Shown here: in pieces, positions 1-64,000 of the stretch
Position numbering within the stretch: position 1 is the first letter of the stretch
Layout of the letters: every line of letters begins with the position of its first letter
DNA from: Leuconostocaceae bacterium ESL0723
GTDB lineage: Bacteria; Bacillota; Bacilli; Lactobacillales; Lactobacillaceae
DNA: 64,000 bases
Reading direction: 5' to 3'
Assembly: GCA_029392055.1 (NCBI GenBank)
Contig: CP113928.1
Coordinates: 990,501 to 1,054,500, forward strand
Made by a program: the position numbers and the translations under genes
The notes under the pieces: model-generated
What the model was told of the DNA's origin: nothing
Databases searched by the model: none
Seen by the model: only the letters and a program-made list of their open reading frames with translations

Positions 1-1266
1 TGCTGCCGGTGACAGCAAGACCACGTCACCGGGTTCAGCTATTTTGACTGCTATTGGGGCCGCCTGCCGGACGTCGCGAACCGCAATCACTGGCAGGTGG
101 GCTTCCCGGGCTAAGGCGACGACTTTTTGCTGGGTCTGGCCAAAGGCAATTACGCCCTTGACATGCTTCATGTTTGGCAGGAGGCGGTTTAAGTCATCCC
201 CCCGATCCAGACCACCCGCCAACCAAATCGTAGGCTGGTCAAAACTATCCAAGGCAGTCTGGGTGGCCTCAATATCAGTGGCTTTAGAGTCGTTATAAAA
301 GGCCACCCCGTGGTCGGTGAAAAGGTACTCTAGGCGGTGCTTAACCCCACCAAAGGTCTTTAGCACCTGGGCCATGGCCGCTAAACTAGCACCGGCCAGC
401 TTGGCAGCAGCCACGGCGGCTAAAATATTTTCCAAGTTATGGGGACCAACCAGTTTAATATCCTTTAAGGCCGTCACTGGTTCCCGGTCAACGACCAGCT
501 GCCCATCCTTACAATCGGCAAAGTAACCCGGTCGAGTCCGCGAGAACTCCAGCACTTGAGCCTGGGTTTTTTCGGCAAAATCGGGAGAATCCTTACCGGC
601 CGCATTCAAGACCAGGTACTGGTCAGGACGCTGGTCCTTAGTAATCCGAAACTTAGCAGCCACATAATTTTCCCGGGTCTTGTGGTAGTCCAGGTGGTTG
701 GCAAAGATGTTGGTAATTACGGCAATATCAGGGGCCAGTTCCGGAATACCCAGGAGCTGAAAGCTAGATAGCTCCAGCAACAAAGTGTCTTTAGGCCCTA
801 AATCAGCAACCACTTCACAGACCGGGGTGCCAATGTTACCGGCCGTGGTCACATCAATGCCAGCGGTTGATAGCATTTGGCTAATCAAGGTCGTCGTGGT
901 GGTCTTACCGTTGGAACCGGTCACCGCAATCAGACGGCCGGTAAAGGTTGACAGGGCGACGGCTACTTCGGTGAGCACCGGGATACCGGCTGCCGTAGCA
1001 GCTGCGACAATCGGATGATCATAGGGAATGCCCGGATTTTTAACCAGGTAGTCAAAGTCATCGCGGAACTGTTCCACCTGATCATTGGGGGCAAAAACAA
1101 CCCCCTCGGCTACTAATTTTTTAACACTGTCGTCAGCTGGGATTGGCTTTTGGTTAGCCACGGTCACCTTGGCGCCCAGTTGAACTAGGCGCTCAGTCGC
1201 CGCCTTACCTGACCGGGCCCAGCCCAGTACTAATACCCGTTTATTGTTGAAGTTCAAGCCCGCCAT
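1..1266 (-). CDS. murD: UDP-N-acetylmuramoyl-L-alanine--D-glutamate ligase (MurD), 3' end cut by window
   Basis: Cytoplasmic ATP-dependent ligase that adds D-glutamate to UDP-MurNAc-L-Ala in peptidoglycan precursor synthesis. The minus-strand frame stays open from an ATG at 1266 to the window edge (422 codons) without a stop. An N-terminal Rossmann-like segment begins RVLVLGWARSG. The Mur-ligase ATP loop GSNGKTTTTT follows, and near the edge GDVVLLSPA matches the family C-terminal domain, so only a short tail is missing. The start is preceded by an all-G Shine-Dalgarno (1271-1276). It is the last visible gene of the dcw operon, 41 bases after mraY. Confident by motifs and context. Confidence 0.95.
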   Translation of the reverse strand, partial: MAGLNFNNKRVLVLGWARSGKAATERLVQLGAKVTVANQKPIPADDSVKKLVAEGVVFAPNDQVEQFRDDFDYLVKNPGIPYDHPIVAAATAAGIPVLTEVAVALSTFTGRLIAVTGSNGKTTTTTLISQMLSTAGIDVTTAGNIGTPVCEVVADLGPKDTLLLELSSFQLLGIPELAPDIAVITNIFANHLDYHKTRENYVAAKFRITKDQRPDQYLVLNAAGKDSPDFAEKTQAQVLEFSRTRPGYFADCKDGQLVVDREPVTALKDIKLVGPHNLENILAAVAAAKLAGASLAAMAQVLKTFGGVKHRLEYLFTDHGVAFYNDSKATDIEATQTALDSFDQPTIWLAGGLDRGDDLNRLLPNMKHVKGVIAFGQTQQKVVALAREAHLPVIAVRDVRQAAPIAVKIAEPGDVVLLSPAA

Positions 1267-1307
1267 GCGGCCCCCCTATTTACATATTTATAAAATTTAA
1301 ACTCTAG

Positions 1308-2270
1308 TTAAACCAGGAAATACACACCCACCAGGGCTAAGACCAAAGTGATTCCCCAGAAGAGAAAGTCAATCTGCCATTCGCGCCAGCCAAACTGCTC
1401 AAAGGAGTGGTGGATTGGCGCCATGGGGAAGACCCGCTTTTTAAAGAAGTGATAGCTGATGGTTTGAATGATGACCGACAGAGTCTCAATCACAAAGATT
1501 AGGCCAAACCAAACCAGGGAAAGGGCGGCATGGAGAAGGATTGATTCAATGGCTAAACCAGCCCCCAGCGCTAATGACCCGGTATCACCCATGAAAATTT
1601 TGGCCTTGGGATGGTTGTAAAACAGAAAGGCAATCAAGGCCCCAATCAGGGCCAGGTTAAAGGTCACAATGCTGGGATTATTGGCCTGCCAGGCAATCCA
1701 AGTATAGACGCCATAAACAATCACACTACATCCGGCCAAAAGACCATCCAGACCATCGGTTAAGTTGGTGGCATTTGACCAGCCGACCAACCAGAACCAG
1801 AGGAAGAAGAAGTAGAAGGGCCCCAGATAAACTGGACCAACCACTGGTAAGGTGATGACAAAGGGCACTTTTAAGACCCACATCAAAATCAAAACTGCCA
1901 AAGCACTAATAGTCTGAGCCGCCAACTTAGGCTTGAAATGGAAACCCTCATCGCTGTGCCGGACTAATTTCAGGCCATCATCAATCCCGCCAATCAGGGC
2001 AAAGGCCCCCACGGCCACCACCAGAATCAAGGTCCAGGTAAAACTGGCCTCGCTGGCATAGGTGCTAGGCAAAACTAGGACGGTCAAGACGGTAGCGGCG
2101 ACAAAGAGCGCCCCACCCATGCTGGGGGTGCCGGCCTTGGCCTGATGGTCAGGACCCAACTTACGGATGACAGCCTGTTCCTTAGACTGTTTTAAAAACC
2201 GAATCAATGCCGGCATCAAGATCGCTGTAATCAAAAACGCCAGGACGAACGCCCACCAATGCAACTCCAT
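1308..2270 (-). CDS. mraY: Phospho-N-acetylmuramoyl-pentapeptide-transferase (MraY)
   Basis: Integral membrane enzyme that transfers phospho-MurNAc-pentapeptide to undecaprenyl phosphate to make lipid I. The 320-residue length is normal. It shows about ten hydrophobic helices and the family motifs: GTPSMGG near residue 48, the DD pair in GGIDDGLK near 96, NATNLTDGLDGL near 165, FMGDTGSLALG near 227 and PIHHSFE near 283. It follows pbp2X by 6 bases, so the two are cotranscribed and probably translationally coupled. Nothing is truncated. Confidence 0.97.
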   Translation of the reverse strand: MELHWWAFVLAFLITAILMPALIRFLKQSKEQAVIRKLGPDHQAKAGTPSMGGALFVAATVLTVLVLPSTYASEASFTWTLILVVAVGAFALIGGIDDGLKLVRHSDEGFHFKPKLAAQTISALAVLILMWVLKVPFVITLPVVGPVYLGPFYFFFLWFWLVGWSNATNLTDGLDGLLAGCSVIVYGVYTWIAWQANNPSIVTFNLALIGALIAFLFYNHPKAKIFMGDTGSLALGAGLAIESILLHAALSLVWFGLIFVIETLSVIIQTISYHFFKKRVFPMAPIHHSFEQFGWREWQIDFLFWGITLVLALVGVYFLV

Positions 2271-2276
2271 GAATTC

Positions 2277-4418
2277 CTATCCTCTCTCCTTTAGACGGAC
2301 CACCTGGTTGGTGGAATCCGAAATCAATTGATCTGGTCCAATTCGCTGACTGGCCACGTAACCATTGCCACTACTTTGCACGTTAAAGCCGGCCTGATTG
2401 GCGTAGGCTTCAACTTCTGACATACTCCAACCAGTCATATCTGGCATGTGAGAGCTTCCCTTGGCAGTCACAATGATGAGCTGGTCTTTAAGAGCGTACT
2501 TGCTGGCACCAACTGATTGGGCTACAACTTTGCCGCTAGAGCCAATGTTAGCCACCCGGAAACCAGCCTTGGTTAACTGCTGATTAGCGCTGTCCAAAGA
2601 TAGGCCGGTAACGTCGGGTAATTTGACCTGATTCGTCTTTGATTTTACCGCACTATCACTGTCATTCAAAGCCTGGAGCATGACCGGGCGGAAAACCTTG
2701 TTCAGGGTAATTTGGATGTTAGCATCCGGGAAAACCTGGGGCTGACGAACAGCCACGTACATGATATAGCGTGGATTTTTTTCGGGGACAATCGTCATCA
2801 CTGAGTGAATATCGTTGGTCAACCCATCCAGGTAACGACCATTTTCTGAAATTTGGGCCGTACCAGTCTTAGCCGCAATCTGATAACCAGCATCACGAAG
2901 GTCGTACTGCTTGGCCGTACCAGTATCCTCGTTAACGACATCGGTCATGTAACTGCGAACCTCTTCGGCCGTCTTGGCCGTGATTGGGTGGGCCACCGTC
3001 GTGGTTTCGCCTCGATAAGTGACCTTACCGGTCTTACTATCAGTAATCTTATCCACCAGATAGGGCTTAATTTCCTGACCATTATTGGCAATGGCGGAAT
3101 AAGCCTGCAAGAGCTGGATAGGCGTTACGTTGATGGCCTGACCGTAGGCAGTGTTGGCCTGGTCAATCGGGTGCTGGAAGGAAATTGAACCTGGATCCTC
3201 CTGGGGCAGGTCTGAATCAGTTGAGCGCAGGAAGCGGAAGCGTTCAATATAATTGCGCCAAGTTTTAGCGCCTAACATCTGCTCAAGGTGGGCAAAACCA
3301 ACGTTTGATGACCGCCAGTAGGCTTCACGATATGTCAAAACCCCTTCGTTTTGACCGAAGGCATCTACAACCTTTTGACCATCAATGTTTAAGGTTCCAG
3401 ACTGGTAGGTATCGTTGGGGTGCCACTTACCCTCCTGAATAGCCGCGGCCAAGGTGAAGGTCTTCATCGTTGACCCAGGTTCAAAGGAGGCCTGGTTTAG
3501 CATATTCTGCCAAGTATCCTTCAGCCCTTCTTGGGTATTAGGGTCAAAGTTAGGGCGCTGGGAAGCCGCCAAAATCCGCCCAGTCTTAGAATCCATCAAC
3601 ACCCCAAAGGCCGACTTCGCATGGGTGGTGTTGTAGAGGGCATCCATCTTATTTTCCAGGGTATTTTGCAACTGGGTATCCAGGGTCAGGGTCACGTTGT
3701 CCCCGTTTTTAACGGTCTGATCATTTTGACCGCTCACCTGAGTGCCAAGGACGTTTTTTAGGCCATCTTTCCCACTCAGGGGCTTGTTCTTGGAGGCCTC
3801 AATTCCCAAAATCCCGTTTAAGTGGACCTGGCCAGCCTTGTCTGCAATCGAGTTAGTCAGGCCAATAATATGGGAGGCCATCCGGTTATTGGGGTAATAG
3901 CGGGCTGGCTGGGGCGTGAAATTAATCCCTGGCAAGTTTAAATCCTTAATCTGACTGTACTGTTCCACCGACAAATTTTTACCGGCTGGGCCAAACTCAA
4001 CCTGGAGTTTGTCAGTATCCAAGTACTTTAGGATTTGCTTTTCATCGAGTTTAATAATGGGACTAAGCTTTTTAGCGGTCTGCTCCTTATCGACCACGTA
4101 GAGTGGCTTCTTACCATCTTTTTGCTTCTTATCCAAGACGGCGTACAGGTTATAAACCGTGCTGTTATCGGCCAAAACCTGGCCACTGACATCAAAAATA
4201 CGACCCCGGGTCGCCGGTACAATTTGCTGCTGCATAAAGGACTGGCGGGTCGCGGTCGTTAAGTTGTGGTGGTTAACTTGTTTGGTACTGGCAATTTGAA
4301 AGAGTCGCAGACCTAAAATCAAGATAATCAGAAAAACGCCAATAAAAAGTACCAAGCCAAACAGCTTGGCATTTTTATTGACCTTTCGCTGGAATAATCG
4401 TCTGCCCTTAAACTTCAT
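2277..4418 (-). CDS. pbp2X: Septal penicillin-binding protein 2X-type transpeptidase with two PASTA domains
   Basis: Class B PBP (FtsI/PBP2X type) that cross-links septal peptidoglycan. A 713-residue protein: basic cytoplasmic N-terminus, one membrane anchor at about 20-42, a dimerisation domain, a transpeptidase domain with S316-T-M-K319 (nucleophile), S370-S-N372 and K517-T-G519, then two C-terminal PASTA repeats beginning near residues 597 and 656. The gene starts at ATG 4418, 5 bases after ftsL, and leads into mraY, the standard Gram-positive dcw order. PASTA domains link it to the PrkC kinase at 12.2-14.1 kb. The symbol follows streptococcal usage; ftsI or pbpB would serve equally. Confidence 0.95.
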   Translation of the reverse strand: MKFKGRRLFQRKVNKNAKLFGLVLFIGVFLIILILGLRLFQIASTKQVNHHNLTTATRQSFMQQQIVPATRGRIFDVSGQVLADNSTVYNLYAVLDKKQKDGKKPLYVVDKEQTAKKLSPIIKLDEKQILKYLDTDKLQVEFGPAGKNLSVEQYSQIKDLNLPGINFTPQPARYYPNNRMASHIIGLTNSIADKAGQVHLNGILGIEASKNKPLSGKDGLKNVLGTQVSGQNDQTVKNGDNVTLTLDTQLQNTLENKMDALYNTTHAKSAFGVLMDSKTGRILAASQRPNFDPNTQEGLKDTWQNMLNQASFEPGSTMKTFTLAAAIQEGKWHPNDTYQSGTLNIDGQKVVDAFGQNEGVLTYREAYWRSSNVGFAHLEQMLGAKTWRNYIERFRFLRSTDSDLPQEDPGSISFQHPIDQANTAYGQAINVTPIQLLQAYSAIANNGQEIKPYLVDKITDSKTGKVTYRGETTTVAHPITAKTAEEVRSYMTDVVNEDTGTAKQYDLRDAGYQIAAKTGTAQISENGRYLDGLTNDIHSVMTIVPEKNPRYIMYVAVRQPQVFPDANIQITLNKVFRPVMLQALNDSDSAVKSKTNQVKLPDVTGLSLDSANQQLTKAGFRVANIGSSGKVVAQSVGASKYALKDQLIIVTAKGSSHMPDMTGWSMSEVEAYANQAGFNVQSSGNGYVASQRIGPDQLISDSTNQVVRLKERG

Positions 4419-4423
4419 ACTTC

Positions 4424-4786
4424 TTACCGGTTTACATTGCGAATATTATCATCGGCCTGCGCCATATTTTCCTTTTTAGCCACATCATCAAGGTTTTGAC
4501 GGCTAGTCTTATCTTGAATCTGGACCTTGAGGCTGTCATTGTCCTGGCGGGTTTCGGTGACCTTTTGCTGGAGTACATTGCTCTTTTGCACCATGGCATC
4601 AGTCCGAACACTAGTATAAACCGTACCCAGCATAATGGCTACAACGGCAAAGGCAAAAATCGCGACCAAACGTCGTTCCTTCTTCGTCCAAACCGCTGGC
4701 TGGTACTTGCGGCGGCGAACTGCCGGAGCGCCCTTTCTTGGCAGGGCTCGCGCGTTATTTCCATACTGATATGCATTTTGTGCCAT
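4424..4786 (-). CDS. ftsL: Cell division protein FtsL
   Basis: Small bitopic divisome protein that, with DivIB and DivIC, activates septal synthesis. It is 120 residues: a basic cytoplasmic N-terminus (about 1-40), one membrane helix at about 41-60, then an extracytoplasmic segment rich in Q, K, D and N with the heptad spacing of a coiled coil. Sequence conservation in this family is low, so the call rests on size, topology and the invariant position between rsmH and the septal PBP. Confidence 0.9.
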   Translation of the reverse strand: MAQNAYQYGNNARALPRKGAPAVRRRKYQPAVWTKKERRLVAIFAFAVVAIMLGTVYTSVRTDAMVQKSNVLQQKVTETRQDNDSLKVQIQDKTSRQNLDDVAKKENMAQADDNIRNVNR

Positions 4787-4810
4787 AAGCTTTGTGCTCC
4801 TTTGTGTTGA

Positions 4811-5758
4811 TTAGTCCAGCCGCACGCGTTCAATGCCGCGTAACTTGGCTGAATCAGCCCGGTGATTAGCCGCTCGTTCTGCTGCCGGCGGTAAAATCGG
4901 CTTTCGGTTTAAGAGGCGAAAGCTGGGCTGGTATTGGTCCGGCAAAACCGGTAGGCCTGGCGGCAAATCCGGTCCGCTGGTCTTTTCGCGAAACATCTGT
5001 TTCACCAGACGGTCTTCCAAGGATTGGAAGGTAATCACGGCTGCCCGTCCGTTCAGTGCCAAGAGATCCAGGGCCTGGGTTAAAGAATCTTCTAAGGCAC
5101 CCAGTTCGTCGTTTACGGCAATCCTAAGGGCTTGGAAGGTCCGTTTGGCCGGATGGCCGCCATGGCGCCGGGCCGGCGCAGGAATCGCTTCTTTAATGAC
5201 TTCTACTAACTCGAAAGTAGTATCAATCGGTGCCTGTTCACGGTGCTGCTCAATCTTGCGGGCAATCGCCTTACCAAAGCGGTCCTCACCGTAGCGGGTT
5301 AAAACTCGGACCAATTGGTTAAAGGGCCACTGGTTGACAATTTCATGGGCAGTTAAGTCCTGGTTCTGGTCCATCCGCATGTCCAAACGGGCATCGTGGT
5401 TGTAACTAAAACCCCGGGCTCCTTCATCGAACTGAACCGAACTAACCCCCAGGTCATAAACAATGCCATCAACGGCCGTTACACCCTGGGCCGCCAAGGC
5501 CGTCTGCAAATTGCGAAAATTTTGGTGCATGAGGACCAACTTACCAGCCGCAATTTCACTGGCATAACGGTCAGCATTGTAGTCAATGGCAGTTTGATCT
5601 TGGTCAAAGCTATAAAGACGACCGGTACTAAGCTGCTTTAGAATCTCGCCGGTATGGCCGCCGCCACCCAGGGTGGCGTCAACATAAATCCCGTCGGGCT
5701 TGACGTCTAACAGGTCTACGGCCTCGTGGAGCAACACTGTCACATGTTTAAAAGTCAT
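4811..5758 (-). CDS. rsmH: 16S rRNA (cytosine1402-N4)-methyltransferase RsmH (MraW)
   Basis: SAM-dependent methyltransferase acting on C1402 of 16S rRNA. The SAM-binding motif [13 protein letters not shown] lies near residue 28, and later [17 protein letters not shown] is typical. I chose ATG 5758 (315 residues) because GGGGG at 5764-5768 lies five bases upstream; an in-frame GTG at 5770 would add four residues but has AAGGA too close. It is the second gene of the dcw operon after mraZ. Confidence 0.95.
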
Positions 5759-5779
5759 CGTGTCCCCCACTTTCCTTGC

Positions 5780-6211
5780 TTAAAAATCAAAATCAACTAA
5801 ACCTTCAGCAATATCATCAAAGTCCTCAGCGGTCTTACTGGTGTATGCCTGCCAGTTGTCGGCACTCCAAATTTCAAAGGCATCGCCGACCCCGGTCACA
5901 ATCGCGTCCTTGTCCAGGTTGGCGTGTTCGCGCAAGTTAGCCGGAATGGCAATCCGACCCTGCTTATCAAACTCGGCCTCAGTCGCCCCGGCCATCACGA
6001 ACCGTTTGAAGGCCCGCGCCTCTTTTTTTCCAATTGGTAGTCGGTTTAACTGAGCCTCTAACTGGTCCCAAACATCCTTGGGCATGGCCCGTAGGGCGTG
6101 TTCCATCCAACGGGTAATGACCACTGAATCACCCAGCTGGTGCCGGAATTTGGCTGGAATAATCAAGCGGCCCTTAGTATCTAAGCTATGTGAAAACTCG
6201 CCCATGAACAT
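5780..6211 (-). CDS. mraZ: Transcriptional regulator MraZ
   Basis: DNA-binding SpoVT-AbrB-fold protein that forms rings and controls its own dcw operon. It is 143 residues with two tandem half-domains, each carrying the DxxxR signature (DTKGR near residue 12 and DKQGR near 83). The start MFMGEF is the family norm, and AAGGAGG lies about 7 bases upstream. The operator candidates sit at 6252-6299, which fits autoregulation. First gene of the operon running to murD and beyond. Confidence 0.96.
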   Translation of the reverse strand: MFMGEFSHSLDTKGRLIIPAKFRHQLGDSVVITRWMEHALRAMPKDVWDQLEAQLNRLPIGKKEARAFKRFVMAGATEAEFDKQGRIAIPANLREHANLDKDAIVTGVGDAFEIWSADNWQAYTSKTAEDFDDIAEGLVDFDF

Positions 6212-6251
6212 GGGGCCACCTCCTTCCAGTAAAGTTCATACGTTTAATTTA

Positions 6252-6299
6252 CCATATTCCCCCACTTTCCACCACTTAATTACCCATATCCACCACTTT
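6252..6299 (-). promoter_or_regulatory. MraZ-box array and mraZ promoter
   Basis: On the minus strand G-rich boxes recur about every 10-11 bases: AAAGTGG (6299-6293), ATATGGG (6289-6283), TAAGTGG (6278-6272), AAAGTGG (6268-6262) and AATATGG (6258-6252). This matches the known behaviour of MraZ, which binds direct TGG-containing repeats one helical turn apart. A weak promoter, TTAAGT (6279-6274), 17 bases, TATGGT (6256-6251), lies inside the array, so bound MraZ would cover it. Assignment is by pattern, not by binding data. Confidence 0.75.
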
Positions 6300-6304
6300 T
6301 GCAC

Positions 6305-6333
6305 AAAAAAACGGGTCAGCATCCGCTGACCCG
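6305..6333 (-). terminator. Rho-independent terminator of the DUF3397-like gene
   Basis: A 9-bp perfect stem CGGGTCAGC/GCTGACCCG with a 4-base loop is followed on the minus strand by seven T. It separates the small membrane gene at 6358-6699 from the mraZ promoter. Confidence 0.9.
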
Positions 6334-6357
6334 GTGTAAAACTAGTCATTTAATTCA

Positions 6358-6699
6358 TTAGTGCAGTCCCATAATCAGGGCGGCAACCGCCACGATAATC
6401 TCGGCCAAAGCCGCAATCAAACCGCTCCACTGCCAGTAACGGTGCCAAAATACCCGGTAAGGCCATTCTCGCCGTAGCAAAAACCAGCTCAAAAACCAGC
6501 CAATTAATAACCAAACCAGGAGAAACCAGAAAAAATAACCCGGCATAAAGGCTAAACCGGCTGTGAAGTATAGGGCCAGCCAGTTAGGTAAGACCACAAA
6601 ATCCAACCAGGTCAGGTTAGGGTACCGGTGCCAGTAGCGGCGCAGCAGGTACAAGCCGCCCAAGACTAAGATCCAGATTATTGGTATCCAATACCACAT
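6358..6699 (-). CDS. Small membrane protein, probably DUF3397 family
   Basis: No enzymatic function can be stated. The 113-residue product is very rich in W, F and L and has about four hydrophobic segments separated by short basic loops. Size, composition and the position directly upstream of mraZ match the DUF3397 family of lactobacilli, from memory. It ends in its own terminator (6305-6333), so it is a separate transcript from the dcw operon. It is divergent from the small gene at 6797. Confidence 0.6.
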   Translation of the reverse strand: MWYWIPIIWILVLGGLYLLRRYWHRYPNLTWLDFVVLPNWLALYFTAGLAFMPGYFFWFLLVWLLIGWFLSWFLLRREWPYRVFWHRYWQWSGLIAALAEIIVAVAALIMGLH

Positions 6700-6796
6700 G
6701 GTGTCACCCCTTAAAACTGGCGGTTAAATGCCGCCAAACATTTTTAAAACATCTTCAACTATGTTACCATAATGGTACTTTTAAGTGAGGTTACCC

Positions 6797-7003
6797 ATGT
6801 CAGCAGAAGATAAAAATCAAGCCGTTAACCGGAAGTTGGCCAACGAAGTTCATCAGCAACTAAGCAAGCGGCCCATCCCACCGGTTGAAAAAAAGTCTAA
6901 GAGTGGCATTCAAAAACTAACCCTCGTTATGACCTTCCTAATGGTCCTAATCTTGGTTGGTAGTCTGGTTTATGCCGCCGTAAGCGGACTGGGTTGGATG
7001 TAA
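6797..7003 (+). CDS. Small single-pass membrane protein, DUF4044-like
   Basis: A 68-residue protein of unknown role: hydrophilic N-terminal half rich in K, N and Q, then one membrane helix at about 43-62. I chose ATG 6797 because GAGG at 6787-6790 is six bases upstream; an in-frame GTG at 6785 overlaps that ribosome site. Resembles DUF4044 proteins that lie near mraZ in lactobacilli. A strong terminator follows at 7025-7057. It faces away from the DUF3397-like gene, so about 95 bases between them must hold both promoters. Confidence 0.65.
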   Translation: MSAEDKNQAVNRKLANEVHQQLSKRPIPPVEKKSKSGIQKLTLVMTFLMVLILVGSLVYAAVSGLGWM

Positions 7004-7024
7004 TTCTAACTCGATTTAGACCAC

Positions 7025-7057
7025 AAAAAAGCAGCTACTTGATGTAGCTGCTTTTTT
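7025..7057. terminator. Bidirectional terminator
   Basis: Stem GCAGCTAC/GTAGCTGC with loop TTGAT, flanked by six A and six T, lies between the convergent small membrane gene (plus) and fakA (minus) and can serve both. Confidence 0.92.
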
Positions 7058-7064
7058 ATTCACT

Positions 7065-8774
7065 TTATTCAACTGCCAAAAGCAGTGGGTAAAGTGGTTG
7101 CTTGCCATTATGAATTTCAGTTTCGATGGCTTCGTCTTGTTGGGTGGCAAACTTAGCCAGGCTATCAGCCTCCTTGGCGTTAGCACCCTCGCCGTAAATG
7201 ATGGTCACAATCTCAGAATCATCGTCAAGCATCAGACCGAGGGCTGACTGGGCGACGTTCAGCATCTTCTTACCAACGGTGACAATCTTGCCATCAATAA
7301 TGCCTAACCAATCCCCGTTTTGAATCTTCTTACCATCAACTTCAGTGTCACGCACGGCCTTGGTTACCTGGGCTGACTTCACGTCAGCCATCATCTCAGT
7401 CATGTTGTCAAAGTTTTCAACCAGGTCATTATCCGGGTTATAACCTAACATGGCTGAAAGGCCCTGCTGGATGGTCTTACTCTGGACAACTTGGACGTTA
7501 ACCCCTTCAGCCAAATCCATGGCTTGTTGGGCGGCCAAGAAGATATTGCTGTTGTTTGGCAGCACAATCACCTGCTTAGCCTGGGTGTCCTCGATGGCCG
7601 CCACAATATCAGCAGTGGAAGGGTTCATCGTCTGACCACCAGTAATCATGGTCAAAACTCCCAAAGAACGGAACATCTTTTCAATGCCTTCACCGGCGGC
7701 AACCGCAACCACGGCAGTATTAGGCACAACTGGCTTAGGCTGGTTTTGGGCAGCGGCAGCTGCCTCTTCCTTCTTCTGGGCGTCAATGACGGCTTGCTGC
7801 TGGTCACGCATGTTATCAACCTTAACCTTGATTAAGGAACCAAACTCAGTCCCCCAGTGCAGTACAGCGCCGGGATCTTCAGTGTGGACGTGGACTTTAA
7901 CAATCTCATCATCGTTAATGACTAGGAGGGAATCACCTCGCTGGGCCAGGTAATCATAGAACTTCTGGTAGTCAAAAGGCTGGTCGTAAGTGGTCCCTTC
8001 GCCGATCTTAACCATGATTTCTGTACAGTAACCATACTTAATATCAGCTGGATCCAAATTCTTGTCAGCCTGGGCCCCAGCGTGTAAGTCCTCAACCATC
8101 CGGTCCAGTTCCGCATTGTCAGGCGCCTGAATATTATTTTCATCAAAGTCGCCGGATAGGACCTGGTCAAAGGCATCTAGGACAAAGACCAATCCCTGCC
8201 CACCAGAATCCACTACGCCAACTTCTTTTAGGACTGGCAGCAGGTCTGGCGTTGAATCTAGGGCTTTTTGGGCGGCCTTGGCCACCTGATCCATAACCAC
8301 CATGACGTCATCACTCTGCTTAGCCGCCTTGTTAGCAGCCGCAGCGGCTTCACGGATAACCGTTAGAATCGTTCCTTCAGTGGGTTTCATCACGGACTTG
8401 TAGGCCACTTGGGCCCCTTCCATGAGGGCATCAGCCATATCACGGGCCGAAAGCGTTGCCTTGCCATCCATGCTGTTGGCAAAGCCCCGGAAAATCTGGG
8501 ACAAAATCACGCCAGAGTTTCCCCGAGCGCCCATCAAAAGACCCTTGGCCGTCGCCTTGGCCAAGGCACCAATCGTAGTATCGGTGGCGTCGCGCTCATA
8601 CTGAGCCCCGCTAGCCATTGACAGGCTCATATTGGTCCCAGTGTCACCATCGGGCACAGGGAAAACGTTGAGCTTATTGATTTTTTCAGCATTGGTCGAC
8701 AGGATGGCCGCCGCCGCATTAATCATCTTGCCAAACTCAACGTTGGTAATGGTTGTTAGTTTTTCCTTGGTCAT
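7065..8774 (-). CDS. fakA: Fatty acid kinase ATP-binding subunit FakA (DhaL/DAK2 domain)
   Basis: With FakB it phosphorylates fatty acids to acyl phosphates so exogenous fatty acids can enter phospholipids. The 569-residue protein has an N-terminal DhaL-type ATP domain with the metal motif VPDGDTGTNM near residue 41 and GARGNSGVILSQ near 82, a middle region, an A/Q-rich linker near 336-352 and a C-terminal DegV-like part. No FakB gene is in the window. It follows the Asp23-family gene by 8 bases, the common YloU-YloV order of Firmicutes. Formerly annotated as dihydroxyacetone kinase-like. Confidence 0.92.
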   Translation of the reverse strand: MTKEKLTTITNVEFGKMINAAAAILSTNAEKINKLNVFPVPDGDTGTNMSLSMASGAQYERDATDTTIGALAKATAKGLLMGARGNSGVILSQIFRGFANSMDGKATLSARDMADALMEGAQVAYKSVMKPTEGTILTVIREAAAAANKAAKQSDDVMVVMDQVAKAAQKALDSTPDLLPVLKEVGVVDSGGQGLVFVLDAFDQVLSGDFDENNIQAPDNAELDRMVEDLHAGAQADKNLDPADIKYGYCTEIMVKIGEGTTYDQPFDYQKFYDYLAQRGDSLLVINDDEIVKVHVHTEDPGAVLHWGTEFGSLIKVKVDNMRDQQQAVIDAQKKEEAAAAAQNQPKPVVPNTAVVAVAAGEGIEKMFRSLGVLTMITGGQTMNPSTADIVAAIEDTQAKQVIVLPNNSNIFLAAQQAMDLAEGVNVQVVQSKTIQQGLSAMLGYNPDNDLVENFDNMTEMMADVKSAQVTKAVRDTEVDGKKIQNGDWLGIIDGKIVTVGKKMLNVAQSALGLMLDDDSEIVTIIYGEGANAKEADSLAKFATQQDEAIETEIHNGKQPLYPLLLAVE

Positions 8775-8782
8775 TATTCTAC

Positions 8783-9142
8783 CTAATCGCTTGTGCGAAC
8801 TCCTTGGACAATCACGTTAACTTCAGCAACACTTACCCCGAGAAAACGGTCCAAGTTATACTTGACCTTCTTTTGAACTGACTGGGAAATGTCATTAAGG
8901 CGGTTACCGTACTGAACCACGATATGGACATCGACGCCCAAGCCGTCGTCAGTCTGATGCACAACCACACCCCGACCGTAATTCTCCCGGTTTAGAATCT
9001 GGTTAACCCCATCACGAAAAGCAGCTCGTGAGGCCATACCGATTACACCAGGATTTTCAATGGCTGCCCCACCAACGATGGAAGCAATCACGTCGTTATC
9101 AATGCCAATATTACCGTTCTTTGTCTTAATTTTAATCGTCAT
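8783..9142 (-). CDS. yloU: Asp23/Gls24 family envelope-stress protein (YloU)
   Basis: 119 residues with the Asp23 family pattern: an opening KTKNGNIGIDNDVIASIVGGAA and a later GLGVDVHIVVQYG. The family is linked to membrane or envelope homeostasis in Gram-positive bacteria; no enzymatic activity is known. It shares an operon with fakA, 8 bases downstream. The rpmB gene upstream has its own terminator. Start ATG 9142 is preceded by a weak AGGTG. Confidence 0.9.
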   Translation of the reverse strand: MTIKIKTKNGNIGIDNDVIASIVGGAAIENPGVIGMASRAAFRDGVNQILNRENYGRGVVVHQTDDGLGVDVHIVVQYGNRLNDISQSVQKKVKYNLDRFLGVSVAEVNVIVQGVRTSD

Positions 9143-9201
9143 TTACGTCACCTAGGCCTAGTCCGTGGACCGATTTAGGCCCACCATTCGTTCGTAAAAC
9201 T

Positions 9202-9223
9202 AAAAAAACCACTATAACAGTGG
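9202..9223 (-). terminator. Terminator of rpmB
   Basis: Stem CCACT/AGTGG with a 5-base loop, followed on the minus strand by seven T, directly after the L28 gene. Confidence 0.8.
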
Positions 9224-9229
9224 CTTTTG

Positions 9230-9430
9230 TTAAACACGTTCAATAGAACCGTTCTTCAAGCCGGCCTTTAACGTACGTGCAGTAAGATAAACTTTCTTGG
9301 GTGCGGAACCGTTAATCTTGACCGTTACCTTTTGCAAGTTGGGCTTCCAACTGCGACGGCTAGCATTCAAGGCGTGGGAACGCTGGTTACCAAAACGGGT
9401 GCGTGCACCAGTGATTGCATCTTTTGCCAT
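9230..9430 (-). CDS. rpmB: 50S ribosomal protein L28
   Basis: 66-residue basic protein beginning [20 protein letters not shown], typical of L28; it lacks the zinc-binding cysteines found in some L28 forms. A strong GGAGGG ribosome site lies upstream, and it has its own promoter and terminator, making a one-gene transcript. Its place beside yloU-fakA is conserved in Firmicutes. Confidence 0.97.
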
Positions 9431-9494
9431 GTCTGACCCTCCTTCTTGAGCTGTTTTATAAGTTTAATTAAAGCTCTTCGTACAACAATAAAAT

Positions 9495-9523
9495 ACTTTA
9501 CCAGAAGAGGGCCGTTTTGACAA
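9495..9523 (-). promoter_or_regulatory. rpmB promoter
   Basis: On the minus strand TTGTCA (9523-9518), a 17-base spacer and TAAAGT (9500-9495). The -35 box starts one base beyond the trxA stop codon. The predicted leader before rpmB is about 60 bases. Confidence 0.75.
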
Positions 9524-9524
9524 G

Positions 9525-9839
9525 TTAAGCCGTGTATTTTGCCAAGATCTTAGCCAACTGTTCCTTATTCCGGAAACCAGTCAACCGTTCCACGACCTCA
9601 CCATCCTTCTTCACCAACAAGGTTGGGATGGCCCGGATACCAAATTCGCTTGGTACCTGGGGGTTCTTGTCCACGTCCATCTTCAAGAAGTGAACGCCCT
9701 TCTCCTCATCTGAGAGGGCATCAAGGACTGGAGACTGCATCTTACAAGGTCCACACCAAGTTGCCCAAAAGTCAGTGATGGTTACCCCTTTGTTTGAGGC
9801 TTCTTCGAAGGTTGCGTCATCAACTACATCTACTGCCAT
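9525..9839 (-). CDS. trxA: Thioredoxin
   Basis: 104-residue cytoplasmic thiol-disulfide reductant, recycled by TrxB (45.7 kb) and the likely electron donor to MsrA/MsrB. The active site W28-C29-G-P-C32-K and the cis-proline segment RAIPTLLV are present. ATG 9839 is chosen because GGAGG lies 8 bases upstream; an in-frame ATG at 9854 lies upstream of that site. The ribosome site overlaps the end of thiN, so the two are cotranscribed. A thioredoxin placed between thiN and rpmB is not the usual arrangement. Confidence 0.96.
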   Translation of the reverse strand: MAVDVVDDATFEEASNKGVTITDFWATWCGPCKMQSPVLDALSDEEKGVHFLKMDVDKNPQVPSEFGIRAIPTLLVKKDGEVVERLTGFRNKEQLAKILAKYTA

Positions 9840-9840
9840 G

Positions 9841-10488
9841 TTATATTCCTCCATCCTTACTTTGCGTGACCATCAAAATACCGGTGTCAAAGCTGACATG
9901 TACCAATTCAGTCACAAATTCATTTGATGACCACATTTTAGGCTTATTTTTCGCTGAAGTCAAGGTATACTTAGCGTCGTGAATTACTAAATTATCAACT
10001 AGACCCAAAGGCATAAAGCCTAAATATTTCATGCCCGGCACCTGACGAACCTGGCGGTCACCAGGGGTTAGGTAGGTCACCTGGTTTTGACAGTCCACCA
10101 GGACCAATCGGTCAATAATATCCGAAAATTCAGCTTCCGCCGGAAGCCAGAGATTACTGAGCAGGTGGTCAATGCGACCGCCAGTCGCCCCGTAAAGATA
10201 AATGACATCCGCCCCTAATTTTTGGGCCTGACGAAGGGCCAGGGCCGTATCGGTGAAATCTTTTTCAGGTGGAAACTGTTCAATTTCAGTATCCTGCAGA
10301 TGCGCCCGGAGGGTGGCATACTCCGCTTCAGACAGGGAGTCAAAGTCGCCAATAACCGCATTCATCGCCAGACCTTCCTGGTAAAGATACCAGGCGCCGC
10401 GGTCAACCCCAATCCATGTGCCCGGTTGGGCAAACAGGTCTTTAGGCCACAAACTAGGTGGGCCACCCGCTAGAATGTTTACACGCAT
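9841..10488 (-). CDS. thiN: Thiamine pyrophosphokinase
   Basis: Transfers pyrophosphate from ATP to thiamine to make TPP, which phosphoketolase of heterofermenters needs. About 215 residues with family motifs GVDRGAWYL, GDFDSLS near 49-55, EKDFTDTALAL and GATGGRIDHLL. I prefer ATG 10488 (MRVNILAGGP), with GGGGG five bases upstream; ATG 10500 would add four residues. It follows rpe by about 25 bases in the conserved rsgA-rpe-thiN series. Confidence 0.93.
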   Translation of the reverse strand: MRVNILAGGPPSLWPKDLFAQPGTWIGVDRGAWYLYQEGLAMNAVIGDFDSLSEAEYATLRAHLQDTEIEQFPPEKDFTDTALALRQAQKLGADVIYLYGATGGRIDHLLSNLWLPAEAEFSDIIDRLVLVDCQNQVTYLTPGDRQVRQVPGMKYLGFMPLGLVDNLVIHDAKYTLTSAKNKPKMWSSNEFVTELVHVSFDTGILMVTQSKDGGI

Positions 10489-10513
10489 GGCTGCCCCCAT
10501 TCTGACTTCTCAC

Positions 10514-11188
10514 TTAATCACGCACAACTGAGACGTTCGTGAGTTCCTTGAGCTTTTTAATCTTAGCGGCTGGGTCCTTCTTATCGTAAACATAGGAACC
10601 AGAAACAAAGACATTGGCACCGGCAATGTAGGTTTCCTGGATGGTCTGGTCGGTGATACCCCCGTCAACTTCAATGTTAAAGTGCAGGTTGTTCATCGTC
10701 CGGTAAGTGTCCAACTGGACAATCTTATCAACGGTTGAAGGTAGGAAGGCCTGGCCACCAAAACCAGGGTTAACCGTCATCACCAGCACTTGGTCAACCA
10801 TGCCTAGGACTGGTTGGATGGCTGAAACGGGCGTGCCGGGGTTAATCACTACTTCGGCCTTTGCCCCCTGGTCCTTAATCATCTGCAAGGCCCGGTAAAT
10901 GTGAGGTGTTGCTTCAACGTGGACACCGATGATATCGGCCCCGTTTTGGGCAATTTGATCAACGAATTTTTCGGGATTAACGGCCATCAGGTGTACGTCC
11001 AAGACCATGTCAGTCTCAGGGCGTAGCTGCTTAACCCAGTTAGGTCCGTACGAAATGGCGGGCACGAAGTTACCATCCATGATATCAATGTGTAAGTACT
11101 GGGCACCAGCCTTTTCAACCAGCTCCACGTCACGTTGTAAGTTTGTGTAATCCGCACTCAAAATTGACGGTGCAATGATTCCTGCCAT
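10514..11188 (-). CDS. rpe: Ribulose-phosphate 3-epimerase
   Basis: TIM-barrel enzyme interconverting ribulose 5-phosphate and xylulose 5-phosphate, which feeds phosphoketolase in heterofermentative metabolism. 224 residues with the metal and catalytic motifs HIDIMDGNFVP near residue 34, VMTVNPGFGGQAF near 136 and EVDGGI near 174. In the operon after rsgA, 39 bases downstream. Confidence 0.97.
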   Translation of the reverse strand: MAGIIAPSILSADYTNLQRDVELVEKAGAQYLHIDIMDGNFVPAISYGPNWVKQLRPETDMVLDVHLMAVNPEKFVDQIAQNGADIIGVHVEATPHIYRALQMIKDQGAKAEVVINPGTPVSAIQPVLGMVDQVLVMTVNPGFGGQAFLPSTVDKIVQLDTYRTMNNLHFNIEVDGGITDQTIQETYIAGANVFVSGSYVYDKKDPAAKIKKLKELTNVSVVRD

Positions 11189-11227
11189 GAATATTTCCTC
11201 TTTCTTTATTACCCGTTATTTAGCTAA

Positions 11228-12109
11228 CTAACGATACTTAATTTTCTTGTTAGCCATCAGGTTGTAAAAGGTCTTGTAGCTATTATAGCGTGATGCTGAG
11301 ATTGTGCCAAGCGTCACAGCTTCCTTGATTGCACAACCCGGTTCATTAATATGAACACAGCCCCGGAAGCGGCACTGACCACGCAGGGCGCGAAACTCAG
11401 GGAAGTACTGATCCAAATCGGTGACTGGAAAGTCAAACACCTCATAGGAAGAAAAGCCCGGGGTATCAGCAATCCAAGTCTGCCACTCGGGAATCGGCAA
11501 CAGGGCCACCTGCCGGGTGGTATGCTTTCCGCGACTCAGGGCCTTGGAAACCTCACCGACCTCTAGGCCTAATCCCGGGCAAAGTTGGTTAAGCAAGGTT
11601 GATTTACCGGCCCCGGTTTGACCCATAAAAACCGTAACCTGGTCCTTTAATATGTTGCCCCACTGCTGGCTCTCATCCTGGTCGGATACCAGTACTGGGT
11701 AGCCAATGTTTTGATAATCAGCAATCACAGCAGCAAAGTCGGCCCGTTCCTCGTCGGTTAGCAAATCCATCTTAGAAAAGTAAATGGCCGCTGGCACCTT
11801 AGCCGCCTCTAGGGCCACTAACTGCCGATCCAGCAGGTTGGCCGTGAAATTTGGCTCCCGGACTGCCGTTACAATCACTGCCCGGTCTAGGTTAGCAATC
11901 GGTGGCCGGACCAGACTGTTTTTACGGGGGTGAATTTTCCAGATAAAGCCGTCATTACTCTGACTATCAAAGTCAACCTCATCACCGACCAGGGGCTTTT
12001 GTTTGGACTTCCGGAATTCTCCCCTAGCGCGGGCGCGCAACACTTCCCCGTCGGGACCGGCAATGTCATAGTAGCCACTTAAAGAACGAATTATACGACC
12101 TGTTTTCAT
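11228..12109 (-). CDS. rsgA: Small ribosomal subunit biogenesis GTPase RsgA
   Basis: Circularly permuted GTPase that checks late 30S assembly. 293 residues: N-terminal OB fold, GTPase with P-loop [14 protein letters not shown] near 172, DTPGFSSYE near 225, and a C-terminal zinc segment [16 protein letters not shown]. No Shine-Dalgarno precedes ATG 12109; instead a TACAAT box ends six bases before it (see promoter), suggesting a leaderless transcript. Residue 1 fits family N-termini, so a later start is unlikely. Confidence 0.96.
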
Positions 12110-12115
12110 GAAGAT

Positions 12116-12121
12116 ATTGTA
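12116..12121 (-). promoter_or_regulatory. Extended -10 box of rsgA, start at or beside the ATG
   Basis: On the minus strand TGC-TACAAT (extended -10) is followed by six bases (ATCTTC) and ATG 12109. A normal start distance of 6-8 bases puts +1 on the start codon. No convincing -35 is visible. The prkC terminator just upstream makes a separate promoter necessary. Confidence 0.6.
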
Positions 12122-12162
12122 GCACAGTTCGCTTCACCCTAGTCTTCCAGCCCGCATACCAC

Positions 12163-12190
12163 AAAAAAACCAGCCGAAGCTGGTTTTTTA
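12163..12190 (-). terminator. Terminator of the fmt-rsmB-stp-prkC operon
   Basis: Stem AAACCAGC/GCTGGTTT with loop CGAA (TTCG on the transcript), followed on the minus strand by a T run. It overlaps the prkC stop codon at 12188-12190 and separates prkC from rsgA. Confidence 0.92.
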
Positions 12191-14083
12191 ATTATGGTTA
12201 AACAATTGGTCCCAAAGAGACTGCTGGCCATTATTGTTAGACTGCGTAGTTACATTACCGGTAGCACTGCTAGCGCTACTTGAGCTGCTAGCGCCATTGG
12301 AACTAGCCGAACTACTCTGAGAACCATCTGAAATGACGAATTCCAAACCGGTGTCGGTTGAAATGTTGGAACCACCAGGCGTCGATTGGCTCAGCACCTG
12401 GTTCTTAGGACTACTATCGTGCTGGGTCCGGAAGTTAACCTTGACCCCATTGCTGTTCGCCCAAGATTCAACGTCTGACCGGCTGCGGCCAGTGAAGTCC
12501 GGTACCGAAATCTTAGCCGGTCCAGATGAAACCGTGAAGGTTACGGTCGTGTCACTTGGTACGACCCGCTGATCCGGCCGAATGGATTGGGAAATAATCT
12601 TACCAGCGGGTACATCACTGGAGCTCTTCATTTCCTTGTTAACCGTGTAGCCTTGGGCCGTTAACTGGGCCGCAGTCGAGCCGTAGTCCGAATCGGTATA
12701 ATCGCCAAAACGGACCTTTTCAGCGCCCGACGACAGGGTCAACTTAACCGTGGTGCCCTTCTTAACGCTGGCGCCACTGGCTGGGTTAGTCTTAATCACG
12801 CTGCCAGAGGCCACCGTTTTCGAGTTGGAGTAGCTGACATGACTATCCACCTTTAAGCCAAGCTGGTTCAACTTATCACTGGCCTGACTCTGGGTCAGGT
12901 TGGAAAGCTCTGGGACCTGAACATAGCTGGACTGAATCCGCATGGCAACCACTGCTGCTACCAGCAACCCAACCAGGCCGACTGCCGCTAGGACCCACTT
13001 ACGGGGGTCACGGAACTTAATGCCATTGTTGCGCAGGACCTTGCGGACATATTTGGGCGTCCGGTCGACAAGACGACTAATTTCCTCAATTGGGTAGCCC
13101 TTGCGGCCATAGTCGATGATTTGCCGGACGACTTCCGCGCTATCATCATCTTCAGCTGAGTTAGCAGGAGCTGATTCTGGCGCAGTCGCAGCGGCCTCAC
13201 TCATTGGCATTAGCCGGGTCTCATCATCTTCAGCTGGGATGAATTTTGGTTCCCGGGCCCGCCGTGGTGATAGCGAGGTCTTCAAGTCAGCGGCCATGTC
13301 GGCAGCGCTGTCGTAGCGCTGGCTAGGGTCCTTAGCGGTCGCCTTCAAAATCACATTCTCTAGGGGTTGGGGAATGCTGGGATCGAAGTCACGCACCGAA
13401 GGAATTGGTTCGGTGGCGTGCTTTAAGGCCACCGTGGCCGCCGTATCGCCCTCGTAGGGAACCTTATCGGTCAACAGCTGGTAAAGCATGACCCCCAGGG
13501 CGTAAATATCGGACTTGGTTGAAGCCACTTCACCGCGGGTTTGCTCCGGTGAAATGTAGTGGAGGGACCCAATCACATTATGAGTCTGGGTCAAATCCTG
13601 ACTACTTTTCCCAACCGCAATCCCAAAGTCGGTGATTTTAACCTGGTTATCCCGGTCGATTAAGACGTTTTGTGGCTTTAAATCTCGGTGAATAATGCCG
13701 GCCTGGTGGGCGGCCTGGACCGCGTCCAGGATTTGGAGCATGATATCAACCACGAGCTGGAAAGGAATTGGGAAATGCTCGTTAATATAGTCCTTTAAGT
13801 CCATCCCATCGACGTATTCCATAACCATGTAGTTGGAACCATCGTACTGGCCCACATCATAAACCTGGACAATGTGGGGGTTGACCAGGGCGGTGGCCGC
13901 CGTAGCCTCCTGGTGGAAACGCTCGACGAGATCCTTACGGTCACGCATGTCCAAACGAATCATTTTCAGGGTTACGTCCCGGTCCAGGTATTGGTCCCAG
14001 GCCTGATAAACGTTGGCCATTCCGCCGCCGCCCAGAGATCTTATGATGCGGTAACGTCCGTCAATTATAGTACCAGCTTGCAT
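12188..14083 (-). CDS. prkC: PASTA-domain Ser/Thr protein kinase PrkC/Stk with an HTH-like juxtamembrane segment
   Basis: Membrane kinase that senses wall muropeptides or lipid II and phosphorylates division, wall and metabolic targets. 631 residues: kinase domain about 11-270 with catalytic K40, HRDLKPQN 132-139 and DFG 152-154; an acidic A/E/S linker 283-315; a three-helix segment 316-354 that reads as a helix-turn-helix (IIDYGRKGYPIEEISRLVD then TPKYVRKVLRNNGI); membrane helix 363-381; three PASTA repeats about 385-452, 455-520 and 523-588; a Ser/Asn-rich C-terminal tail. The HTH-like segment is not part of the standard PrkC layout as I know it. Stp phosphatase is encoded 31 bases upstream in the same operon. 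Confidence 0.95.
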   Translation of the reverse strand: MQAGTIIDGRYRIIRSLGGGGMANVYQAWDQYLDRDVTLKMIRLDMRDRKDLVERFHQEATAATALVNPHIVQVYDVGQYDGSNYMVMEYVDGMDLKDYINEHFPIPFQLVVDIMLQILDAVQAAHQAGIIHRDLKPQNVLIDRDNQVKITDFGIAVGKSSQDLTQTHNVIGSLHYISPEQTRGEVASTKSDIYALGVMLYQLLTDKVPYEGDTAATVALKHATEPIPSVRDFDPSIPQPLENVILKATAKDPSQRYDSAADMAADLKTSLSPRRAREPKFIPAEDDETRLMPMSEAAATAPESAPANSAEDDDSAEVVRQIIDYGRKGYPIEEISRLVDRTPKYVRKVLRNNGIKFRDPRKWVLAAVGLVGLLVAAVVAMRIQSSYVQVPELSNLTQSQASDKLNQLGLKVDSHVSYSNSKTVASGSVIKTNPASGASVKKGTTVKLTLSSGAEKVRFGDYTDSDYGSTAAQLTAQGYTVNKEMKSSSDVPAGKIISQSIRPDQRVVPSDTTVTFTVSSGPAKISVPDFTGRSRSDVESWANSNGVKVNFRTQHDSSPKNQVLSQSTPGGSNISTDTGLEFVISDGSQSSSASSNGASSSSSASSATGNVTTQSNNNGQQSLWDQLFNHN

Positions 14084-14114
14084 AATACCCCTATCCTCTT
14101 ACAAGATTGATTCA

Positions 14115-14840
14115 TCACTGTTTCAACAACAGCGCGGTGACGTTATCAGAAGCCGCGTGTTGGTTTGCTGCATTAATTAGTGCCTTGACCAGCTCAGGCA
14201 ACGGTCGCTTTTGACCAATAATTTCACTCATTTCGGTCAACGACAAGGCCTTGGGCAGGCCATCTGACGTCAAAAACAAGATATCAGCTGGCAAAAACGG
14301 GTACCAGTGCATCTCCAAGTTTACCCGGTCATCGACGCCAAGGTACCGGGTTAAACTGTTGGCATTTGGCAAATCATCGTCGTAGTGTTGCCCGTTTTGC
14401 CGGGCCAATTCGTTTTTTAAAGTATGGTCAAAGGAAACTTGTTGCAACTGTCCGTCCCGCCAGATATAGGCCTTTGAATCGCCCACGTTAGCCACTAAGA
14501 GACGCTGTTCAGTGACAACCCCCAAGACTAAGGTGGTTGCCATCTGGGCCTCACTGGGTTGGCCACTTTCAGCCGCCCGTAGGACGAGTTGGTTTACCCA
14601 ATCAACCTGGTCATAAATCCAGTTCTCAATGGCTTCGTCGTCATCAAGACTGCTATCCTGCCAGGCTTCCCCTAGCTTTTCAATCGCCATTTGACTGGCC
14701 AGGCGGCTGCCCGCATTGCTGGCTACGCCGTCCGCCACCATCACCAAGGGCAGGTTTTGTTGGTTATAAAAGGCCCCAACCTGATCCTGGTTGTCTTTAC
14801 GTTGGGTACCAATATCAGTTTGATAGGCAATTTCGATCAA
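14115..14840 (-). CDS. stp: PP2C-type protein phosphatase Stp/PrpC
   Basis: Metal-dependent phosphatase that reverses PrkC phosphorylation. 241 residues with metal-binding aspartates in RKDNQDQ near 14-20, VADGV near 35, ANVGDSKAYIWRDGQL, LTSDGLP and ASDNVTALLL. The usual DGxGGH motif after the first DG reads DGVASNAG, a variant. It lies between rsmB (2 bases) and prkC (31 bases), the conserved order. Confidence 0.93.
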   Translation of the reverse strand: MIEIAYQTDIGTQRKDNQDQVGAFYNQQNLPLVMVADGVASNAGSRLASQMAIEKLGEAWQDSSLDDDEAIENWIYDQVDWVNQLVLRAAESGQPSEAQMATTLVLGVVTEQRLLVANVGDSKAYIWRDGQLQQVSFDHTLKNELARQNGQHYDDDLPNANSLTRYLGVDDRVNLEMHWYPFLPADILFLTSDGLPKALSLTEMSEIIGQKRPLPELVKALINAANQHAASDNVTALLLKQ

Positions 14841-14842
14841 GG

Positions 14843-16183
14843 TTACTCTCTCCGTCGTAGGGTTGCCACAAAAAAACCGTCGGTCTGGTAATCATCAGGG
14901 TAGAGATGCAAGGTTTCCCGTCCCTGAGCATCAGTCAAACCCTTGGCCGTTTCAGTTGGTATCAATTCAAAGTCGTCATGGTTCTTCAAAAAAGTCGCAA
15001 CAACCTGGTCATTTTCCTGTGACAAAATTGTGCAAGTGCTGTAAACCATGATACCACCTTTGGCCAGGCGCTTGCTGGCGGAATCTAAGATTGCCGTCTG
15101 TAACTGGGCCAGGTGCGCAATGTCATCGGGCTGTTTTTCATAGCGAATTTCAGGTTTCCGCCTTAACAAACCTAAACCAGAGCAGGGTGCATCAACCAAA
15201 ATCCGGTCATAAACCGTGGTACCATCGGCTAACTGGCGAGCATCCATCTTCTTCGCCACGACTCGATCTGCCAACCCAAGCCGGGCCGCATTATCTTGGA
15301 TAAGCTTAATTTTATGATCATGGATGTCAATGGCAGTCACTTGGGCCTGACCAGACAAGTGCTCGGCAATCTGGGTGGTCTTACCACCGGGTGCGGCCGC
15401 CGCGTCCAAGACGCTGTGCACCTGGTCGTTGAGGCGCAAACTTTCAACCGGCAACATGGCACTTTCATCTTGAATGGTTAGCCAACCCTGTAAAAAGGCC
15501 TGACTATTGGCCACCAAGCCCCCACCAGTTACTACCAAAGCGTGGTCGGCAACTGGGGAAGGACTGACCTGGTAGCCTTCTTGGACCAAACTGTCATAAA
15601 CTTGCTGGTCACTGGCCTTGGCGGTATTAACCCGGACTGATTGGTGCGGTGCTTGATTAATCGCCTTTAAAATCGAAGTGGTCTTAGCTAAACCAACCTG
15701 GTCGACCAGGGCTTGAACTAGCCAGACCGGGACACTGGCCGCAACCGCTTGGCGCTCAACTGAATCTTGAATTTGGTCCAGGTCGGGCAGCCCCTCCCGG
15801 TCAATTTTGTGAAGGACGGCGGTAACAAACTTAGCTACACCGACATGGCCCAAGGTCTTAGCAGCTTGAATGCTTTCGTTAAAGACCGCGTGTTTAGGGA
15901 CCTTATCCAAGTACTGCCACTGAAAGAGGGCGGAATACAAGAGTTCCTTCACCCAGGGGTCAACCTTCTTACCAGCTAAAAAAGGCGCTAGCCAATAATC
16001 TAGCGTCATGCGGTGTTGAATAACACCGTACACCAAAGTCGTTAAAAAGGCCTTATCAGTGGCCGAAAGTTGGTGCTTTTTAATGGTTTTATTCAACTGT
16101 AGGTTGGAATAAGCCCCGGCCTTAACCCGGGACAGCGTCTGGATTGCAAGCAGGCGGGGGTCATTAGTCACCACTTTTTTCAA
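14843..16183 (-). CDS. rsmB: 16S rRNA (cytosine967-C5)-methyltransferase RsmB
   Basis: m5C methyltransferase. About 446 residues: N-terminal NusB-like RNA-binding domain (about 1-140), then a Rossmann methyltransferase with SAM motif DAAAAPGGKTTQ (the usual DACAAPGGKT has a Cys), VDAPCSGLGLL and the catalytic YSTCTI. I prefer a TTG start at 16183, which overlaps the fmt stop (TTGA) and has AGAGG 7 bases upstream; ATG 16210 would add nine residues but lacks a placed ribosome site. Coupled to fmt. Confidence 0.93.
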   Translation of the reverse strand: MKKVVTNDPRLLAIQTLSRVKAGAYSNLQLNKTIKKHQLSATDKAFLTTLVYGVIQHRMTLDYWLAPFLAGKKVDPWVKELLYSALFQWQYLDKVPKHAVFNESIQAAKTLGHVGVAKFVTAVLHKIDREGLPDLDQIQDSVERQAVAASVPVWLVQALVDQVGLAKTTSILKAINQAPHQSVRVNTAKASDQQVYDSLVQEGYQVSPSPVADHALVVTGGGLVANSQAFLQGWLTIQDESAMLPVESLRLNDQVHSVLDAAAAPGGKTTQIAEHLSGQAQVTAIDIHDHKIKLIQDNAARLGLADRVVAKKMDARQLADGTTVYDRILVDAPCSGLGLLRRKPEIRYEKQPDDIAHLAQLQTAILDSASKRLAKGGIMVYSTCTILSQENDQVVATFLKNHDDFELIPTETAKGLTDAQGRETLHLYPDDYQTDGFFVATLRRRE

Positions 16184-17151
16184 TTTGATACCTCTGGTTT
16201 CTGGGCCCATACCTGACCAACCGCAATATCACGGCCGGCCCCGTTTAGGTAAGCTGCAACTGGCATGGCAGCCTTACCAGCTGGCTGTAATTCTTCAATA
16301 CTCAGCTGAGTGTGGTTAGCAGCCGCCACCACCAAACGCTTCTTAGTTCGCTCAACCACCGTGCCAGCCGGCGCATCGGTTTCCTGGCCCACGGGTTTAA
16401 CCTTAATCAATTTAACCCGCTGGTCAGCAACATCAACATAGGCCGGATGGCCGGGATAAAGGCCTCGGATATGGTGGTCGAGCTGATCAGCAGTTTCTTG
16501 TTCAAAGTTCAAGTACTGCTGCTGGCGGGTAATGTTTGGCGCAAAGGAAACGGCTTCATCAGCCTGCTTTTGACCGGTCACTTGGCCAGCAGCCAACTTG
16601 GGCAGGGTTTCCAAGAGCAGGTCCCGGCCGATTTCACTCAGTTTATCCATCAGCGTGGCCACGTTATCATCGTCTGCAATGGCAAGCGACTGCTGGGCCA
16701 AAATATCACCGGCATCCATCTTTTTAACCATGTACATGATGGTGACACCGGTCTTAGCATCCCCGTTCATAATGGCGTAGTGAACCGGTGCCCCACCACG
16801 GTACTTAGGCAGGAGGGAGGCATGAACGTTGACTGCCCCAATTTTTGCAGCGTCCAACAGACTTTCGGGTAAGAACTGGCCAAAAGCAGCGGTGATAATG
16901 AAATCCGGGGCCAGGTCAATGACCTCCTGCATCTCAGCTGAACCAGTAATTTTTTCTGGCTGCAAGACCGGAAGATTATGCTCATTAGCCCAGGCCTTAA
17001 CTGGGCTGGGCGTCAGCTTGTGCTTGCGTCCCTGGGGACGGTCCGGCTGGGTAACCACGGCTTGAACCTGGTAGGCTGAATCAGCCACCAAACCAGCCAA
17101 AACTGGCACTGCAAACTGGGGAGTCCCCATGAAAACTACCCGATACGTCAT
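16180..17151 (-). CDS. fmt: Methionyl-tRNA formyltransferase
   Basis: Formylates initiator Met-tRNA using 10-formyl-THF. 323 residues with N-terminal RVVFMGTPQFAVPVL, the folate-site HASLLPKYRGGAPVHYAI near 110 and a C-terminal OB-like domain. Start ATG 17151 has GTGAGG about 6 bases upstream. First gene of fmt-rsmB-stp-prkC; the downstream overlap with rsmB indicates coupling. Confidence 0.97.
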   Translation of the reverse strand: MTYRVVFMGTPQFAVPVLAGLVADSAYQVQAVVTQPDRPQGRKHKLTPSPVKAWANEHNLPVLQPEKITGSAEMQEVIDLAPDFIITAAFGQFLPESLLDAAKIGAVNVHASLLPKYRGGAPVHYAIMNGDAKTGVTIMYMVKKMDAGDILAQQSLAIADDDNVATLMDKLSEIGRDLLLETLPKLAAGQVTGQKQADEAVSFAPNITRQQQYLNFEQETADQLDHHIRGLYPGHPAYVDVADQRVKLIKVKPVGQETDAPAGTVVERTKKRLVVAAANHTQLSIEELQPAGKAAMPVAAYLNGAGRDIAVGQVWAQKPEVSN

Positions 17152-17205
17152 TTTCTACCTCACTAAACTGCTTGAATGGTCCTGTTAAACCATTTAACTG
17201 AGCTC

Positions 17206-17211
17206 ATTATA
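17206..17211 (-). promoter_or_regulatory. Probable -10 box of the fmt operon
   Basis: A perfect TATAAT on the minus strand lies about 55 bases before the fmt start. The -35 (TTTATG region, 17229-17234, within the last codons of priA) is weak, so the promoter is likely but not certain. Confidence 0.55.
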
Positions 17212-17225
17212 ACAAACTTAAGGCC

Positions 17226-19643
17226 CTACATAAACGAGACGGGGTTGCGGACAACCGTCACTTGTAACCCACCTTTAGCCCGCTGGGACCGGTCCACTAA
17301 TTCGTCCAGATAAGGGTCTAAGACGTGGGGGTCCTTTAACTTCAAAATCATTTGGAAGTAATAACGACCGCGCATCTTAGCAATCGGTTTTGGTGATGGT
17401 CCCAAGATAATGGCCCGTCCTTCGGCCCGGTGATGGAGCCAACGGGCCAGCTGGGCAGTTTGTAAGGCTAACTGGCCCTCATCAAGGTGACTGGTTTGAA
17501 TTTGAATCGTATAAAAATATGGTGGGTATTCACCGGCATGGCGGATGGCCATTTCGCGGGCATAAAAGCCCTCGTAGTCATGGCGCTTAACCAGTTGAAT
17601 GGCGTAGTGCTCGGGGTTAAAGGTCTGAATCACCACCTCACCGGCCTTATCAGCCCGACCGGCCCGGCCAGCCACCTGGGTTAGGAGCTGGAAGGTCCGT
17701 TCACTGGCATGAAAATCAGGTAGTCCCAGCGCCGTATCAGCGTTTAATACGCCTACAAGGGTGACGTTAGGAAAATCTAGGCCCTTGGCAACCATCTGGG
17801 TCCCCAGCAAGATATCGGCTTCGCGGTGGTCAAAGACTGCCAAGGCCTTCTCTAAGCTCCCCTTCCGCCGAGTCGTATCCTGGTCAACGCGAATTACCCG
17901 AGCTTCTGGTAAGATTTCGCGCAGTTCTTCTTCCACCTTTTCCGTCCCGGTACCGTAATAACGAATCCGCTTCGAATCACACTGGGGGCAGGTCTTAGGG
18001 ATGGGCGCCTCGTAGCCACAGTAGTGGCACTTTAAAGTCTTCGTGTCCATGTGCAGGGTCATGGCCAAATTACAGTTCGGATCCCGGGGGACGAAACCAC
18101 AGGTCCGACACATCACAAAGCTGGAATAGCCACGGCGGTTTAAGAGCAAAACGCTTTGTTCACCCCGGGCCAACCGCTGTTGTAATTTCTCCTTTAAGAC
18201 TGGAGAAACATTGGCATCGGGACCCTGGGCTAGCATTTCGCGCATATCGACTAGCTCAACCGGTGGTAACTGGGCACCACCAGCTCGCTCAGTCAACCGT
18301 AACAATTCATAACGGTGCCGCTGGGCCCGCGCCCGACTCTCCAGTGAAGGCGTTGCCGAACCTAGGACCACCGGGATTTGATGATAACGGCCACGCCACA
18401 GGGCAACATCCCGGGCGTTATAGCGGGGATTATCAACTTGCTGATAACTAACCTCGTGCTCTTCATCAACAATAATCAGACCCAAGTTTGTGAGCGGCGC
18501 AAAGACCGCTGAACGGGCCCCGACAACCACTTGGACATCCCCACGTTGGATACGGCGCCACTCATCGTAGCGCTCACCCGCACTTAGACCGGAATGTAGG
18601 ACGGCCGTCTGCTGACCAAAGCGGCTGCGGACCCGATTTAGCATCTGCGGAGTCAAAGCGATTTCTGGCACCAAAAATAAGACGGTTTGTCCGGCCGCAA
18701 TCACTTCCTGGGCGGCCTGCAAATAGACCTCGGTCTTACCAGAGCCAGTGATTCCCTCCAGTAAAAAGGGTTGGTACTGGTGCTGCTGGTAGGCTGCCAA
18801 AACCTTATCCAAGGCGGTCTGCTGTCCTGGATTTAACGCCAGGGGTTGACTAGGCTGCACCGGGGTCTGACCGCCCGGTCGCCGTAATTTTTCAACCTGC
18901 TTGGCCTTTAAAAACCCCTTCTTTTCACCCTGGCGTAAGGTGGCGGCTGACACGTCCACCATTTCCATCAATTCTTTTTTAGTAAAAACTTGGCCCGGAT
19001 ATTCCTGGATAAAGGCTAGCAGATGTTGCTGTTGACGGGCATTTTTACGTAATTTGGCCGACTGCTCGGCCAACCACTCCTCATCATCATTTAACTGGTA
19101 GGCCAGCTGGGTTTTCACCCGGCCGCGGTTACTGACCCGAACCGTTTGAGAAATGAGCCCATCCCTTAGCAGCTGGGCTAACACGCCCGCCTGCTTGGGC
19201 GTGTAGTCATCCCAGTCAAAGACCCGGCTATCCTCACTGCCGAAATACTGCTGGCGGAGTTCATCGGATAGACCGCTTTCAGGCTGGAGCACCCGTTGAT
19301 AGTCGGCCTTTAAGGCATTAGGCAACATGGCTAGCAGAACCGTGATGCGGAAGGCAAAGATATCCTTTGCCAGTTCCTTTGATAGTTCTAAGAGTTCGGC
19401 ATCCAAGACCGGTGTTAAATCTAGGCAGGCCTGGACTGATTTTAGTTGATCAGAAGTCAGGTCACTATCTGGACTAAGGCCAACCACAAAGCCCATAACC
19501 TGACGGTGACCAAAGGGCACCTCAACCCGAACACCGGGCACCACTAAATCTTTAAGATCGGCCGGAATTTGATAGGTATAAGGTTGGTTAGTTTGTTGCG
19601 TGGGAACGTCCACGATAACCTGTGCAAACTGGTCCTGATTCAT
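17226..19643 (-). CDS. priA: Primosomal replication restart helicase PriA
   Basis: Superfamily 2 helicase that reloads the replisome at stalled forks. About 805 residues: N-terminal DNA-binding domain, Walker A GITGSGKTEVY near 295, DEEH near 400, zinc region with CRTCGFVPRDPNC then CHYCGYEAPIPKTCPQC, and helicase motifs to the end. One expected zinc cysteine reads Asp (DPNC for CPNC), a change I recall in other lactobacilli. ATG 19643 is preferred; TTG 19649 is possible because AGAGG lies five bases before it. Follows the nadR-like gene by 38 bases without a terminator. Confidence 0.96.
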   Translation of the reverse strand: MNQDQFAQVIVDVPTQQTNQPYTYQIPADLKDLVVPGVRVEVPFGHRQVMGFVVGLSPDSDLTSDQLKSVQACLDLTPVLDAELLELSKELAKDIFAFRITVLLAMLPNALKADYQRVLQPESGLSDELRQQYFGSEDSRVFDWDDYTPKQAGVLAQLLRDGLISQTVRVSNRGRVKTQLAYQLNDDEEWLAEQSAKLRKNARQQQHLLAFIQEYPGQVFTKKELMEMVDVSAATLRQGEKKGFLKAKQVEKLRRPGGQTPVQPSQPLALNPGQQTALDKVLAAYQQHQYQPFLLEGITGSGKTEVYLQAAQEVIAAGQTVLFLVPEIALTPQMLNRVRSRFGQQTAVLHSGLSAGERYDEWRRIQRGDVQVVVGARSAVFAPLTNLGLIIVDEEHEVSYQQVDNPRYNARDVALWRGRYHQIPVVLGSATPSLESRARAQRHRYELLRLTERAGGAQLPPVELVDMREMLAQGPDANVSPVLKEKLQQRLARGEQSVLLLNRRGYSSFVMCRTCGFVPRDPNCNLAMTLHMDTKTLKCHYCGYEAPIPKTCPQCDSKRIRYYGTGTEKVEEELREILPEARVIRVDQDTTRRKGSLEKALAVFDHREADILLGTQMVAKGLDFPNVTLVGVLNADTALGLPDFHASERTFQLLTQVAGRAGRADKAGEVVIQTFNPEHYAIQLVKRHDYEGFYAREMAIRHAGEYPPYFYTIQIQTSHLDEGQLALQTAQLARWLHHRAEGRAIILGPSPKPIAKMRGRYYFQMILKLKDPHVLDPYLDELVDRSQRAKGGLQVTVVRNPVSFM

Positions 19644-19681
19644 CCGCAAGTGTGCCTCTGTGCTGCTTAAAAAGTTCTTTC

Positions 19682-20818
19682 TTAAATATGTTTCAAATTG
19701 ATGCCAATGTGAGTTTGAATGGCATCCAAGGCCTGCATGTAGCGGGCGTAGTAACCACCAGTGTCATCACCTTCACCAACTCGGTCTAAAATCACCATTT
19801 TCTTATCGAAGCCGTAGTACTGAATTGTCTTCAACAATTCCTGGTGAAAGGCCAGTCGGACGTTAAAATCATTGTTTTTAATGTGGCGGTTACCCTGGTT
19901 TAAATACGGTGCGGTTGGCGGAATTACCAAAATGAGGTCAATTTCTTCTTCGCCAATCGTATTATCATACAGGGCCTTTAACTGATCGTTATCTTCTGGA
20001 CTTAGCCACATCTTCGTGTAGGCCTGGGTCACCATGGCATCCGTATCAAAAATCGTTAGGCCGTTATTGGCTGGCGAGTTAATTTCACGTGAGTTAGCGT
20101 CGTACTGACCCTGGATAATCCGCATATAATCCTTTAACACCAGCTCATCGTCGCTAACATTGGACTGCTCCTGGTACTGGCGGGAGTATTCCTCTGAGAA
20201 AGGCGAGTTACTCGTCCGGGCCAGCCGGCGAACTAGGGTTGACTTACCAGTTCCTGGGGCCCCCATGACCGTTACCTTGCGGGCAAAGTGGCGCCGAAAG
20301 ACACGGTTGATATAGTCCCAATTTTCCAGCGGATCCTTGCGGATAGCCGTCGCTGAAACCTTTAAAATCGTCCGGTCCATCAGGCTAACTCGGAACTGCC
20401 CGTTATCTGGTAAGAGCCTTTCTAGGTGTTCCTTGTAATCCTCTTCCCCAGTATAAAGCGTAATCTGAGCATTAGGATTGACAATGTTACGACGAACGGT
20501 AGCAATCAGACGGTCAGTCCACTCCCGCCAACCAGTGGGCATCGGTGGAATATCATCTTCATTGATATAGTCGACCTTAATGCTAGATTCATCGTTAAAG
20601 GCCTCGCGCAGGTAACGGAAACGCTTTTCAACTGGTAGGCCAATCTGATCACCACGGTCGCCATGGTAGCCCGAGGTAATCACCACCACGCCGTCATTTA
20701 GGGCGGCTGCCTTGTAAATTTCAGCCTGGTGCCCAACGTGCATCGGTGCTAGGGTCCCAAAAAAGACCCCGATTTTATTCCCGACTAAGTTTTCCTTTGC
20801 CAGATTTCCAGTTTCCAT
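19682..20818 (-). CDS. nadR: NadR-like NMN adenylyltransferase / ribosylnicotinamide kinase
   Basis: Bifunctional NAD salvage enzyme converting nicotinamide riboside to NMN and NAD. 378 residues: N-terminal nucleotidyltransferase with FGTLAPMHVGH near 19-29 (HxGH class), then a P-loop kinase with VMGAPGTGKSTLVRRL near 187. The N-terminal DNA-binding domain of enterobacterial NadR is absent, so no regulatory role is implied. Heads a transcript with priA. No PnuC transporter is in the window. Confidence 0.88.
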   Translation of the reverse strand: METGNLAKENLVGNKIGVFFGTLAPMHVGHQAEIYKAAALNDGVVVITSGYHGDRGDQIGLPVEKRFRYLREAFNDESSIKVDYINEDDIPPMPTGWREWTDRLIATVRRNIVNPNAQITLYTGEEDYKEHLERLLPDNGQFRVSLMDRTILKVSATAIRKDPLENWDYINRVFRRHFARKVTVMGAPGTGKSTLVRRLARTSNSPFSEEYSRQYQEQSNVSDDELVLKDYMRIIQGQYDANSREINSPANNGLTIFDTDAMVTQAYTKMWLSPEDNDQLKALYDNTIGEEEIDLILVIPPTAPYLNQGNRHIKNNDFNVRLAFHQELLKTIQYYGFDKKMVILDRVGEGDDTGGYYARYMQALDAIQTHIGINLKHI

Positions 20819-20868
20819 AACTTACCTAACCAATCATTTCAATTCGTAGCATGCTAAAAATTAAGTCT

Positions 20869-20897
20869 ATTATAACAGAGCCCAACCCCCGACCAAA
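20869..20897 (-). promoter_or_regulatory. Probable nadR-priA promoter
   Basis: TATAAT on the minus strand (20874-20869) with TTGGTC 16 bases upstream. Predicted leader about 45 bases. The -35 is only a partial match. Confidence 0.5.
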
Positions 20898-20904
20898 CGG
20901 CAGC

Positions 20905-20929
20905 AAAAAACCCGGCCTTGGCCGGGTTT
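20905..20929 (-). terminator. Terminator of msrA-msrB
   Basis: Stem CCCGGCC/GGCCGGG with a 2-base centre and flanking A/T runs, 10 bases after the msrB stop on the minus strand. Confidence 0.9.
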
Positions 20930-20938
20930 AAGATTGGC

Positions 20939-21379
20939 TTACTTGTTGAAAAGGGTCAGGTACTTACCGTACCCTTCCTTTTCCATGTCGGCCTTCGGCA
21001 CAAAACGCAAACTAGCCGAGTTGATGCAGTAACGCAGGCCACCCTCATCACGGGGTCCGTCGTTAAAGACGTGGCCCAAATGAGAGCCGGCGTCCTTAGA
21101 ACGCACCTCAGTCCGAGTCATACCAAAGGAATGGTCAGTGTTTTCAACGATATCGTGGTCGTCAATTGGCCGGGTAAAAGATGGCCAACCACAACCCGCG
21201 TCGTATTTGTCCGTAGAGCTAAATAGCGGCTCACCGGAAACAACATCGACAAAGATACCGTCATCCCACCACTGGTCGTACTTACCCGTGAAGGGGCGTT
21301 CAGTCGCCGCATTCTGGGTAACATCGTACTGCTCTGGCGTTAAACGTGCCTTTAAATCGCTGTCTGAATACTTGGTCAT
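20939..21379 (-). CDS. msrB: Peptide methionine-R-sulfoxide reductase MsrB
   Basis: Reduces the R form of methionine sulfoxide using thioredoxin. 146 residues with [17 protein letters not shown] and the catalytic [14 protein letters not shown] 21379 overlaps the msrA stop (ATGA) and has GGAAGGA upstream; a longer in-frame reading to 21394 lies inside msrA and is not needed. Lacks the four zinc cysteines of some MsrB forms. Confidence 0.96.
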
Positions 21380-21900
21380 TGCTTGTCCTTCCAATATTTA
21401 TCCTGGTAACGCTGACGAGGCACCATCATCATGGCTTCCCGCAGCGGATCCTTCTTATAGAAGTCCTGGTGATACTCTTCGGCCTCGTAGAAAGGCTTAG
21501 CATCTTCAATCTTAGTGACAATTGGTTCGTCGAAACGGCCGGACTCCTCCAGTTCCCGCTTTGACTCCTCAGCAACCTTACGCTGCTCAGGGCTATTAAC
21601 AAAGATTACGGGACGGTAGCTATCCCCCCGGTCCTGGAATTGGCCAGTGGCATCGGTTGGGTCAGCGACCTGCCAGTACAAGTCAACTAGCTCTTTGTAT
21701 GAAATCTTGTCGGGGTCAAACCAAATCTTAACCGCTTCAGTGTGGCCAGTGGTATGGCTGCAAACTTGTTCGTAAGTTGGGTTAGGAACATGGCCACCAG
21801 TGTAGCCTGACCGCACCTTAATAATACCGGGTAGACTGTCAAAGGGCTCTACCATGCACCAGAAACACCCTCCGGCAAAAATTGCTGTATCTTCTGACAT
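21376..21900 (-). CDS. msrA: Peptide methionine-S-sulfoxide reductase MsrA
   Basis: Reduces the S form of methionine sulfoxide. 174 residues with catalytic GGCFWCM near residues 10-16, [15 protein letters not shown] and [10 protein letters not shown]. Overlaps msrB by 4 bases, so both stereoisomer repair enzymes are made together. Start ATG 21900 has AGGAGG upstream. Confidence 0.97.
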
Positions 21901-21965
21901 GTAACTACCTCCTGGTATTATTGTATACTTTTTAAAGTTTTAGTCAATGGTATAGTTTTTATTTT

Positions 21966-22553
21966 TCAACTAATCCGTTCTTCAATCCAATGCCAGACAG
22001 TATCCTTACCTTCCTTAGTCACGGAAGAAAAGAAGCAAAAATCACTTTTATCGCCGTCAAACTCGAGTGTCGACTTAATCAAAGACTCGGCCTTATTTTG
22101 TTTACCCCGTGGGATTTTATCCACCTTGGTCGCAACAACCAAAATTGGTATATCATAATATTTTAACCAAGCATGCATCATCACGTCTTCTTGACTAGGC
22201 GCATGCCGGGCATCTACCAGAGTAATCACCCCACGCAGCTGTTGCCGGCTGGTGATATAGGTTTCAATCATCTGACCGAAGGCTTCTCGCTTCTTCTTGG
22301 AAACCTTGGCATAGCCATAGCCAGGCACGTCGACAAAGTAGAGCTCGTCTTCGACATCATAAAAATTCAAGGTCTGGGTCTTACCTGGTTGGGCCGAGGT
22401 CCGTGCATAATTTTTACGGTTAATCAGGGTGTTGGTCAGCGATGACTTACCCACGTTTGAACGGCCAACCAGGGCAATTTCTGGCTTACCGTCGGTCGGA
22501 TACTGGCTGGGACTAACCGCACTCATTACCAGGTCAACATGATGTACTTCCAT
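21966..22553 (-). CDS. ysxC: Ribosome biogenesis GTPase YsxC/EngB
   Basis: GTPase of 50S assembly. 195 residues with P-loop [12 protein letters not shown] near 31, DVPGYGYAK near 75 and TKVDKI near 140. It begins 3 bases after clpX ends, the conserved clpX-ysxC order of Firmicutes. Confidence 0.97.
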
Positions 22554-22556
22554 CGT

Positions 22557-23807
22557 TTACTCCGTTTTCAACACAAGTTTAGGATCCTTGCCTGCGGTGA
22601 CACTATCCTTAGTAACCACCACCTTAGCCACGTCATCCCGACTTGGAATATCAAACATAATGTTTTTCATGACGTTTTCAATGATGGAACGCAGTCCCCG
22701 GGCACCAGTGTGGCGCTTAATAGCCAACTCAGCCATCGCTTCCAGGGCATCGGGCTGGAACTCCAGTTCAACGTTATCTAAGCCCAGCAATGCCTGATAC
22801 TGCTTAACCAAGGCGTTTTTGGGTTGGGTCAGAATGTGGGTCAGGTCAGCCACCGTCAGCTCATCAAGCACGGTGATAATTGGCAGACGACCAATAAATT
22901 CCGGAATCAGACCAAACTTAGTCAAATCCTCAGGCTCAACCTGCTTCAAAATGGCATCTTCTTCAGCAGCCGAGTTAGCCTTCTCAGACTGGTTTTCAGA
23001 TCCAAAACCAATCACCCGGGCACCCAGGCGTTCCTTAATAATCGTATCCAGACCAGCGAAGGCCCCACCAACGATAAAGAGAATGTTGGTCGTATCCACC
23101 TGGATGAGTTCCTGCTGGGGATGCTTACGACCACCCTGAGGTGGCACACTGGCAACCGTACCCTCTAACATCTTCAAAAGGGCCTGCTGGACCCCCTCAC
23201 CCGAAACATCACGGGTGATCGAAACGTTTTCTGATTTTTTGGCAATCTTATCGATTTCATCGACGTAGATAATCCCCTGCTGGGCCCGTTCCACGTCAAA
23301 GTCAGCGGCCTGCAAGAGCTTAAGCAGGATGTTTTCCACATCCTCACCGACATAACCGGCTTCGGTCAGGGTCGTAGCATCCGCAATGGCAAAAGGTACG
23401 TCCAAAATCCGGGCCAGACTCTGGGCCAGGTAGGTCTTTCCCGAACCAGTTGGTCCCAGCAAGGCAATGTTGGACTTTTGCAGTTCGACATCGGTGGTCT
23501 TTAAGTTGTTTTCGTTGACCCGCTTATAGTGGTTATAGACCGCTACCGACAGGGTCTTTTTCGCATCATCTTGGCCAATGACATAGTCATCAAGCTCGGC
23601 CATAATTTGATGTGGCGTTGGTAATTCTAAAACGTCGTGGTGCTTATCTTCGGCGATTTCTTCTTGGATAATATGTTCGGCAAGGTCGATACATTCATTA
23701 CAAATGTATAGGCCGTTAGGACCGGCCACCAGTTTTTTAACTTCACTGGCTGGCTTACCACAGAAGCTGCACTGAACTTCAGGGGTATAATTTGATTCTT
23801 GCACCAT
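22557..23807 (-). CDS. clpX: ATP-dependent Clp protease ATP-binding subunit ClpX
   Basis: Unfoldase that feeds ClpP. 416 residues: N-terminal zinc-binding domain (CSFCGKP and CNECI), Walker [13 protein letters not shown] near 118, pore loop GYVG near 151, Walker B VDEIDKI near 183, and C-terminal AAA lid. ClpP is not in this window. Followed immediately by ysxC. Start ATG 23807 has AAGGAAG upstream. Confidence 0.98.
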
Positions 23808-23900
23808 GCTATCTTCCTTTTTAAAAATTTTAATGCTTATTATTTTACCAGCTTATCAAGCAAACCACTAGCACCCGGACTGGAAATGGCTGGGTAAATT

Positions 23901-23923
23901 AAAAAGCCCATTACGGGCTTTTT
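23901..23923 (-). terminator. Terminator of tig
   Basis: Stem AAAAAGCCC/GGGCTTTTT with a 5-base loop, directly after the trigger factor stop on the minus strand. Confidence 0.9.
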
Positions 23924-23929
23924 AATGAT

Positions 23930-25234
23930 TTACTTGCTAGCAACTGGCTTAGCAGCATCAACAATCTGTTTAACCACTTCACGCATGGCAATGTCATGCT
24001 TTAGCAAAGTGTCAGAAAGGGCGGCCCGAACTTGGGCTTCGTCGATGTTGTACTGCTTGGCTAGGTCAGTTACCTCAGCGTTGACAGCGGCTTCATCGGG
24101 ATCGATGCCCTCTTTTTTAATGATGGCATCCAAAACCAAACCGGTCTTGACCCGCTTGTCAGCACCTTCCATGAACTGCTGGCTCAAGCCTTCCTTGGTC
24201 TGACCAGAAATCTTAAAGAACATTTCTGGAGAGATACCTTGTTGCTGCAACTGGCTCAGGTACTGGTTGGTCTGACTCTCAACGTCTTCTTGAATCATGG
24301 CTTCAGGAATCTCACCACCTTCAACCGTCGCGTTGTCAACTGCCTTGCCGATGGCTGCATCTTCAAAGGCATTCTGAGCTTCCTGCTTCTTCTGGTCTTC
24401 CAGGCGCTTTTGAATCTTTTGCTTCAATTCATCTAAGGTATCAACGTCTTCGTCCACATCCTTGGCAAATTCATCATCCAAGTCAGGCAGGGTCTTACGC
24501 TTAACCTCGTGGATAGTGACTTCAAAGAGAGCTTCCTTACCAGCCAATTCCTTAGCCTGGTAATCTTCAGGGAAGGTCACGTGTACGTCAACTTCCTGGT
24601 TGGCGGAGTGACCAATCAACTGGTCTTCAAAGCCTGGAATGAACTGACCAGATCCCAGTTCAAGTGAGAAGTCCTTACCCTGGCCACCGTCAAAGTGGTC
24701 ACCATCAATTGAACCATCGAAGTCGATGACAACCGTGTCACCTTTTTCGGCCTTGGTACCTTCATCTTGCAGTACCAATTCGGCCTGGTTCTCCTGCAAA
24801 CGCTTCAACTCAGCGTCCAAATCTTCCTTTTCAACCTTGTCGTCCTGGGCTGGCACTTCAACACCGAGGTACTCACCCAACTTAATCTCAGGCGCAACGT
24901 CAACTTCGGCCTTTAACTGCCAGTCCTGACCCTTTTCCATTGAAATTGGGGCGATGCTAGGACGGCCAACCACGTTAATACCAGCTTCCAAAACCGCTGC
25001 TTCATAGGCGCCTGGCAGCGTCAAATCCATGACATCCTGGTAAAGGGCCTCTTCACCAAACTTCTGTAAGAAGAGATTGAAAGGTACCTTGCCCTTACGG
25101 AACCCAGGAACTGCAATCTTGTCCTTGTTCCGTTCAAAGGCCGTCTTGAGCCCCTTTTGAATGTCAGCTTGTGCGATTGAAAACTCTAACGTACCCTGAT
25201 TCTTACCATCACTGGCCGGTGTCCATTTAGACAT
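23930..25234 (-). CDS. tig: Trigger factor
   Basis: Ribosome-bound chaperone and peptidyl-prolyl isomerase. 434 residues: ribosome-binding N-terminal domain with VPGFRKGKVP near 43-52, a central FKBP-type domain starting near KGDTVVIDFDGSIDG at 163, and a helical C-terminal domain. Single-gene transcript with its own promoter and terminator upstream of clpX, the usual order. Confidence 0.97.
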   Translation of the reverse strand: MSKWTPASDGKNQGTLEFSIAQADIQKGLKTAFERNKDKIAVPGFRKGKVPFNLFLQKFGEEALYQDVMDLTLPGAYEAAVLEAGINVVGRPSIAPISMEKGQDWQLKAEVDVAPEIKLGEYLGVEVPAQDDKVEKEDLDAELKRLQENQAELVLQDEGTKAEKGDTVVIDFDGSIDGDHFDGGQGKDFSLELGSGQFIPGFEDQLIGHSANQEVDVHVTFPEDYQAKELAGKEALFEVTIHEVKRKTLPDLDDEFAKDVDEDVDTLDELKQKIQKRLEDQKKQEAQNAFEDAAIGKAVDNATVEGGEIPEAMIQEDVESQTNQYLSQLQQQGISPEMFFKISGQTKEGLSQQFMEGADKRVKTGLVLDAIIKKEGIDPDEAAVNAEVTDLAKQYNIDEAQVRAALSDTLLKHDIAMREVVKQIVDAAKPVASK

Positions 25235-25265
25235 GTATATTCCTCCAAGTTATGTGTTCTATATA

Positions 25266-25294
25266 ATTTTAGACTAAGTGCGGACCTAGAACAA
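25266..25294 (-). promoter_or_regulatory. tig promoter
   Basis: On the minus strand TTGTTC (25294-25289), 17 bases, TAAAAT (25271-25266); predicted leader about 25 bases with a GGAGG ribosome site. Confidence 0.65.
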
Positions 25295-25343
25295 CCTTTG
25301 ACACTGATTTGGTATGGACTGGGCACACTTACCCATTATTTAC

Positions 25344-26756
25344 TTAATCTAGGTTGGTAATCTCGGCGATTGCCTGGGCATAAATGCTAATTGACTGGAA
25401 CAAATCGCTGAGCAATGAAAACTCGTTGACCTGGTGCATGGAATCAGGCGAATCTGGGAACAGGGCCCCAAAAGCTACGCCCCGCTTCATCAGCCGACCG
25501 TAGGTACCACCACCAATCACTTGATCGTAGGCGGGTAGACCAGTCTGTTCGTGGTAAACATTTAACAGGGTCTTAACCAAGGGGTCACTAGGCGCTACGT
25601 AGTGCGGTGCCTGGGCATGACCGCCAATCGTTGGCGTTACCTGCCACTCAAAGAGGTGCTTAGCTAAGGCCTGACGAATCGTTTCCGGCTCAATGCCCTT
25701 TGGGTAGCGGAAGTTGAAGTTCAAAAAGGCATCGTGGTGGGCAATAAACTTCTGAATACCCACGTTCATGGTCAAAGGACCCATGACTTCATCTTCAAAG
25801 GCAATCCCAAACTTAGCCCCATTAGTGTCATCGTGGGCTGGGCCACCGAGATAACGCAGGAACTCAGCGGCCGTGCCACCAAAGGCAAACTGGGACAGGA
25901 ACTGGGCCAGGTAAGTCCCAGCATTTAAGCCGGTCTCAGGCATCGCCCCGTGGACCTGCTTACCGTAAAGGGTCAGCTTAACCGCATTACCATCAACCTC
26001 GGTTTCACCCTTTAGTTCTGGGTGGTCAGCCAGGTAGGCATCAAAGAGCGGCACCAACTCATTAGAATCATGGAGCTGAACCGTAGCCCGCGCAACGCCG
26101 GGCACCATGTTCGTGCGGACGCCAGCACCAAAGTATTCCAGGGTATAGCGACCTTGGTTAGTAGCCGGCCCCTTGATTTCAACTTGAACGTTACCCTTTT
26201 CACCGTTGATGATTGGATATTCGGCATCAGGTGAGAAGCCATAGGCTGGTGCTGGTTCAACTTCGAAGTAGCGGGTCATACCAGTCCAGTCGTTTTCCTC
26301 ATCAGTTCCAAAAATCAACCGGACGCGCCGCTTCAAGGGAATGTCCAAATCGCGAATAATCTTAAAGGCATAATAAGCCGCCAAGCCTGGTCCCTTGTCA
26401 TCGGAAGCGCCACGGCCAATAATGCGGTCATCAGTCACCACCGCCTGGAAGGGGTCAGTATCCCAGCCTTCACCAGCTGGCATCACGTCCAAATGGGAAA
26501 GAATGGCCACGTACTCGTCCGCATCCTCTGGTCCCATTTCGATGTAACCAACAATGTTGTCGATATTTTTGGTTTTGAAGCCATCCCGTTTAGCGATGGC
26601 TAACATGGTATCTAGGGCCTCCTTAGGCCCTGGTCCCAATGGGGCCTCTTTGGTCGCCTGTTTGTCGTCGCGGACTGACGGTACCGCAATTAAAGTCTTT
26701 AAGTCATCCAAATACGCTGTCTCGCGTTCCTGTGCCTCGTGCTTCCAATCAACCAT
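25344..26756 (-). CDS. pepV: Dipeptidase PepV (M20 family)
   Basis: Zinc dipeptidase for amino acid supply. About 470 residues with metal motifs HLDVMPAGEGW near 85, GRGASDDKGP near 112 and DEENDWTGM near 150. ATG 26756 (MVDWKHEAQE) is chosen: it has GGGGA 7 bases upstream and matches the family N-terminus and length, whereas the upstream ATG 26807 has no ribosome site and would add 17 basic residues. Faces nnrD across a shared promoter region. Confidence 0.94.
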   Translation of the reverse strand: MVDWKHEAQERETAYLDDLKTLIAVPSVRDDKQATKEAPLGPGPKEALDTMLAIAKRDGFKTKNIDNIVGYIEMGPEDADEYVAILSHLDVMPAGEGWDTDPFQAVVTDDRIIGRGASDDKGPGLAAYYAFKIIRDLDIPLKRRVRLIFGTDEENDWTGMTRYFEVEPAPAYGFSPDAEYPIINGEKGNVQVEIKGPATNQGRYTLEYFGAGVRTNMVPGVARATVQLHDSNELVPLFDAYLADHPELKGETEVDGNAVKLTLYGKQVHGAMPETGLNAGTYLAQFLSQFAFGGTAAEFLRYLGGPAHDDTNGAKFGIAFEDEVMGPLTMNVGIQKFIAHHDAFLNFNFRYPKGIEPETIRQALAKHLFEWQVTPTIGGHAQAPHYVAPSDPLVKTLLNVYHEQTGLPAYDQVIGGGTYGRLMKRGVAFGALFPDSPDSMHQVNEFSLLSDLFQSISIYAQAIAEITNLD

Positions 26757-26829
26757 GTCCAAATCCCCACGCAGCCAGACGTTTAGCCGACCGCGTTTAC
26801 CTTTCATTAAGACTTAATACTTGCTATTA

Positions 26830-26860
26830 ATTATACAACATCCCCACTATCAGTTAAAAT
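26830..26860. promoter_or_regulatory. Overlapping divergent promoters of pepV and nnrD
   Basis: Minus strand: TTTAAC (26858-26853), 17 bases, TATAAT (26835-26830) for pepV. Plus strand: TAAAAT (26855-26860) for nnrD with a poor -35 near 26831. The pepV -35 and the nnrD -10 share bases, so the two promoters probably exclude each other. Confidence 0.55.
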
Positions 26861-26879
26861 AGCTGCAAAGGAGACTAGC

Positions 26880-27701
26880 ATGCAAATTTTAACGGATTCG
26901 ATTTTAAAAGAGGTCATCGTGCCCCGTCAAAGTGACACCCACAAGGGCAATTATGGTAAGGTGCTGATTATTGGTGGTACCGACCAGCTGGGTGGGGCGA
27001 CCCTGATGAACAGCCTGGCCGCGGTTAACAGCGGGGCTGGCTTGGTCAGTGTGGCCACTGACCCAGTTAACTTCACCGCCGTCCACAGTCGCCTACCAGA
27101 AGCGATGGTGATCGATTTCCACCAGGACTTAACCAAGTACATTCAATCGGTCAACGTGGTCCTGATTGGTTCCGGTTTGGGCAATGCCTACGACATTTTG
27201 GAAAAAACCCTGCCGGCCATTCAGGCCAATCAAACCTTAATTATTGATGGTTCGGCCCTGACCATGCTGTCAGAACGTCCTCTGCCCCTGCCAGATGCTC
27301 AACTAATTTTCACGCCTCATCAAATGGAATGGCAGCGCTTTGGCCAGGTCAAAATCGCTGACCAGGTCGACGTTGACAATAACTGGGCCGCCCTTAAAAA
27401 AATTGACCCAGAGGCGATTTTGGTACTCAAGAGTAATCACACGCAAATTTATTGGGATAATGAGGTTTACCAGCTTTCAGTTGGCGGTCCATACCAGGCC
27501 ACTGGTGGTATGGGGGATACCTTAGCCGGCATGGTGGCCGGCTTTACCGCCCAGTTCCATCCCCAGGGTCCAGCGGTTCTGGCAGCGACCTACGCCCACT
27601 CCGCCATTGCCCAGGAGCTGGCCCAGAAACGTTATGTCACCCTGCCAACCCTAATTAGTGCCTCCCTACCCGAGTTCATGTACCGCTATGCCGGCCAGTG
27701 A
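26880..27701 (+). CDS. nnrD: ADP-dependent (S)-NAD(P)H-hydrate dehydratase
   Basis: Repairs damaged NAD(P)H hydrates. 273 residues, ribokinase-like fold, with GNYGKVLIIGGT near residue 22, GSGLGNA near 100 and GGMGDTLAGMVAGF near 210. The epimerase partner domain (NnrE) is not fused. AAAGGAG lies 7 bases before ATG 26880. First of a short plus-strand run with exoA. Confidence 0.95.
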   Translation: MQILTDSILKEVIVPRQSDTHKGNYGKVLIIGGTDQLGGATLMNSLAAVNSGAGLVSVATDPVNFTAVHSRLPEAMVIDFHQDLTKYIQSVNVVLIGSGLGNAYDILEKTLPAIQANQTLIIDGSALTMLSERPLPLPDAQLIFTPHQMEWQRFGQVKIADQVDVDNNWAALKKIDPEAILVLKSNHTQIYWDNEVYQLSVGGPYQATGGMGDTLAGMVAGFTAQFHPQGPAVLAATYAHSAIAQELAQKRYVTLPTLISASLPEFMYRYAGQ

Positions 27702-27743
27702 TTGTGTTACACTATGTGAAAAAAGTGTAGAAGAGGTCCTATT

Positions 27744-28562
27744 TTGAAATTTGTATCCTGGAACATCGATTCGATTAATGCGGCCGTTCAAAACAGCAGT
27801 GACCGCGGTAAAATGTCATGGCAAACCCTGGAAAAGATTGCGGCAGCGGATGTTGAAATCGTAGCTATACAAGAAACCAAGTTACGTGAGACCGGCTTAA
27901 CTGGTCCCCAGCAAACCGCCCTCGACAAGCTTTTCCCGGGCTATTTTACTTACACAACTTCTAGCAGTGCCCGGCCTAGCTACGCCGGTACCTTAATGCT
28001 TGCCAAGCACGAGCCCATCAGCGTGGACTACCCTAAGATTGGGGCCCCCGACGACATGGACTTAGAAGGCCGGATTATTACCCTAGAATACCCGGATTAC
28101 TATGTCTCAACGGTCTACACGCCTAATTCTGGTAGTAACCTTGACCGCCTAGCCTACCGTGGTCAGTGGGATGATGCCTACCGGGCCTACATCAACCAGC
28201 TGAATGAAAAGAAGCCAGTTATCTTTAGTGGTGATATGAACGTGGCCCATGAGCCAATTGATTTGAAGCACCCCGAAAGCAACCATCACAATGCTGGTTT
28301 TACTGATCAAGAACGTGAAAAGTTCACCGACCTGCTAGCTGCCGGCTATGTTGATACCCTCCGGCACCAGCACCCCGAAACGCCGGGCATTTATACCTGG
28401 TGGGCCCAGCGGTCAAAAACCAGTAAGATTAACAACTCTGGGTGGCGGATTGACTACTACCTGGTCAGCCAGTCCTTGGAGGACAAGGTGGTTGATACCA
28501 GCGTCGTGGACACTGGTGAACGCCGGGATCATGCCCCTCTTCAACTAGAAATTAACCTATAA
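27744..28562 (+). CDS. exoA: Exodeoxyribonuclease III (AP endonuclease)
   Basis: Base-excision repair nuclease of the xthA/exoA family. 272 residues with FVSWNIDSINA, IQETKLRE near 45, SGDMNVAHEPIDL near 160 and the terminal RRDHAPL. The start codon is TTG at 27744, with AGAGG 8 bases upstream; no ATG nearby fits. Ends in a terminator shared with the facing exonuclease gene. Confidence 0.96.
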   Translation: MKFVSWNIDSINAAVQNSSDRGKMSWQTLEKIAAADVEIVAIQETKLRETGLTGPQQTALDKLFPGYFTYTTSSSARPSYAGTLMLAKHEPISVDYPKIGAPDDMDLEGRIITLEYPDYYVSTVYTPNSGSNLDRLAYRGQWDDAYRAYINQLNEKKPVIFSGDMNVAHEPIDLKHPESNHHNAGFTDQEREKFTDLLAAGYVDTLRHQHPETPGIYTWWAQRSKTSKINNSGWRIDYYLVSQSLEDKVVDTSVVDTGERRDHAPLQLEINL

Positions 28563-28585
28563 AAAAGCCCCTGAGGGGCTTTTTT
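28561..28585. terminator. Bidirectional terminator
   Basis: Stem AAAAAAGCCCC/GGGGCTTTTTT with loop TGA between exoA (plus) and the DnaQ-like gene (minus). Confidence 0.93.
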
Positions 28586-29117
28586 ATTTATAACGGACAA
28601 AGGGTTTAATGGCTTGATCACCAAACTGCTGGTCCTGATAAATTAAAATCTCAGCCGCCGCCACCGCATCGTCTAAGGCGTTGTGGTGGTGCTCCAGGTC
28701 AATATCGAGTTCATCAGCGACCGTGTTTAACTTGTGGTTAGGAAACTCCGGGAAAAAATGCCGGCTGGTTTGGACCGTGTCAATCAGTTGGTAATGGGGT
28801 TCTTCCATCCCATAATAACTCAGCGTGGCCTTTAAAACCCCGCTATCAAACTGGGCATTGTGGGCTACCACCAACTGGTTTTCCGTGAAAAGTGGCGAAA
28901 TTTTAGGCCAAATCTCCGAAAATTTAGGGGCTTGGGCCACTGTTTTAGCCGTTAGTCCATGAATCTGGGTGTTACTCCGGCTAAAATAAGTTTCCGGCTT
29001 AATGAGGGTGTAGAGTTGGTCAACTATCTGATTATCCCGGACGACTGCCAGCGCCAGTGAAGCTGCTGAATGCCGTTCATGGTTGGCCGTTTCAAAATCT
29101 ATGGCAACAAAGTTCAT
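28584..29117 (-). CDS. DnaQ-like 3'-5' exonuclease
   Basis: 177-residue DEDDh exonuclease, the class of the DNA polymerase III epsilon subunit. Visible acidic motifs: VAIDFETAN (D6, E8), VVAHNAQFD near 84-92, and HHHNALDDAVAA near 140-150. No polymerase or helicase domain is attached, so the substrate (proofreading, repair or RNA) cannot be assigned. Overlaps rimI by 4 bases. Confidence 0.85.
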   Translation of the reverse strand: MNFVAIDFETANHERHSAASLALAVVRDNQIVDQLYTLIKPETYFSRSNTQIHGLTAKTVAQAPKFSEIWPKISPLFTENQLVVAHNAQFDSGVLKATLSYYGMEEPHYQLIDTVQTSRHFFPEFPNHKLNTVADELDIDLEHHHNALDDAVAAAEILIYQDQQFGDQAIKPFVRYK

Positions 29118-29569
29118 CGTAATGCTAACTCCATCCGTATCAAATTCTGCCCTTCCCGGTTCACCCGAGCGGCCACTGGTCGAAAGCCGTACTTTTGGTA
29201 GATATGGCGGGCCACCGCATTATCGGCAACCACCTCCAACCACACCAAAGATAAGTCCTGCTCCTGCGCCCAGGCGAGGGCGTGTTCCAAAAGGGCTTGG
29301 CCATATCCCTGCCCCTGATAGGCCCGCAAAACCGCCAGACCGACTTCGCGGTTAGCAATGGAAGCCAGGCCAATCGCCTGGTCAGCCTGCTGGACATCGC
29401 GGTGTAAAAGCCAGGTCTGGGCAGGGCCTTCGGGTTCACTGGCGACCTCTTCTTCCTCAGCCACGGTGAACTGGTCACTCTCCTGCCACAGCTGGGCTAG
29501 TAGTTCCTGAGCCTGGCTGGCCTGCTGCAAGTCTAAGGGTGCAATCCAAACTGAATCCTGACTGTTCAT
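29114..29569 (-). CDS. rimI: GNAT N-acetyltransferase, RimI type
   Basis: 151 residues with the acetyl-CoA loop AYQGQGYGQALLEHAL near 88-103 and the RimI-type tail NAVARHIYQKYGF. RimI acetylates the N-terminus of ribosomal protein S18, but here its position beside tsaE is the main support; other GNAT substrates are possible. TsaB and TsaD, its frequent neighbours, are not in the window. Overlaps tsaE by 4 bases. Confidence 0.82.
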   Translation of the reverse strand: MNSQDSVWIAPLDLQQASQAQELLAQLWQESDQFTVAEEEEVASEPEGPAQTWLLHRDVQQADQAIGLASIANREVGLAVLRAYQGQGYGQALLEHALAWAQEQDLSLVWLEVVADNAVARHIYQKYGFRPVAARVNREGQNLIRMELALR

Positions 29570-30021
29570 AGGGCCGCCTCAAGGGTTGCCGCCGAGCCGT
29601 GCCCAGTCACTTCGATTTGTCGAAAATCGTCACCGCCACTATCTTGGCGTTGAAAGTCAATGGCTAGGTAATCCTGGGGCAGCAGGTCGGCCATGTACTG
29701 GGGCCATTCAATCAGGGTCACGCCGTCAGTACCAATGTAATCCTCAAAACCCTGGTCTTCCGCGCCGGTGTCAGCCAAACGGTAGGCATCAAAATGGTAA
29801 ATCGGAAAGGCATCACCCTGGTAAATATTTAAGATATTAAAGGTTGGACTTTTAATCCGGCCCTTAACACCGAGAGCCTTGGCAAAACCCTGGGTGAAGG
29901 TGGTCTTGCCGGCTCCCAAGTCGCCACGTAAGGTGATGATCAAACCCGGTTTAGCCAGGTGAGCGACCTTTTGAGCCAGCTCCTGGGTTGCCGCCGGGCT
30001 TCGTGTGGTAAATGTTTTCAT
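29566..30021 (-). CDS. tsaE: tRNA threonylcarbamoyladenosine biosynthesis ATPase TsaE
   Basis: ATPase partner of TsaB/TsaD in t6A37 formation. About 151 residues with P-loop RGDLGAGKTTFTQG near 33 and SPTFNILNIYQ near 58. The start is ATG 30021 (MKTFTTRSP), typical for the family; a frame extension to 30069 would add 16 unrelated residues. No Shine-Dalgarno is present, and TACAAT ends six bases upstream, so the mRNA may be leaderless. Confidence 0.93.
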   Translation of the reverse strand: MKTFTTRSPAATQELAQKVAHLAKPGLIITLRGDLGAGKTTFTQGFAKALGVKGRIKSPTFNILNIYQGDAFPIYHFDAYRLADTGAEDQGFEDYIGTDGVTLIEWPQYMADLLPQDYLAIDFQRQDSGGDDFRQIEVTGHGSAATLEAAL

Positions 30022-30027
30022 AAGGAT

Positions 30028-30033
30028 ATTGTA
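30028..30033 (-). promoter_or_regulatory. -10 box of tsaE, start at or beside the ATG
   Basis: TACAAT on the minus strand is followed by ATCCTT and ATG 30021. Eighteen of the 20 bases from this box through the first codons match the rsgA promoter at 12121-12102. The -35 is weak. Confidence 0.6.
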
Positions 30034-30052
30034 CACCCTCGACCAGCAGCTT

Positions 30053-30083
30053 TTGACACGGTTTGGCAAAGTTGTACTATAAT
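30053..30083 (+). promoter_or_regulatory. alsD promoter
   Basis: TTGACA (30053-30058), a long 19-base spacer and TATAAT (30078-30083). Divergent from the tsaE promoter 20 bases away. Confidence 0.65.
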
Positions 30084-30096
30084 TGTTTTATTCAGT

Positions 30097-30116
30097 ACCG
30101 GCCTAATTAAGCCGGT
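30097..30116 (+). other. Small hairpin in the alsD leader
   Basis: ACCGGC and GCCGGT pair around an 8-base loop in the predicted 5' leader, just before the AAAGGAG ribosome site. It has no T run, so it is not a terminator; it may stabilise the message. Confidence 0.45.
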
Positions 30117-30133
30117 GAAATAAAGGAGCCATA

Positions 30134-30856
30134 ATGACAAAAGACACACTCTACCAAGAAGGCACCATGCAGATGCTTTCCGAAAAACTTTTGGAAGGAA
30201 CCCTTTCACTTAAGGATTTAATGCAGCATGGTAACTATGGTATCGGGACAGGACCAGGGATTGCTGGGGAGTTAATTATTTTAGATGGCAAGGCTTACCA
30301 CATCTTGGGTTCGGGTCGCATCGAAGAACCACCTACCACCTTTTCAGTGCCCTTTGCTAATGCCCACGAGGGTGACTTTAAGAAATTTGGCGACTACCAA
30401 GCCATTAACCTCCACGAGGCCCTCGATGACATCTGCGAAAAAATGAACGGGAACAACCAGTTCTTCGCCGTTCTAATTAAGGGTAAGTTCAGTAACATCC
30501 ACACCCGGTCAGCCGATGGGGCCAACAAGCCCTACCCTAGCCTGACCAAGATTGCCGAAGGGCAGCACGAGTTCTTCGCCCAAAACATCGACGGTCAACT
30601 GCTGAGCTACCACGCACCCAAGGTCTTCCAAGGCGTGACTGTAGAAGGCTTTCACAGCCACTTCCTGGCCGATGATCTTTCCATCGGTGGCCATGTCTTA
30701 GGCGGCCGTCTTGGTGACGTTGAGGTTTATATCCAACCAATTTCTAACTTTGTTGAACACCTACCTATCAACAACCAGACTTACCTGGATGCGGATTTAA
30801 ATGACCTTAGTAATTTGGATGCTGATATCAAAGCCGCTGAAGAACAACGCAAATAA
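30134..30856 (+). CDS. alsD: Alpha-acetolactate decarboxylase
   Basis: Converts alpha-acetolactate to acetoin, removing excess pyruvate and balancing branched-chain amino acid synthesis. 240 residues with GNYGIGTGPGIAGELI near 36, a central conserved DG and the zinc/catalytic GFHSHFLADD near 175 and GGHVLGG near 188. Acetolactate synthase (alsS) is not adjacent, so it stands alone with its own promoter and terminator. Confidence 0.95.
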   Translation: MTKDTLYQEGTMQMLSEKLLEGTLSLKDLMQHGNYGIGTGPGIAGELIILDGKAYHILGSGRIEEPPTTFSVPFANAHEGDFKKFGDYQAINLHEALDDICEKMNGNNQFFAVLIKGKFSNIHTRSADGANKPYPSLTKIAEGQHEFFAQNIDGQLLSYHAPKVFQGVTVEGFHSHFLADDLSIGGHVLGGRLGDVEVYIQPISNFVEHLPINNQTYLDADLNDLSNLDADIKAAEEQRK

Positions 30857-30881
30857 AAAAGACGCTTCGGCGTCTTTTTTT
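30855..30881. terminator. Bidirectional terminator
   Basis: Stem GACGC/GCGTC with a TTCG loop, flanked by A and T runs, between alsD (plus) and queA (minus). Confidence 0.92.
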
Positions 30882-31941
30882 ATTTATAAACATACATGGC
30901 ATCACCGAAACTAAAGAAACGGTATTCCTGGTCAACGGCGTGCTGGTAAGCCTGTAAAATATTTTCCCGGCCCGTAAAGGCCGCCACTAGCATGACTAGG
31001 GTTGACTTGGGTAGGTGGAAGTTGGTAATGAAAGCATCCACAACTTGCCAGTGGTAACCGGGCTTGATAAAGATATCGGTCCAACCCGAATCAGCCTGGA
31101 GGTCGCCATCAAACTTAGTCCCAATGGTTTCCAGGGTGCGAATAGTGGTTGTCCCGGTGGCCACAATCCGACCACCGGCCTTACGCACCGCGTTTAAAGT
31201 GTCAGCAGCCCGCTGGTCTAACTGGTAGAACTCGGAATGCATCTTGTGGTCGTCGATGTTTTCTTCTTCCACCGGACGGAAGGTCCCAAGGCCCACATGG
31301 AGGGTGAGTTCGACGGTTTTAACCCCCTTTTGGCGAACTTTATCCAACAATTCTGGCGTCCAGTGCAGGCCAGCAGTTGGGGCAGCCGCCGAACCTTCGA
31401 CCTTAGAATAAACGGTCTGATAGCGCTCCTGGTCTGGTAACTTTTCTTTGATATAAGGTGGCAGCGGCATTTCGCCTAATTGGTCGAGCAGCTCCATGAA
31501 AATTCCCTGGTAGTGGAGTTCCAGGTAGCGACCACCGTGCTCCAACTCACCCACGACGGTCGCGGTCATGACTGGGTTGTCCGGGTCGGTACCAAATACA
31601 ATCGTCGATCCCACCGGCGATTTCTTAGCCGGCTTGACCAGGGTTTCCCAAACATCACCGTGGTCCTGACGGAGCAAAAGCACCTCAGCGTGACCACCAG
31701 TAGTTGGCCGAACCCCGTGCAGGCGGGCGGGCAGGACCCGTGAATTATTCATGACCAAGGCGTCCCCAGGATTTAAGTAATCTAAAATGTCATAAAAATG
31801 ACGGTCCTGGTAGGCACCAGTTTTGGCATTTAAGACCAGGAGGCGGGAAGCATCCCGCTGCTTTAGGGGTGTCTGCGCAATTAGGCGCTCGGGCAGGTCA
31901 TAATCAAAATCAGCTAGTTGATAATGTTTTTCTTCAGTCAT
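30880..31941 (-). CDS. queA: S-adenosylmethionine:tRNA ribosyltransferase-isomerase QueA
   Basis: Adds the epoxyqueuosine precursor ring in tRNA queuosine synthesis. 353 residues with [15 protein letters not shown] at the start, [15 protein letters not shown] near 56, and [11 protein letters not shown] near 190. Follows ruvB by 21 bases. Tgt and QueG are not in this window. Confidence 0.96.
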
Positions 31942-31962
31942 CCTCGTAAACTTTCATGTCAC

Positions 31963-33018
31963 TTACTGCTCATCTGGTACCGGCCGGCCCAAGTGACGGT
32001 AGGCCGCTGGTGTGACCATCCGGCCCCGGGGGGTCCGCTGCAAGAAACCAACCTGCAAGAGATAGGGCTCGACCATCGATTCCAGGGTATCGGCTTCCTC
32101 ACCGATATTGGCCGCTAGGGTATTTAACCCGACTGGCCCGCCGTGATAGTAGTCCATCATCGTCGTCAACAGCTTGTGGTCAATTTCATCTAAGCCCTGC
32201 TCGTCAACCCGTAGCTTATCTAAGGCCTGATTCACAATTTCCGTGTCAATGGCTTCCTTACCAGCGACCTGGGCGAAGTCACGCACCCGCTTTAAGAGAC
32301 GGTTAGCAATTCGGGGTGTCCCCCGCGAACGCGAAGCAATGTCGTGGGCCCCAGTCTCAGTAATTGGCGCCTCAAAAATATCCGCGGTACGCTGGACAAT
32401 TTCCTGGAGCTCTTCAGGCTTGTAGTAGGCCAGTGAATTGATAATCCCGAACCGATCCCGCAGGGGCTTGGAAAGCATCCCTGGTCGGGTCGTGGCCCCA
32501 ATCAAGGTAAAGGGTGGCAGAGGAAAGTGCACCGCCCGGGCCGTGGGCCCCTGGCCAACCATGATATCAACGAAGTAGTCCTCCATGGCGGAGTACAAGA
32601 TTTCTTCGATATTGGTTGGCAGGCGGTGAATTTCATCAATGAAGAGAACATCGCCCGGTTCCAACTCATTTAAAACGGCGACTAAGTCACCGGTCTTTTC
32701 AATGGCAGGACCCGAAGTGGTCTTGATATTGACCCCCATCTCATTGGCCACAATCATGGCCAGGGTCGTTTTCCCTAGACCGGGTGGGCCAAAGAGCAGG
32801 GTGTGATCCAAGGCCTCCTCGCGCTGCTTAGCCGCCGCAATGTAGACACCCAACTCCTCTTTAAGGGCGGTTTGACCAATGTATTCTTTTAGATACTGGG
32901 GACGCAGGGATAGCTCAGTCGCCTGGTCAGCAGCGTTCGCATCGGCATGGCGTAAGATATCGTCAGTCTCGTTATGATCTTCGTACCAAGAATTAAATTG
33001 TGGCTCAGAATCAGTCAT
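31963..33018 (-). CDS. ruvB: Holliday junction branch migration ATPase RuvB
   Basis: Motor of branch migration. 351 residues with Walker [12 protein letters not shown] near 76, Walker B IDEIHRL near 125, sensor region [17 protein letters not shown] and a C-terminal winged helix. RuvA, its DNA-binding partner and usual upstream neighbour, is absent: the next gene upstream is a phosphoesterase. The gene itself is intact. Confidence 0.97.
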
Positions 33019-33046
33019 AATTTCCTTTTGAAAGCAGGATTTAAAC

Positions 33047-33589
33047 CTACAGAGGACGGTTAACCTTGACCGTCAAACTAGGGACAGGCTCTTGCTGCCG
33101 GTTATAGAAGGTTACCACAAAGTGCTGGTCATCAGCAGTCAAAACGGCATAGGTACCACCCAAATCAGCATGGGGTCCCTTGGGCAGCCGGATTGAACCC
33201 GGGTTAATGAAGAGCTTGTGGTCATAAACCTCAGCCCCTTCCAAGTGGGTGTGGCCAAACAAAACCACTTCTGCCCCGGCTTCGTTGGCCGCCTGGTTCA
33301 TTTCACTAAGGTTAGCCCACTGACCGGGCACAGTGGCGTCAAACAGGTGGCCGTGGGTTTGGAAGAAGGTAATCCCATCAATGGTTGTGGCCCGTGCATC
33401 GACAAAATCAGGGTCATCATCCATGTTACCAATCACCGTGGAAACACCGTCAAAGACCGGGTCATTGGCCGCCAGTTCAGAATCACCGTTATAGAACATT
33501 CCACACACCTTGCCGGACCACTTTTGAATGATTTGTTCTAAAATCTTCCGGTCGCCATGAATATCAGAAACAATTAAAAATTGATGCAT
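33047..33589 (-). CDS. YfcE/YsnB-type metallophosphoesterase
   Basis: 180-residue calcineurin-like phosphoesterase with metal motifs VSDIHGD (D9, H11), NGDSE, GNMDDD, THGHLFD and FGHTHLEG. The family cleaves phosphodiesters in vitro; the physiological substrate is unknown. Its stop overlaps nothing, but its start abuts the rdgB stop (33589), so it is cotranscribed with rdgB and murI, as in many Firmicutes. Confidence 0.9.
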
Positions 33590-34200
33590 TATTCTCCTCC
33601 TTTAAGCCAATCCGGCAACTCCTGGGCCAGTTGCTGTAAGGCCAGCCCGCGGTGACTAACCTGGTTTTTTTGACTGGCTGTCAGTTGGGCAAAGGTCTTG
33701 CCATAGGCCGGGACATAAAAAATCGGGTCATAACCAAAGCCCTGGTCCCCAACCGGCGCGGTCGTGATTTCACCAGCGACGACCCCCTGGGTAACCAAGG
33801 ACTGCCGTCCAGGGCCAACCAGCACAATAACAGTGGTGAAATTAGCGCCCCGGTCCTTAGTAGGTACGCCGGCCATCTTGGCCAACACCTTCTTAACATT
33901 AGCCGCATCATCGTGGTCACCAGCATAGCGGGCCGAGTAAACGCCGGGTTCGCCGTTTAAGGCCTGCACCGATAGTCCTGAATCATCAGCCAGGACAAAG
34001 TCATCGGGATAGAGCCGGGCAATCGCCGTCGCCTTTTTCTCGGCATTACTAGTGAAGGTTTGGCCATCCTCGACCACTGGGGGCACATCAGCCAGGTCAG
34101 CAATCGAGACCGCCTTTAGCTCCGGTGCAATCGGACCAATAATAGCCTCGATTTCTTTAATTTTATTAGGATTGTGGCTGGCAATAATTAAGCGGGGCAT
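33589..34200 (-). CDS. rdgB: XTP/dITP diphosphatase (RdgB/Ham1)
   Basis: House-cleaning enzyme removing ITP, dITP and XTP. 203 residues with SHNPNKIKEIEAI near 8-20, LADDSGLSVQALNGEPGVYSAR region near 70-90 (motif DDSGL), GYDPIFYVP near 155 and SHRGLALQQ near 182. Between murI (11 bases) and the phosphoesterase, the conserved murI-rdgB-ysnB order. Confidence 0.96.
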   Translation of the reverse strand: MPRLIIASHNPNKIKEIEAIIGPIAPELKAVSIADLADVPPVVEDGQTFTSNAEKKATAIARLYPDDFVLADDSGLSVQALNGEPGVYSARYAGDHDDAANVKKVLAKMAGVPTKDRGANFTTVIVLVGPGRQSLVTQGVVAGEITTAPVGDQGFGYDPIFYVPAYGKTFAQLTASQKNQVSHRGLALQQLAQELPDWLKGGE

Positions 34201-34211
34201 GTGGCCCTCCT

Positions 34212-35033
34212 TTATACCTGGGTTTGACTCAAATCAAGGTGTTCAATTTTACGTCCTGGCTGTTGACCCAACCATTCCTGGGCGATGGTTTCAAAGGCCG
34301 CTAGGTCACCAGTGGTAAACAACCGACTGGCTCCAACCTTCTGAGACTGGTTTGCTAAGCCATGCTCAGCCAGGTATTGCTTGAGGAACTGGGCGGTCGC
34401 CTTACCAGCGTCAATTAGGGCCACCGATGGTCCTACTGCTGCTTGAATCAAATCGGCCATCAAGGGAAAGTGGGTACAACCTAAAATCAGGGTATCCACC
34501 GCTGCATCCTTCAAAGGCGCCAGATGTTGATCCACCGCCGCCTGTAAGCTGCTATCTTCAAAACGGTCGGCTTCCACCCACTTCACAAAGTCGGGCTCGG
34601 CCTGGGCCAAGACTGTGGCCTGGGGCGCCAAATCAGCCAGCTCTTCCTGGTAGCGCTTAGAATCAACAGTCCCCTTGGTGGCAATTAGACCAATCTTCCC
34701 TGCTGGGCTGGCCTTGGCTGCCGCCTGAGCCCCGGCATCAATCACCCCAATGACAGGAATAGATAGGCGTTCTTGCAAGGTGGGCAAGGCCCGGGCAGTA
34801 GCCGTGTTACAGGCGATGACCAGTAACTTGATATTAAATTGGTTGACCAAAAAATCGGCAATTTCGTTACTATATTGCACAATTTCAGCAGCGCTACGCG
34901 GACCATAAGGCATGCGGGCCGTGTCACCTACATAGATGAACTGTTCATGTGGCAAAAGTTGCTCAGCGGCCTTTAAGACGGTTAAACCACCCACCCCTGA
35001 ATCAAACATGCCAATTGCTTGGTTATTCTTCAT
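34212..35033 (-). CDS. murI: Glutamate racemase
   Basis: Makes D-glutamate for MurD. 273 residues with FDSGVGGLTV near residue 9, VIACNTATARAL near 73 (catalytic Cys) and LGCTHFPL near 186 (second catalytic Cys). ATG 35033 has no ribosome site; a CATAAT box ends seven bases upstream, so the transcript probably begins at the start codon. First gene of murI-rdgB-yfcE. Confidence 0.96.
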   Translation of the reverse strand: MKNNQAIGMFDSGVGGLTVLKAAEQLLPHEQFIYVGDTARMPYGPRSAAEIVQYSNEIADFLVNQFNIKLLVIACNTATARALPTLQERLSIPVIGVIDAGAQAAAKASPAGKIGLIATKGTVDSKRYQEELADLAPQATVLAQAEPDFVKWVEADRFEDSSLQAAVDQHLAPLKDAAVDTLILGCTHFPLMADLIQAAVGPSVALIDAGKATAQFLKQYLAEHGLANQSQKVGASRLFTTGDLAAFETIAQEWLGQQPGRKIEHLDLSQTQV

Positions 35034-35040
35034 AGTATTA

Positions 35041-35068
35041 ATTATGAACAGATGGGGTCAGAATGCAA
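35041..35068 (-). promoter_or_regulatory. murI promoter, start at or beside the ATG
   Basis: On the minus strand TTGCAT (about 35068-35063), 16 bases, CATAAT (35046-35041), then seven bases and ATG 35033. Confidence 0.6.
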
Positions 35069-35122
35069 GCACTGCACCCCCAAAGCAAGTCCTTTTGTTA
35101 TAATAAGAATTTGAAAGGATAA

Positions 35123-36058
35123 ATGCCCATGAACAACCAAAGTTACCGCCAAATGCTAAAGGAAAATCAGGACGTCAACACCTTTGCCGTCACCCTGCTG
35201 CGGGACGCCCTCTTAAGCAACCTGCTGCAAAGTGATTACGACAGTATCACCTACTGGGCCGGCAAGGAACTCGCCCGACAGTTTCCCTTAGAAACATTGG
35301 ATGACATCAAGACTTTCTTCTACGCTGCCGGCTTAGGTGAAATTCTTTTGTCCGCTCAGAGCAGCACGAAGCAAACTTGGCGGCTTAGCGGCGTGATTGT
35401 TGATCAGCGGCTCAAAATCAACCCAGACCAACGGGCCGATTTCAGTCTAGAAGCTGGCTTCTTAGCCCAGCAACTTGAAAGCCAAACGGGTACCATTGCC
35501 GAAGCTAGTTACCACTACGCTGGCCGCAACAAAGGCATTACCATCGTGGTGGTTACCGACCTCAATCAAAAGGTTGACCGGGCTAACCCTTCTCAGCAGG
35601 TGGCCCTGCGCGATAACTTCTTACAACAAGCCCAGGATAATTCAGCCGGATCTGAGACGGCGACCCCTCAACCAACCGCTAGTCAGGATAGTACCCCGGC
35701 TCCTGCCAAGGATTCACCAGCTAAGAGCCAGACGACTACTGAGGCTTCACATCCAATCCAGTCAGAGGCCAAGGCCCTTGCGTCTGACAATCCTTCTGAG
35801 GCTGCCCAGCAAAGTCAATCCCAATCGGTGTCCAACAGTCAGAGCGCTGCCCAAGAGGCACCTGACCAGGCCAGCACAATCTTGGCCAGCTTTAACCAAA
35901 GCGCTAAGGAGCGTCAGTCCACGACCGAAACCAGTGAGTCAGCCCAGAGTGAAGCTGATTACACGGCTGATCCGGAGCAATCCATCACCGATTCGCTGTT
36001 AGCCTTTAACTTTGGCAGCGAGGCCCAGCCCAAGCATAATTCAGATCAAGACAAATAA
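35123..36058 (+). CDS. YslB-like (DUF2507) protein with a long Ser/Gln/Ala-rich tail
   Basis: 311 residues. The first 150 match the YslB/DUF2507 fold (TLLRDALLSNLLQ, YWAGKELARQFP near 44-56, LEAGFLAQQLE near 109-119); its role is unknown, and related folds bind small hydrophobic ligands. Residues about 155-311 are a low-complexity tail rich in S, Q, A, T and E, unusual because YslB proteins normally end near 150. Two similar short motifs stand out in it: STILASFNQS (251-260) and SLLAFNFGSE (291-300). ATG 35123 or 35129 could be the start. Divergent from murI. Confidence 0.75.
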   Translation: MPMNNQSYRQMLKENQDVNTFAVTLLRDALLSNLLQSDYDSITYWAGKELARQFPLETLDDIKTFFYAAGLGEILLSAQSSTKQTWRLSGVIVDQRLKINPDQRADFSLEAGFLAQQLESQTGTIAEASYHYAGRNKGITIVVVTDLNQKVDRANPSQQVALRDNFLQQAQDNSAGSETATPQPTASQDSTPAPAKDSPAKSQTTTEASHPIQSEAKALASDNPSEAAQQSQSQSVSNSQSAAQEAPDQASTILASFNQSAKERQSTTETSESAQSEADYTADPEQSITDSLLAFNFGSEAQPKHNSDQDK

Positions 36059-36059
36059 T

Positions 36060-36085
36060 AAAAAAGCACCTTCAGGTGCTTTTTT
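36060..36085. terminator. Bidirectional terminator
   Basis: Stem AAAAAGCACC/GGTGCTTTTT with loop TTCA between the YslB-like gene (plus) and the helicase (minus). Confidence 0.92.
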
Positions 36086-36086
36086 A

Positions 36087-37436
36087 TTATCGTTTCTTTT
36101 GGGTGTTGCGACGGGCTTCTCGCTGTGCAATCCGGTTATTCTTTTGGCGTTCACGTTTCAAGGCATTCTTGATTTGCCGCTTGTAACCCGGTTTGACCAC
36201 CTTTTTCTTTTTCTTAACCATGCCAATCATGTTGGGCTCAAGGCGGTTGGTCGTAGCCACCCGCTGGTGGCGGGCATGACGCCCCTTAACCGGCACCAAC
36301 TGACCCTGTTGAATCTTCATTGGCTTAAATTCAACACCCATTTGTTCAATCTGATTAATCTGGGCTTCTTCGTCCGGTCCGTATAAGGTAATGGCGGTAC
36401 CACTCATGCCGTTCCGGCCAGTCCGACCGACTCGGTGAACGAAGAATTCTTCATCGCGGGGCACACCATCGTTAATGACATGGGAAACCCCCTCAATATC
36501 AATTCCCCGGGCAGCCAGGTCAGTGGCGACCACGTACTGGTAGTCCAGATTCTGAATCGCCTTCATTACCCGGCGCCGCTCACGTGGCGGTACATCCCCG
36601 TGGATTTCAGCAACCTTGAATCCCTGGTCACGAAGGTAAGCTGCTAACTCCTTGGCCCGTTCCTTAGTATTGGTGAAAACTAAGGCCAGGTAAGGATTTA
36701 AAATTTTCAACAGGGATTGGATAACCCGGTCCTTGTCCTGGGACTTAGTGGCCAGGTCGATATTTTCAATCGTATCGGCAATCACCGCCGTGGTTGGAAT
36801 CGTCTCAAAGCGGGGTTGGTGCAGGTACTTTTTTAGGAAGGGCTTTAACTTCTCAGGCATCGTCGCACTAAAGACCAAGGTCTGTAAATCCTTTGGCATC
36901 GCTGCAGCGACGTAGTCCACTTCATTTAAGAAGCCCATGTCCAGGGTCATATCCGCCTCATCGACGACCAAGGTACGAACGTCTTTCAGGCGCAGGGCCT
37001 GACTGGACACCAAGTCCTTAATCCGCCCCGGCGTACCAATCACGATTTGAGGCTGGCCCTTTTCTAGGTGGTGCAGCTGGCGCTGCTTATCGGTCCCACC
37101 AACTAGTTCAGCAATCGTGACATTTTCCAGCCCCATTTGATTCCGGAGCTGCTGTGCCGCCCGAGTGATTTGACTGGCCAACTCTCTTGATGGGGTCGTG
37201 ATAACCACCTGGGTCTGATGAACATCTGGCACCAACTGATTAAAGATTGGAATCAAAAATGTATGGGTCTTACCGGAACCCGTTTGTGACTGACCAACGA
37301 CATCCTGGCCACTCAAGATGGCCGGAATTAACTTGGCTTGCACCGGCGTTGGCTCAAAAAAGCCAATTCGACTTAGCGCCGTTATCACGGCTGGTTTTAA
37401 TTGAAACTGGCTAAAGTGGTTGCTACGTTCAGGCAT
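36087..37436 (-). CDS. cshB: DEAD-box RNA helicase, CshB type
   Basis: About 449 residues with Q motif, GQSQTGSGKTHTF (Walker A), PSRELASQI, VDEADMTLDMGF (DEAD), SAT, TNTKERAKEL and HRVGRTGR. The C-terminal 60 residues are a highly basic K/R/N tail, typical of RNA-binding helicases in cold adaptation and RNA decay. Start ATG 37436 overlaps the nrnA end by 8 bases and has AAGGA upstream; a longer frame into nrnA is spurious. CshB versus CshA is judged from length and tail only. Confidence 0.88.
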   Translation of the reverse strand: MPERSNHFSQFQLKPAVITALSRIGFFEPTPVQAKLIPAILSGQDVVGQSQTGSGKTHTFLIPIFNQLVPDVHQTQVVITTPSRELASQITRAAQQLRNQMGLENVTIAELVGGTDKQRQLHHLEKGQPQIVIGTPGRIKDLVSSQALRLKDVRTLVVDEADMTLDMGFLNEVDYVAAAMPKDLQTLVFSATMPEKLKPFLKKYLHQPRFETIPTTAVIADTIENIDLATKSQDKDRVIQSLLKILNPYLALVFTNTKERAKELAAYLRDQGFKVAEIHGDVPPRERRRVMKAIQNLDYQYVVATDLAARGIDIEGVSHVINDGVPRDEEFFVHRVGRTGRNGMSGTAITLYGPDEEAQINQIEQMGVEFKPMKIQQGQLVPVKGRHARHQRVATTNRLEPNMIGMVKKKKKVVKPGYKRQIKNALKRERQKNNRIAQREARRNTQKKR

Positions 37437-38433
37437 CCTGTCCGTCCTTATCCTGTGCTGCTTGAGCGGCTGCGTGGGCATTAATTTCCTGGTCAACGGC
37501 CTTAATAATCTGGTCGATTTCACCCTGGTCCTGGGCCCAGGCACCCGATGCCATCATATGACCCCCGCCGCCAAACTTTTCAGCGATTTGGTTGATGGGT
37601 ACACTGCGGGAACGCAGGCGCACCCGGAAGTCCCCTTCATCCTGCTCTTCAAAAATTGCCCAGGCCTTGACCCGGTCAACCCGGGATGGCAGGGAAACAA
37701 TGAAGGAAGTCCCGGCGTCACCCAAGTCAAACTGGTGAATCAGGGTCCGGGTTAACACGACATAGGCAAAGCCCGAGGGCAAAATGTTTAGGTGCTGCAG
37801 AACATAACCAGAGAACTTCGCTGCATTTTCCGAAATCGTGGTCATGTGCAGGTACAGCTCCTGGTAGTCAAAACCGTATTGAATCAAATCCGCGGCCACT
37901 CGGAAGACTTCTGAGTCCAGACCATAAAGGAAACGGCCAGTATCGCCGATAATCCCAATATAGAGGAAACGGGCAGCCTCGGCTGTCATCTTCAGTCCCT
38001 GGTCCTTAAGTTGCTGGTAGAACTCATAAATCATGACACTGGTAGCAGCCTGTTGGTCTTCGACCCACTGCCAATCACCATAGGGCTCATTATTAGGATG
38101 GTGGTCAATCTTCACTAGTTCCAGGGTGTTGGACCAACGTTGATCATCAATTCGGGGCGCATTGGCCGTATCACAAACAATCACCAGGGCATTGCGGTAA
38201 GCCGAATCTGGCACCTCGTCCATTAGGGGCTGGTCCTTACCGGCAATCCAGGCTAGTCCTGGAATCGTCTTACCAACCGCGTAAATCTTCTTCTCTGGGA
38301 AAGAGGCCTGCAAAATGGCTTTTAATCCTAGCTGGGAACCATAAGCATCCGGATCTGGCCGCTGGTGACGGTGAATAATAATCGTGTCGTATCGTTTAAT
38401 TGTTGCGAGTATGTCTTCTTGAATCGTTGCCAT
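37429..38433 (-). CDS. nrnA: DHH-family phosphoesterase, NrnA-type oligoribonuclease/pAp phosphatase
   Basis: 334 residues with the DHH-domain motif HRHQRPDPDAYGSQLG near 21-36 and the C-terminal DHHA1 motif GGGGHMMASG near 289-298. Family members degrade nanoRNA and dephosphorylate pAp. AAGGA precedes ATG 38433. Overlaps the helicase gene, which suits a shared RNA-decay role. A TATAAT at 38469-38464 is the probable -10. Confidence 0.92.
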   Translation of the reverse strand: MATIQEDILATIKRYDTIIIHRHQRPDPDAYGSQLGLKAILQASFPEKKIYAVGKTIPGLAWIAGKDQPLMDEVPDSAYRNALVIVCDTANAPRIDDQRWSNTLELVKIDHHPNNEPYGDWQWVEDQQAATSVMIYEFYQQLKDQGLKMTAEAARFLYIGIIGDTGRFLYGLDSEVFRVAADLIQYGFDYQELYLHMTTISENAAKFSGYVLQHLNILPSGFAYVVLTRTLIHQFDLGDAGTSFIVSLPSRVDRVKAWAIFEEQDEGDFRVRLRSRSVPINQIAEKFGGGGHMMASGAWAQDQGEIDQIIKAVDQEINAHAAAQAAQDKDGQDA

Positions 38434-38498
38434 AGTATTTCGTGTCCTTAATCTCTAGTCTCTATTATACAACAATGCTAGCGGGCTCATGGACCAGC

Positions 38499-39596
38499 CT
38501 AGTCAGCCTGGTCAAAGAGCGAAATATTCTGGTAGTGATTATCCTGGAGGTTACTGAAACTAATCCCCAACAGGCGGATTGAAAACTCCTCCTCAAAGGC
38601 ATGATCAAAAATCTGCTGGGCAGCATTTTGCACCGCCTCAACATCCACGGGCCAGGCCCCTTCCTTCGTTAGGGATCGATTAATAGTACGGTACTGATCA
38701 TCACGAATCTTAACATTTATAGTCCGGCCGCTTAGCTGCTTGTTTTGTAGCAGGGTGACTAGCTTAGTGGCCAACTTTTTAAATTCCTGGCTAATTTGTT
38801 GGCGCTGGCGCAGCGGATAATCGAAGGTTTCTTCCTTACCAACCGACTGCCGTTGGCGCTGCCACATGACCCGGCCAAAGTGGACGCCCCGAGCTTGCCA
38901 GTACAAGTGGTCCCCCATTTTACCAAAGTTCGCCCGCAAAGTCTCGATACTCAGCGCCCGAAGTTGGTAGCCATTTTCAATGTCCAGGGCCTTGAATTTC
39001 TCCTGGGAACGGGCCCCCACCCCACGAAAGTCAGCAATCTTCAAGTTGCCGATAAAGTCCAAAACATCCTCTGGATTAATCACGGTCACCCCGTTGGGTT
39101 TGTGGTTTTCAGAGCCCAGCTTTGCCAACAGTTTATTGTGAGAAACGCCAACCGAACAGGTCAGGCTGGTCTGGGCCATGACCTGGTGACGAATCTTAGC
39201 GGCAATGGCCGTCGACCGGTGGGGACTGTCGGTAACATCCAGGTAAGCCTCATCTAAGGCGACCCGTTCAATTTTTTTCGTATACTGCTTAAAAATAGCT
39301 TGAATTTGCTGGGACACAGCCCGGTACTTATCAAAATTGGGGCGCAAAAACACGGCGTCGGGGGCCAAACGTTTAGCCTGGGCAGCACTCATCGCTGAAT
39401 GGACACCCAGCTTGCGGGCCGCGTAATTGGCAGTCGCCACCACGCCGTGGCCATGGGATTCCTGGGGGTCACGGCTAATGATCAGGGCCACCTTTTTCAA
39501 GTCGGGGTTATCCCGCATCTCAATTTGGGCGTAGAAGGCATCCAAGTCCACGTGGAGAATCCGTCGCTGATCATTGGTCTTTAAAAATTCAGCCAT
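38499..39596 (-). CDS. dinB: DNA polymerase IV (Y-family)
   Basis: Translesion polymerase. About 365 residues with HVDLDAFYAQIEMRD near 15-29, the catalytic VALDEAYLDVT near 97 (DE pair), the helix-hairpin-helix region and a C-terminal little-finger domain. ATG 39596 has GGGGG seven bases upstream; a longer frame begins at 39614. No LexA box lies in front of it, unlike recA. No C-terminal clamp motif was recognised with confidence. Confidence 0.95.
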   Translation of the reverse strand: MAEFLKTNDQRRILHVDLDAFYAQIEMRDNPDLKKVALIISRDPQESHGHGVVATANYAARKLGVHSAMSAAQAKRLAPDAVFLRPNFDKYRAVSQQIQAIFKQYTKKIERVALDEAYLDVTDSPHRSTAIAAKIRHQVMAQTSLTCSVGVSHNKLLAKLGSENHKPNGVTVINPEDVLDFIGNLKIADFRGVGARSQEKFKALDIENGYQLRALSIETLRANFGKMGDHLYWQARGVHFGRVMWQRQRQSVGKEETFDYPLRQRQQISQEFKKLATKLVTLLQNKQLSGRTINVKIRDDQYRTINRSLTKEGAWPVDVEAVQNAAQQIFDHAFEEEFSIRLLGISFSNLQDNHYQNISLFDQAD

Positions 39597-39635
39597 CTTT
39601 TCACCCCCAGTCATTTAATCCAGCTAAAATTTAAC

Positions 39636-39664
39636 AAAAAAACTCCCACCAACGTGGGAGTTTT
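39636..39664 (-). terminator. Terminator of rplS
   Basis: Stem CTCCCAC/GTGGGAG with a 4-base loop and T run on the minus strand, 3 bases after the L19 gene and 40 bases before dinB. Confidence 0.92.
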
Positions 39665-39666
39665 GC

Positions 39667-40026
39667 TTAAACGTCGCGACGACGTTCTTTAATACGGGCA
39701 GCCTTACCCTGCAATGAACGCAGGTAGTAAAGCTTGGCACGACGAACCTGACCCAGACGAGTCACTTCAATCTTGTCAACCCGTGGTGAGTGAAGTGGGA
39801 AAGTACGTTCCACCCCAACACCTGATGAAATCTTGCGGACAGTGTAAGTAGCCTGGATACCAGCGCCCTTACGCTTGATTACCACACCCTCAAACAACTG
39901 AACACGTTCGCGAGTACCTTCGACAATCCGTGCGTGAACCCGCACAGTGTCACCGGCGCGAAAGTCAGGAATGTCAGAGCGCAGTTGTCCTGCAGTTACT
40001 TTTTCTAAAAGACTATTTTGACGCAT
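39667..40026 (-). CDS. rplS: 50S ribosomal protein L19
   Basis: 119-residue L19 with [21 protein letters not shown] and [10 protein letters not shown], and basic C-terminus. Monocistronic, with its own strong promoter, an 84-base leader and terminator. AGGAGA precedes ATG 40026. trmD and rimM, frequent neighbours, are not here. Confidence 0.98.
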
Positions 40027-40110
40027 GTCATTCTCCTAATCGACAATCTTACACTCGTCCTTAGACTGTACGCACAGCGGATTATCGTTAATAATTGGTT
40101 AATCAAACCA
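40027..40110 (-). ncRNA. Candidate L19 leader (autoregulatory 5' UTR of rplS)
   Basis: The 84-base leader between the predicted start and rplS can form TTGGTT-TGATT-AACCAA and CTGT-GCGT-ACAG hairpins. Autoregulatory L19 leaders are known in Firmicutes (Rfam L19_leader). I see hairpins and the correct position, but cannot confirm the family consensus by eye. Confidence 0.5.
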
Positions 40111-40116
40111 AGTAAC

Positions 40117-40145
40117 ATCTTAACAAATATCGAGACCCCTGTCCA
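40117..40145 (-). promoter_or_regulatory. rplS promoter
   Basis: On the minus strand TGGACA (40145-40140), exactly 17 bases, TAAGAT (40122-40117). Confidence 0.8.
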
Positions 40146-40169
40146 CAATTTATTAAAATCAGTCTCAGA

Positions 40170-41870
40170 TTACTGGATATGGTTAGCTAACTGATCCTTT
40201 AAAGCAGTTAGCTTGTCGTTGGCCTCCTGGGCTGACGAACCGACAACACCCAGGTACAACTTAATCTTAGGCTCAGTACCCGATGGCCGCAGCGCCACCC
40301 AAGAACCATCAGCCAACCAGTACTTCAACACATTGGCGGCTGGCAGGGCCAGTTGGCTTTTACCGCCATCCTGATCAATAGCCGTTTGGGCCTGGAAGTC
40401 CTGGCTAAGCACCACGGCTTCCCCACCCAACTCTTGCGGGTGATTATCACGGAAGCGCTGCATGATTGCAGCCATCTTTTGGTGGCCACTCTGACCTGGG
40501 AACTCGTAGCTCAGGGTTTTTTCAGCAAAGTAACCATACTGTTCGAAAAGCTCCTGCAATCCATCAGCGAAGGTCTGCCCCTGCTCCTTGTAGTAGGCCG
40601 CAACCTCTGCAAACAAGACCAGGGCCTGAATGGCATCCTTATCATGGGCAAAGGGCTTAACCAGGTAGCCGAAACTTTCCTCGTAACCGAACAAGAATTG
40701 CGGATGTCCCTTGGCTTCAAAGTCATCAATGGCGGCTGCGATGTACTTGAAACCAGTTAGGACATCCACCGTTTCTACCCCGAAGTGCTTAGCAATAGTG
40801 CTAGCAAAGCGTGAAGAAACAATCGAGGTCACAATGGCCCCATCAGCTGGCAACTGGTCCTGGTCGTCCTTAGCCTTGAGCAAGTAGTGTACCAAAACCG
40901 CAGCAATCTGGTTACCAGTCAGGAGCTGATACTCACCGTTGGCCAGTCGGACCGCAGCCCCCATCCGATCCGCATCCGGATCAGTAGCAACCACCACATC
41001 GGCCTGCTCTTTTTTAGCATATTCAATACCTAGTGCCAGAGCTTCTGGATCTTCAGGGTTAGGCTTTTTCACCGTTGGAAAATCACCGTCCAAAACGGCC
41101 TGCTCCTTAACGATGGTGTAATTGGTAAAACCTGCTTGCTGCAAAGCCTTTTCACCGATGTATTGACCGGTCCCGTGAAGGGGCGAATAAACAAACTTCA
41201 GGTGGGGACCCTCGCGGTGGGTCAGCTCAGGGTTAACCGTCACTGTCTTCATCGCCGCTAGGTAGGCCTGGTCGACCTGGTCATCAATCATTTGGACGTG
41301 GACCATCTTTTCGTCGCGCGGAATCTTAAATTCATCCTTGATTTGGGCAATCAGTTCAACTACCTGGGCCACCGCTTCAGGCACCATCTGACCACCATCT
41401 TCACCATAAACCTTATAACCGTTGTATTCCTTAGGGTTGTGCGAGGCCGTAATCATAATACCGGCAAAGGCTTTTAAGTCCCGCACCGCAAAGGATAACT
41501 CCGGCGTAGGCCGCAGGGAGGTAAACAGGTAAACTTGGATACCATGAGCTGACAACACCTGGGCAGCATACTTAGCAAATTCCTGGGAATGATGACGGGA
41601 ATCATAGCTAATCACCACGCCACGTTGTTGGGCTTCACTACCCTGCTGGTCAATAAACCGGGCTAAGGCCTCAGTGACCTGGGCCACCGTGAAGATATTC
41701 ATCCGGTTGGTACCAGGACCCATTAGGCCACGCATCCCCGCTGTCCCAAAGCTTAATTGCTGGTAAAAAGCATCTTGCTGTTCTGCTGGCTGGTAGTTAG
41801 CTAGTTCCTGGGCTAGGTCAGCCGGTAAATCAGCCTGCTGCCAACGCTTCAAATTTTCTTGATAATCCAT
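40170..41870 (-). CDS. pgcA: Phosphoglucomutase/phosphomannomutase (PgcA type)
   Basis: Interconverts glucose 6- and 1-phosphate, supplying GalU with glucose 1-phosphate. About 566 residues with FGTAGMRGLMG near 40, the phosphoserine loop TASHNPKEYNGYK near 140 and the metal loop DPDADRMG near 298. ATG 41870 (MDYQENLKRW) is chosen with GAGG five bases before the AAATT spacer; the longer frame to 41924 runs into dedA. Follows dedA by 19 bases. Confidence 0.95.
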   Translation of the reverse strand: MDYQENLKRWQQADLPADLAQELANYQPAEQQDAFYQQLSFGTAGMRGLMGPGTNRMNIFTVAQVTEALARFIDQQGSEAQQRGVVISYDSRHHSQEFAKYAAQVLSAHGIQVYLFTSLRPTPELSFAVRDLKAFAGIMITASHNPKEYNGYKVYGEDGGQMVPEAVAQVVELIAQIKDEFKIPRDEKMVHVQMIDDQVDQAYLAAMKTVTVNPELTHREGPHLKFVYSPLHGTGQYIGEKALQQAGFTNYTIVKEQAVLDGDFPTVKKPNPEDPEALALGIEYAKKEQADVVVATDPDADRMGAAVRLANGEYQLLTGNQIAAVLVHYLLKAKDDQDQLPADGAIVTSIVSSRFASTIAKHFGVETVDVLTGFKYIAAAIDDFEAKGHPQFLFGYEESFGYLVKPFAHDKDAIQALVLFAEVAAYYKEQGQTFADGLQELFEQYGYFAEKTLSYEFPGQSGHQKMAAIMQRFRDNHPQELGGEAVVLSQDFQAQTAIDQDGGKSQLALPAANVLKYWLADGSWVALRPSGTEPKIKLYLGVVGSSAQEANDKLTALKDQLANHIQ

Positions 41871-41889
41871 AATTTCCTCGTGCTTTTCC

Positions 41890-42567
41890 TTATTTATGGT
41901 CGGGTTCTTTGACTGGTGTGCCAATCAAGACCTTCAAAACTAACTGCCGGAAGCGGGGTTGGCGGATAATGAAGACAACCAACACCACCAAGACTGCGGC
42001 GACTGCCAGCTTGATATTTTGAGGGATTTCCAAGTGACCCGCAAAATACCCAATCGAGACTAGGACCGTGGCCCAAAGACTACTGGCAGCGAGGGCCATC
42101 TTGACGTACTTCGAATAGGCCAGCCCCAGCCGGTGGGCCATCAAGGGTACCACTGTCCGGACAAAGGGAATAAACCGGCCCAAAACGACAAAGAGTAGCC
42201 AGCGACTTTCCGGCATTTGGGTGGAAATTTGATTAGCAAAGTCGCCGTTTAAATGCTTTTTAACCGCCGGTATGCGGTCAATTTGTTTGACAATGAAGGC
42301 ACCGAACCAGTAGTTGACCGAATCGCCACAAAATGAAGCCGACCCAAAAATCAATATTAATAGGAAGAATTCTTGTAAATTGTGGTGGGTACCGGCCAGA
42401 CTGGCAGTGGTCATGACCAGGGCATCGGCCGGAATAAAGCCAGTGACAATTCCAGCCGTTTCAATAAAGATTAGGGCAAAGAAAATAACAAACTCGACCC
42501 AGCCAAAGTGGCTGCTGGCCGCTATTAAATGATTGATCCAGTCGGTAAAAATACCTAGGGTTAACAT
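41890..42567 (-). CDS. dedA: DedA family membrane protein
   Basis: 225 residues of the DedA/VTT family: a reentrant N-terminal half with ETAGIVTGFIPADALV near 36, GSASFCGDSVNYWFG near 75, GRFIPFVRTVVPLMAHRLG region near 125 with the conserved arginine, and C-terminal helices. Members help flip undecaprenyl phosphate or phospholipids and affect envelope stress; which one here is unknown. Operon with pgcA. Confidence 0.9.
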   Translation of the reverse strand: MLTLGIFTDWINHLIAASSHFGWVEFVIFFALIFIETAGIVTGFIPADALVMTTASLAGTHHNLQEFFLLILIFGSASFCGDSVNYWFGAFIVKQIDRIPAVKKHLNGDFANQISTQMPESRWLLFVVLGRFIPFVRTVVPLMAHRLGLAYSKYVKMALAASSLWATVLVSIGYFAGHLEIPQNIKLAVAAVLVVLVVFIIRQPRFRQLVLKVLIGTPVKEPDHK

Positions 42568-42585
42568 GCAGATGATTCCTCTAAC

Positions 42586-43164
42586 TTAATTTTCCAATTC
42601 GTGCACCCGGTTTTGCAACCAGGGAACGACCTCATCCTCAAACCAAGGATTACGCTTTAACCAAATATTGTTACGTGGTGATGGGTGAACAATGGGAACA
42701 TACTCAGGCAGGTAGTCCCGAAAATTCTTCACTGTGTCGGTTAAACGCGTGCTGGGTTTAAGGTCCAGGTAATAATCTTGGGCGTAGGCCCCAATTAAGA
42801 TGGTCAGTTCAATGTCAGGCATCAGAGCCCGCAAACGTGGATGCCACTTCTGCGCTACCCCAGCCCGAGGGGGACGGTCCCCACTCGATGCCTTACCAGG
42901 ATAGTAGAAATCCATAGGTAGAACAGCGAAAAGACCACTGTGATAGAAATTATCATCACTGACCCCTAGCCAGGACCGCAATCGCTCACCGCTGGCATCA
43001 TTCCACATAATGCCAGTGTCTTGCACCCGCTTACCTGGCGCTTGACCAACGATTAAAATCTTGGCTTTGGGACTGACCGTGTAAATCGGTTCCCACCCCT
43101 TAGCAGTGTAATCAGCATTGGCTGGGTCGGCCATAATTTCTTTTTTAATGCTATCTAATGACAT
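42586..43164 (-). CDS. Uracil-DNA glycosylase superfamily protein
   Basis: About 192 residues with the UDG-superfamily N-terminal motif VGQAPGKRVQDTGIMWND near 40-57 and the C-terminal HPSPRNN near 163. This is not classical family 1 Ung (no GQDPYH). The iron-sulfur cysteines of families 4 and 5 are absent, so the exact base specificity is unknown. ATG 43164 has AGGAGGG upstream. Operon with dedA and pgcA. Confidence 0.85.
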   Translation of the reverse strand: MSLDSIKKEIMADPANADYTAKGWEPIYTVSPKAKILIVGQAPGKRVQDTGIMWNDASGERLRSWLGVSDDNFYHSGLFAVLPMDFYYPGKASSGDRPPRAGVAQKWHPRLRALMPDIELTILIGAYAQDYYLDLKPSTRLTDTVKNFRDYLPEYVPIVHPSPRNNIWLKRNPWFEDEVVPWLQNRVHELEN

Positions 43165-43408
43165 TTCCACCCTCCTTAACTGTACTTATCCTATATTAAC
43201 ACGGGATAAAAATTAACACTGCAGCCGGGTCACAATTAACTCTTAGGGTTTGTGATAATTTACTCATATAAATGCGAAATTACCCCATTATCCCCATTTG
43301 TCAGGTAAAATCTATCTCGAATCCTAGCCATAATCAGCTGTCAAATAAGCCCCGGCCCGCCTATCTGAAACCGACCATCGAATTTATTCATTATTTTGTT
43401 AGATTTCG
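43165..43408. other. Intergenic region between the UDG-like gene and mdh
   Basis: About 310 bases separate the divergent genes. I see the mdh promoter at 43409-43437, an AT-rich stretch, and no tRNA, repeat or convincing open frame. The minus-strand promoter of the UDG-like gene is probably near 43190 (TATAGG-type box). An imperfect inverted repeat at 43396-43415 overlaps the mdh -35. Confidence 0.6.
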
Positions 43409-43437
43409 TTGACAATAGATTGCTCAGGTATTAACAT
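43409..43437 (+). promoter_or_regulatory. mdh promoter
   Basis: Consensus TTGACA (43409-43414), exactly 17 bases, TAACAT (43432-43437), then a leader of about 30 bases with AAAGGAGA. A strong promoter, fitting high expression. Confidence 0.8.
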
Positions 43438-43474
43438 ATACTTGTAATTTGAATTAAGTAAAGGAGATTCATTC

Positions 43475-44491
43475 ATGGAAGCACTTGTACTAACCGGAAA
43501 GAAGCAATTGGAGCTCGAGGACATTGATGTTCCTGAAGTAAAGCCCAATGAAGTTTTGATCCACACTGCATACGCAGGTATCTGTGGAACTGACCACGCC
43601 CTGTACGCTGGTCTTCCAGGATCAGCTGATGCTGTTCCTCCTATCGTTTTGGGACACGAAAACTCAGGTGTCGTTGCCAAGGTCGGTGACGAAGTTACCA
43701 ACGTTAAGGTTGGTGACCGTGTGTCTGTTGACCCTAACATCTACTGTGGTCAGTGTAAGTACTGCCACACTGCCCGTCCAGAGTTGTGTGAGAACCTTTC
43801 AGCCATCGGTGTTACTCGTAACGGTGGTTTCGAAGAGTACTTCACTGCCCCAGCTACGGTTGTTTACCAGGTTCCCGACAACGTTGACTTGAAGTCAGCT
43901 TCAATCGTTGAACCAATCTCATGTGCCGTTCACGGTATCAAGTTGCTGAAGCCATCTCCTTATCAAAAGGCCCTGGTTATCGGTGATGGCTTCATGGGTG
44001 AACTCTTCGTTCAAATCCTGCAGGCATACGGTATCCACCAAGTTGACTTGGCTGGTATCGTTGATGAAAAGTTGGCCATGAACAAGGAATTGTTCAACGC
44101 TAAGAACACTTACAACACCGCTAAGGGTGACAAGGTTCCTGCTAACGAATACGACATGGTTATTGAAGCCGTTGGTTTGCCACAAACTCAGGAATTGGCT
44201 ATCGAGTCTTCTGCCCGTGGTGGTCAAGTTATGATGTTTGGTGTCGGTGGACCTGATGCCAAGTTCGAAATGAACACTTACGAAGTCTTCCAGAAGGAAT
44301 TGACTATCCAGGGTTCATTCATCAACCCTAACGCCTTCGAAGATTCATTGGCTTTGCTTTCATCTGGTAAGCTCAACGTTAAGCCTTTGATGTCACACGA
44401 ATTGAACTACCAGCAAGTTGACGACTTCGTTAACGGTAAGCTTGGTGTTGTTTCAAAAGCTGTGGTTAAGGTAGCCGGCGAAGAGGCTTAA
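43475..44491 (+). CDS. mdh: Mannitol 2-dehydrogenase (zinc MDR family)
   Basis: Reduces fructose to mannitol with NADH, an electron sink in heterofermentative lactic acid bacteria. 338 residues: catalytic zinc C37, H61-E62, structural zinc C91, C94, C97, C105, Rossmann VIGDGFMGEL near 168-177. The length and stretches such as AGICGTDHALYAGLPGSA resemble Leuconostoc mannitol dehydrogenases from memory. Third-position use is strongly biased (GGT, AAG, GTT), unlike neighbours, as expected for a highly expressed gene. 2,3-Butanediol or sorbitol dehydrogenase is a less likely alternative. Confidence 0.9.
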   Translation: MEALVLTGKKQLELEDIDVPEVKPNEVLIHTAYAGICGTDHALYAGLPGSADAVPPIVLGHENSGVVAKVGDEVTNVKVGDRVSVDPNIYCGQCKYCHTARPELCENLSAIGVTRNGGFEEYFTAPATVVYQVPDNVDLKSASIVEPISCAVHGIKLLKPSPYQKALVIGDGFMGELFVQILQAYGIHQVDLAGIVDEKLAMNKELFNAKNTYNTAKGDKVPANEYDMVIEAVGLPQTQELAIESSARGGQVMMFGVGGPDAKFEMNTYEVFQKELTIQGSFINPNAFEDSLALLSSGKLNVKPLMSHELNYQQVDDFVNGKLGVVSKAVVKVAGEEA

Positions 44492-44495
44492 GCTT

Positions 44496-45218
44496 ATGCA
44501 GAAAAGTACCCGTACTTTAGGGTTGGGGGCTGGTTTATCTTACTTTGTCTTCTCCCTAATCATTAACTCGATGGGTAACGTCTTAACCATCGTCACCAGC
44601 GAGAAGGTTCATCCGGCCTTTCTGGGATCCGCCTACTGGACGGCGGCCCAAAATGGTTTCAATATTTCCTTCTTAGGTGGTAACCCAGGCACTTTAGGCT
44701 TTGTCTTCTTTGTCGTTGGGGTCATCGTCGCAATCCTGAACATGATCTTAGACCGCAAGGTTGATTTGCTACGGTTTGGTGGTAACTTGGTCTTCATGGT
44801 GCTCTTCTCATCCCTGATTTCCATTTTCGCTTCAGCCTTTCAGGCCATGCCTGAGGCGCGGACCTTACCAATGATTCTGCTCTATGTATTTCTGAACTTC
44901 TTTGGGGTTACCTTGATTGCGGTGGCCATCTCGATTTATCAGCGGGTTAACTATGTCTTACACCCAGCCGATGATCTGATGCAGATTCTTCGTTTCAAGT
45001 ACTTCCATGGCAACGCTGGAATCGCGATGTGGGTTTCTTATATCCCACCTACCATCATCGGTATCATTGCCCTGATTGCTCACCCTGACTTTACCAACTA
45101 TGGTTTGGGAACGATTTTCGCCTTCCTTTGCCAGGGTAGCATTACTGGTTGGGCCGATACTCACATCTTCCCTAAGCTAAAGCATCAGGGATTGACTGTT
45201 TCAGCAGACAATGTTTAA
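44496..45218 (+). CDS. YczE/YitT-like multi-pass membrane protein
   Basis: 240 residues with about five to six hydrophobic helices, GNPGTLGFVFFVVGV near 62 and short polar loops. It resembles the YczE/YyaS/YitT group of uncharacterised membrane proteins. It starts 4 bases after mdh, so it is cotranscribed and might serve hexose or mannitol passage, but no transport motif proves this. Function unknown. Confidence 0.65.
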   Translation: MQKSTRTLGLGAGLSYFVFSLIINSMGNVLTIVTSEKVHPAFLGSAYWTAAQNGFNISFLGGNPGTLGFVFFVVGVIVAILNMILDRKVDLLRFGGNLVFMVLFSSLISIFASAFQAMPEARTLPMILLYVFLNFFGVTLIAVAISIYQRVNYVLHPADDLMQILRFKYFHGNAGIAMWVSYIPPTIIGIIALIAHPDFTNYGLGTIFAFLCQGSITGWADTHIFPKLKHQGLTVSADNV

Positions 45219-45250
45219 TGAATTGATTGTCTTTGAAAGGACGCTAAATC

Positions 45251-45634
45251 ATGGCTTTTACTGATTATTTTGATGATGTCCAACACATTGGAATTCCTAC
45301 TAAGGACTTGGCTAAGGCTGAGAAGTTCTGGGAATCACTTGGTTTCAAGAAGATTGGTGACTTCCCAGCTGGTGAAGTTATCTTCATGAACCGCGGTCAC
45401 CTAACGATTGAGACTTGGCATGATGAAACTGCAACTGGTAAGCCAGGTGCCATTAACCACATCTCAATGAACACCACCAACGCCGACGAAGCTTTCAAGG
45501 AAGCTAAGGCAGCTGGATTTGATGTTATCGATTCAGAAGTACAACATTTACCATTCTGGGATAAGGGTATTAAGTTCTTTAATATCATGGGACCAGATGC
45601 CGAAATCGTTGAATTCTGTGAAATCGTAAAATAA
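45251..45634 (+). CDS. VOC (glyoxalase-like) family protein
   Basis: 127-residue protein of the vicinal-oxygen-chelate fold: two beta-alpha-beta-beta-beta modules, opening HIGIPTKDLAKAEKFWESLGF near 12-32 (candidate metal His12), with INHISMNT near 70 and a terminal EIVEFCEI (Glu). Could be a lyase, isomerase or binding protein; substrate unknown. Its own AAAGGA ribosome site; shares the unit and terminator with mdh. Same codon bias as mdh. Confidence 0.75.
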   Translation: MAFTDYFDDVQHIGIPTKDLAKAEKFWESLGFKKIGDFPAGEVIFMNRGHLTIETWHDETATGKPGAINHISMNTTNADEAFKEAKAAGFDVIDSEVQHLPFWDKGIKFFNIMGPDAEIVEFCEIVK

Positions 45635-45640
45635 CCCATC

Positions 45641-45672
45641 AAAAAAGGAGTCCCAACCGGGGCTCCTTTTTT
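45641..45672. terminator. Bidirectional terminator
   Basis: Stem GGAGTCCC/GGGGCTCC with loop AACC and A/T flanks, between the VOC gene (plus) and trxB (minus). Confidence 0.9.
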
Positions 45673-45694
45673 AGTACATAAATTTTAATCGACT

Positions 45695-46624
45695 TTAAAT
45701 TTGACTAATAAAATCGTAAGCCTGCTGACCAGCCAGACCACCGTCACCAACTGCAGTAACAATTTGACGGAGGTTCTTTTGCCGGACATCACCGACGGCA
45801 AAGACACCCGGAATGGCAGTCTTCATGTGGTCATCGGTAACAATCCAACCTTGATCATCAGTAATCCCCAGATCTTGGAAGGCCTCGGTATTTGGCCGAA
45901 GACCGACATAGATAAAGACCCCTGAAAATGGTAACTTACCGGTTTCCTGGGTCTGGTTGTTAATCACATCCACGTCGGTAACCTGTTCCTCATTACCATT
46001 AATCTGCTGGACCGAAGTGTTCCAGATAAACTTAATCTTATCGTTTTCCCGGGCCCGCTTTTGCAAGACGGGCTGGGCCTTCAACTGGTCACTGCGGACA
46101 ATAATCGTTACCGAAGCCGCAATGTTGGCCAGGTAAATCCCCTCTTCAACCGCCGAGTCACCACCGCCGATTACGGCTACGTCCTCATTCTTAAAGAAGG
46201 CGCCATCGCAGACGGCACAGTAGCTGATGCCACGACCCTGGTATTCCTCTTCGCCAGGAACACCCAGGTGGACGTGCTCAGAACCGGTCGCAATAATCAC
46301 GGCCTTGGCCTGGAAGTCACCAGAATCAGTGTGAACAATCTTTTCCTGGTCACTAACCACTTCCAAACTTTCAACTGTACCAAAGGCGTATTCAGCCCCA
46401 GCATGCGTCGTCGAAGAATACATTTTTTCGGAAAGATCGGGTCCCATCACACTGTCAAAGCCGGGGTAATTTTCCACCTCGGCCGTATTATTCATTTGGC
46501 CGCCATAGACACCCTGGTCCAACATTACGACGGACAATTCGGCCCGGGCGGCGTAAGTAGCTGCGGTCATGCCGGCTGGTCCGGCACCAATGACCACCAC
46601 ATCATACTGTTTTAAATCAGCCAT
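45695..46624 (-). CDS. trxB: Thioredoxin reductase
   Basis: FAD/NADPH enzyme that recycles TrxA. 309 residues with FAD loop GAGPAGM near 13, redox CAVCD near 136, NADPH loop GGGDSAVEEG near 153 and FAVGDVR near 277. AAGGGGG lies four bases before ATG 46624. Separated from galU by a terminator. Confidence 0.96.
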   Translation of the reverse strand: MADLKQYDVVVIGAGPAGMTAATYAARAELSVVMLDQGVYGGQMNNTAEVENYPGFDSVMGPDLSEKMYSSTTHAGAEYAFGTVESLEVVSDQEKIVHTDSGDFQAKAVIIATGSEHVHLGVPGEEEYQGRGISYCAVCDGAFFKNEDVAVIGGGDSAVEEGIYLANIAASVTIIVRSDQLKAQPVLQKRARENDKIKFIWNTSVQQINGNEEQVTDVDVINNQTQETGKLPFSGVFIYVGLRPNTEAFQDLGITDDQGWIVTDDHMKTAIPGVFAVGDVRQKNLRQIVTAVGDGGLAGQQAYDFISQI

Positions 46625-46685
46625 ATTTCCCCCTTGTCACTGTTCTAGTAATTTTACTCTTAGGCGTTGATAATGTCTAGCTGCT

Positions 46686-46713
46686 AAAAAAAAGAGGTAT
46701 AGACCTCTTTTTT
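46686..46713 (-). terminator. Terminator of the holin-hprK-gpsA-galU operon
   Basis: Stem AAGAGGT/ACCTCTT with a 4-base loop and T run, 3 bases after the galU stop on the minus strand. Confidence 0.92.
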
Positions 46714-46716
46714 ACT

Positions 46717-47592
46717 TTATAGCTTTGGTGCGAGTTCCTTAATGTAAGCCCGCAACTGGTCCTTAATTTCAGGATGCTCCAGACCAAACTTAATGTTGGT
46801 CTCAAGCCAGCCAATCTTAGAACCGATGTCATAACGGTCACCCTTAAATTCGTGAGCGTAAACGTGCTGACGGTTGTTCAAAGAATCGATGGCATCCGTC
46901 AACTGGATTTCACCACCCTTATCAGGCTTAGTGTTTTCCAATTCTTCAAAAATTTCAGGCGTCAGCAGGTAGCGACCAATGATGGCCAAGTCGGAAGGCG
47001 CATCATCGGGTTGAGGCTTTTCGACAAAGTTCTTAACCCGGTAAAGGCCGTCTTCCTTAACCTTGGTAGCTGGATCAATCACCCCGTACTTAGAAACCTG
47101 GTTGTGGGGTACCTTCATAACGGCCAAAGTCGACTCACCAGTTTCACCATAGCGGTCAATCAGCTGCTTGGTCAAGGGCTCCTTATCCTGCATCAAGTCA
47201 TCACCCAGGAGGACCACAAAGGGTTCGTCACCGATGAAATCCTTGGCGGTCAGGACTGCGTCTCCCAGACCATTTGGATGGGATTGACGGATGAAGTACA
47301 TGTTGATGTCGGTCGTATCCTCCACCAACTTCAACAACTTCTGCTTATCCTTTTTACGCAGGTTGTCCTCAAGTTCTGGATTAGAGTCAAAGTAGTCTTC
47401 AATTGACCGCTTTGACTTACCGTCAACGACAACGATGTCTTCGATCCCAGCGGCCATGGCTTCACGGACAATAAATTCAATGGCTGGGGTGTCAACGATA
47501 GGTAACATTTCCTTGGCCAGGGCCTTGGTTGCGGGTAAAAAGCGCGTGCCCAAGCCAGCGGCTGGAATAATGGCCTTACGAACTGGTTTCAT
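46717..47592 (-). CDS. galU: UTP--glucose-1-phosphate uridylyltransferase
   Basis: Makes UDP-glucose for envelope glycans and the Leloir pathway. 291 residues with [14 protein letters not shown] near 11-24, VVLLGDDLM near 107 and [10 protein letters not shown] near 171. Ends in its own terminator; 32 bases after gpsA. Confidence 0.97.
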
Positions 47593-47624
47593 AGTTTTTG
47601 CCTACTTTCTTACTTTGATAACCC

Positions 47625-48635
47625 TCAAGCCTCACTCTTTAAAGGTCGGGTCATCAATTCTTTAATTTCTGAACGGATATCAGCCCCCTGGTAGAGGACC
47701 TGATAAATTGCAGTGGTAATCGGAATATTAATTTGCTTTTGGTTGGCAAATTCATAGATAGCAGCGGTGGTATTGACTCCTTCAATCACCATGCCCATGT
47801 CGGCCTGAACCTGGTCAAGAGCCTGCCCCTGGCCTAGCGCCCGGCCGGCCCGGTAGTTACGTGAGTTAGGTGACATTCCGGTCACAATTAGGTCACCAAT
47901 GCCGGCTAATCCTAGGAAGGTTTCGGGTTTAGCCCCTAAGGCGGTACCTACGGCCCGCATTTCTACTAGACCACGGGTCAGCAGGGCTGCCTGAGAATTG
48001 GCACCATAGCCCAGGCCAATCAAGATGCCTGAACCAATCGCCATGATGTTCTTCAAGGCTCCGGCGAGTTCGGCGCCCACCAAATCGGGGTTAGTATAAG
48101 GGCGGAAGGTATCGGTTGCTAAGAGGTGTTGCAGTTGACTGGTAGCCCCCTGGTCAGCTCCGGCAACTGATACCGCCGTTAGGTCGCCTTGGATGACACC
48201 TTCAGCGTGGGATGGGCCTGAAATTGCTGAAATACTGGTCCGTAACTCGGCCGGAATTTCTTCAGCAATCATCTGTGAAATCAGCTTGTGACTCCCCTGC
48301 TCAAGGCCTTTAGTCGCATGGGCAATGGCGATTGGGTGTTGACCGGCTTTAAGCAGTTCGGCTAGCTGTTTAGCAACTGAACGAACTGCCCCGGTTGGCA
48401 CGACCATTAAGACCATGTCAACACCCTGAATCGCAGCCGCCATGTCGGCCGTCGCCTTCAGGTTTTCACGCAGATGCGCCTTAGGCAGATAATGTTGGTT
48501 CGTATGTTGCTGGTTAATCTCGTCCGCCTGATTTTGACGGTGCGTCCAAATGGTCACCTCGGACTGATTCTGGGCAATCTGGTTTGCTAGGGCAGTTCCC
48601 CAGGAACCGGCCCCGAGCACTGCAATCTTAGTCAT
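47625..48635 (-). CDS. gpsA: NAD(P)+-dependent glycerol-3-phosphate dehydrogenase
   Basis: Makes sn-glycerol 3-phosphate for phospholipid. 336 residues with GAGSWGTAL near 8-16, the catalytic-domain ELAGALKNIMAIGSGI and GLAGIGDLIVT. ATG 48635 overlaps hprK by 8 bases; the frame extends upstream into hprK but that part is spurious. lgt, which often sits between hprK and gpsA, is missing here. Confidence 0.97.
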   Translation of the reverse strand: MTKIAVLGAGSWGTALANQIAQNQSEVTIWTHRQNQADEINQQHTNQHYLPKAHLRENLKATADMAAAIQGVDMVLMVVPTGAVRSVAKQLAELLKAGQHPIAIAHATKGLEQGSHKLISQMIAEEIPAELRTSISAISGPSHAEGVIQGDLTAVSVAGADQGATSQLQHLLATDTFRPYTNPDLVGAELAGALKNIMAIGSGILIGLGYGANSQAALLTRGLVEMRAVGTALGAKPETFLGLAGIGDLIVTGMSPNSRNYRAGRALGQGQALDQVQADMGMVIEGVNTTAAIYEFANQKQINIPITTAIYQVLYQGADIRSEIKELMTRPLKSEA

Positions 48636-49608
48636 CGGCCTGCTCTTTTTCCTCTTTAGCGTCAATCTTTTCGTTGCGGGCAATTTCAGCATTCATCCGC
48701 TGTTCCAGGGTCTGCAGAGCGTCAAAGCCCATGTTAGACGTCCGGTACTTAACGGCGGCGGCATCAATCACACTGGCAGTGTTACGACCAGGGGTAACTG
48801 GGACAACCATCCGCTTAATCTTGACCCCGAGGATTTCCATGGTGTCGTCCTCGTTGCCCAGGCGGTCAAAGCTCTGCTCCCCAATCTTACCGTTGGAAAG
48901 GTGGATGTTAACCTTAATTGAAGCGTGGGAGCGAACCGAAACGGCCCCGTAAATCTGCTGAACGTCAATGATACCAACCCCACGGACTTCCATCATGTTG
49001 CGCAGGACTTCACTGGGTTCTCCAATCAAACGTTCTTCATCCTCTTGGTGGATATCAACCCGGTCATCCGCCACCAGACGGGCCTTACCCTGCTGGATTA
49101 GTTCCAGGGCGGCCTCGGTCTTACCGATGCCGGCATCCCCGGTAATCAAGACACCCATCCCGTGGACATCAATTAAGACCCCGTGGACACTCTTACGAGG
49201 TGCTAACTGGCCACCCAGATAATAAGTCATGTTAGACAGAATCTGGGATGAGGTCAACGAAGTGGTCAGGATTGGAATCCGGGCCTCTTCAGCCGCCTGC
49301 TTGAGCTCTTCACTGATGGGCAGGCTGGTTGAAACGACGAAGGCTGGCGTCACTGGGTCAGCCATCTTACGATAAACCATCAAGAGCTCATCGTGTTGCA
49401 TCCGCTCTGAAAACGAGGTCTCAGTAATCCCCAGCAACTGCACCCGCTTGGGGGCGTAGTAGTTAAAGTAACCGGTCATTTCCAGACCAGGACGGCTAAT
49501 GTCGGCCGTGGTAATTTGTCGATCTAAGTACTTCTTACCGGCGACAATCTTCAAGCGGGTGTTGTCCACTAGGTCCTTAACCGTTACTGATAGTTGTTCC
49601 TCTGCCAT
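48628..49608 (-). CDS. hprK: HPr kinase/phosphorylase
   Basis: Phosphorylates HPr Ser46 and so controls CcpA-linked carbon repression. 326 residues with an N-terminal domain, P-loop GDAGIGKTEAAL near 151-162 and the HprK signature EVRGVGIIDVQQIYG near 207-221. Start overlaps the holin-like stop by one base (TAATG), so they are coupled. Confidence 0.97.
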   Translation of the reverse strand: MAEEQLSVTVKDLVDNTRLKIVAGKKYLDRQITTADISRPGLEMTGYFNYYAPKRVQLLGITETSFSERMQHDELLMVYRKMADPVTPAFVVSTSLPISEELKQAAEEARIPILTTSLTSSQILSNMTYYLGGQLAPRKSVHGVLIDVHGMGVLITGDAGIGKTEAALELIQQGKARLVADDRVDIHQEDEERLIGEPSEVLRNMMEVRGVGIIDVQQIYGAVSVRSHASIKVNIHLSNGKIGEQSFDRLGNEDDTMEILGVKIKRMVVPVTPGRNTASVIDAAAVKYRTSNMGFDALQTLEQRMNAEIARNEKIDAKEEKEQADD

Positions 49609-49973
49609 TAGTCCTCTCCGTCCTTTACTTCTTGTCCTTGCTGCCGCTCATTGAAAAATGAATTGGTGATGGCCAAGATGACCGCAATCAACATTGCCCA
49701 CCAGAAATTGGCAAAGTGGAAGCCAGTTACCAGGTGCGCAGTTAGCTCTAAGAGTGCCGCATTAATGACGACCGAGAAGATACCCAGCGTAAGCATTAAG
49801 AGCGGCAGGCTCAAAAAGAAGAGCAGGGGCTTAACCGACCAATTTAGCAGTGCCAAGACAAAGGCAGCAACCAGGGCGGCGACCCAATTATTTAATTCAA
49901 AGCCGGTTGGAAAGAGCAATGACGCCGCCAAGAAGACGCCGAAATTAACCCCGACATTTACAATAAAACGCAT
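49608..49973 (-). CDS. Phage-holin-family (YvlD-like) membrane protein
   Basis: 121 residues with four hydrophobic segments and LALLNWSVKPLLFFLSLPL near 40, typical of the Phage_holin_4_2/YvlD family. It is chromosomal and not near phage genes, so it is not a phage lysis gene; the function is unknown, perhaps envelope stress. First gene of the operon to galU, coupled to hprK. The C-terminus is short and acidic. Confidence 0.8.
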   Translation of the reverse strand: MRFIVNVGVNFGVFLAASLLFPTGFELNNWVAALVAAFVLALLNWSVKPLLFFLSLPLLMLTLGIFSVVINAALLELTAHLVTGFHFANFWWAMLIAVILAITNSFFNERQQGQEVKDGED

Positions 49974-50099
49974 GCTAACCTCACATCAGGATTGCTAAGC
50001 AATCCCTCATATTTGTTAAAACTTAAACACACCTATTATAGCAAATTGTCCAGTCAAACAACAGTCAGGCCAACTACCCCCGACTGGGTTTTAGCTGAT

Positions 50100-50125
50100 A
50101 AAAAAAGGACCATTGGTCCTTTTTA
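50100..50125 (-). terminator. Terminator of the pst-phoU operon
   Basis: Stem AGGACC/GGTCCT with loop ATT and T run on the minus strand, about 15 bases after phoU. Confidence 0.9.
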
Positions 50126-50140
50126 CCAACTAGCTATAGC

Positions 50141-50815
50141 TTAAATGAAGAAGTTATAACCAGGATTAAGTTCAATGATTTTACCGGTGCGCTTGTAGAC
50201 AATCCACTCAGCAATATCGGTCGTGTAATCACCGATGCGCTTGATGTAACCGGCAATCACCAGGTAGTCAGCGGCTGAATCAACCACTTCAGCGGTTTCC
50301 TTCATGGCATCAACCGCTTCAGTCCGCACCTTGGCAGCGTCATCAGACAGCTGGTGGTTCTTAGTAGCAATCGTCTCTGCCCCAAGGGCATCGTTTTTCA
50401 CGTAGTAGGACATGACTTCCGAAACCATCTGGGCGACTAACTCACCCATGTCACCCAACTGGGCCTCAATGGCCTTGATGTGCTTGGTTCCCTTCACACG
50501 GATGGTCGAGGTCGCAATGTTGCGCGCCTGGTCCCCCATCCGCTCCAAAACTGATACAGCCTTTAGAATCGTAACAATTTCACGCAGGTCGGTTGTCACC
50601 GGCTGGTAAAGGGCAATCATTTCAAAGGACTTCTTTTCAATGGCTGCTTCCCGCTCGTTAATCTTATAATCGTGGTCGATAATCCGGCGGGCCCCTTCAC
50701 GGTCATGCTTAATAAATGACTGGACCGCAGCCTGGATGGTCTTTGAGACCAACTGCCCCATTTCCGTAAAGGAACTATCCAAATCAGCCAATTCTTCATC
50801 AAATAAACGTCGCAT
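50141..50815 (-). CDS. phoU: Phosphate transport regulator PhoU
   Basis: 224-residue helical protein with two PhoU repeats: a first E-x(3)-D metal cluster region near DREGARRIIDHDYKINERE (39-57) and a second near 140-185. It modulates the Pst transporter and signalling. Last gene of the pst operon, 36 bases after pstB. Confidence 0.96.
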   Translation of the reverse strand: MRRLFDEELADLDSSFTEMGQLVSKTIQAAVQSFIKHDREGARRIIDHDYKINEREAAIEKKSFEMIALYQPVTTDLREIVTILKAVSVLERMGDQARNIATSTIRVKGTKHIKAIEAQLGDMGELVAQMVSEVMSYYVKNDALGAETIATKNHQLSDDAAKVRTEAVDAMKETAEVVDSAADYLVIAGYIKRIGDYTTDIAEWIVYKRTGKIIELNPGYNFFI

Positions 50816-50851
50816 AGTAATTTCTCCCTAAATTTACATTGTTATCACAAC

Positions 50852-51616
50852 TTAGCCAAAGCGACCACTGATATAATCCTGGGTTTCCTTCTTGGCTGGG
50901 TCTAAGAAAATCTTGCGGGTGTCATCAACTTCTACCAAGTCCCCACTTAGGAAGAAGGCGGTTCGATCAGAAATTCGTGAAGCTTGCGACATGGAGTGGG
51001 TCACGATAATCATGGCGTACTGGTCGCGGAGGTTCATCAAGGTTTCCTCGATGTTGTGGCTCGAAACTGGGTCCAAGGCTGAGGTAGGCTCATCTAAGAG
51101 CAGCAAGTCTGGTGAAGTTGCCAGCACCCGGGCAATGGAAACTCGTTGCTGCTGACCACCAGATAAGCTCAGGGCCGAATCATTCAGGTGGTCCTTAACT
51201 TCGTCCCAAATGGAAGCGGCCTTCAAAGACTCTTCGACCACCCGGTCTAAGACCTTGCGGTCCTTCACCCCACTAAAGCGCAAACCTAAAATCACATTGT
51301 CATAAATTGAAAATGGGAAAGGATTAGGCTGTTGGAAGACCATACCAATCTTTTTACGCAGGTCAACCGTGTCAGTGGTAGGGGCATAAATATCTTCCCC
51401 CAGGAAGGTAAAGGAACCAGTAACGGTTACGTTTTCCTCCAAATCATGCATTCGGTTTAAGGCTCTTAAGTAGGTAGATTTTCCTGAACCCGATGGTCCA
51501 ATCAAGGCCGTAATCCCCTTTTTAGGGAAGTCCAGGTCAATGCCGTGGAGGGCTTCTTTGTCGCCGTACCAGAGCCGTACATCACGTGTTGTTAAAATCT
51601 TATCTTGATTGTTCAT
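50852..51616 (-). CDS. pstB: Phosphate ABC transporter ATPase PstB, second copy
   Basis: 254 residues with Walker [18 protein letters not shown] near 38, signature LSGGQQQR near 150 and Walker [13 protein letters not shown] near 173. Overlaps the first pstB by 4 bases. Two pstB genes in tandem are common in Lactobacillales; the copies differ clearly and are not a recent duplication. Confidence 0.96.
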
Positions 51617-52452
51617 CCAAAATTACCTGAAATATAATCATTGGTTAAAGCGACCTTAGGACGGGTAAAGATTTTACGCGTCAAATCATATTCAATCGCC
51701 TTGCCCAGGTGGAAGAAAGCGGTGTAATCACTAATTCGAGCAGCCTGTTGCATGTTATGAGTAACGATAATAATGGTGTAATGTTCTTTTAGCTCCAAGA
51801 GGGTATCTTCAAAGCGTGCCGATGAAATCGGATCCAGGGCACTGGAAGGCTCATCTAAGAGTAAGATATCGGGTTTTAAAGCCAGGGCCCGAGCAATCAC
51901 TAGCCGTTGGGCCTGCCCACCTGAAAGGGCCAGGGCTGACTTGTGGAGCTCATCTTTGACCTGGTCCCACAGGGCCGCCTGCTTGAGGCTGGTCTCAACG
52001 ATTTCATCCAACTGGTCCTTGCTGTAATGACCACGCTGGGTCAAGGCGAAGGTAATGTTGTCATAGATGGACTTGGCAAAGGGATTTGGCTTTTGGAAAA
52101 CCATGCCGATATGGCGCCGCATTTCAAAGACATCAATGTCTTTAGAGTTAATGTCTAAGCCACGGTACATAATCTGACCGTTAACCGTTGCCACCCCGTC
52201 GTTCATCCGGTTTAAAGACCTTAGGAAAGTCGACTTACCTGAACCAGATGCACCAATCAGACTGGTGATCTTAAAACGTTCAAAGGCTAAATCCCCTTCG
52301 CTAAGGGCTAACTTTTTACCGTAATAAACTTGAAGGTTATGAGTCGACAAGGCAATTTCGTGCTTCTTGGGATTCATCTCAATGATGTGTCGTTCCGGGG
52401 CCTGCTCCGGAATGAACTCACTGACTGGTTTTAAATCATGGTTGGCCTGCAT
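51613..52452 (-). CDS. pstB: Phosphate ABC transporter ATPase PstB, first copy
   Basis: 279 residues with an N-terminal extension of about 30 residues absent from the second copy, Walker [20 protein letters not shown] near 67, signature LSGGQAQR near 178 and Walker [12 protein letters not shown] near 199. Starts 12 bases after pstA. With the second copy it powers PstCA. Confidence 0.95.
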
Positions 52453-52464
52453 TATTTACTCACC

Positions 52465-53349
52465 TCACGAACTCGTCAAACGCTTGTACAAGTGCGCCCC
52501 AATCCGGCGGGCACTGACATTAAAAATCAAAACCACAATAATCAAGACGGCTGATGCCCCAGCTGAAACCAGGGTAACATCGGGCATAATTCCTTCGGAA
52601 TTGATCTTCCAGATGTGGACCGCCAAGGTTTCGGCCGGCCGCATCGGACTAAGCGGACTGGAAATGTTGAAAGGATTCCAGTCGGTAAAGTTCAAGGCGG
52701 GTGCCGATTGACCGGCGGTGTAAATCAAGGCAGCGGCTTCACCAAAGACTCGGCCGGAGGAAAGAATCACGCCAGTAACAATCGATGGCACTGCGGCGGG
52801 TAAGATAACATGAATAACCGTCTCCCACCGTGACAATCCCAGGGCAGCACCTGCTTGGCGCTGAAGGTCTGGAATCTGGGCCAGACTGGTTTCAATTGAC
52901 CGCGTTAGCAGGGGCAAGTTGAAAATGGTCAGAGCCACCGCACCCGACAGGATTGAGAAGCCAAACTTGAATTGGACCACGAAGAGCAGGAAACCAAAGA
53001 GACCGACCACCACGGAAGGTAGGGAGCTCAAGATTTCAATTGCGGTGCGAATGACACTAACCCAAGCAGCCTTAGGGGCGTACTCATTAAGGTAAATGGC
53101 TGCGCCCAGGGCAATCGGGAAGCTAATCAACATGGCTAGAATCAACAGGTAAAACGAGTTAAAGAGCTGGATTCCAATTCCACCACCAGCTTCAAAGGAG
53201 CGGGCAGGCGAAGTCAGGAAGTGCCAGGAAAGGTGGGGCACGCCGCGGACCAGGATAAAGGCTAGCATGGCTACCAAAATAATGGCCACGGTTGCGGTGA
53301 TAACATAGATGATTGCAGTCGCAATCTTATCACTTGTTTTTGCGTTCAT
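52465..53349 (-). CDS. pstA: Phosphate ABC transporter permease PstA
   Basis: 294 residues, six membrane helices and the EAA-type loop ETSLAQIPDLQRQAGAALGLSRW (near 175-197). Its start overlaps the pstC stop by one base. Confidence 0.96.
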   Translation of the reverse strand: MNAKTSDKIATAIIYVITATVAIILVAMLAFILVRGVPHLSWHFLTSPARSFEAGGGIGIQLFNSFYLLILAMLISFPIALGAAIYLNEYAPKAAWVSVIRTAIEILSSLPSVVVGLFGFLLFVVQFKFGFSILSGAVALTIFNLPLLTRSIETSLAQIPDLQRQAGAALGLSRWETVIHVILPAAVPSIVTGVILSSGRVFGEAAALIYTAGQSAPALNFTDWNPFNISSPLSPMRPAETLAVHIWKINSEGIMPDVTLVSAGASAVLIIVVLIFNVSARRIGAHLYKRLTSS

Positions 53350-54272
53350 TACTTCAATTCTCCCTTACGTCCAATCCAACGAATAATTAGGTTAAATACC
53401 AGCGACATCAGCAGCAAGATCATGGCCAGACTCCACAAAACATTGTTTTGTAGGGAGCCCATGACGGTGTTACCGATACCCATGGTTAGAATTGAGGTCA
53501 AGGTTGAAGCGGGGGTTGTCAGGCTAGTTGGCATCAAGGCCGCGTTTCCGATCACCATCTGAACCGCTAGCGCTTCACCAAAGGCACGGGCCATTCCAAA
53601 GACCACCGCCGTCAAAATACCTGGCGTAGCGGCCCGCAAGACCACCTTGGAAATCATTTGCCAGCGGGTTGCCCCGATGGCTAAGGCTGATTCACGGTAG
53701 TGACGGGGAACCGACCGCAATGTATCAACGGTCATTGAAGTAATCGTCGGTAAAATCATCACAAACAAGACAATCGTACCGGCTAAGATACCAAAACCAG
53801 ATCCGCCAAAGATTGAACGCAGGAAGGGCACCACCACTGTCAGGCCAATGAAGCCATAAACAACGGAAGGAATGCCGACCAACAATTCAATCACCGGTTG
53901 CATCAAACGTGCACCGCGACGAGGCTGAATTTCAGTCATAAAGACGGCCGTGCCGATAGCAAAGGGCGTAGCAACGGCAGCCGCCAGCAAGGTTACTAAG
54001 AAAGAACCTGCAATCATTGGCAGAGCGCCAACGTAAGGTAATTTAGTTTTTGGGTCAACCACCGAAGGGTTCCAGGTGGTACCTGTCAAAAACTTCCATA
54101 AGTTAACTTTATTGGTCGTAAAGGTGGCAATTCCCTTGGTAAATACAAAGGCAAAGATCAATACCACCACAATGCCAATCAACGCTAGGGCCGCGATACT
54201 GATTGCCTTCCCGTAGTTATCTTTACGGGTTGACTCTGAGCGGCGTAGCAGGTATGTCGTAATCCTATCCAT
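53349..54272 (-). CDS. pstC: Phosphate ABC transporter permease PstC
   Basis: 307 residues, six membrane helices with PSVVYGFIGL and the permease loop VPRHYRESALAIGATRW. I prefer ATG 54272, with GGGGG five bases upstream; ATG 54284, which overlaps the pstS stop (TAATG), is possible and has AAGG upstream. Confidence 0.95.
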   Translation of the reverse strand: MDRITTYLLRRSESTRKDNYGKAISIAALALIGIVVVLIFAFVFTKGIATFTTNKVNLWKFLTGTTWNPSVVDPKTKLPYVGALPMIAGSFLVTLLAAAVATPFAIGTAVFMTEIQPRRGARLMQPVIELLVGIPSVVYGFIGLTVVVPFLRSIFGGSGFGILAGTIVLFVMILPTITSMTVDTLRSVPRHYRESALAIGATRWQMISKVVLRAATPGILTAVVFGMARAFGEALAVQMVIGNAALMPTSLTTPASTLTSILTMGIGNTVMGSLQNNVLWSLAMILLLMSLVFNLIIRWIGRKGELK

Positions 54273-54283
54273 TTGATCCCCCA

Positions 54284-55174
54284 TTATGCAGCCTTATTAG
54301 TGACTTGACCATTCAAATCACGCGTAATCTTCATATCCTGGACTGAGATATAGCCCAACTTCTTGACCAGGGTCGCCTGGATTTTGTCGGATAGGATATA
54401 GTCGATGAATTTCTGAACGGCCGGCTTTGGCTGACCCTTGGTATAAATATGTTCATAGGACCAGATTGGATACTGTCCGGTAGTGACATTGCTGTCAGTA
54501 GCGGTAACGCCATTTACCTTGGGAACTGCAACGGAACTGTTCTTATAGGCAAAGGCAACATAAGAAATGGCGCCTGGCGTGGTCGAAACAATGGAGCGCA
54601 CCATTCCGGATGAATCTTGTTCTTGGGCTTCAACACTCTGGTGGTTCTTTAGGCCCCACTTTTCAAAAGCGGCCCGCGTACCTGAACCAGTTGCCCGGTT
54701 AATAATGACGATTTTTTGATCTTTACCGCCAACTTCTTTCCAGTTGGTAATCTTACCGGTAAAAATTTGAATTAATTGATCTTGGGTTAAGTTATCGACA
54801 CCCACATCCTTGTTTAGGATGGGGGTAATGCCGACCACCGCAACCGTGTGGTCGACTAACTTACTAGCATCAATACCCTTTTTTTCTTGGGCAAACACAT
54901 CTGAATTTCCTAAATCAACTGCGCCTTGGGAAACCTGGCTGAGACCGGTTCCCGTACCTCCTCCTTGGACGTTAATGAAAATACCAGCATTCTCCTTGCT
55001 GTACTCCTCACCAGCTGCTTCGACCAGGGGCTGTAGGGCGGTTGACCCCACTGCCGTAATCGAAGTGCCCGAAGCACTGCTCCGGTCACGCGTGGCATAC
55101 GCGGTACCGATAAGCGCGGCTATCAGTACCAACACAACTGCAAAAACAATCATCCCGCGATGAGATTTTGCCAT
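54284..55174 (-). CDS. pstS: Phosphate-binding protein PstS without a lipobox
   Basis: Extracellular phosphate receptor. About 296 residues: N-terminal hydrophobic helix at about 8-28, then the phosphate-binding domain with AVGSTALQPLVEAAGEEY near 45, GGGTGTGL near 75 and NRATGSGTRAAFEKWG near 155-170. The N-terminus has no cysteine, so it cannot be a conventional lipoprotein; it must be membrane-anchored by its helix or cleaved near AYA. ATG 55174 has GGGGG nine bases upstream; a GTG at 55204 is an unlikely alternative. First pst gene. Confidence 0.94.
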   Translation of the reverse strand: MAKSHRGMIVFAVVLVLIAALIGTAYATRDRSSASGTSITAVGSTALQPLVEAAGEEYSKENAGIFINVQGGGTGTGLSQVSQGAVDLGNSDVFAQEKKGIDASKLVDHTVAVVGITPILNKDVGVDNLTQDQLIQIFTGKITNWKEVGGKDQKIVIINRATGSGTRAAFEKWGLKNHQSVEAQEQDSSGMVRSIVSTTPGAISYVAFAYKNSSVAVPKVNGVTATDSNVTTGQYPIWSYEHIYTKGQPKPAVQKFIDYILSDKIQATLVKKLGYISVQDMKITRDLNGQVTNKAA

Positions 55175-55331
55175 GAGTAGGATCCCCCATTTGCTATTCT
55201 GCACAACTATATAACTGATTCAACTCTGCCTGGATTGCCCAAGCTAAAATTGTCAGGAAACTATGATTGCCGCCAATCTCTCCGAGCACTTGATGCAAAT
55301 CCCCATCGTAAAGCAAGCTTTAATCACCTGC

Positions 55332-55337
55332 ATTATA
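55332..55337 (-). promoter_or_regulatory. Probable pst operon -10 box
   Basis: TATAAT on the minus strand, just past the recA terminator, gives a leader of about 150 bases before pstS. The leader contains a small GATTG-GCGG-CAATC hairpin. No obvious Pho box is seen. Confidence 0.5.
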
Positions 55338-55369
55338 ACAAAAAGCACTGGCTATCAACCAGTGCTTTT
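55338..55369 (-). terminator. Terminator of recA
   Basis: Stem AGCACTGG/CCAGTGCT with a 7-base loop and T run on the minus strand, 16 bases after the recA stop. Confidence 0.9.
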
Positions 55370-55385
55370 CTAATATTTGGGTAAG

Positions 55386-56510
55386 TTAAATAATTGGTTC
55401 GTCAGTTAAATCGTCAAAACCAGTGTCAGGCTTATCCTGACTCTTGTCATCAGCCTGACCTTCTTCAGGGGCTGGCTCACCCGCATCATCACCAATACCA
55501 TAGGCCTGCCGGACCTTCTGATAAAGTTCTTCACGCAGGTCAGCGTGCTCAGGGTCATCCAGGTAATCCTTGGCCTTCTCACGACCCTGGCCAATCCGCT
55601 CACCTTCGTATGCGTACCAGGCCCCGGCCTTATCGATGATATCTTGGTCCACGGCCAGGTCCAAAATCTCTCCAGTCTGGGAAATTCCCTTACCGTACAT
55701 GATATCAACTTCAGCAACCTTAAAAGGTGGCGCAACCTTGTTCTTAACGACCTTGACCTTGGTTAGGTTTCCAGTGACATCAGTCCCATCCTTAATCTGG
55801 GTAGAACGACGCACTTCCAAACGGACCGTCGAGTAGAACTTCAGGGCCCGACCACCGGGCGTGGTTTCGGGATTACCAAACATCACGCCGACTTTTTCAC
55901 GAATCTGGTTAATGAAGATGGCAATCGTACCAGTCCGGTTCAAGGTACCAGCCAACTTACGCAGGGCCTGACTCATCAGACGGGCCTGCAGGCCGACGTG
56001 GGCATCCCCCATCTCCCCTTCAATTTCAACCCGGGGAACTAGGGCGGCCACCGAGTCAACCACAATCATGTCCACCGCACCAGACTGAACCAGGGCGTCG
56101 GCAATTTCCAGTCCCTGTTCACCAGTGTCCGGCTGGGAAAGTAGGAGCTCATCCTTTTTAACACCTAGGGCCTCGGCATACTTCACATCCAGGGCGTTTT
56201 CGGCATCGATATAAGCAGCCGTTCCACCCTGCTTTTGTACTTCGGCAACCGCGTGTAGGGCAATCGTCGTCTTACCAGAAGATTCTGGTCCATAGACTTC
56301 GATAATCCGTCCCTTAGGATAGCCACCGACACCCAAGGCAATATCCAACTTAACTGAGCCGGAAGGTACCGTGGCAATCTGGGTCGTGGCGTTGTCACCC
56401 AGGGTCATAATCGATCCCTTACCGAAGTTCTTCTCGATGCGTTTTAGGGCTTCGTTCAGGGCTGCCTGGCGACCATCCTGCTTATTTTTTGTATCTTTTT
56501 TAGCTACCAT
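55386..56510 (-). CDS. recA: Recombinase RecA
   Basis: Central recombination and SOS protein. 374 residues with Walker [10 protein letters not shown] near 73-81, [10 protein letters not shown] near 147, and an acidic D/E/P/Q-rich C-terminus. Preceded by a perfect LexA box. cinA, which commonly precedes recA in Firmicutes, is missing between pgsA and recA. Ends at its own terminator. Confidence 0.98.
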
Positions 56511-56541
56511 GTGGCTTCAAACTCCTTATAATCTAAGCAAT

Positions 56542-56570
56542 AGTTTACCGTTTTCAATTAGCAAAAGCAA
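56542..56570 (-). promoter_or_regulatory. recA promoter
   Basis: On the minus strand TTGCTT (56570-56565), 17 bases, TAAACT (56547-56542); the LexA box ends 8 bases upstream of the -35. Confidence 0.7.
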
Positions 56571-56578
56571 GCACAATT

Positions 56579-56592
56579 CGAACATTTGTTCG
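56579..56592. promoter_or_regulatory. LexA (SOS) box of recA
   Basis: Perfect palindrome CGAACATTTGTTCG, matching the Gram-positive LexA/DinR consensus CGAACNNNNGTTCG, placed before the recA promoter. Confidence 0.92.
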
Positions 56593-56621
56593 CCATCTTT
56601 TCGCTTACATTTCTTTATACG

Positions 56622-56644
56622 AAAAAAGCGCTTAAAGCGCTTTT
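56622..56644 (-). terminator. Terminator of the M16-rodZ-pgsA operon
   Basis: Stem AAAAGCGC/GCGCTTTT with a 5-base loop and T run on the minus strand, overlapping the pgsA stop. Confidence 0.85.
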
Positions 56645-57233
56645 ACAGTCCATCATGAAAAACTTGTCGGTTCTGCCAGAAGTAATCAAAGCCAGAATAA
56701 ACGGTAAAGATTACCGCCACCCAAAGGAGGACCGCCCCGATTGGAAAATGAATCAAGGCAAAGGGCCAGTTACCCAGGTACAAAAACAGGATGGCAAACA
56801 TCTGGGAAAAGGTTTTAATTTTGCCAGGCATGGCAGCGGCTAAGACCTTACCATTGTTTTCAACAATCAAGGTCCTTAGGCCGGTTACAGCCAGTTCACG
56901 AATCACAATAATGGCCGTCATCCAGGCCGGCACGACATCAAAGGCCGTCAAGTAAATCAAAGCCGTCATCACCAGCAACTTATCGGCCAGGGGATCGGCA
57001 AACTTACCAAAGTTAGTCACCAAATGGTGCCGCCGGGCAATCTGACCGTCCAAAAAGTCCGTAATCGAGGCCACGGCAAAGACAATCGCCGCCAGTAACC
57101 AGTTCACCGGCAAGGCAAAGTGGTCACTGGCCATGATTGGCCAACCGTAAGGAACCGTCAGCAGGAGCATGAAGACTGGAATTAAAAATATCCGAAAAAC
57201 CGTTAATTTATTAGGTAGGTTCATGAGACTCAC
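56643..57233 (-). CDS. pgsA: CDP-diacylglycerol--glycerol-3-phosphate 3-phosphatidyltransferase
   Basis: Commits CDP-DAG to phosphatidylglycerol. 196 residues, several membrane helices and a complete CDP-alcohol motif DGQIARRHHLVTNFGKFAD near 63-81, continuing to DPLAD. Start overlaps the rodZ stop (ATGA). Confidence 0.96.
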   Translation of the reverse strand: MSLMNLPNKLTVFRIFLIPVFMLLLTVPYGWPIMASDHFALPVNWLLAAIVFAVASITDFLDGQIARRHHLVTNFGKFADPLADKLLVMTALIYLTAFDVVPAWMTAIIVIRELAVTGLRTLIVENNGKVLAAAMPGKIKTFSQMFAILFLYLGNWPFALIHFPIGAVLLWVAVIFTVYSGFDYFWQNRQVFHDGL

Positions 57234-58093
57234 TTATTGAAGTTAAAGAGGACATACCAGAGGCTTGGCGTTGGGTTAGGTAAATCTGGTACGGAAACAG
57301 GCTGATCATCTAAGGTCAAAGTAGCATTCGAAATGATGCTTACTTGCACGTTAACCGCCGTAGTACCGGCTGGAATATCAACCGTCTTTTCAGTATTTGC
57401 TGGTACCCACTGGTTAAACAAAATCTTGCTAGTTGCGTCATTAACCTTCACAGTCGTACCGGCGTTTTGTCCCTTAATAACCAGCTTGTGGGCCTTGCTT
57501 TGCTGACCAGCTAAGTTATAAGTAGTCAAGCTCTGACTGGTGTTAGTCGTTGGCTTACCCAACTTCAACTCGTCCTTCTTTGATGAAGATGAGGCTGAGC
57601 TAGAAGACTTTGAAACTGATGAGGATGAGACCTGGACATCATTTTGACCCGAGTCCTGGTTGTTCTGGTTAGATACCAGGACAATCACTAGCCAAACAAT
57701 CAACAAGAAGACTACCACGCCAATGGCAATCCAAATTTTAGGAAGCCAACCCATCAGCTGAGCCTTGACTGACTGAGTGTGGTCAACCCCAGCTCGCACA
57801 ACCCCGTCATCATCCCGGTGGGCGTGACTGAGGTCACCAGTGTGAACTAGTGGACTGTCATCGGTCTCGCCGATGAGTTCATCTGGGTTGAGTCCTAGGA
57901 CCCGCGCATACTGCCGAATAAAGGCCCGGACATAGAACTCACCGGGCAGGGCTGCAAAGTCGCCGGCTTCCAACGACTTTAAGTAGTGTAACTGAATCTT
58001 GGTGGCGGCACTGACATCATTCAGCGACATCCCCTTCTCTTTCCGGGCTGCCTTTAGGCGCTCACCAATTTCAGCTGATAATCCTTCTGTCAT
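57230..58093 (-). CDS. rodZ: RodZ/YmfM-like cell-shape protein
   Basis: 287 residues: an N-terminal Cro-type HTH (GERLKAARKEKGMSLNDVSA near 11-30), a basic region, one membrane helix near 121-143, a Ser-rich linker and an extracytoplasmic DUF4115-like domain to the C-terminus. RodZ links MreB to the wall machinery; mreC and mreD lie 5 kb away. Follows the M16 pair, the conserved order. Confidence 0.9.
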   Translation of the reverse strand: MTEGLSAEIGERLKAARKEKGMSLNDVSAATKIQLHYLKSLEAGDFAALPGEFYVRAFIRQYARVLGLNPDELIGETDDSPLVHTGDLSHAHRDDDGVVRAGVDHTQSVKAQLMGWLPKIWIAIGVVVFLLIVWLVIVLVSNQNNQDSGQNDVQVSSSSVSKSSSSASSSSKKDELKLGKPTTNTSQSLTTYNLAGQQSKAHKLVIKGQNAGTTVKVNDATSKILFNQWVPANTEKTVDIPAGTTAVNVQVSIISNATLTLDDQPVSVPDLPNPTPSLWYVLFNFNK

Positions 58094-58104
58094 AACTTCT
58101 CCGC

Positions 58105-59379
58105 TTACGATTTAATAATGTACTGGACCACGACAGGCTGGGACAAGATTTCGTCGGCCAGCCCCTCCAGGTCAGTAAAATTGATTTCTTTTAACAGATT
58201 AATTTTATCAAAGAGGCCCACGCCAAACAAGCTCTGGTCACCCCTTAGGGCAATTTGTTCCAGGCTGTTGAGCCTTTGAACGGTCTCGCCCAAACTGGCT
58301 GTCTTCAGCCGGCTAAATCCAGCTGCCAAAGTGGGCAAAACTGTCTGGTAGTCAGCCAACCGTTCCCGAATGGCCTGGGCCAGCTGATTGACATCAACGC
58401 TCTCACCATAAAAACTCAAATACTGGTAGGGACCCATCAAAGTGTACTCACTATCCAAGCCGTTATCGACCAGGCCACGCTGGTAAAGGTCCTGGTACCA
58501 GTCGGTTTGCTCGCCAAATAAAAGATCCAACAATAAATTAGCAGCTAAAACCCGCTGACTGGCTACCGGGCCAGTCAGATTTAAACTAGGCAGGCGCACG
58601 CCTAAAGCCAACTTGGGCCGACTCACTGGGTAATGGCCGACCTGTTTAGTCTGACCAACCGGTGGTAAGTCAGACTGCCAGGCCGGTTGCGCAGTCACTG
58701 TTCCAGGGGCAATCTTAGCCTGACTGGCTTCAATGGCTGGCACCAACTCATCAGCATCAAAATTACCGACCACGGTCAGTTGTAGGTTTCTGGGCTGGTA
58801 AAAGGCTGCATAAACCTGGTAAAGCAGGTCCGGGGTGATGTCTTGGAGTGAATTTAGGTCACCGGCTATATCTTCGGCCAGGGGGCTATTAGGGTACAGC
58901 AAACCCATTAGACCCATGTAGAGATGCCAGTCGCTGTCATCGGCATACATTTGAATTTCTTGACCGATGATACCACGTTCCCGGGCCACATTTTCCTCGG
59001 TGAAAACTGGCCGCTGCACAAAGTCGAGCAGGTGGACCACGTTTTCAGTCACCGCTTGGGTGGTCGTAAAATAATAGCTGGTTTGATACGCATTGGTAAA
59101 GGCGTTCGCATCAGCGCCTAACTGACCAAATTTGACCATAGCGTCCTCATCGCCTTGGTCAAAGAGCTTATGTTCCAAAAAGTGGGCCGTCCCCGCGGGA
59201 ATCTTGGTCAGACCATTTTTAGCATCAACCAGGCTGGTATTGAGGGCACCAATTTTAGCAGTCACAACGCCGACCGTACCGTGGTAACTAGGTTTTGGAA
59301 TTAGCGTAACTGACAGGCCATTAGGCATTACTTGTTCAATTAGCCGTTCGCCAATTTCGGGATAGTTTTTCTCAATCAT
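58105..59379 (-). CDS. M16-family zinc peptidase, YmfH type (catalytic partner)
   Basis: 424 residues with the inverted zinc motif HFLEH near 67-71 and the downstream glutamate region NAFTNAYQTSYYF. In the usual pair, this is the active subunit. The substrate is unknown; such pairs resemble peptide-processing or pheromone-related proteases. Its start overlaps the partner gene by 8 bases. Confidence 0.88.
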   Translation of the reverse strand: MIEKNYPEIGERLIEQVMPNGLSVTLIPKPSYHGTVGVVTAKIGALNTSLVDAKNGLTKIPAGTAHFLEHKLFDQGDEDAMVKFGQLGADANAFTNAYQTSYYFTTTQAVTENVVHLLDFVQRPVFTEENVARERGIIGQEIQMYADDSDWHLYMGLMGLLYPNSPLAEDIAGDLNSLQDITPDLLYQVYAAFYQPRNLQLTVVGNFDADELVPAIEASQAKIAPGTVTAQPAWQSDLPPVGQTKQVGHYPVSRPKLALGVRLPSLNLTGPVASQRVLAANLLLDLLFGEQTDWYQDLYQRGLVDNGLDSEYTLMGPYQYLSFYGESVDVNQLAQAIRERLADYQTVLPTLAAGFSRLKTASLGETVQRLNSLEQIALRGDQSLFGVGLFDKINLLKEINFTDLEGLADEILSQPVVVQYIIKS

Positions 59380-60637
59380 AATCTTTGGGTATTAAGGTGT
59401 ACTGACCGCGCAACTTGAGCTGCTTGGCCAAATTCGAAACATCGTCTGCCGTCACATTTTCAACTGCTTGAACCCACTCTTGTGGGGATAGCTGAGTAGA
59501 AACCAGGTCACGGAGGTAGGCCCGTTTAACCAACAAGCTTGGCGAATCCAACTGACTGAGATAATCATTAATCAAGGCCCGCTTAGCTTCTGCTAACGTG
59601 GTCAGACTGGACTCTCCCTCAGCTAGTTGGTCAATGATTGCCACGACTTCTTCTTGAACCGGACCCACTTGATCAGGGGCTACGCCGGCCACTAAGGTTA
59701 GCATACCCAAGTCATAACGCCAGTAGGTATAAATCATGTAAGCTAGCGAATTTTGTTCACGGACAGTTAAAAACAGGGCTGACAGGGGTCCCCCACCCAG
59801 AATCATATTTAAAACCTGGGCGGCAAAGCGCTGCTTACTGCCAGGTGCGACTGTTAGGTCGTAACTCTGGGTCAAAACCGCCTGACTAAGTTCAGCCTGA
59901 TTGCCCTGTGAAATTACTGGCTGTTCGAAATCCTGGGCATGGTACCAAGGTACCAAATCAACCTGACGGCCCCCAAGGGACAAGCCGCGCGACCAGTCGG
60001 CAACCGTTTCCTGGTCGACGTCCCCGGCCACGACAACGGTAACCCGGTCGTTGGCGACCATTTCCTCGTAAGCGCGCTTAACTGCTGTTAGGGTTAGGGC
60101 AGCCACTTCATCGCGGTTACCCAAGGCAGAATCTTTCAGGGCTGCATCAGGCAAAACCTGCTGGCGTAACCGACTTAAAGCCAGGCGGACCGTGTCATCA
60201 GCAATGGCGTCCAAATCACTGAGCAAGGCTGCTTGCTCGGTTTTAAAGACTGCTTTGTAAACCGTTTCCTTATCAAAAATCGGGTGGAAAACCATCTCGG
60301 CCATAAAATCTAGGCACGCCCTTAAATAGTCATTCCCCTCACCGACGTATGTTGGCTGGGTAAATTGCAGGCCAAACTGGACCTGGTGCACCTGACCAAC
60401 CCGGCTAACATCGGTTTGATACTGGGCACCTGCTAAGTCAATCAGACGCTGGGCAACCACCTTTTGACTAGGATACTGGTCAGCACTGGCCGCCATCACA
60501 TACGAAAGCAGGGCCCGGACACTGGCAGATTGGGGCTGGGCAGCCGTACTAAAGTTGATGCCAACCTGAATGGTCTTAAATTGCTGGCTGGGCAAATATT
60601 TCAAGTTGACACCGCCAGCCAGGGGAATCGTTGACAT
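59372..60637 (-). CDS. M16-family protein, YmfF type (non-catalytic partner)
   Basis: About 421 residues of M16 fold without an HxxEH motif, so it is probably the inactive half of the heterodimer. C-terminal repeat LIPK and SLAYMIYTY near 330 are recognisable. ATG 60637 with GAGGA nine bases upstream; a TTG at 60652 would add five residues. Followed by the catalytic partner. A terminator and the SBP gene lie beyond the other side. Confidence 0.85.
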   Translation of the reverse strand: MSTIPLAGGVNLKYLPSQQFKTIQVGINFSTAAQPQSASVRALLSYVMAASADQYPSQKVVAQRLIDLAGAQYQTDVSRVGQVHQVQFGLQFTQPTYVGEGNDYLRACLDFMAEMVFHPIFDKETVYKAVFKTEQAALLSDLDAIADDTVRLALSRLRQQVLPDAALKDSALGNRDEVAALTLTAVKRAYEEMVANDRVTVVVAGDVDQETVADWSRGLSLGGRQVDLVPWYHAQDFEQPVISQGNQAELSQAVLTQSYDLTVAPGSKQRFAAQVLNMILGGGPLSALFLTVREQNSLAYMIYTYWRYDLGMLTLVAGVAPDQVGPVQEEVVAIIDQLAEGESSLTTLAEAKRALINDYLSQLDSPSLLVKRAYLRDLVSTQLSPQEWVQAVENVTADDVSNLAKQLKLRGQYTLIPKDYD

Positions 60638-60705
60638 GGTAAAAATCCTCAATTCTCAGACATACGAAAATAATAACCGGTCTATCATACCACCTTTTCT
60701 AGAAA

Positions 60706-60731
60706 TTAAAAAAAGCCCCATAGGGCTTTTT
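60706..60731 (-). terminator. Terminator of the amino-acid ABC operon
   Basis: Stem AGCCC/GGGCT with a 4-base loop and a long T run on the minus strand, 3 bases after the SBP stop. Confidence 0.88.
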
Positions 60732-60733
60732 AA

Positions 60734-61564
60734 TCAGCTACCAAACCACTTGGTTTCCAACTGCTTGGTGGTACCGTCTTTACGCAACTTGGTTAACTGC
60801 TCGTTAACGGCCTTGCGTAGGCCGGGATCAGTTTTACGGAAACCGACCACATCCTGTTGGGCTGGGAAACCACCGGTGGTAATTTGATAATCATCGGGGT
60901 TATCCTGGTGACTAATGTAGTAACGGGCGTAGTCTTCATCGACCAACAGTCCCTGAATCCGACCGGCACTCAAGTCGTTGAAGGCCTTGTCATAGGTGTC
61001 ATAACCGACTGCCTTATTATCCTGAATATACTTTTTCAAAATATCAGGGTTCTGGTTAAGGGCATCATCCCCACTAGAACCAGTCTGATCCCCAAGGATT
61101 TTGCCAGACATATCCGCAAAGGAGTTAATGTTATTCTTCTTTAACGAAACCACGACCTGGGTAGCCTTGTGGTAAGGATTTGAGAAGGCCACCTTCTTGG
61201 CCCGGTCCGGCGTAGCGGTATAACCGTTCCAGATGGCATCGATGTTGCCTGTGTTGAGCTCGTTTTCCTTCATCGACCAGTCAATTGGCTGCCACTTGAC
61301 CTTAATGCCCAGGTTCTTAAAGACGGCATTGGCCAGGTCAACATCAAAGCCGACAATCTTACCGGAATCATCCCGAAAGCCCATGGGCACAAAGGTATCA
61401 TCCAGGCCGATGGTAATCTGCTTATCCTTTTGGATTCGGTCCCAGCCAGCATTTTGACCGCCGCTGCCCTTGCCACGCAGGCCAAAGGACAACCAGGCTA
61501 CCAGAAGGACCACGGCCGCAATCACGACCGTGTTAACGACTATCTTCTTTTTTTGCATCGTCAT
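60734..61564 (-). CDS. Polar amino-acid (probably histidine) ABC substrate-binding protein without a lipobox
   Basis: 276 residues: basic N-terminus, hydrophobic helix about 9-27, then a periplasmic-binding-type 3 domain with FVPMGFRDDSGKIVGFDVDLA near 60-80, NGYTATPDRAKKVAFSNPY and VVGFRK. No cysteine follows the helix, so it is anchored by the helix rather than lipidated. ATG 61564 overlaps the ATPase stop (ATGA). The T-box upstream points to histidine. Same layout as the PstS here. Confidence 0.9.
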   Translation of the reverse strand: MTMQKKKIVVNTVVIAAVVLLVAWLSFGLRGKGSGGQNAGWDRIQKDKQITIGLDDTFVPMGFRDDSGKIVGFDVDLANAVFKNLGIKVKWQPIDWSMKENELNTGNIDAIWNGYTATPDRAKKVAFSNPYHKATQVVVSLKKNNINSFADMSGKILGDQTGSSGDDALNQNPDILKKYIQDNKAVGYDTYDKAFNDLSAGRIQGLLVDEDYARYYISHQDNPDDYQITTGGFPAQQDVVGFRKTDPGLRKAVNEQLTKLRKDGTTKQLETKWFGS

Positions 61565-62202
61565 ACGCGGGCAACCTCCTTAGCAAAGTCAAACACGCGG
61601 TCTGAAATCTCTTCGGCAAAGGGCTGGTCGTGGGTGATGACTACCTGGGTCACCCCCTGGTCCTTTAAAGTCTTAATGACTTCGGCGACCTGCCCAGTTG
61701 ATACCTCATCCAGGCCACTAGTGGGCTCATCATAGGCAATAATCTGGGGCTTCATCGCTAAGGCACGGGCAATGGCAACTCGCTGCTTTTGCCCACCCGA
61801 TAACTGGTAAGGGTAAAGGTCGGCCTTGTCGGCCATCCCCAAAGTGGTTAACAGGGAACGGGCCTCTTTTTGACTTTCAGCGGCGCTGAGCTTATTGACG
61901 TTAATCGGTGCCAGGGTAATGTTACCCATGACCGTGTAATTCGGAAAAAGATTAAAGTCCTGGAAAATCAGGCCAATCTTATTTTGCAGGTCACGCCCTT
62001 CCTGGTTAACCAGCTGGCCGTCAATGAAAATGTCACCGCTGTCAGCCGGTTCGATCCCAGTCATGATTTTTAATAAGGTGGTTTTTCCAATCCCAGATGG
62101 ACCGACAATACTGAGGACTTCGCCCTGGTGAACCTGTAAATCTAGGTCCTGGAAAATAATGTTATCGCCGTAAGACTTCGTTAATGACTTAATTTCTAAC
62201 AT
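61561..62202 (-). CDS. Amino-acid ABC transporter ATPase
   Basis: 213 residues with Walker A GPSGIGKTTLL near 33, signature LSGGQKQRVAIARAL near 131 and Walker B IAYDEPTSGLD near 157. Short polar-amino-acid transporter ATPase class. Follows the permease by 3 bases. Confidence 0.94.
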   Translation of the reverse strand: MLEIKSLTKSYGDNIIFQDLDLQVHQGEVLSIVGPSGIGKTTLLKIMTGIEPADSGDIFIDGQLVNQEGRDLQNKIGLIFQDFNLFPNYTVMGNITLAPINVNKLSAAESQKEARSLLTTLGMADKADLYPYQLSGGQKQRVAIARALAMKPQIIAYDEPTSGLDEVSTGQVAEVIKTLKDQGVTQVVITHDQPFAEEISDRVFDFAKEVARV

Positions 62203-62205
62203 AGC

Positions 62206-62847
62206 TTACCTCCAAACCGACAGGCGCGTCTCGTAACGCCGTAACAACAGGGTAACTAGACCGGTCATGGCTAAGTACAAGATACCAACCAAGAGATAAG
62301 GAATCAGGGTCACATCACGACTAGCGGCGATGTTACCGGCCCGGAGAATATCACCCAAACCAATGACATAAATCAGGGACGTGTCCTTGACCAGGTTGAC
62401 CGCTTCATTACCAAAGGAAGGCACCACAATCTTAACCACCTGGGGTAGGATAATCTTAAAGAAGGTCTGCCGGCGACTAAAGCCTAAAACCTTAGCGGCG
62501 TCATACTGACCTTCTGGAATGGCCTGCAAGCCACCACGGAAAATCTCGGCCAGGTAGGCAGCGTAGTTAATAATAAAGGCAATCACGGCCGCTTCAAAGC
62601 GGGGGAAGGTAATGCCCACCATGCTCAGGCCGTAGTAGATAAAGATCAACTGCAGCAGTAAGGGCGTGCCCCGCATAACCCAGATATAGGCGTTTAAAAT
62701 CCAACGAATGGAAAAATATGGGGACCGTAATCCCAGGGATACCAAGATACCCAATGGGATGGAACCCACCAGCGTAATAAAGAAGACCCCAAGGGTATAT
62801 TTCAAACCGGATAAAATACCCGGTAAAATTTGAATAATATAGTTCAT
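62206..62847 (-). CDS. Amino-acid ABC transporter permease
   Basis: 213 residues of the HisM/GlnP class: about five membrane helices and the permease loop FRGGLQAIPEGQYDAAKVLGFS near 103-124. First gene after the T-box leader, preceded by AAGGCAAGG-type ribosome site. Operon order permease, ATPase, binding protein. Confidence 0.93.
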   Translation of the reverse strand: MNYIIQILPGILSGLKYTLGVFFITLVGSIPLGILVSLGLRSPYFSIRWILNAYIWVMRGTPLLLQLIFIYYGLSMVGITFPRFEAAVIAFIINYAAYLAEIFRGGLQAIPEGQYDAAKVLGFSRRQTFFKIILPQVVKIVVPSFGNEAVNLVKDTSLIYVIGLGDILRAGNIAASRDVTLIPYLLVGILYLAMTGLVTLLLRRYETRLSVWR

Positions 62848-62886
62848 AAACTTTTCCCACCTTGCCTTAAAGTGAGCCGGCGATAC

Positions 62887-63142
62887 AAAAAACGCCCTCT
62901 AGGTAGCTAACTACCTAGAGGGCGTTTTAACGCGGTCCCACCTCATTTTTGCCAACTCATCACTGAGCGGCCTCATTCAGTCACTTGACTGCGTGCGTTA
63001 ACGGGCACCACCGTCATGGCCTACTGACTTCAGCCACCCACTCGTAGATGTGGTTCATTTAAAACCGGGGCTTACTCACAATCACCGCAAGCTTCCTGAA
63101 ACCCAGCTAAAAATTACTCTTCTACTCAACGTTTTAAATATG
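62887..63142 (-). promoter_or_regulatory. T-box riboswitch, predicted specifier CAC (tRNA-His)
   Basis: The 295-base leader carries the conserved T-box GGTGGGACCGCG at 62942-62931. The antiterminator pairs GAGG/CCTC and GCG/CGC around bulge TGGGACC, and competes with a 14-bp terminator (62893-62924) followed by six T. Stem I shows GCTTGC/GTAAGC around GGTGATTGTGA and a loop GAAC-CAC-A with specifier CAC at 63052-63050. The bulge UGGG predicts discriminator C73, found on bacterial tRNA-His. Uncharged tRNA-His should stop termination and switch on the transporter. Confidence 0.92.
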
Positions 63143-63148
63143 ACCCTA

Positions 63149-63176
63149 ATTATACAAAGTCAGCTAAACTTGTCAA
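63149..63176 (-). promoter_or_regulatory. Promoter of the T-box/ABC transporter operon
   Basis: Consensus TTGACA (63176-63171), 16 bases, TATAAT (63154-63149) on the minus strand, immediately after the mreD stop; predicted start about 63142. Confidence 0.88.
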
Positions 63177-63179
63177 GGT

Positions 63180-63704
63180 TTAGGACAGCTTTTGGAAAAA
63201 CGACCAAGTTGGATAATAGCCCAAGGCCGCCAGGGCTAAGTTCAAGATCGCCGTTGGCAGCACCTCAAAGGTCAAAAAGGAGGTCAGGCTAATATCGGCA
63301 ATGTTAATGATAAAACCGGTAACATAAGTCACAACCAGGTAGGTCACCAACCCAATCAAAAAGAGCAAAAGACCACTCATCATCCGCTCATCAAAGAAGG
63401 AACGTAGTTGATACATCAAAACCGTACTAGCCAGGTAGGCCACCGTGTAAGTGCCAATAAAACCGGTGTAATAAATATCAAAGAGTAAGCCAATCCCGAC
63501 CACATAAACCCAGTAAGGACCCAGGTTTGTGGCCTCAAACTGGATGGCATAAAAGAGCCAGATTAAAGTCAAAGTTGGCAGAATATGCAGCGGAAAATGG
63601 GTAAAAATCGGCCCCATGCTGGCCATCAAATCCCCATCCACAAACAAGAAGAGCAACAGGACGACCGGGTAGATTAATTTAAATTTTAAAAATCGCCAGG
63701 CCAT
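63180..63704 (-). CDS. mreD: Rod shape-determining protein MreD
   Basis: 174 residues, about five to six hydrophobic helices, the family size and the position after mreC. It anchors MreC and the elongasome. Sequence conservation is weak, so the call leans on the mreC neighbour. Ends directly in the T-box promoter; the T-box terminator can stop readthrough. minC and minD, common next genes, are absent. Confidence 0.88.
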   Translation of the reverse strand: MAWRFLKFKLIYPVVLLLFLFVDGDLMASMGPIFTHFPLHILPTLTLIWLFYAIQFEATNLGPYWVYVVGIGLLFDIYYTGFIGTYTVAYLASTVLMYQLRSFFDERMMSGLLLFLIGLVTYLVVTYVTGFIINIADISLTSFLTFEVLPTAILNLALAALGYYPTWSFFQKLS

Positions 63705-63707
63705 ACA

Positions 63708-64000
63708 TTAATTTCCCATCTGTGAAACCGCCACCAGCACGCTGGTAATGTTACTCAAATCAGCCGCCGGCGTGATATAAATCTTCTTAGAAAGGCCGTA
63801 ATCATCCGGCACGACCTGGTTAACCGTGCCGACAAAGAGACCGGCTGGAATAACACCACCAAGGCCAGAGGTTTGCACCACATCACCCTTTTTAATGTCG
63901 TTGGTAGCCGTCACCTGACCCATCACAAGTCGGTTGGTTTCACTATCATAGTCAGAAATAATGCCGTTAACATCCCCACTGCTGGACTTCAAAGTCACGG
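63708..64000 (-). CDS. mreC: Rod shape-determining protein MreC, C-terminal part only
   Basis: The last 97 or so codons of MreC: beta-rich segments SGDVNGIISDYDSE, KKGDVVQTSGLGGVIPAGLFVG and VLVAVSQMG. The rest, including the membrane helix and coiled coil, lies beyond the window. MreC is the extracytoplasmic scaffold of the elongation machinery. Stop is 4 bases before mreD. Confidence 0.93.
   Translation of the reverse strand, partial: VTLKSSSGDVNGIISDYDSETNRLVMGQVTATNDIKKGDVVQTSGLGGVIPAGLFVGTVNQVVPDDYGLSKKIYITPAADLSNITSVLVAVSQMGN

Follow-up and report, generated by a model that had tools for sequence, protein, structure and literature searches.

Few wall-signalling proteins of Gram-positive bacteria have been studied as thoroughly as the PASTA kinases, in which the cytoplasmic linker is generally regarded as a plain tether. 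The prkC locus of Leuconostocaceae bacterium ESL0723 raises the question of whether this linker can also house a folded domain and, if so, what that domain would do. In the window (the whole stretch of 64,000 nucleotides of contig CP113928.1 that was analysed), a first-pass annotation had placed an HTH-like domain in PrkC, inserted between its kinase part and its membrane helix, at 13022-13138. On the minus strand, this interval is exactly residues 316-354, all three of the peptides quoted for it are present in the translation, and the 631-aa frame (12188-14083) is intact, as had been stated. No description of an HTH in a PASTA kinase was found in the open-licence literature, and the available portions of two reviews (PMC6213207 and PMC4601284) do not mention one.

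The ORF is a PASTA kinase (PrkC/StkP/PknB), with a kinase domain, one membrane helix, and PASTA repeats, and its match to NCBIfam NF033483, at 590.5 bits, lies over the curated family cut-off of 450. The limits of the PASTA region (Table 1) come from the first PF03793 stretch together with the NF033483 match. Judging from their sequences, the upstream ORF (14115-14840) is presumably a PP2C-type phosphatase and the downstream ORF (11228-12109) an rsgA-type GTPase; because such neighbours fit a prkC locus, this kinase is the ordinary PrkC of the genome. When whole PrkC was used as a query in its own genome, the sole second match was weak and fell in the PASTA stretch of another ORF (E 7e-4), and no second copy of the HTH domain was found there at E <= 10. 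The PASTA kinases PrkC, StkP, Stk1, and PknB have the same kinase, single membrane helix, and three PASTA repeats, but in the window PrkC the juxtamembrane linker also contains an HTH, about 42 residues long.

Table 1. Features of the prkC gene and its product, in window coordinates
Feature	Residues	Window positions	Strand	Basis
prkC, PASTA Ser/Thr kinase	631 aa	12188..14083 (stop codon included)	minus	intact ORF; Pfam and NCBIfam
Kinase domain	11-258	13310..14053	minus	Pfam PF00069, E 6.2e-52
Acidic disordered linker	275-314	13142..13261	minus	AlphaFold pLDDT; net charge in orthologues
HTH domain (predicted)	315-356	13016..13141	minus	AlphaFold, fold and profile comparisons, conservation
HTH helix 1	315-328	13100..13141	minus	AlphaFold
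HTH helix 2	332-339	13067..13090	minus	AlphaFold
HTH helix 3, recognition-type	343-352	13028..13057	minus	AlphaFold; orthologue conservation
Basic hinge	357-363	12995..13015	minus	net charge; pLDDT
Membrane helix (modelled)	361-386	12926..13003	minus	AlphaFold; hydrophobic stretch in translation
PASTA repeats, three	388-585	12329..12922	minus	Pfam PF03793, three stretches

Is the added segment a folded domain? An AlphaFold model of residues 312-365, built with 10 aligned sequences (the near-identical L062 was left out), has a mean pLDDT of 86, which rises to about 94 across 322-351. It contains the three short helices that had been read from the letters, and its fold is that of an HTH. The location originally given for the domain was right, and its limits need small corrections: helix 1 begins at residue 315, and the conserved NGIK-F/Y turn after helix 3 (353-357) is also part of the domain. 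In a model of the full-length protein (pTM 0.46), the HTH appears as an island at a pLDDT of about 81, below that of the isolated segment, with residues 287-314 and 358-366 at less than 50 and a single helix at 361-386. A Foldseek search of the PDB with the HTH model gave nothing at E <= 0.001 (best E 0.46), and among the 50 matches listed there were many HTH and winged-helix proteins, including Sin resolvase (TM 0.75, rmsd 0.9). In VIA-align, the top rank went to the Sin resolvase-DNA complex (Z 6.7, rmsd 0.9, 43 residues, 21% identity), followed by a phage small terminase (Z 6.5), GcrA (6.3), gamma-delta resolvase (6.1), and TrpR (6.0), with SIRV1 ORF55 within Z 6.0-6.5 and the CRISPR-repeat-binding protein 2lvs at Z 6.0 and an rmsd of 4.2. 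Because a Z below 8 may reflect a mere common arrangement, values of 6.0-6.7 are taken as evidence of the fold rather than of descent or function. By these models, residues 315-356 of PrkC are an autonomous three-helix HTH domain, resolvase- or homeodomain-like.

A five-row profile of the domain, run against 397 Lactobacillaceae genomes with a threshold of E <= 0.01, matched 47. In 37 of these, the carriers, the match is strong (E <= 2.4e-22) and lies in an ORF of 597-659 aa; the matches of the remaining 10 are all weak (best E 1.4e-4 to 0.0095), fall in other ORFs, and were taken as chance. The carriers comprise all 19 genomes of the genus Leuconostoc, all 13 of Fructobacillus, and five more (two in g1, two in g7, one in g8) from Convivina, L. 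fallax, and the window's own genus; among them are Leuconostoc gelidum, L. litchii, Fructobacillus pseudoficulneus, two Convivina genomes (G007, G062), L. fallax, and strains ESL0958 and L1_55_11. In L1_55_11, the second genome of the window's genus, the HTH segment is unchanged. A sample of the order gave matches in 5 of 345 genomes (four of them carriers, the fifth with a protein whose sequence resembles an AraC-family regulator), a sample of the class gave 1 of 398 (the window's own genome), and named genomes yielded 15 loci: 10 kinases plus five apparent AraC-family regulators of Paenibacillus. Outside the carrier clade, these sampled searches found the motif only in AraC-family HTHs. The AraC-family-like regulators (L072-L076, L138) share LVDRTPNY with the PrkC domain at the HTH turn, which may reflect either convergence or descent.

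Comparison with HTH families agrees with the fold without assigning the domain to any one of them. The window segment matches Pfam HTH_23 at E 0.0065, with 16.4-16.7 bits against a cut-off of 24.6, and reaches no curated Pfam HTH cut-off; membership in any one HTH family is therefore weaker, while the fold itself is unaffected. The best NCBIfam match is the HTH model of Cbp1, a CRISPR-repeat-binding protein (E 8e-4); the likeness to Cbp1 consists in this match and the Z of 6.0, and the score of 19.3 is far under the cut-off of 140. At E <= 1, segments from 19 carriers matched HTH_58 (16/19, best E 4e-5), HTH_23 (15/19, 2e-4), HTH_38 (15/19, 3e-3), and HTH_28 (9/19, 6e-5), and a few also weakly matched unrelated families; HTH_7, the Pfam family of the serine resolvase HTH, matched a single one of them (E 0.052). 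None of 10 juxtamembrane linkers, hand-picked from those read in non-carrier loci, matched an HTH family at E <= 1, and two gave weak matches to the unrelated families DUF5780 and New_glue. When a profile of 19 orthologues was compared with one of 10 resolvase HTHs (10 of the 20 resolvase-type loci found), the score was 30.3 (probability 90.9, 29 columns, about 17% identity), and the best of 60 column-shuffled profiles reached 14.2. The profile scored 52.4 against AraC HTHs (shuffled best 14.7), but this AraC set, having been collected by means of the motif, is biased. Sequence profiles run against solved structures gave chance-level matches only, such as designed proteins. Thus, model, fold comparison, and profile comparison all back the initial reading of a resolvase- or homeodomain-type HTH; the serine resolvases (Sin, gamma-delta) resemble the segment in fold, helix spacing, and profile, but the window PrkC is without a recombinase domain.

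The segment is also conserved over longer distances. Among the 37 orthologues, mean pairwise identity is 0.72 in the kinase, 0.41 in the linker (275-313), 0.64 in the HTH (316-356), 0.71 in the core of helices 2 and 3 (333-356), 0.38 in the basic hinge, 0.22 in the membrane helix, and 0.53 in the PASTA region. I322, I335, V339, R341, V346, R347, L350, and G354 are identical in all 37 carriers, D340, T342, P343, and K356 in 36, and N353 in 35; variation is seen at residues 348 and 352 and, less markedly, at 344 and 351. Conserved polar positions are concentrated in the turn and on helix 3. Pooled dN/dS, from the 19 of 666 pairs in the useful range (close pairs), is 0.054 for the HTH, 0.036 for the kinase, 0.053 for the linker, 0.047 for PASTA, and 0.287 for the hinge plus membrane helix. 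Since at this short scale the HTH and the linker are equally constrained, the contrast between them rests on the 37-orthologue identities. Net charge is +3 to +7 for residues 341-358 in every orthologue, +2 to +4 for the hinge (358-364), about zero on average for helix 1, and -2 to +7 for the whole HTH (316-357). The linker before the HTH (275-315) is acidic, as first described, with a mean net charge of -6.7, and the HTH segment is conserved across the clade rather than being an unconserved low-complexity linker. That standard PrkC has no such domain is borne out by 24 + 30 non-carrier loci (some genomes twice), in which the juxtamembrane region, read by eye, holds acidic and basic linkers and no motif. 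Clade-wide conservation, the fold, and the lack of any HTH match in the 10 non-carrier linkers together led to the rejection of a chance or linker artefact.

Two other parts of the protein recur beyond the window. Beyond its last PASTA repeat, the protein ends in a Ser-rich tail of about 44 residues (12191-12322, minus strand), and similar tails are found in the named carrier kinases. Within the acidic linker, Thr289 (13217-13219) lies in a D/E-T-R/K-hydrophobic motif that is invariant in the 10-row alignment and is visible in many non-carrier kinases too; from its sequence, it looks like a juxtamembrane autophosphorylation site.

The Leuconostoc-Fructobacillus-Convivina lineage acquired the HTH a single time, at its base, and then retained it. 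In a kinase-domain tree of 25 of the 37 carriers and 29 of the 49 non-carriers, with HTH labels taken from the profile searches, all 25 carriers form one branch apart from the 29 non-carriers (100/97, one change), a result repeated in all 200 bootstrap trees. This 54-row tree omits, among others, the non-carriers L114, L117, and L120, which have long branches; a quick tree of all 86 rows (37 carriers and 49 non-carriers) again unites the 37 carriers on one branch (SH-aLRT 97). A loan from a phage or plasmid was considered but gained no support: viral contigs gave four pattern-matching stretches, none of which was confirmed, and plasmids gave no match at E <= 1. Separately, a kinase match at E <= 1e-60 is absent in 3 of 90 relatives (G043, G045, and G051), and in these the PASTA kinase appears to have been lost or to have diverged strongly.

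The gene content of the carriers bears on what the domain might do. The curated cut-off of the Noc model (315) is reached by none of 15 carriers and by 17 of 32 non-carriers (Fisher p 2.4e-4); each of the 15 carriers has one match to this model, of 217-263 bits, which can be read as ParB. However, this association reflects one shared history and is not independent evidence. Furthermore, G046 and G019, the non-carriers that stand nearest to the carriers on the tree, likewise have no Noc over the cut-off, so the loss of Noc may predate the HTH. Loss of Noc as the cause of the HTH was rejected, given that G046, G019, and other Noc-less genera are without the domain. MreB and a RodZ-type HTH_25 protein are both present in 20 of 20 genomes (15 carriers and five non-carriers); consequently, the PrkC HTH does not replace RodZ, and the ideas of a RodZ substitute or of a lineage without MreB were dropped. 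In the window, a RodZ-type ORF lies at 57230-58093 on the minus strand, with HTH_25 at about 91 bits and then a membrane helix; it is a second membrane-anchored HTH protein besides PrkC.

What, then, is the domain for? Its most likely use, to which a probability of about one half is given, would be to bind chromosomal DNA next to the membrane and so to cluster or gate the kinase, by analogy with YabT of B. subtilis. According to the available parts of the YabT reports (PMC6333020, PMC3708118), region 274-315 of this kinase, directly before its membrane helix (316-338), binds both double- and single-stranded DNA irrespective of sequence, autophosphorylation of the kinase is stimulated by DNA, the region is disordered without DNA, and B. 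subtilis PrkC and PrkD gave no DNA shift in the same study. Like the window PrkC, YabT is a membrane-anchored kinase with a juxtamembrane region immediately before the membrane helix. Unlike it, YabT has neither PASTA repeats nor an HTH, and DNA binding has been demonstrated for YabT, whereas for the window PrkC it is predicted. Because the YabT region is disordered without DNA, the comparison is an analogy of mechanism, not of kinship; the window PrkC may work like YabT, yet its PASTA sensor repeats mean that it is no YabT-type kinase. In such a mechanism, the HTH would bind DNA beside the membrane, PrkC molecules would be gathered along the DNA at the septum or membrane, and trans-autophosphorylation would be promoted, by analogy with YabT; alternatively, and by the same analogy, DNA binding would hold PrkC near the nucleoid. 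The kinase would then respond jointly to wall fragments on the PASTA repeats, a signal from outside, and to DNA at the membrane, a signal from inside, and one may speculate that the acidic linker keeps the kinase off the DNA.

Several observations bear on this proposal. The structures ranked best by VIA-align are DNA-binding HTHs, which is consistent with the predicted activity, and the sequence pattern of the domain together with the YabT precedent favours DNA binding. By standard HTH numbering, T342, P343, residue 344, and R347 fall where HTH residues usually face DNA. However, the domain is not basic throughout in all orthologues (-2 to +7), and basic residues beside the membrane helix are common anyway, non-carriers included. 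In addition, only about ten residues separate the end of helix 3 from the membrane, so that DNA would have little space there, and the variability of residues 348, 352, and partly 344 and 351 makes recognition of one strict DNA sequence less likely. A bolder extension, in which PASTA repeats reading the wall outside and an HTH reading DNA inside form a coincidence detector that makes division and wall phosphorylation chromosome-dependent, and that may partly stand in for nucleoid occlusion where the lineage has no recognisable Noc, is doubtful.

HTH folds can also bind proteins, and the main rival to DNA binding is a protein-binding module like that of RodZ, which would dock a division or elongation protein or a substrate on the inner side of the membrane and bind no DNA; this is possible but tentative. 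RodZ is a cell-wall protein whose HTH lies in the cytoplasm and is connected to a membrane helix, and this HTH is the part that docks MreB. The PrkC HTH sits where partners of PrkC would be, MreB is present in 15 of 15 carriers examined, and the available text of one report (PMC3599482) describes the interaction of RodZ, a membrane protein with a cytoplasmic HTH, with MreB. However, RodZ has no kinase and its HTH is of another type, HTH_25, a family found among none of those matched by PrkC or by the 19 carrier segments; all 15 carriers have a separate RodZ-type protein as well, and the gathering of conserved polar residues at the turn and helix 3 also argues against this reading.

Two further explanations need neither DNA nor a docking partner. 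The domain could serve dimerisation, pairing kinases in advance for trans-autophosphorylation, as would suit a site between kinase and membrane helix and the activation of Hanks kinases through dimers (available parts of PMC6333020, PMC3708118), but the invariant surface-type residues are polar or basic (R341, R347) and form no hydrophobic patch, and this role is unlikely. The least probable reading, and a very improbable one, takes the domain for a structured spacer or lipid anchor that lies on the membrane and carries positive charge: the domain is indeed basic and adjoins the membrane, and non-carriers are basic there too, but a spacer need not retain a fold or the motif VDRTPxYVRxVLxxNGIK across genera, and the neighbouring basic hinge drifts (pairwise identity 0.38). 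DNA binding beside the membrane stays the preferred reading.

Through a folded, conserved HTH in its linker, a PASTA kinase could come under the control of DNA or of a new partner, a specific route that is open to testing, and the related genera with and without the domain provide a natural comparison. If the domain does bind DNA, control of kinase activity by DNA would reach beyond the sporulation kinase YabT to include a housekeeping wall kinase, and wall growth would be linked directly to the position of the chromosome.
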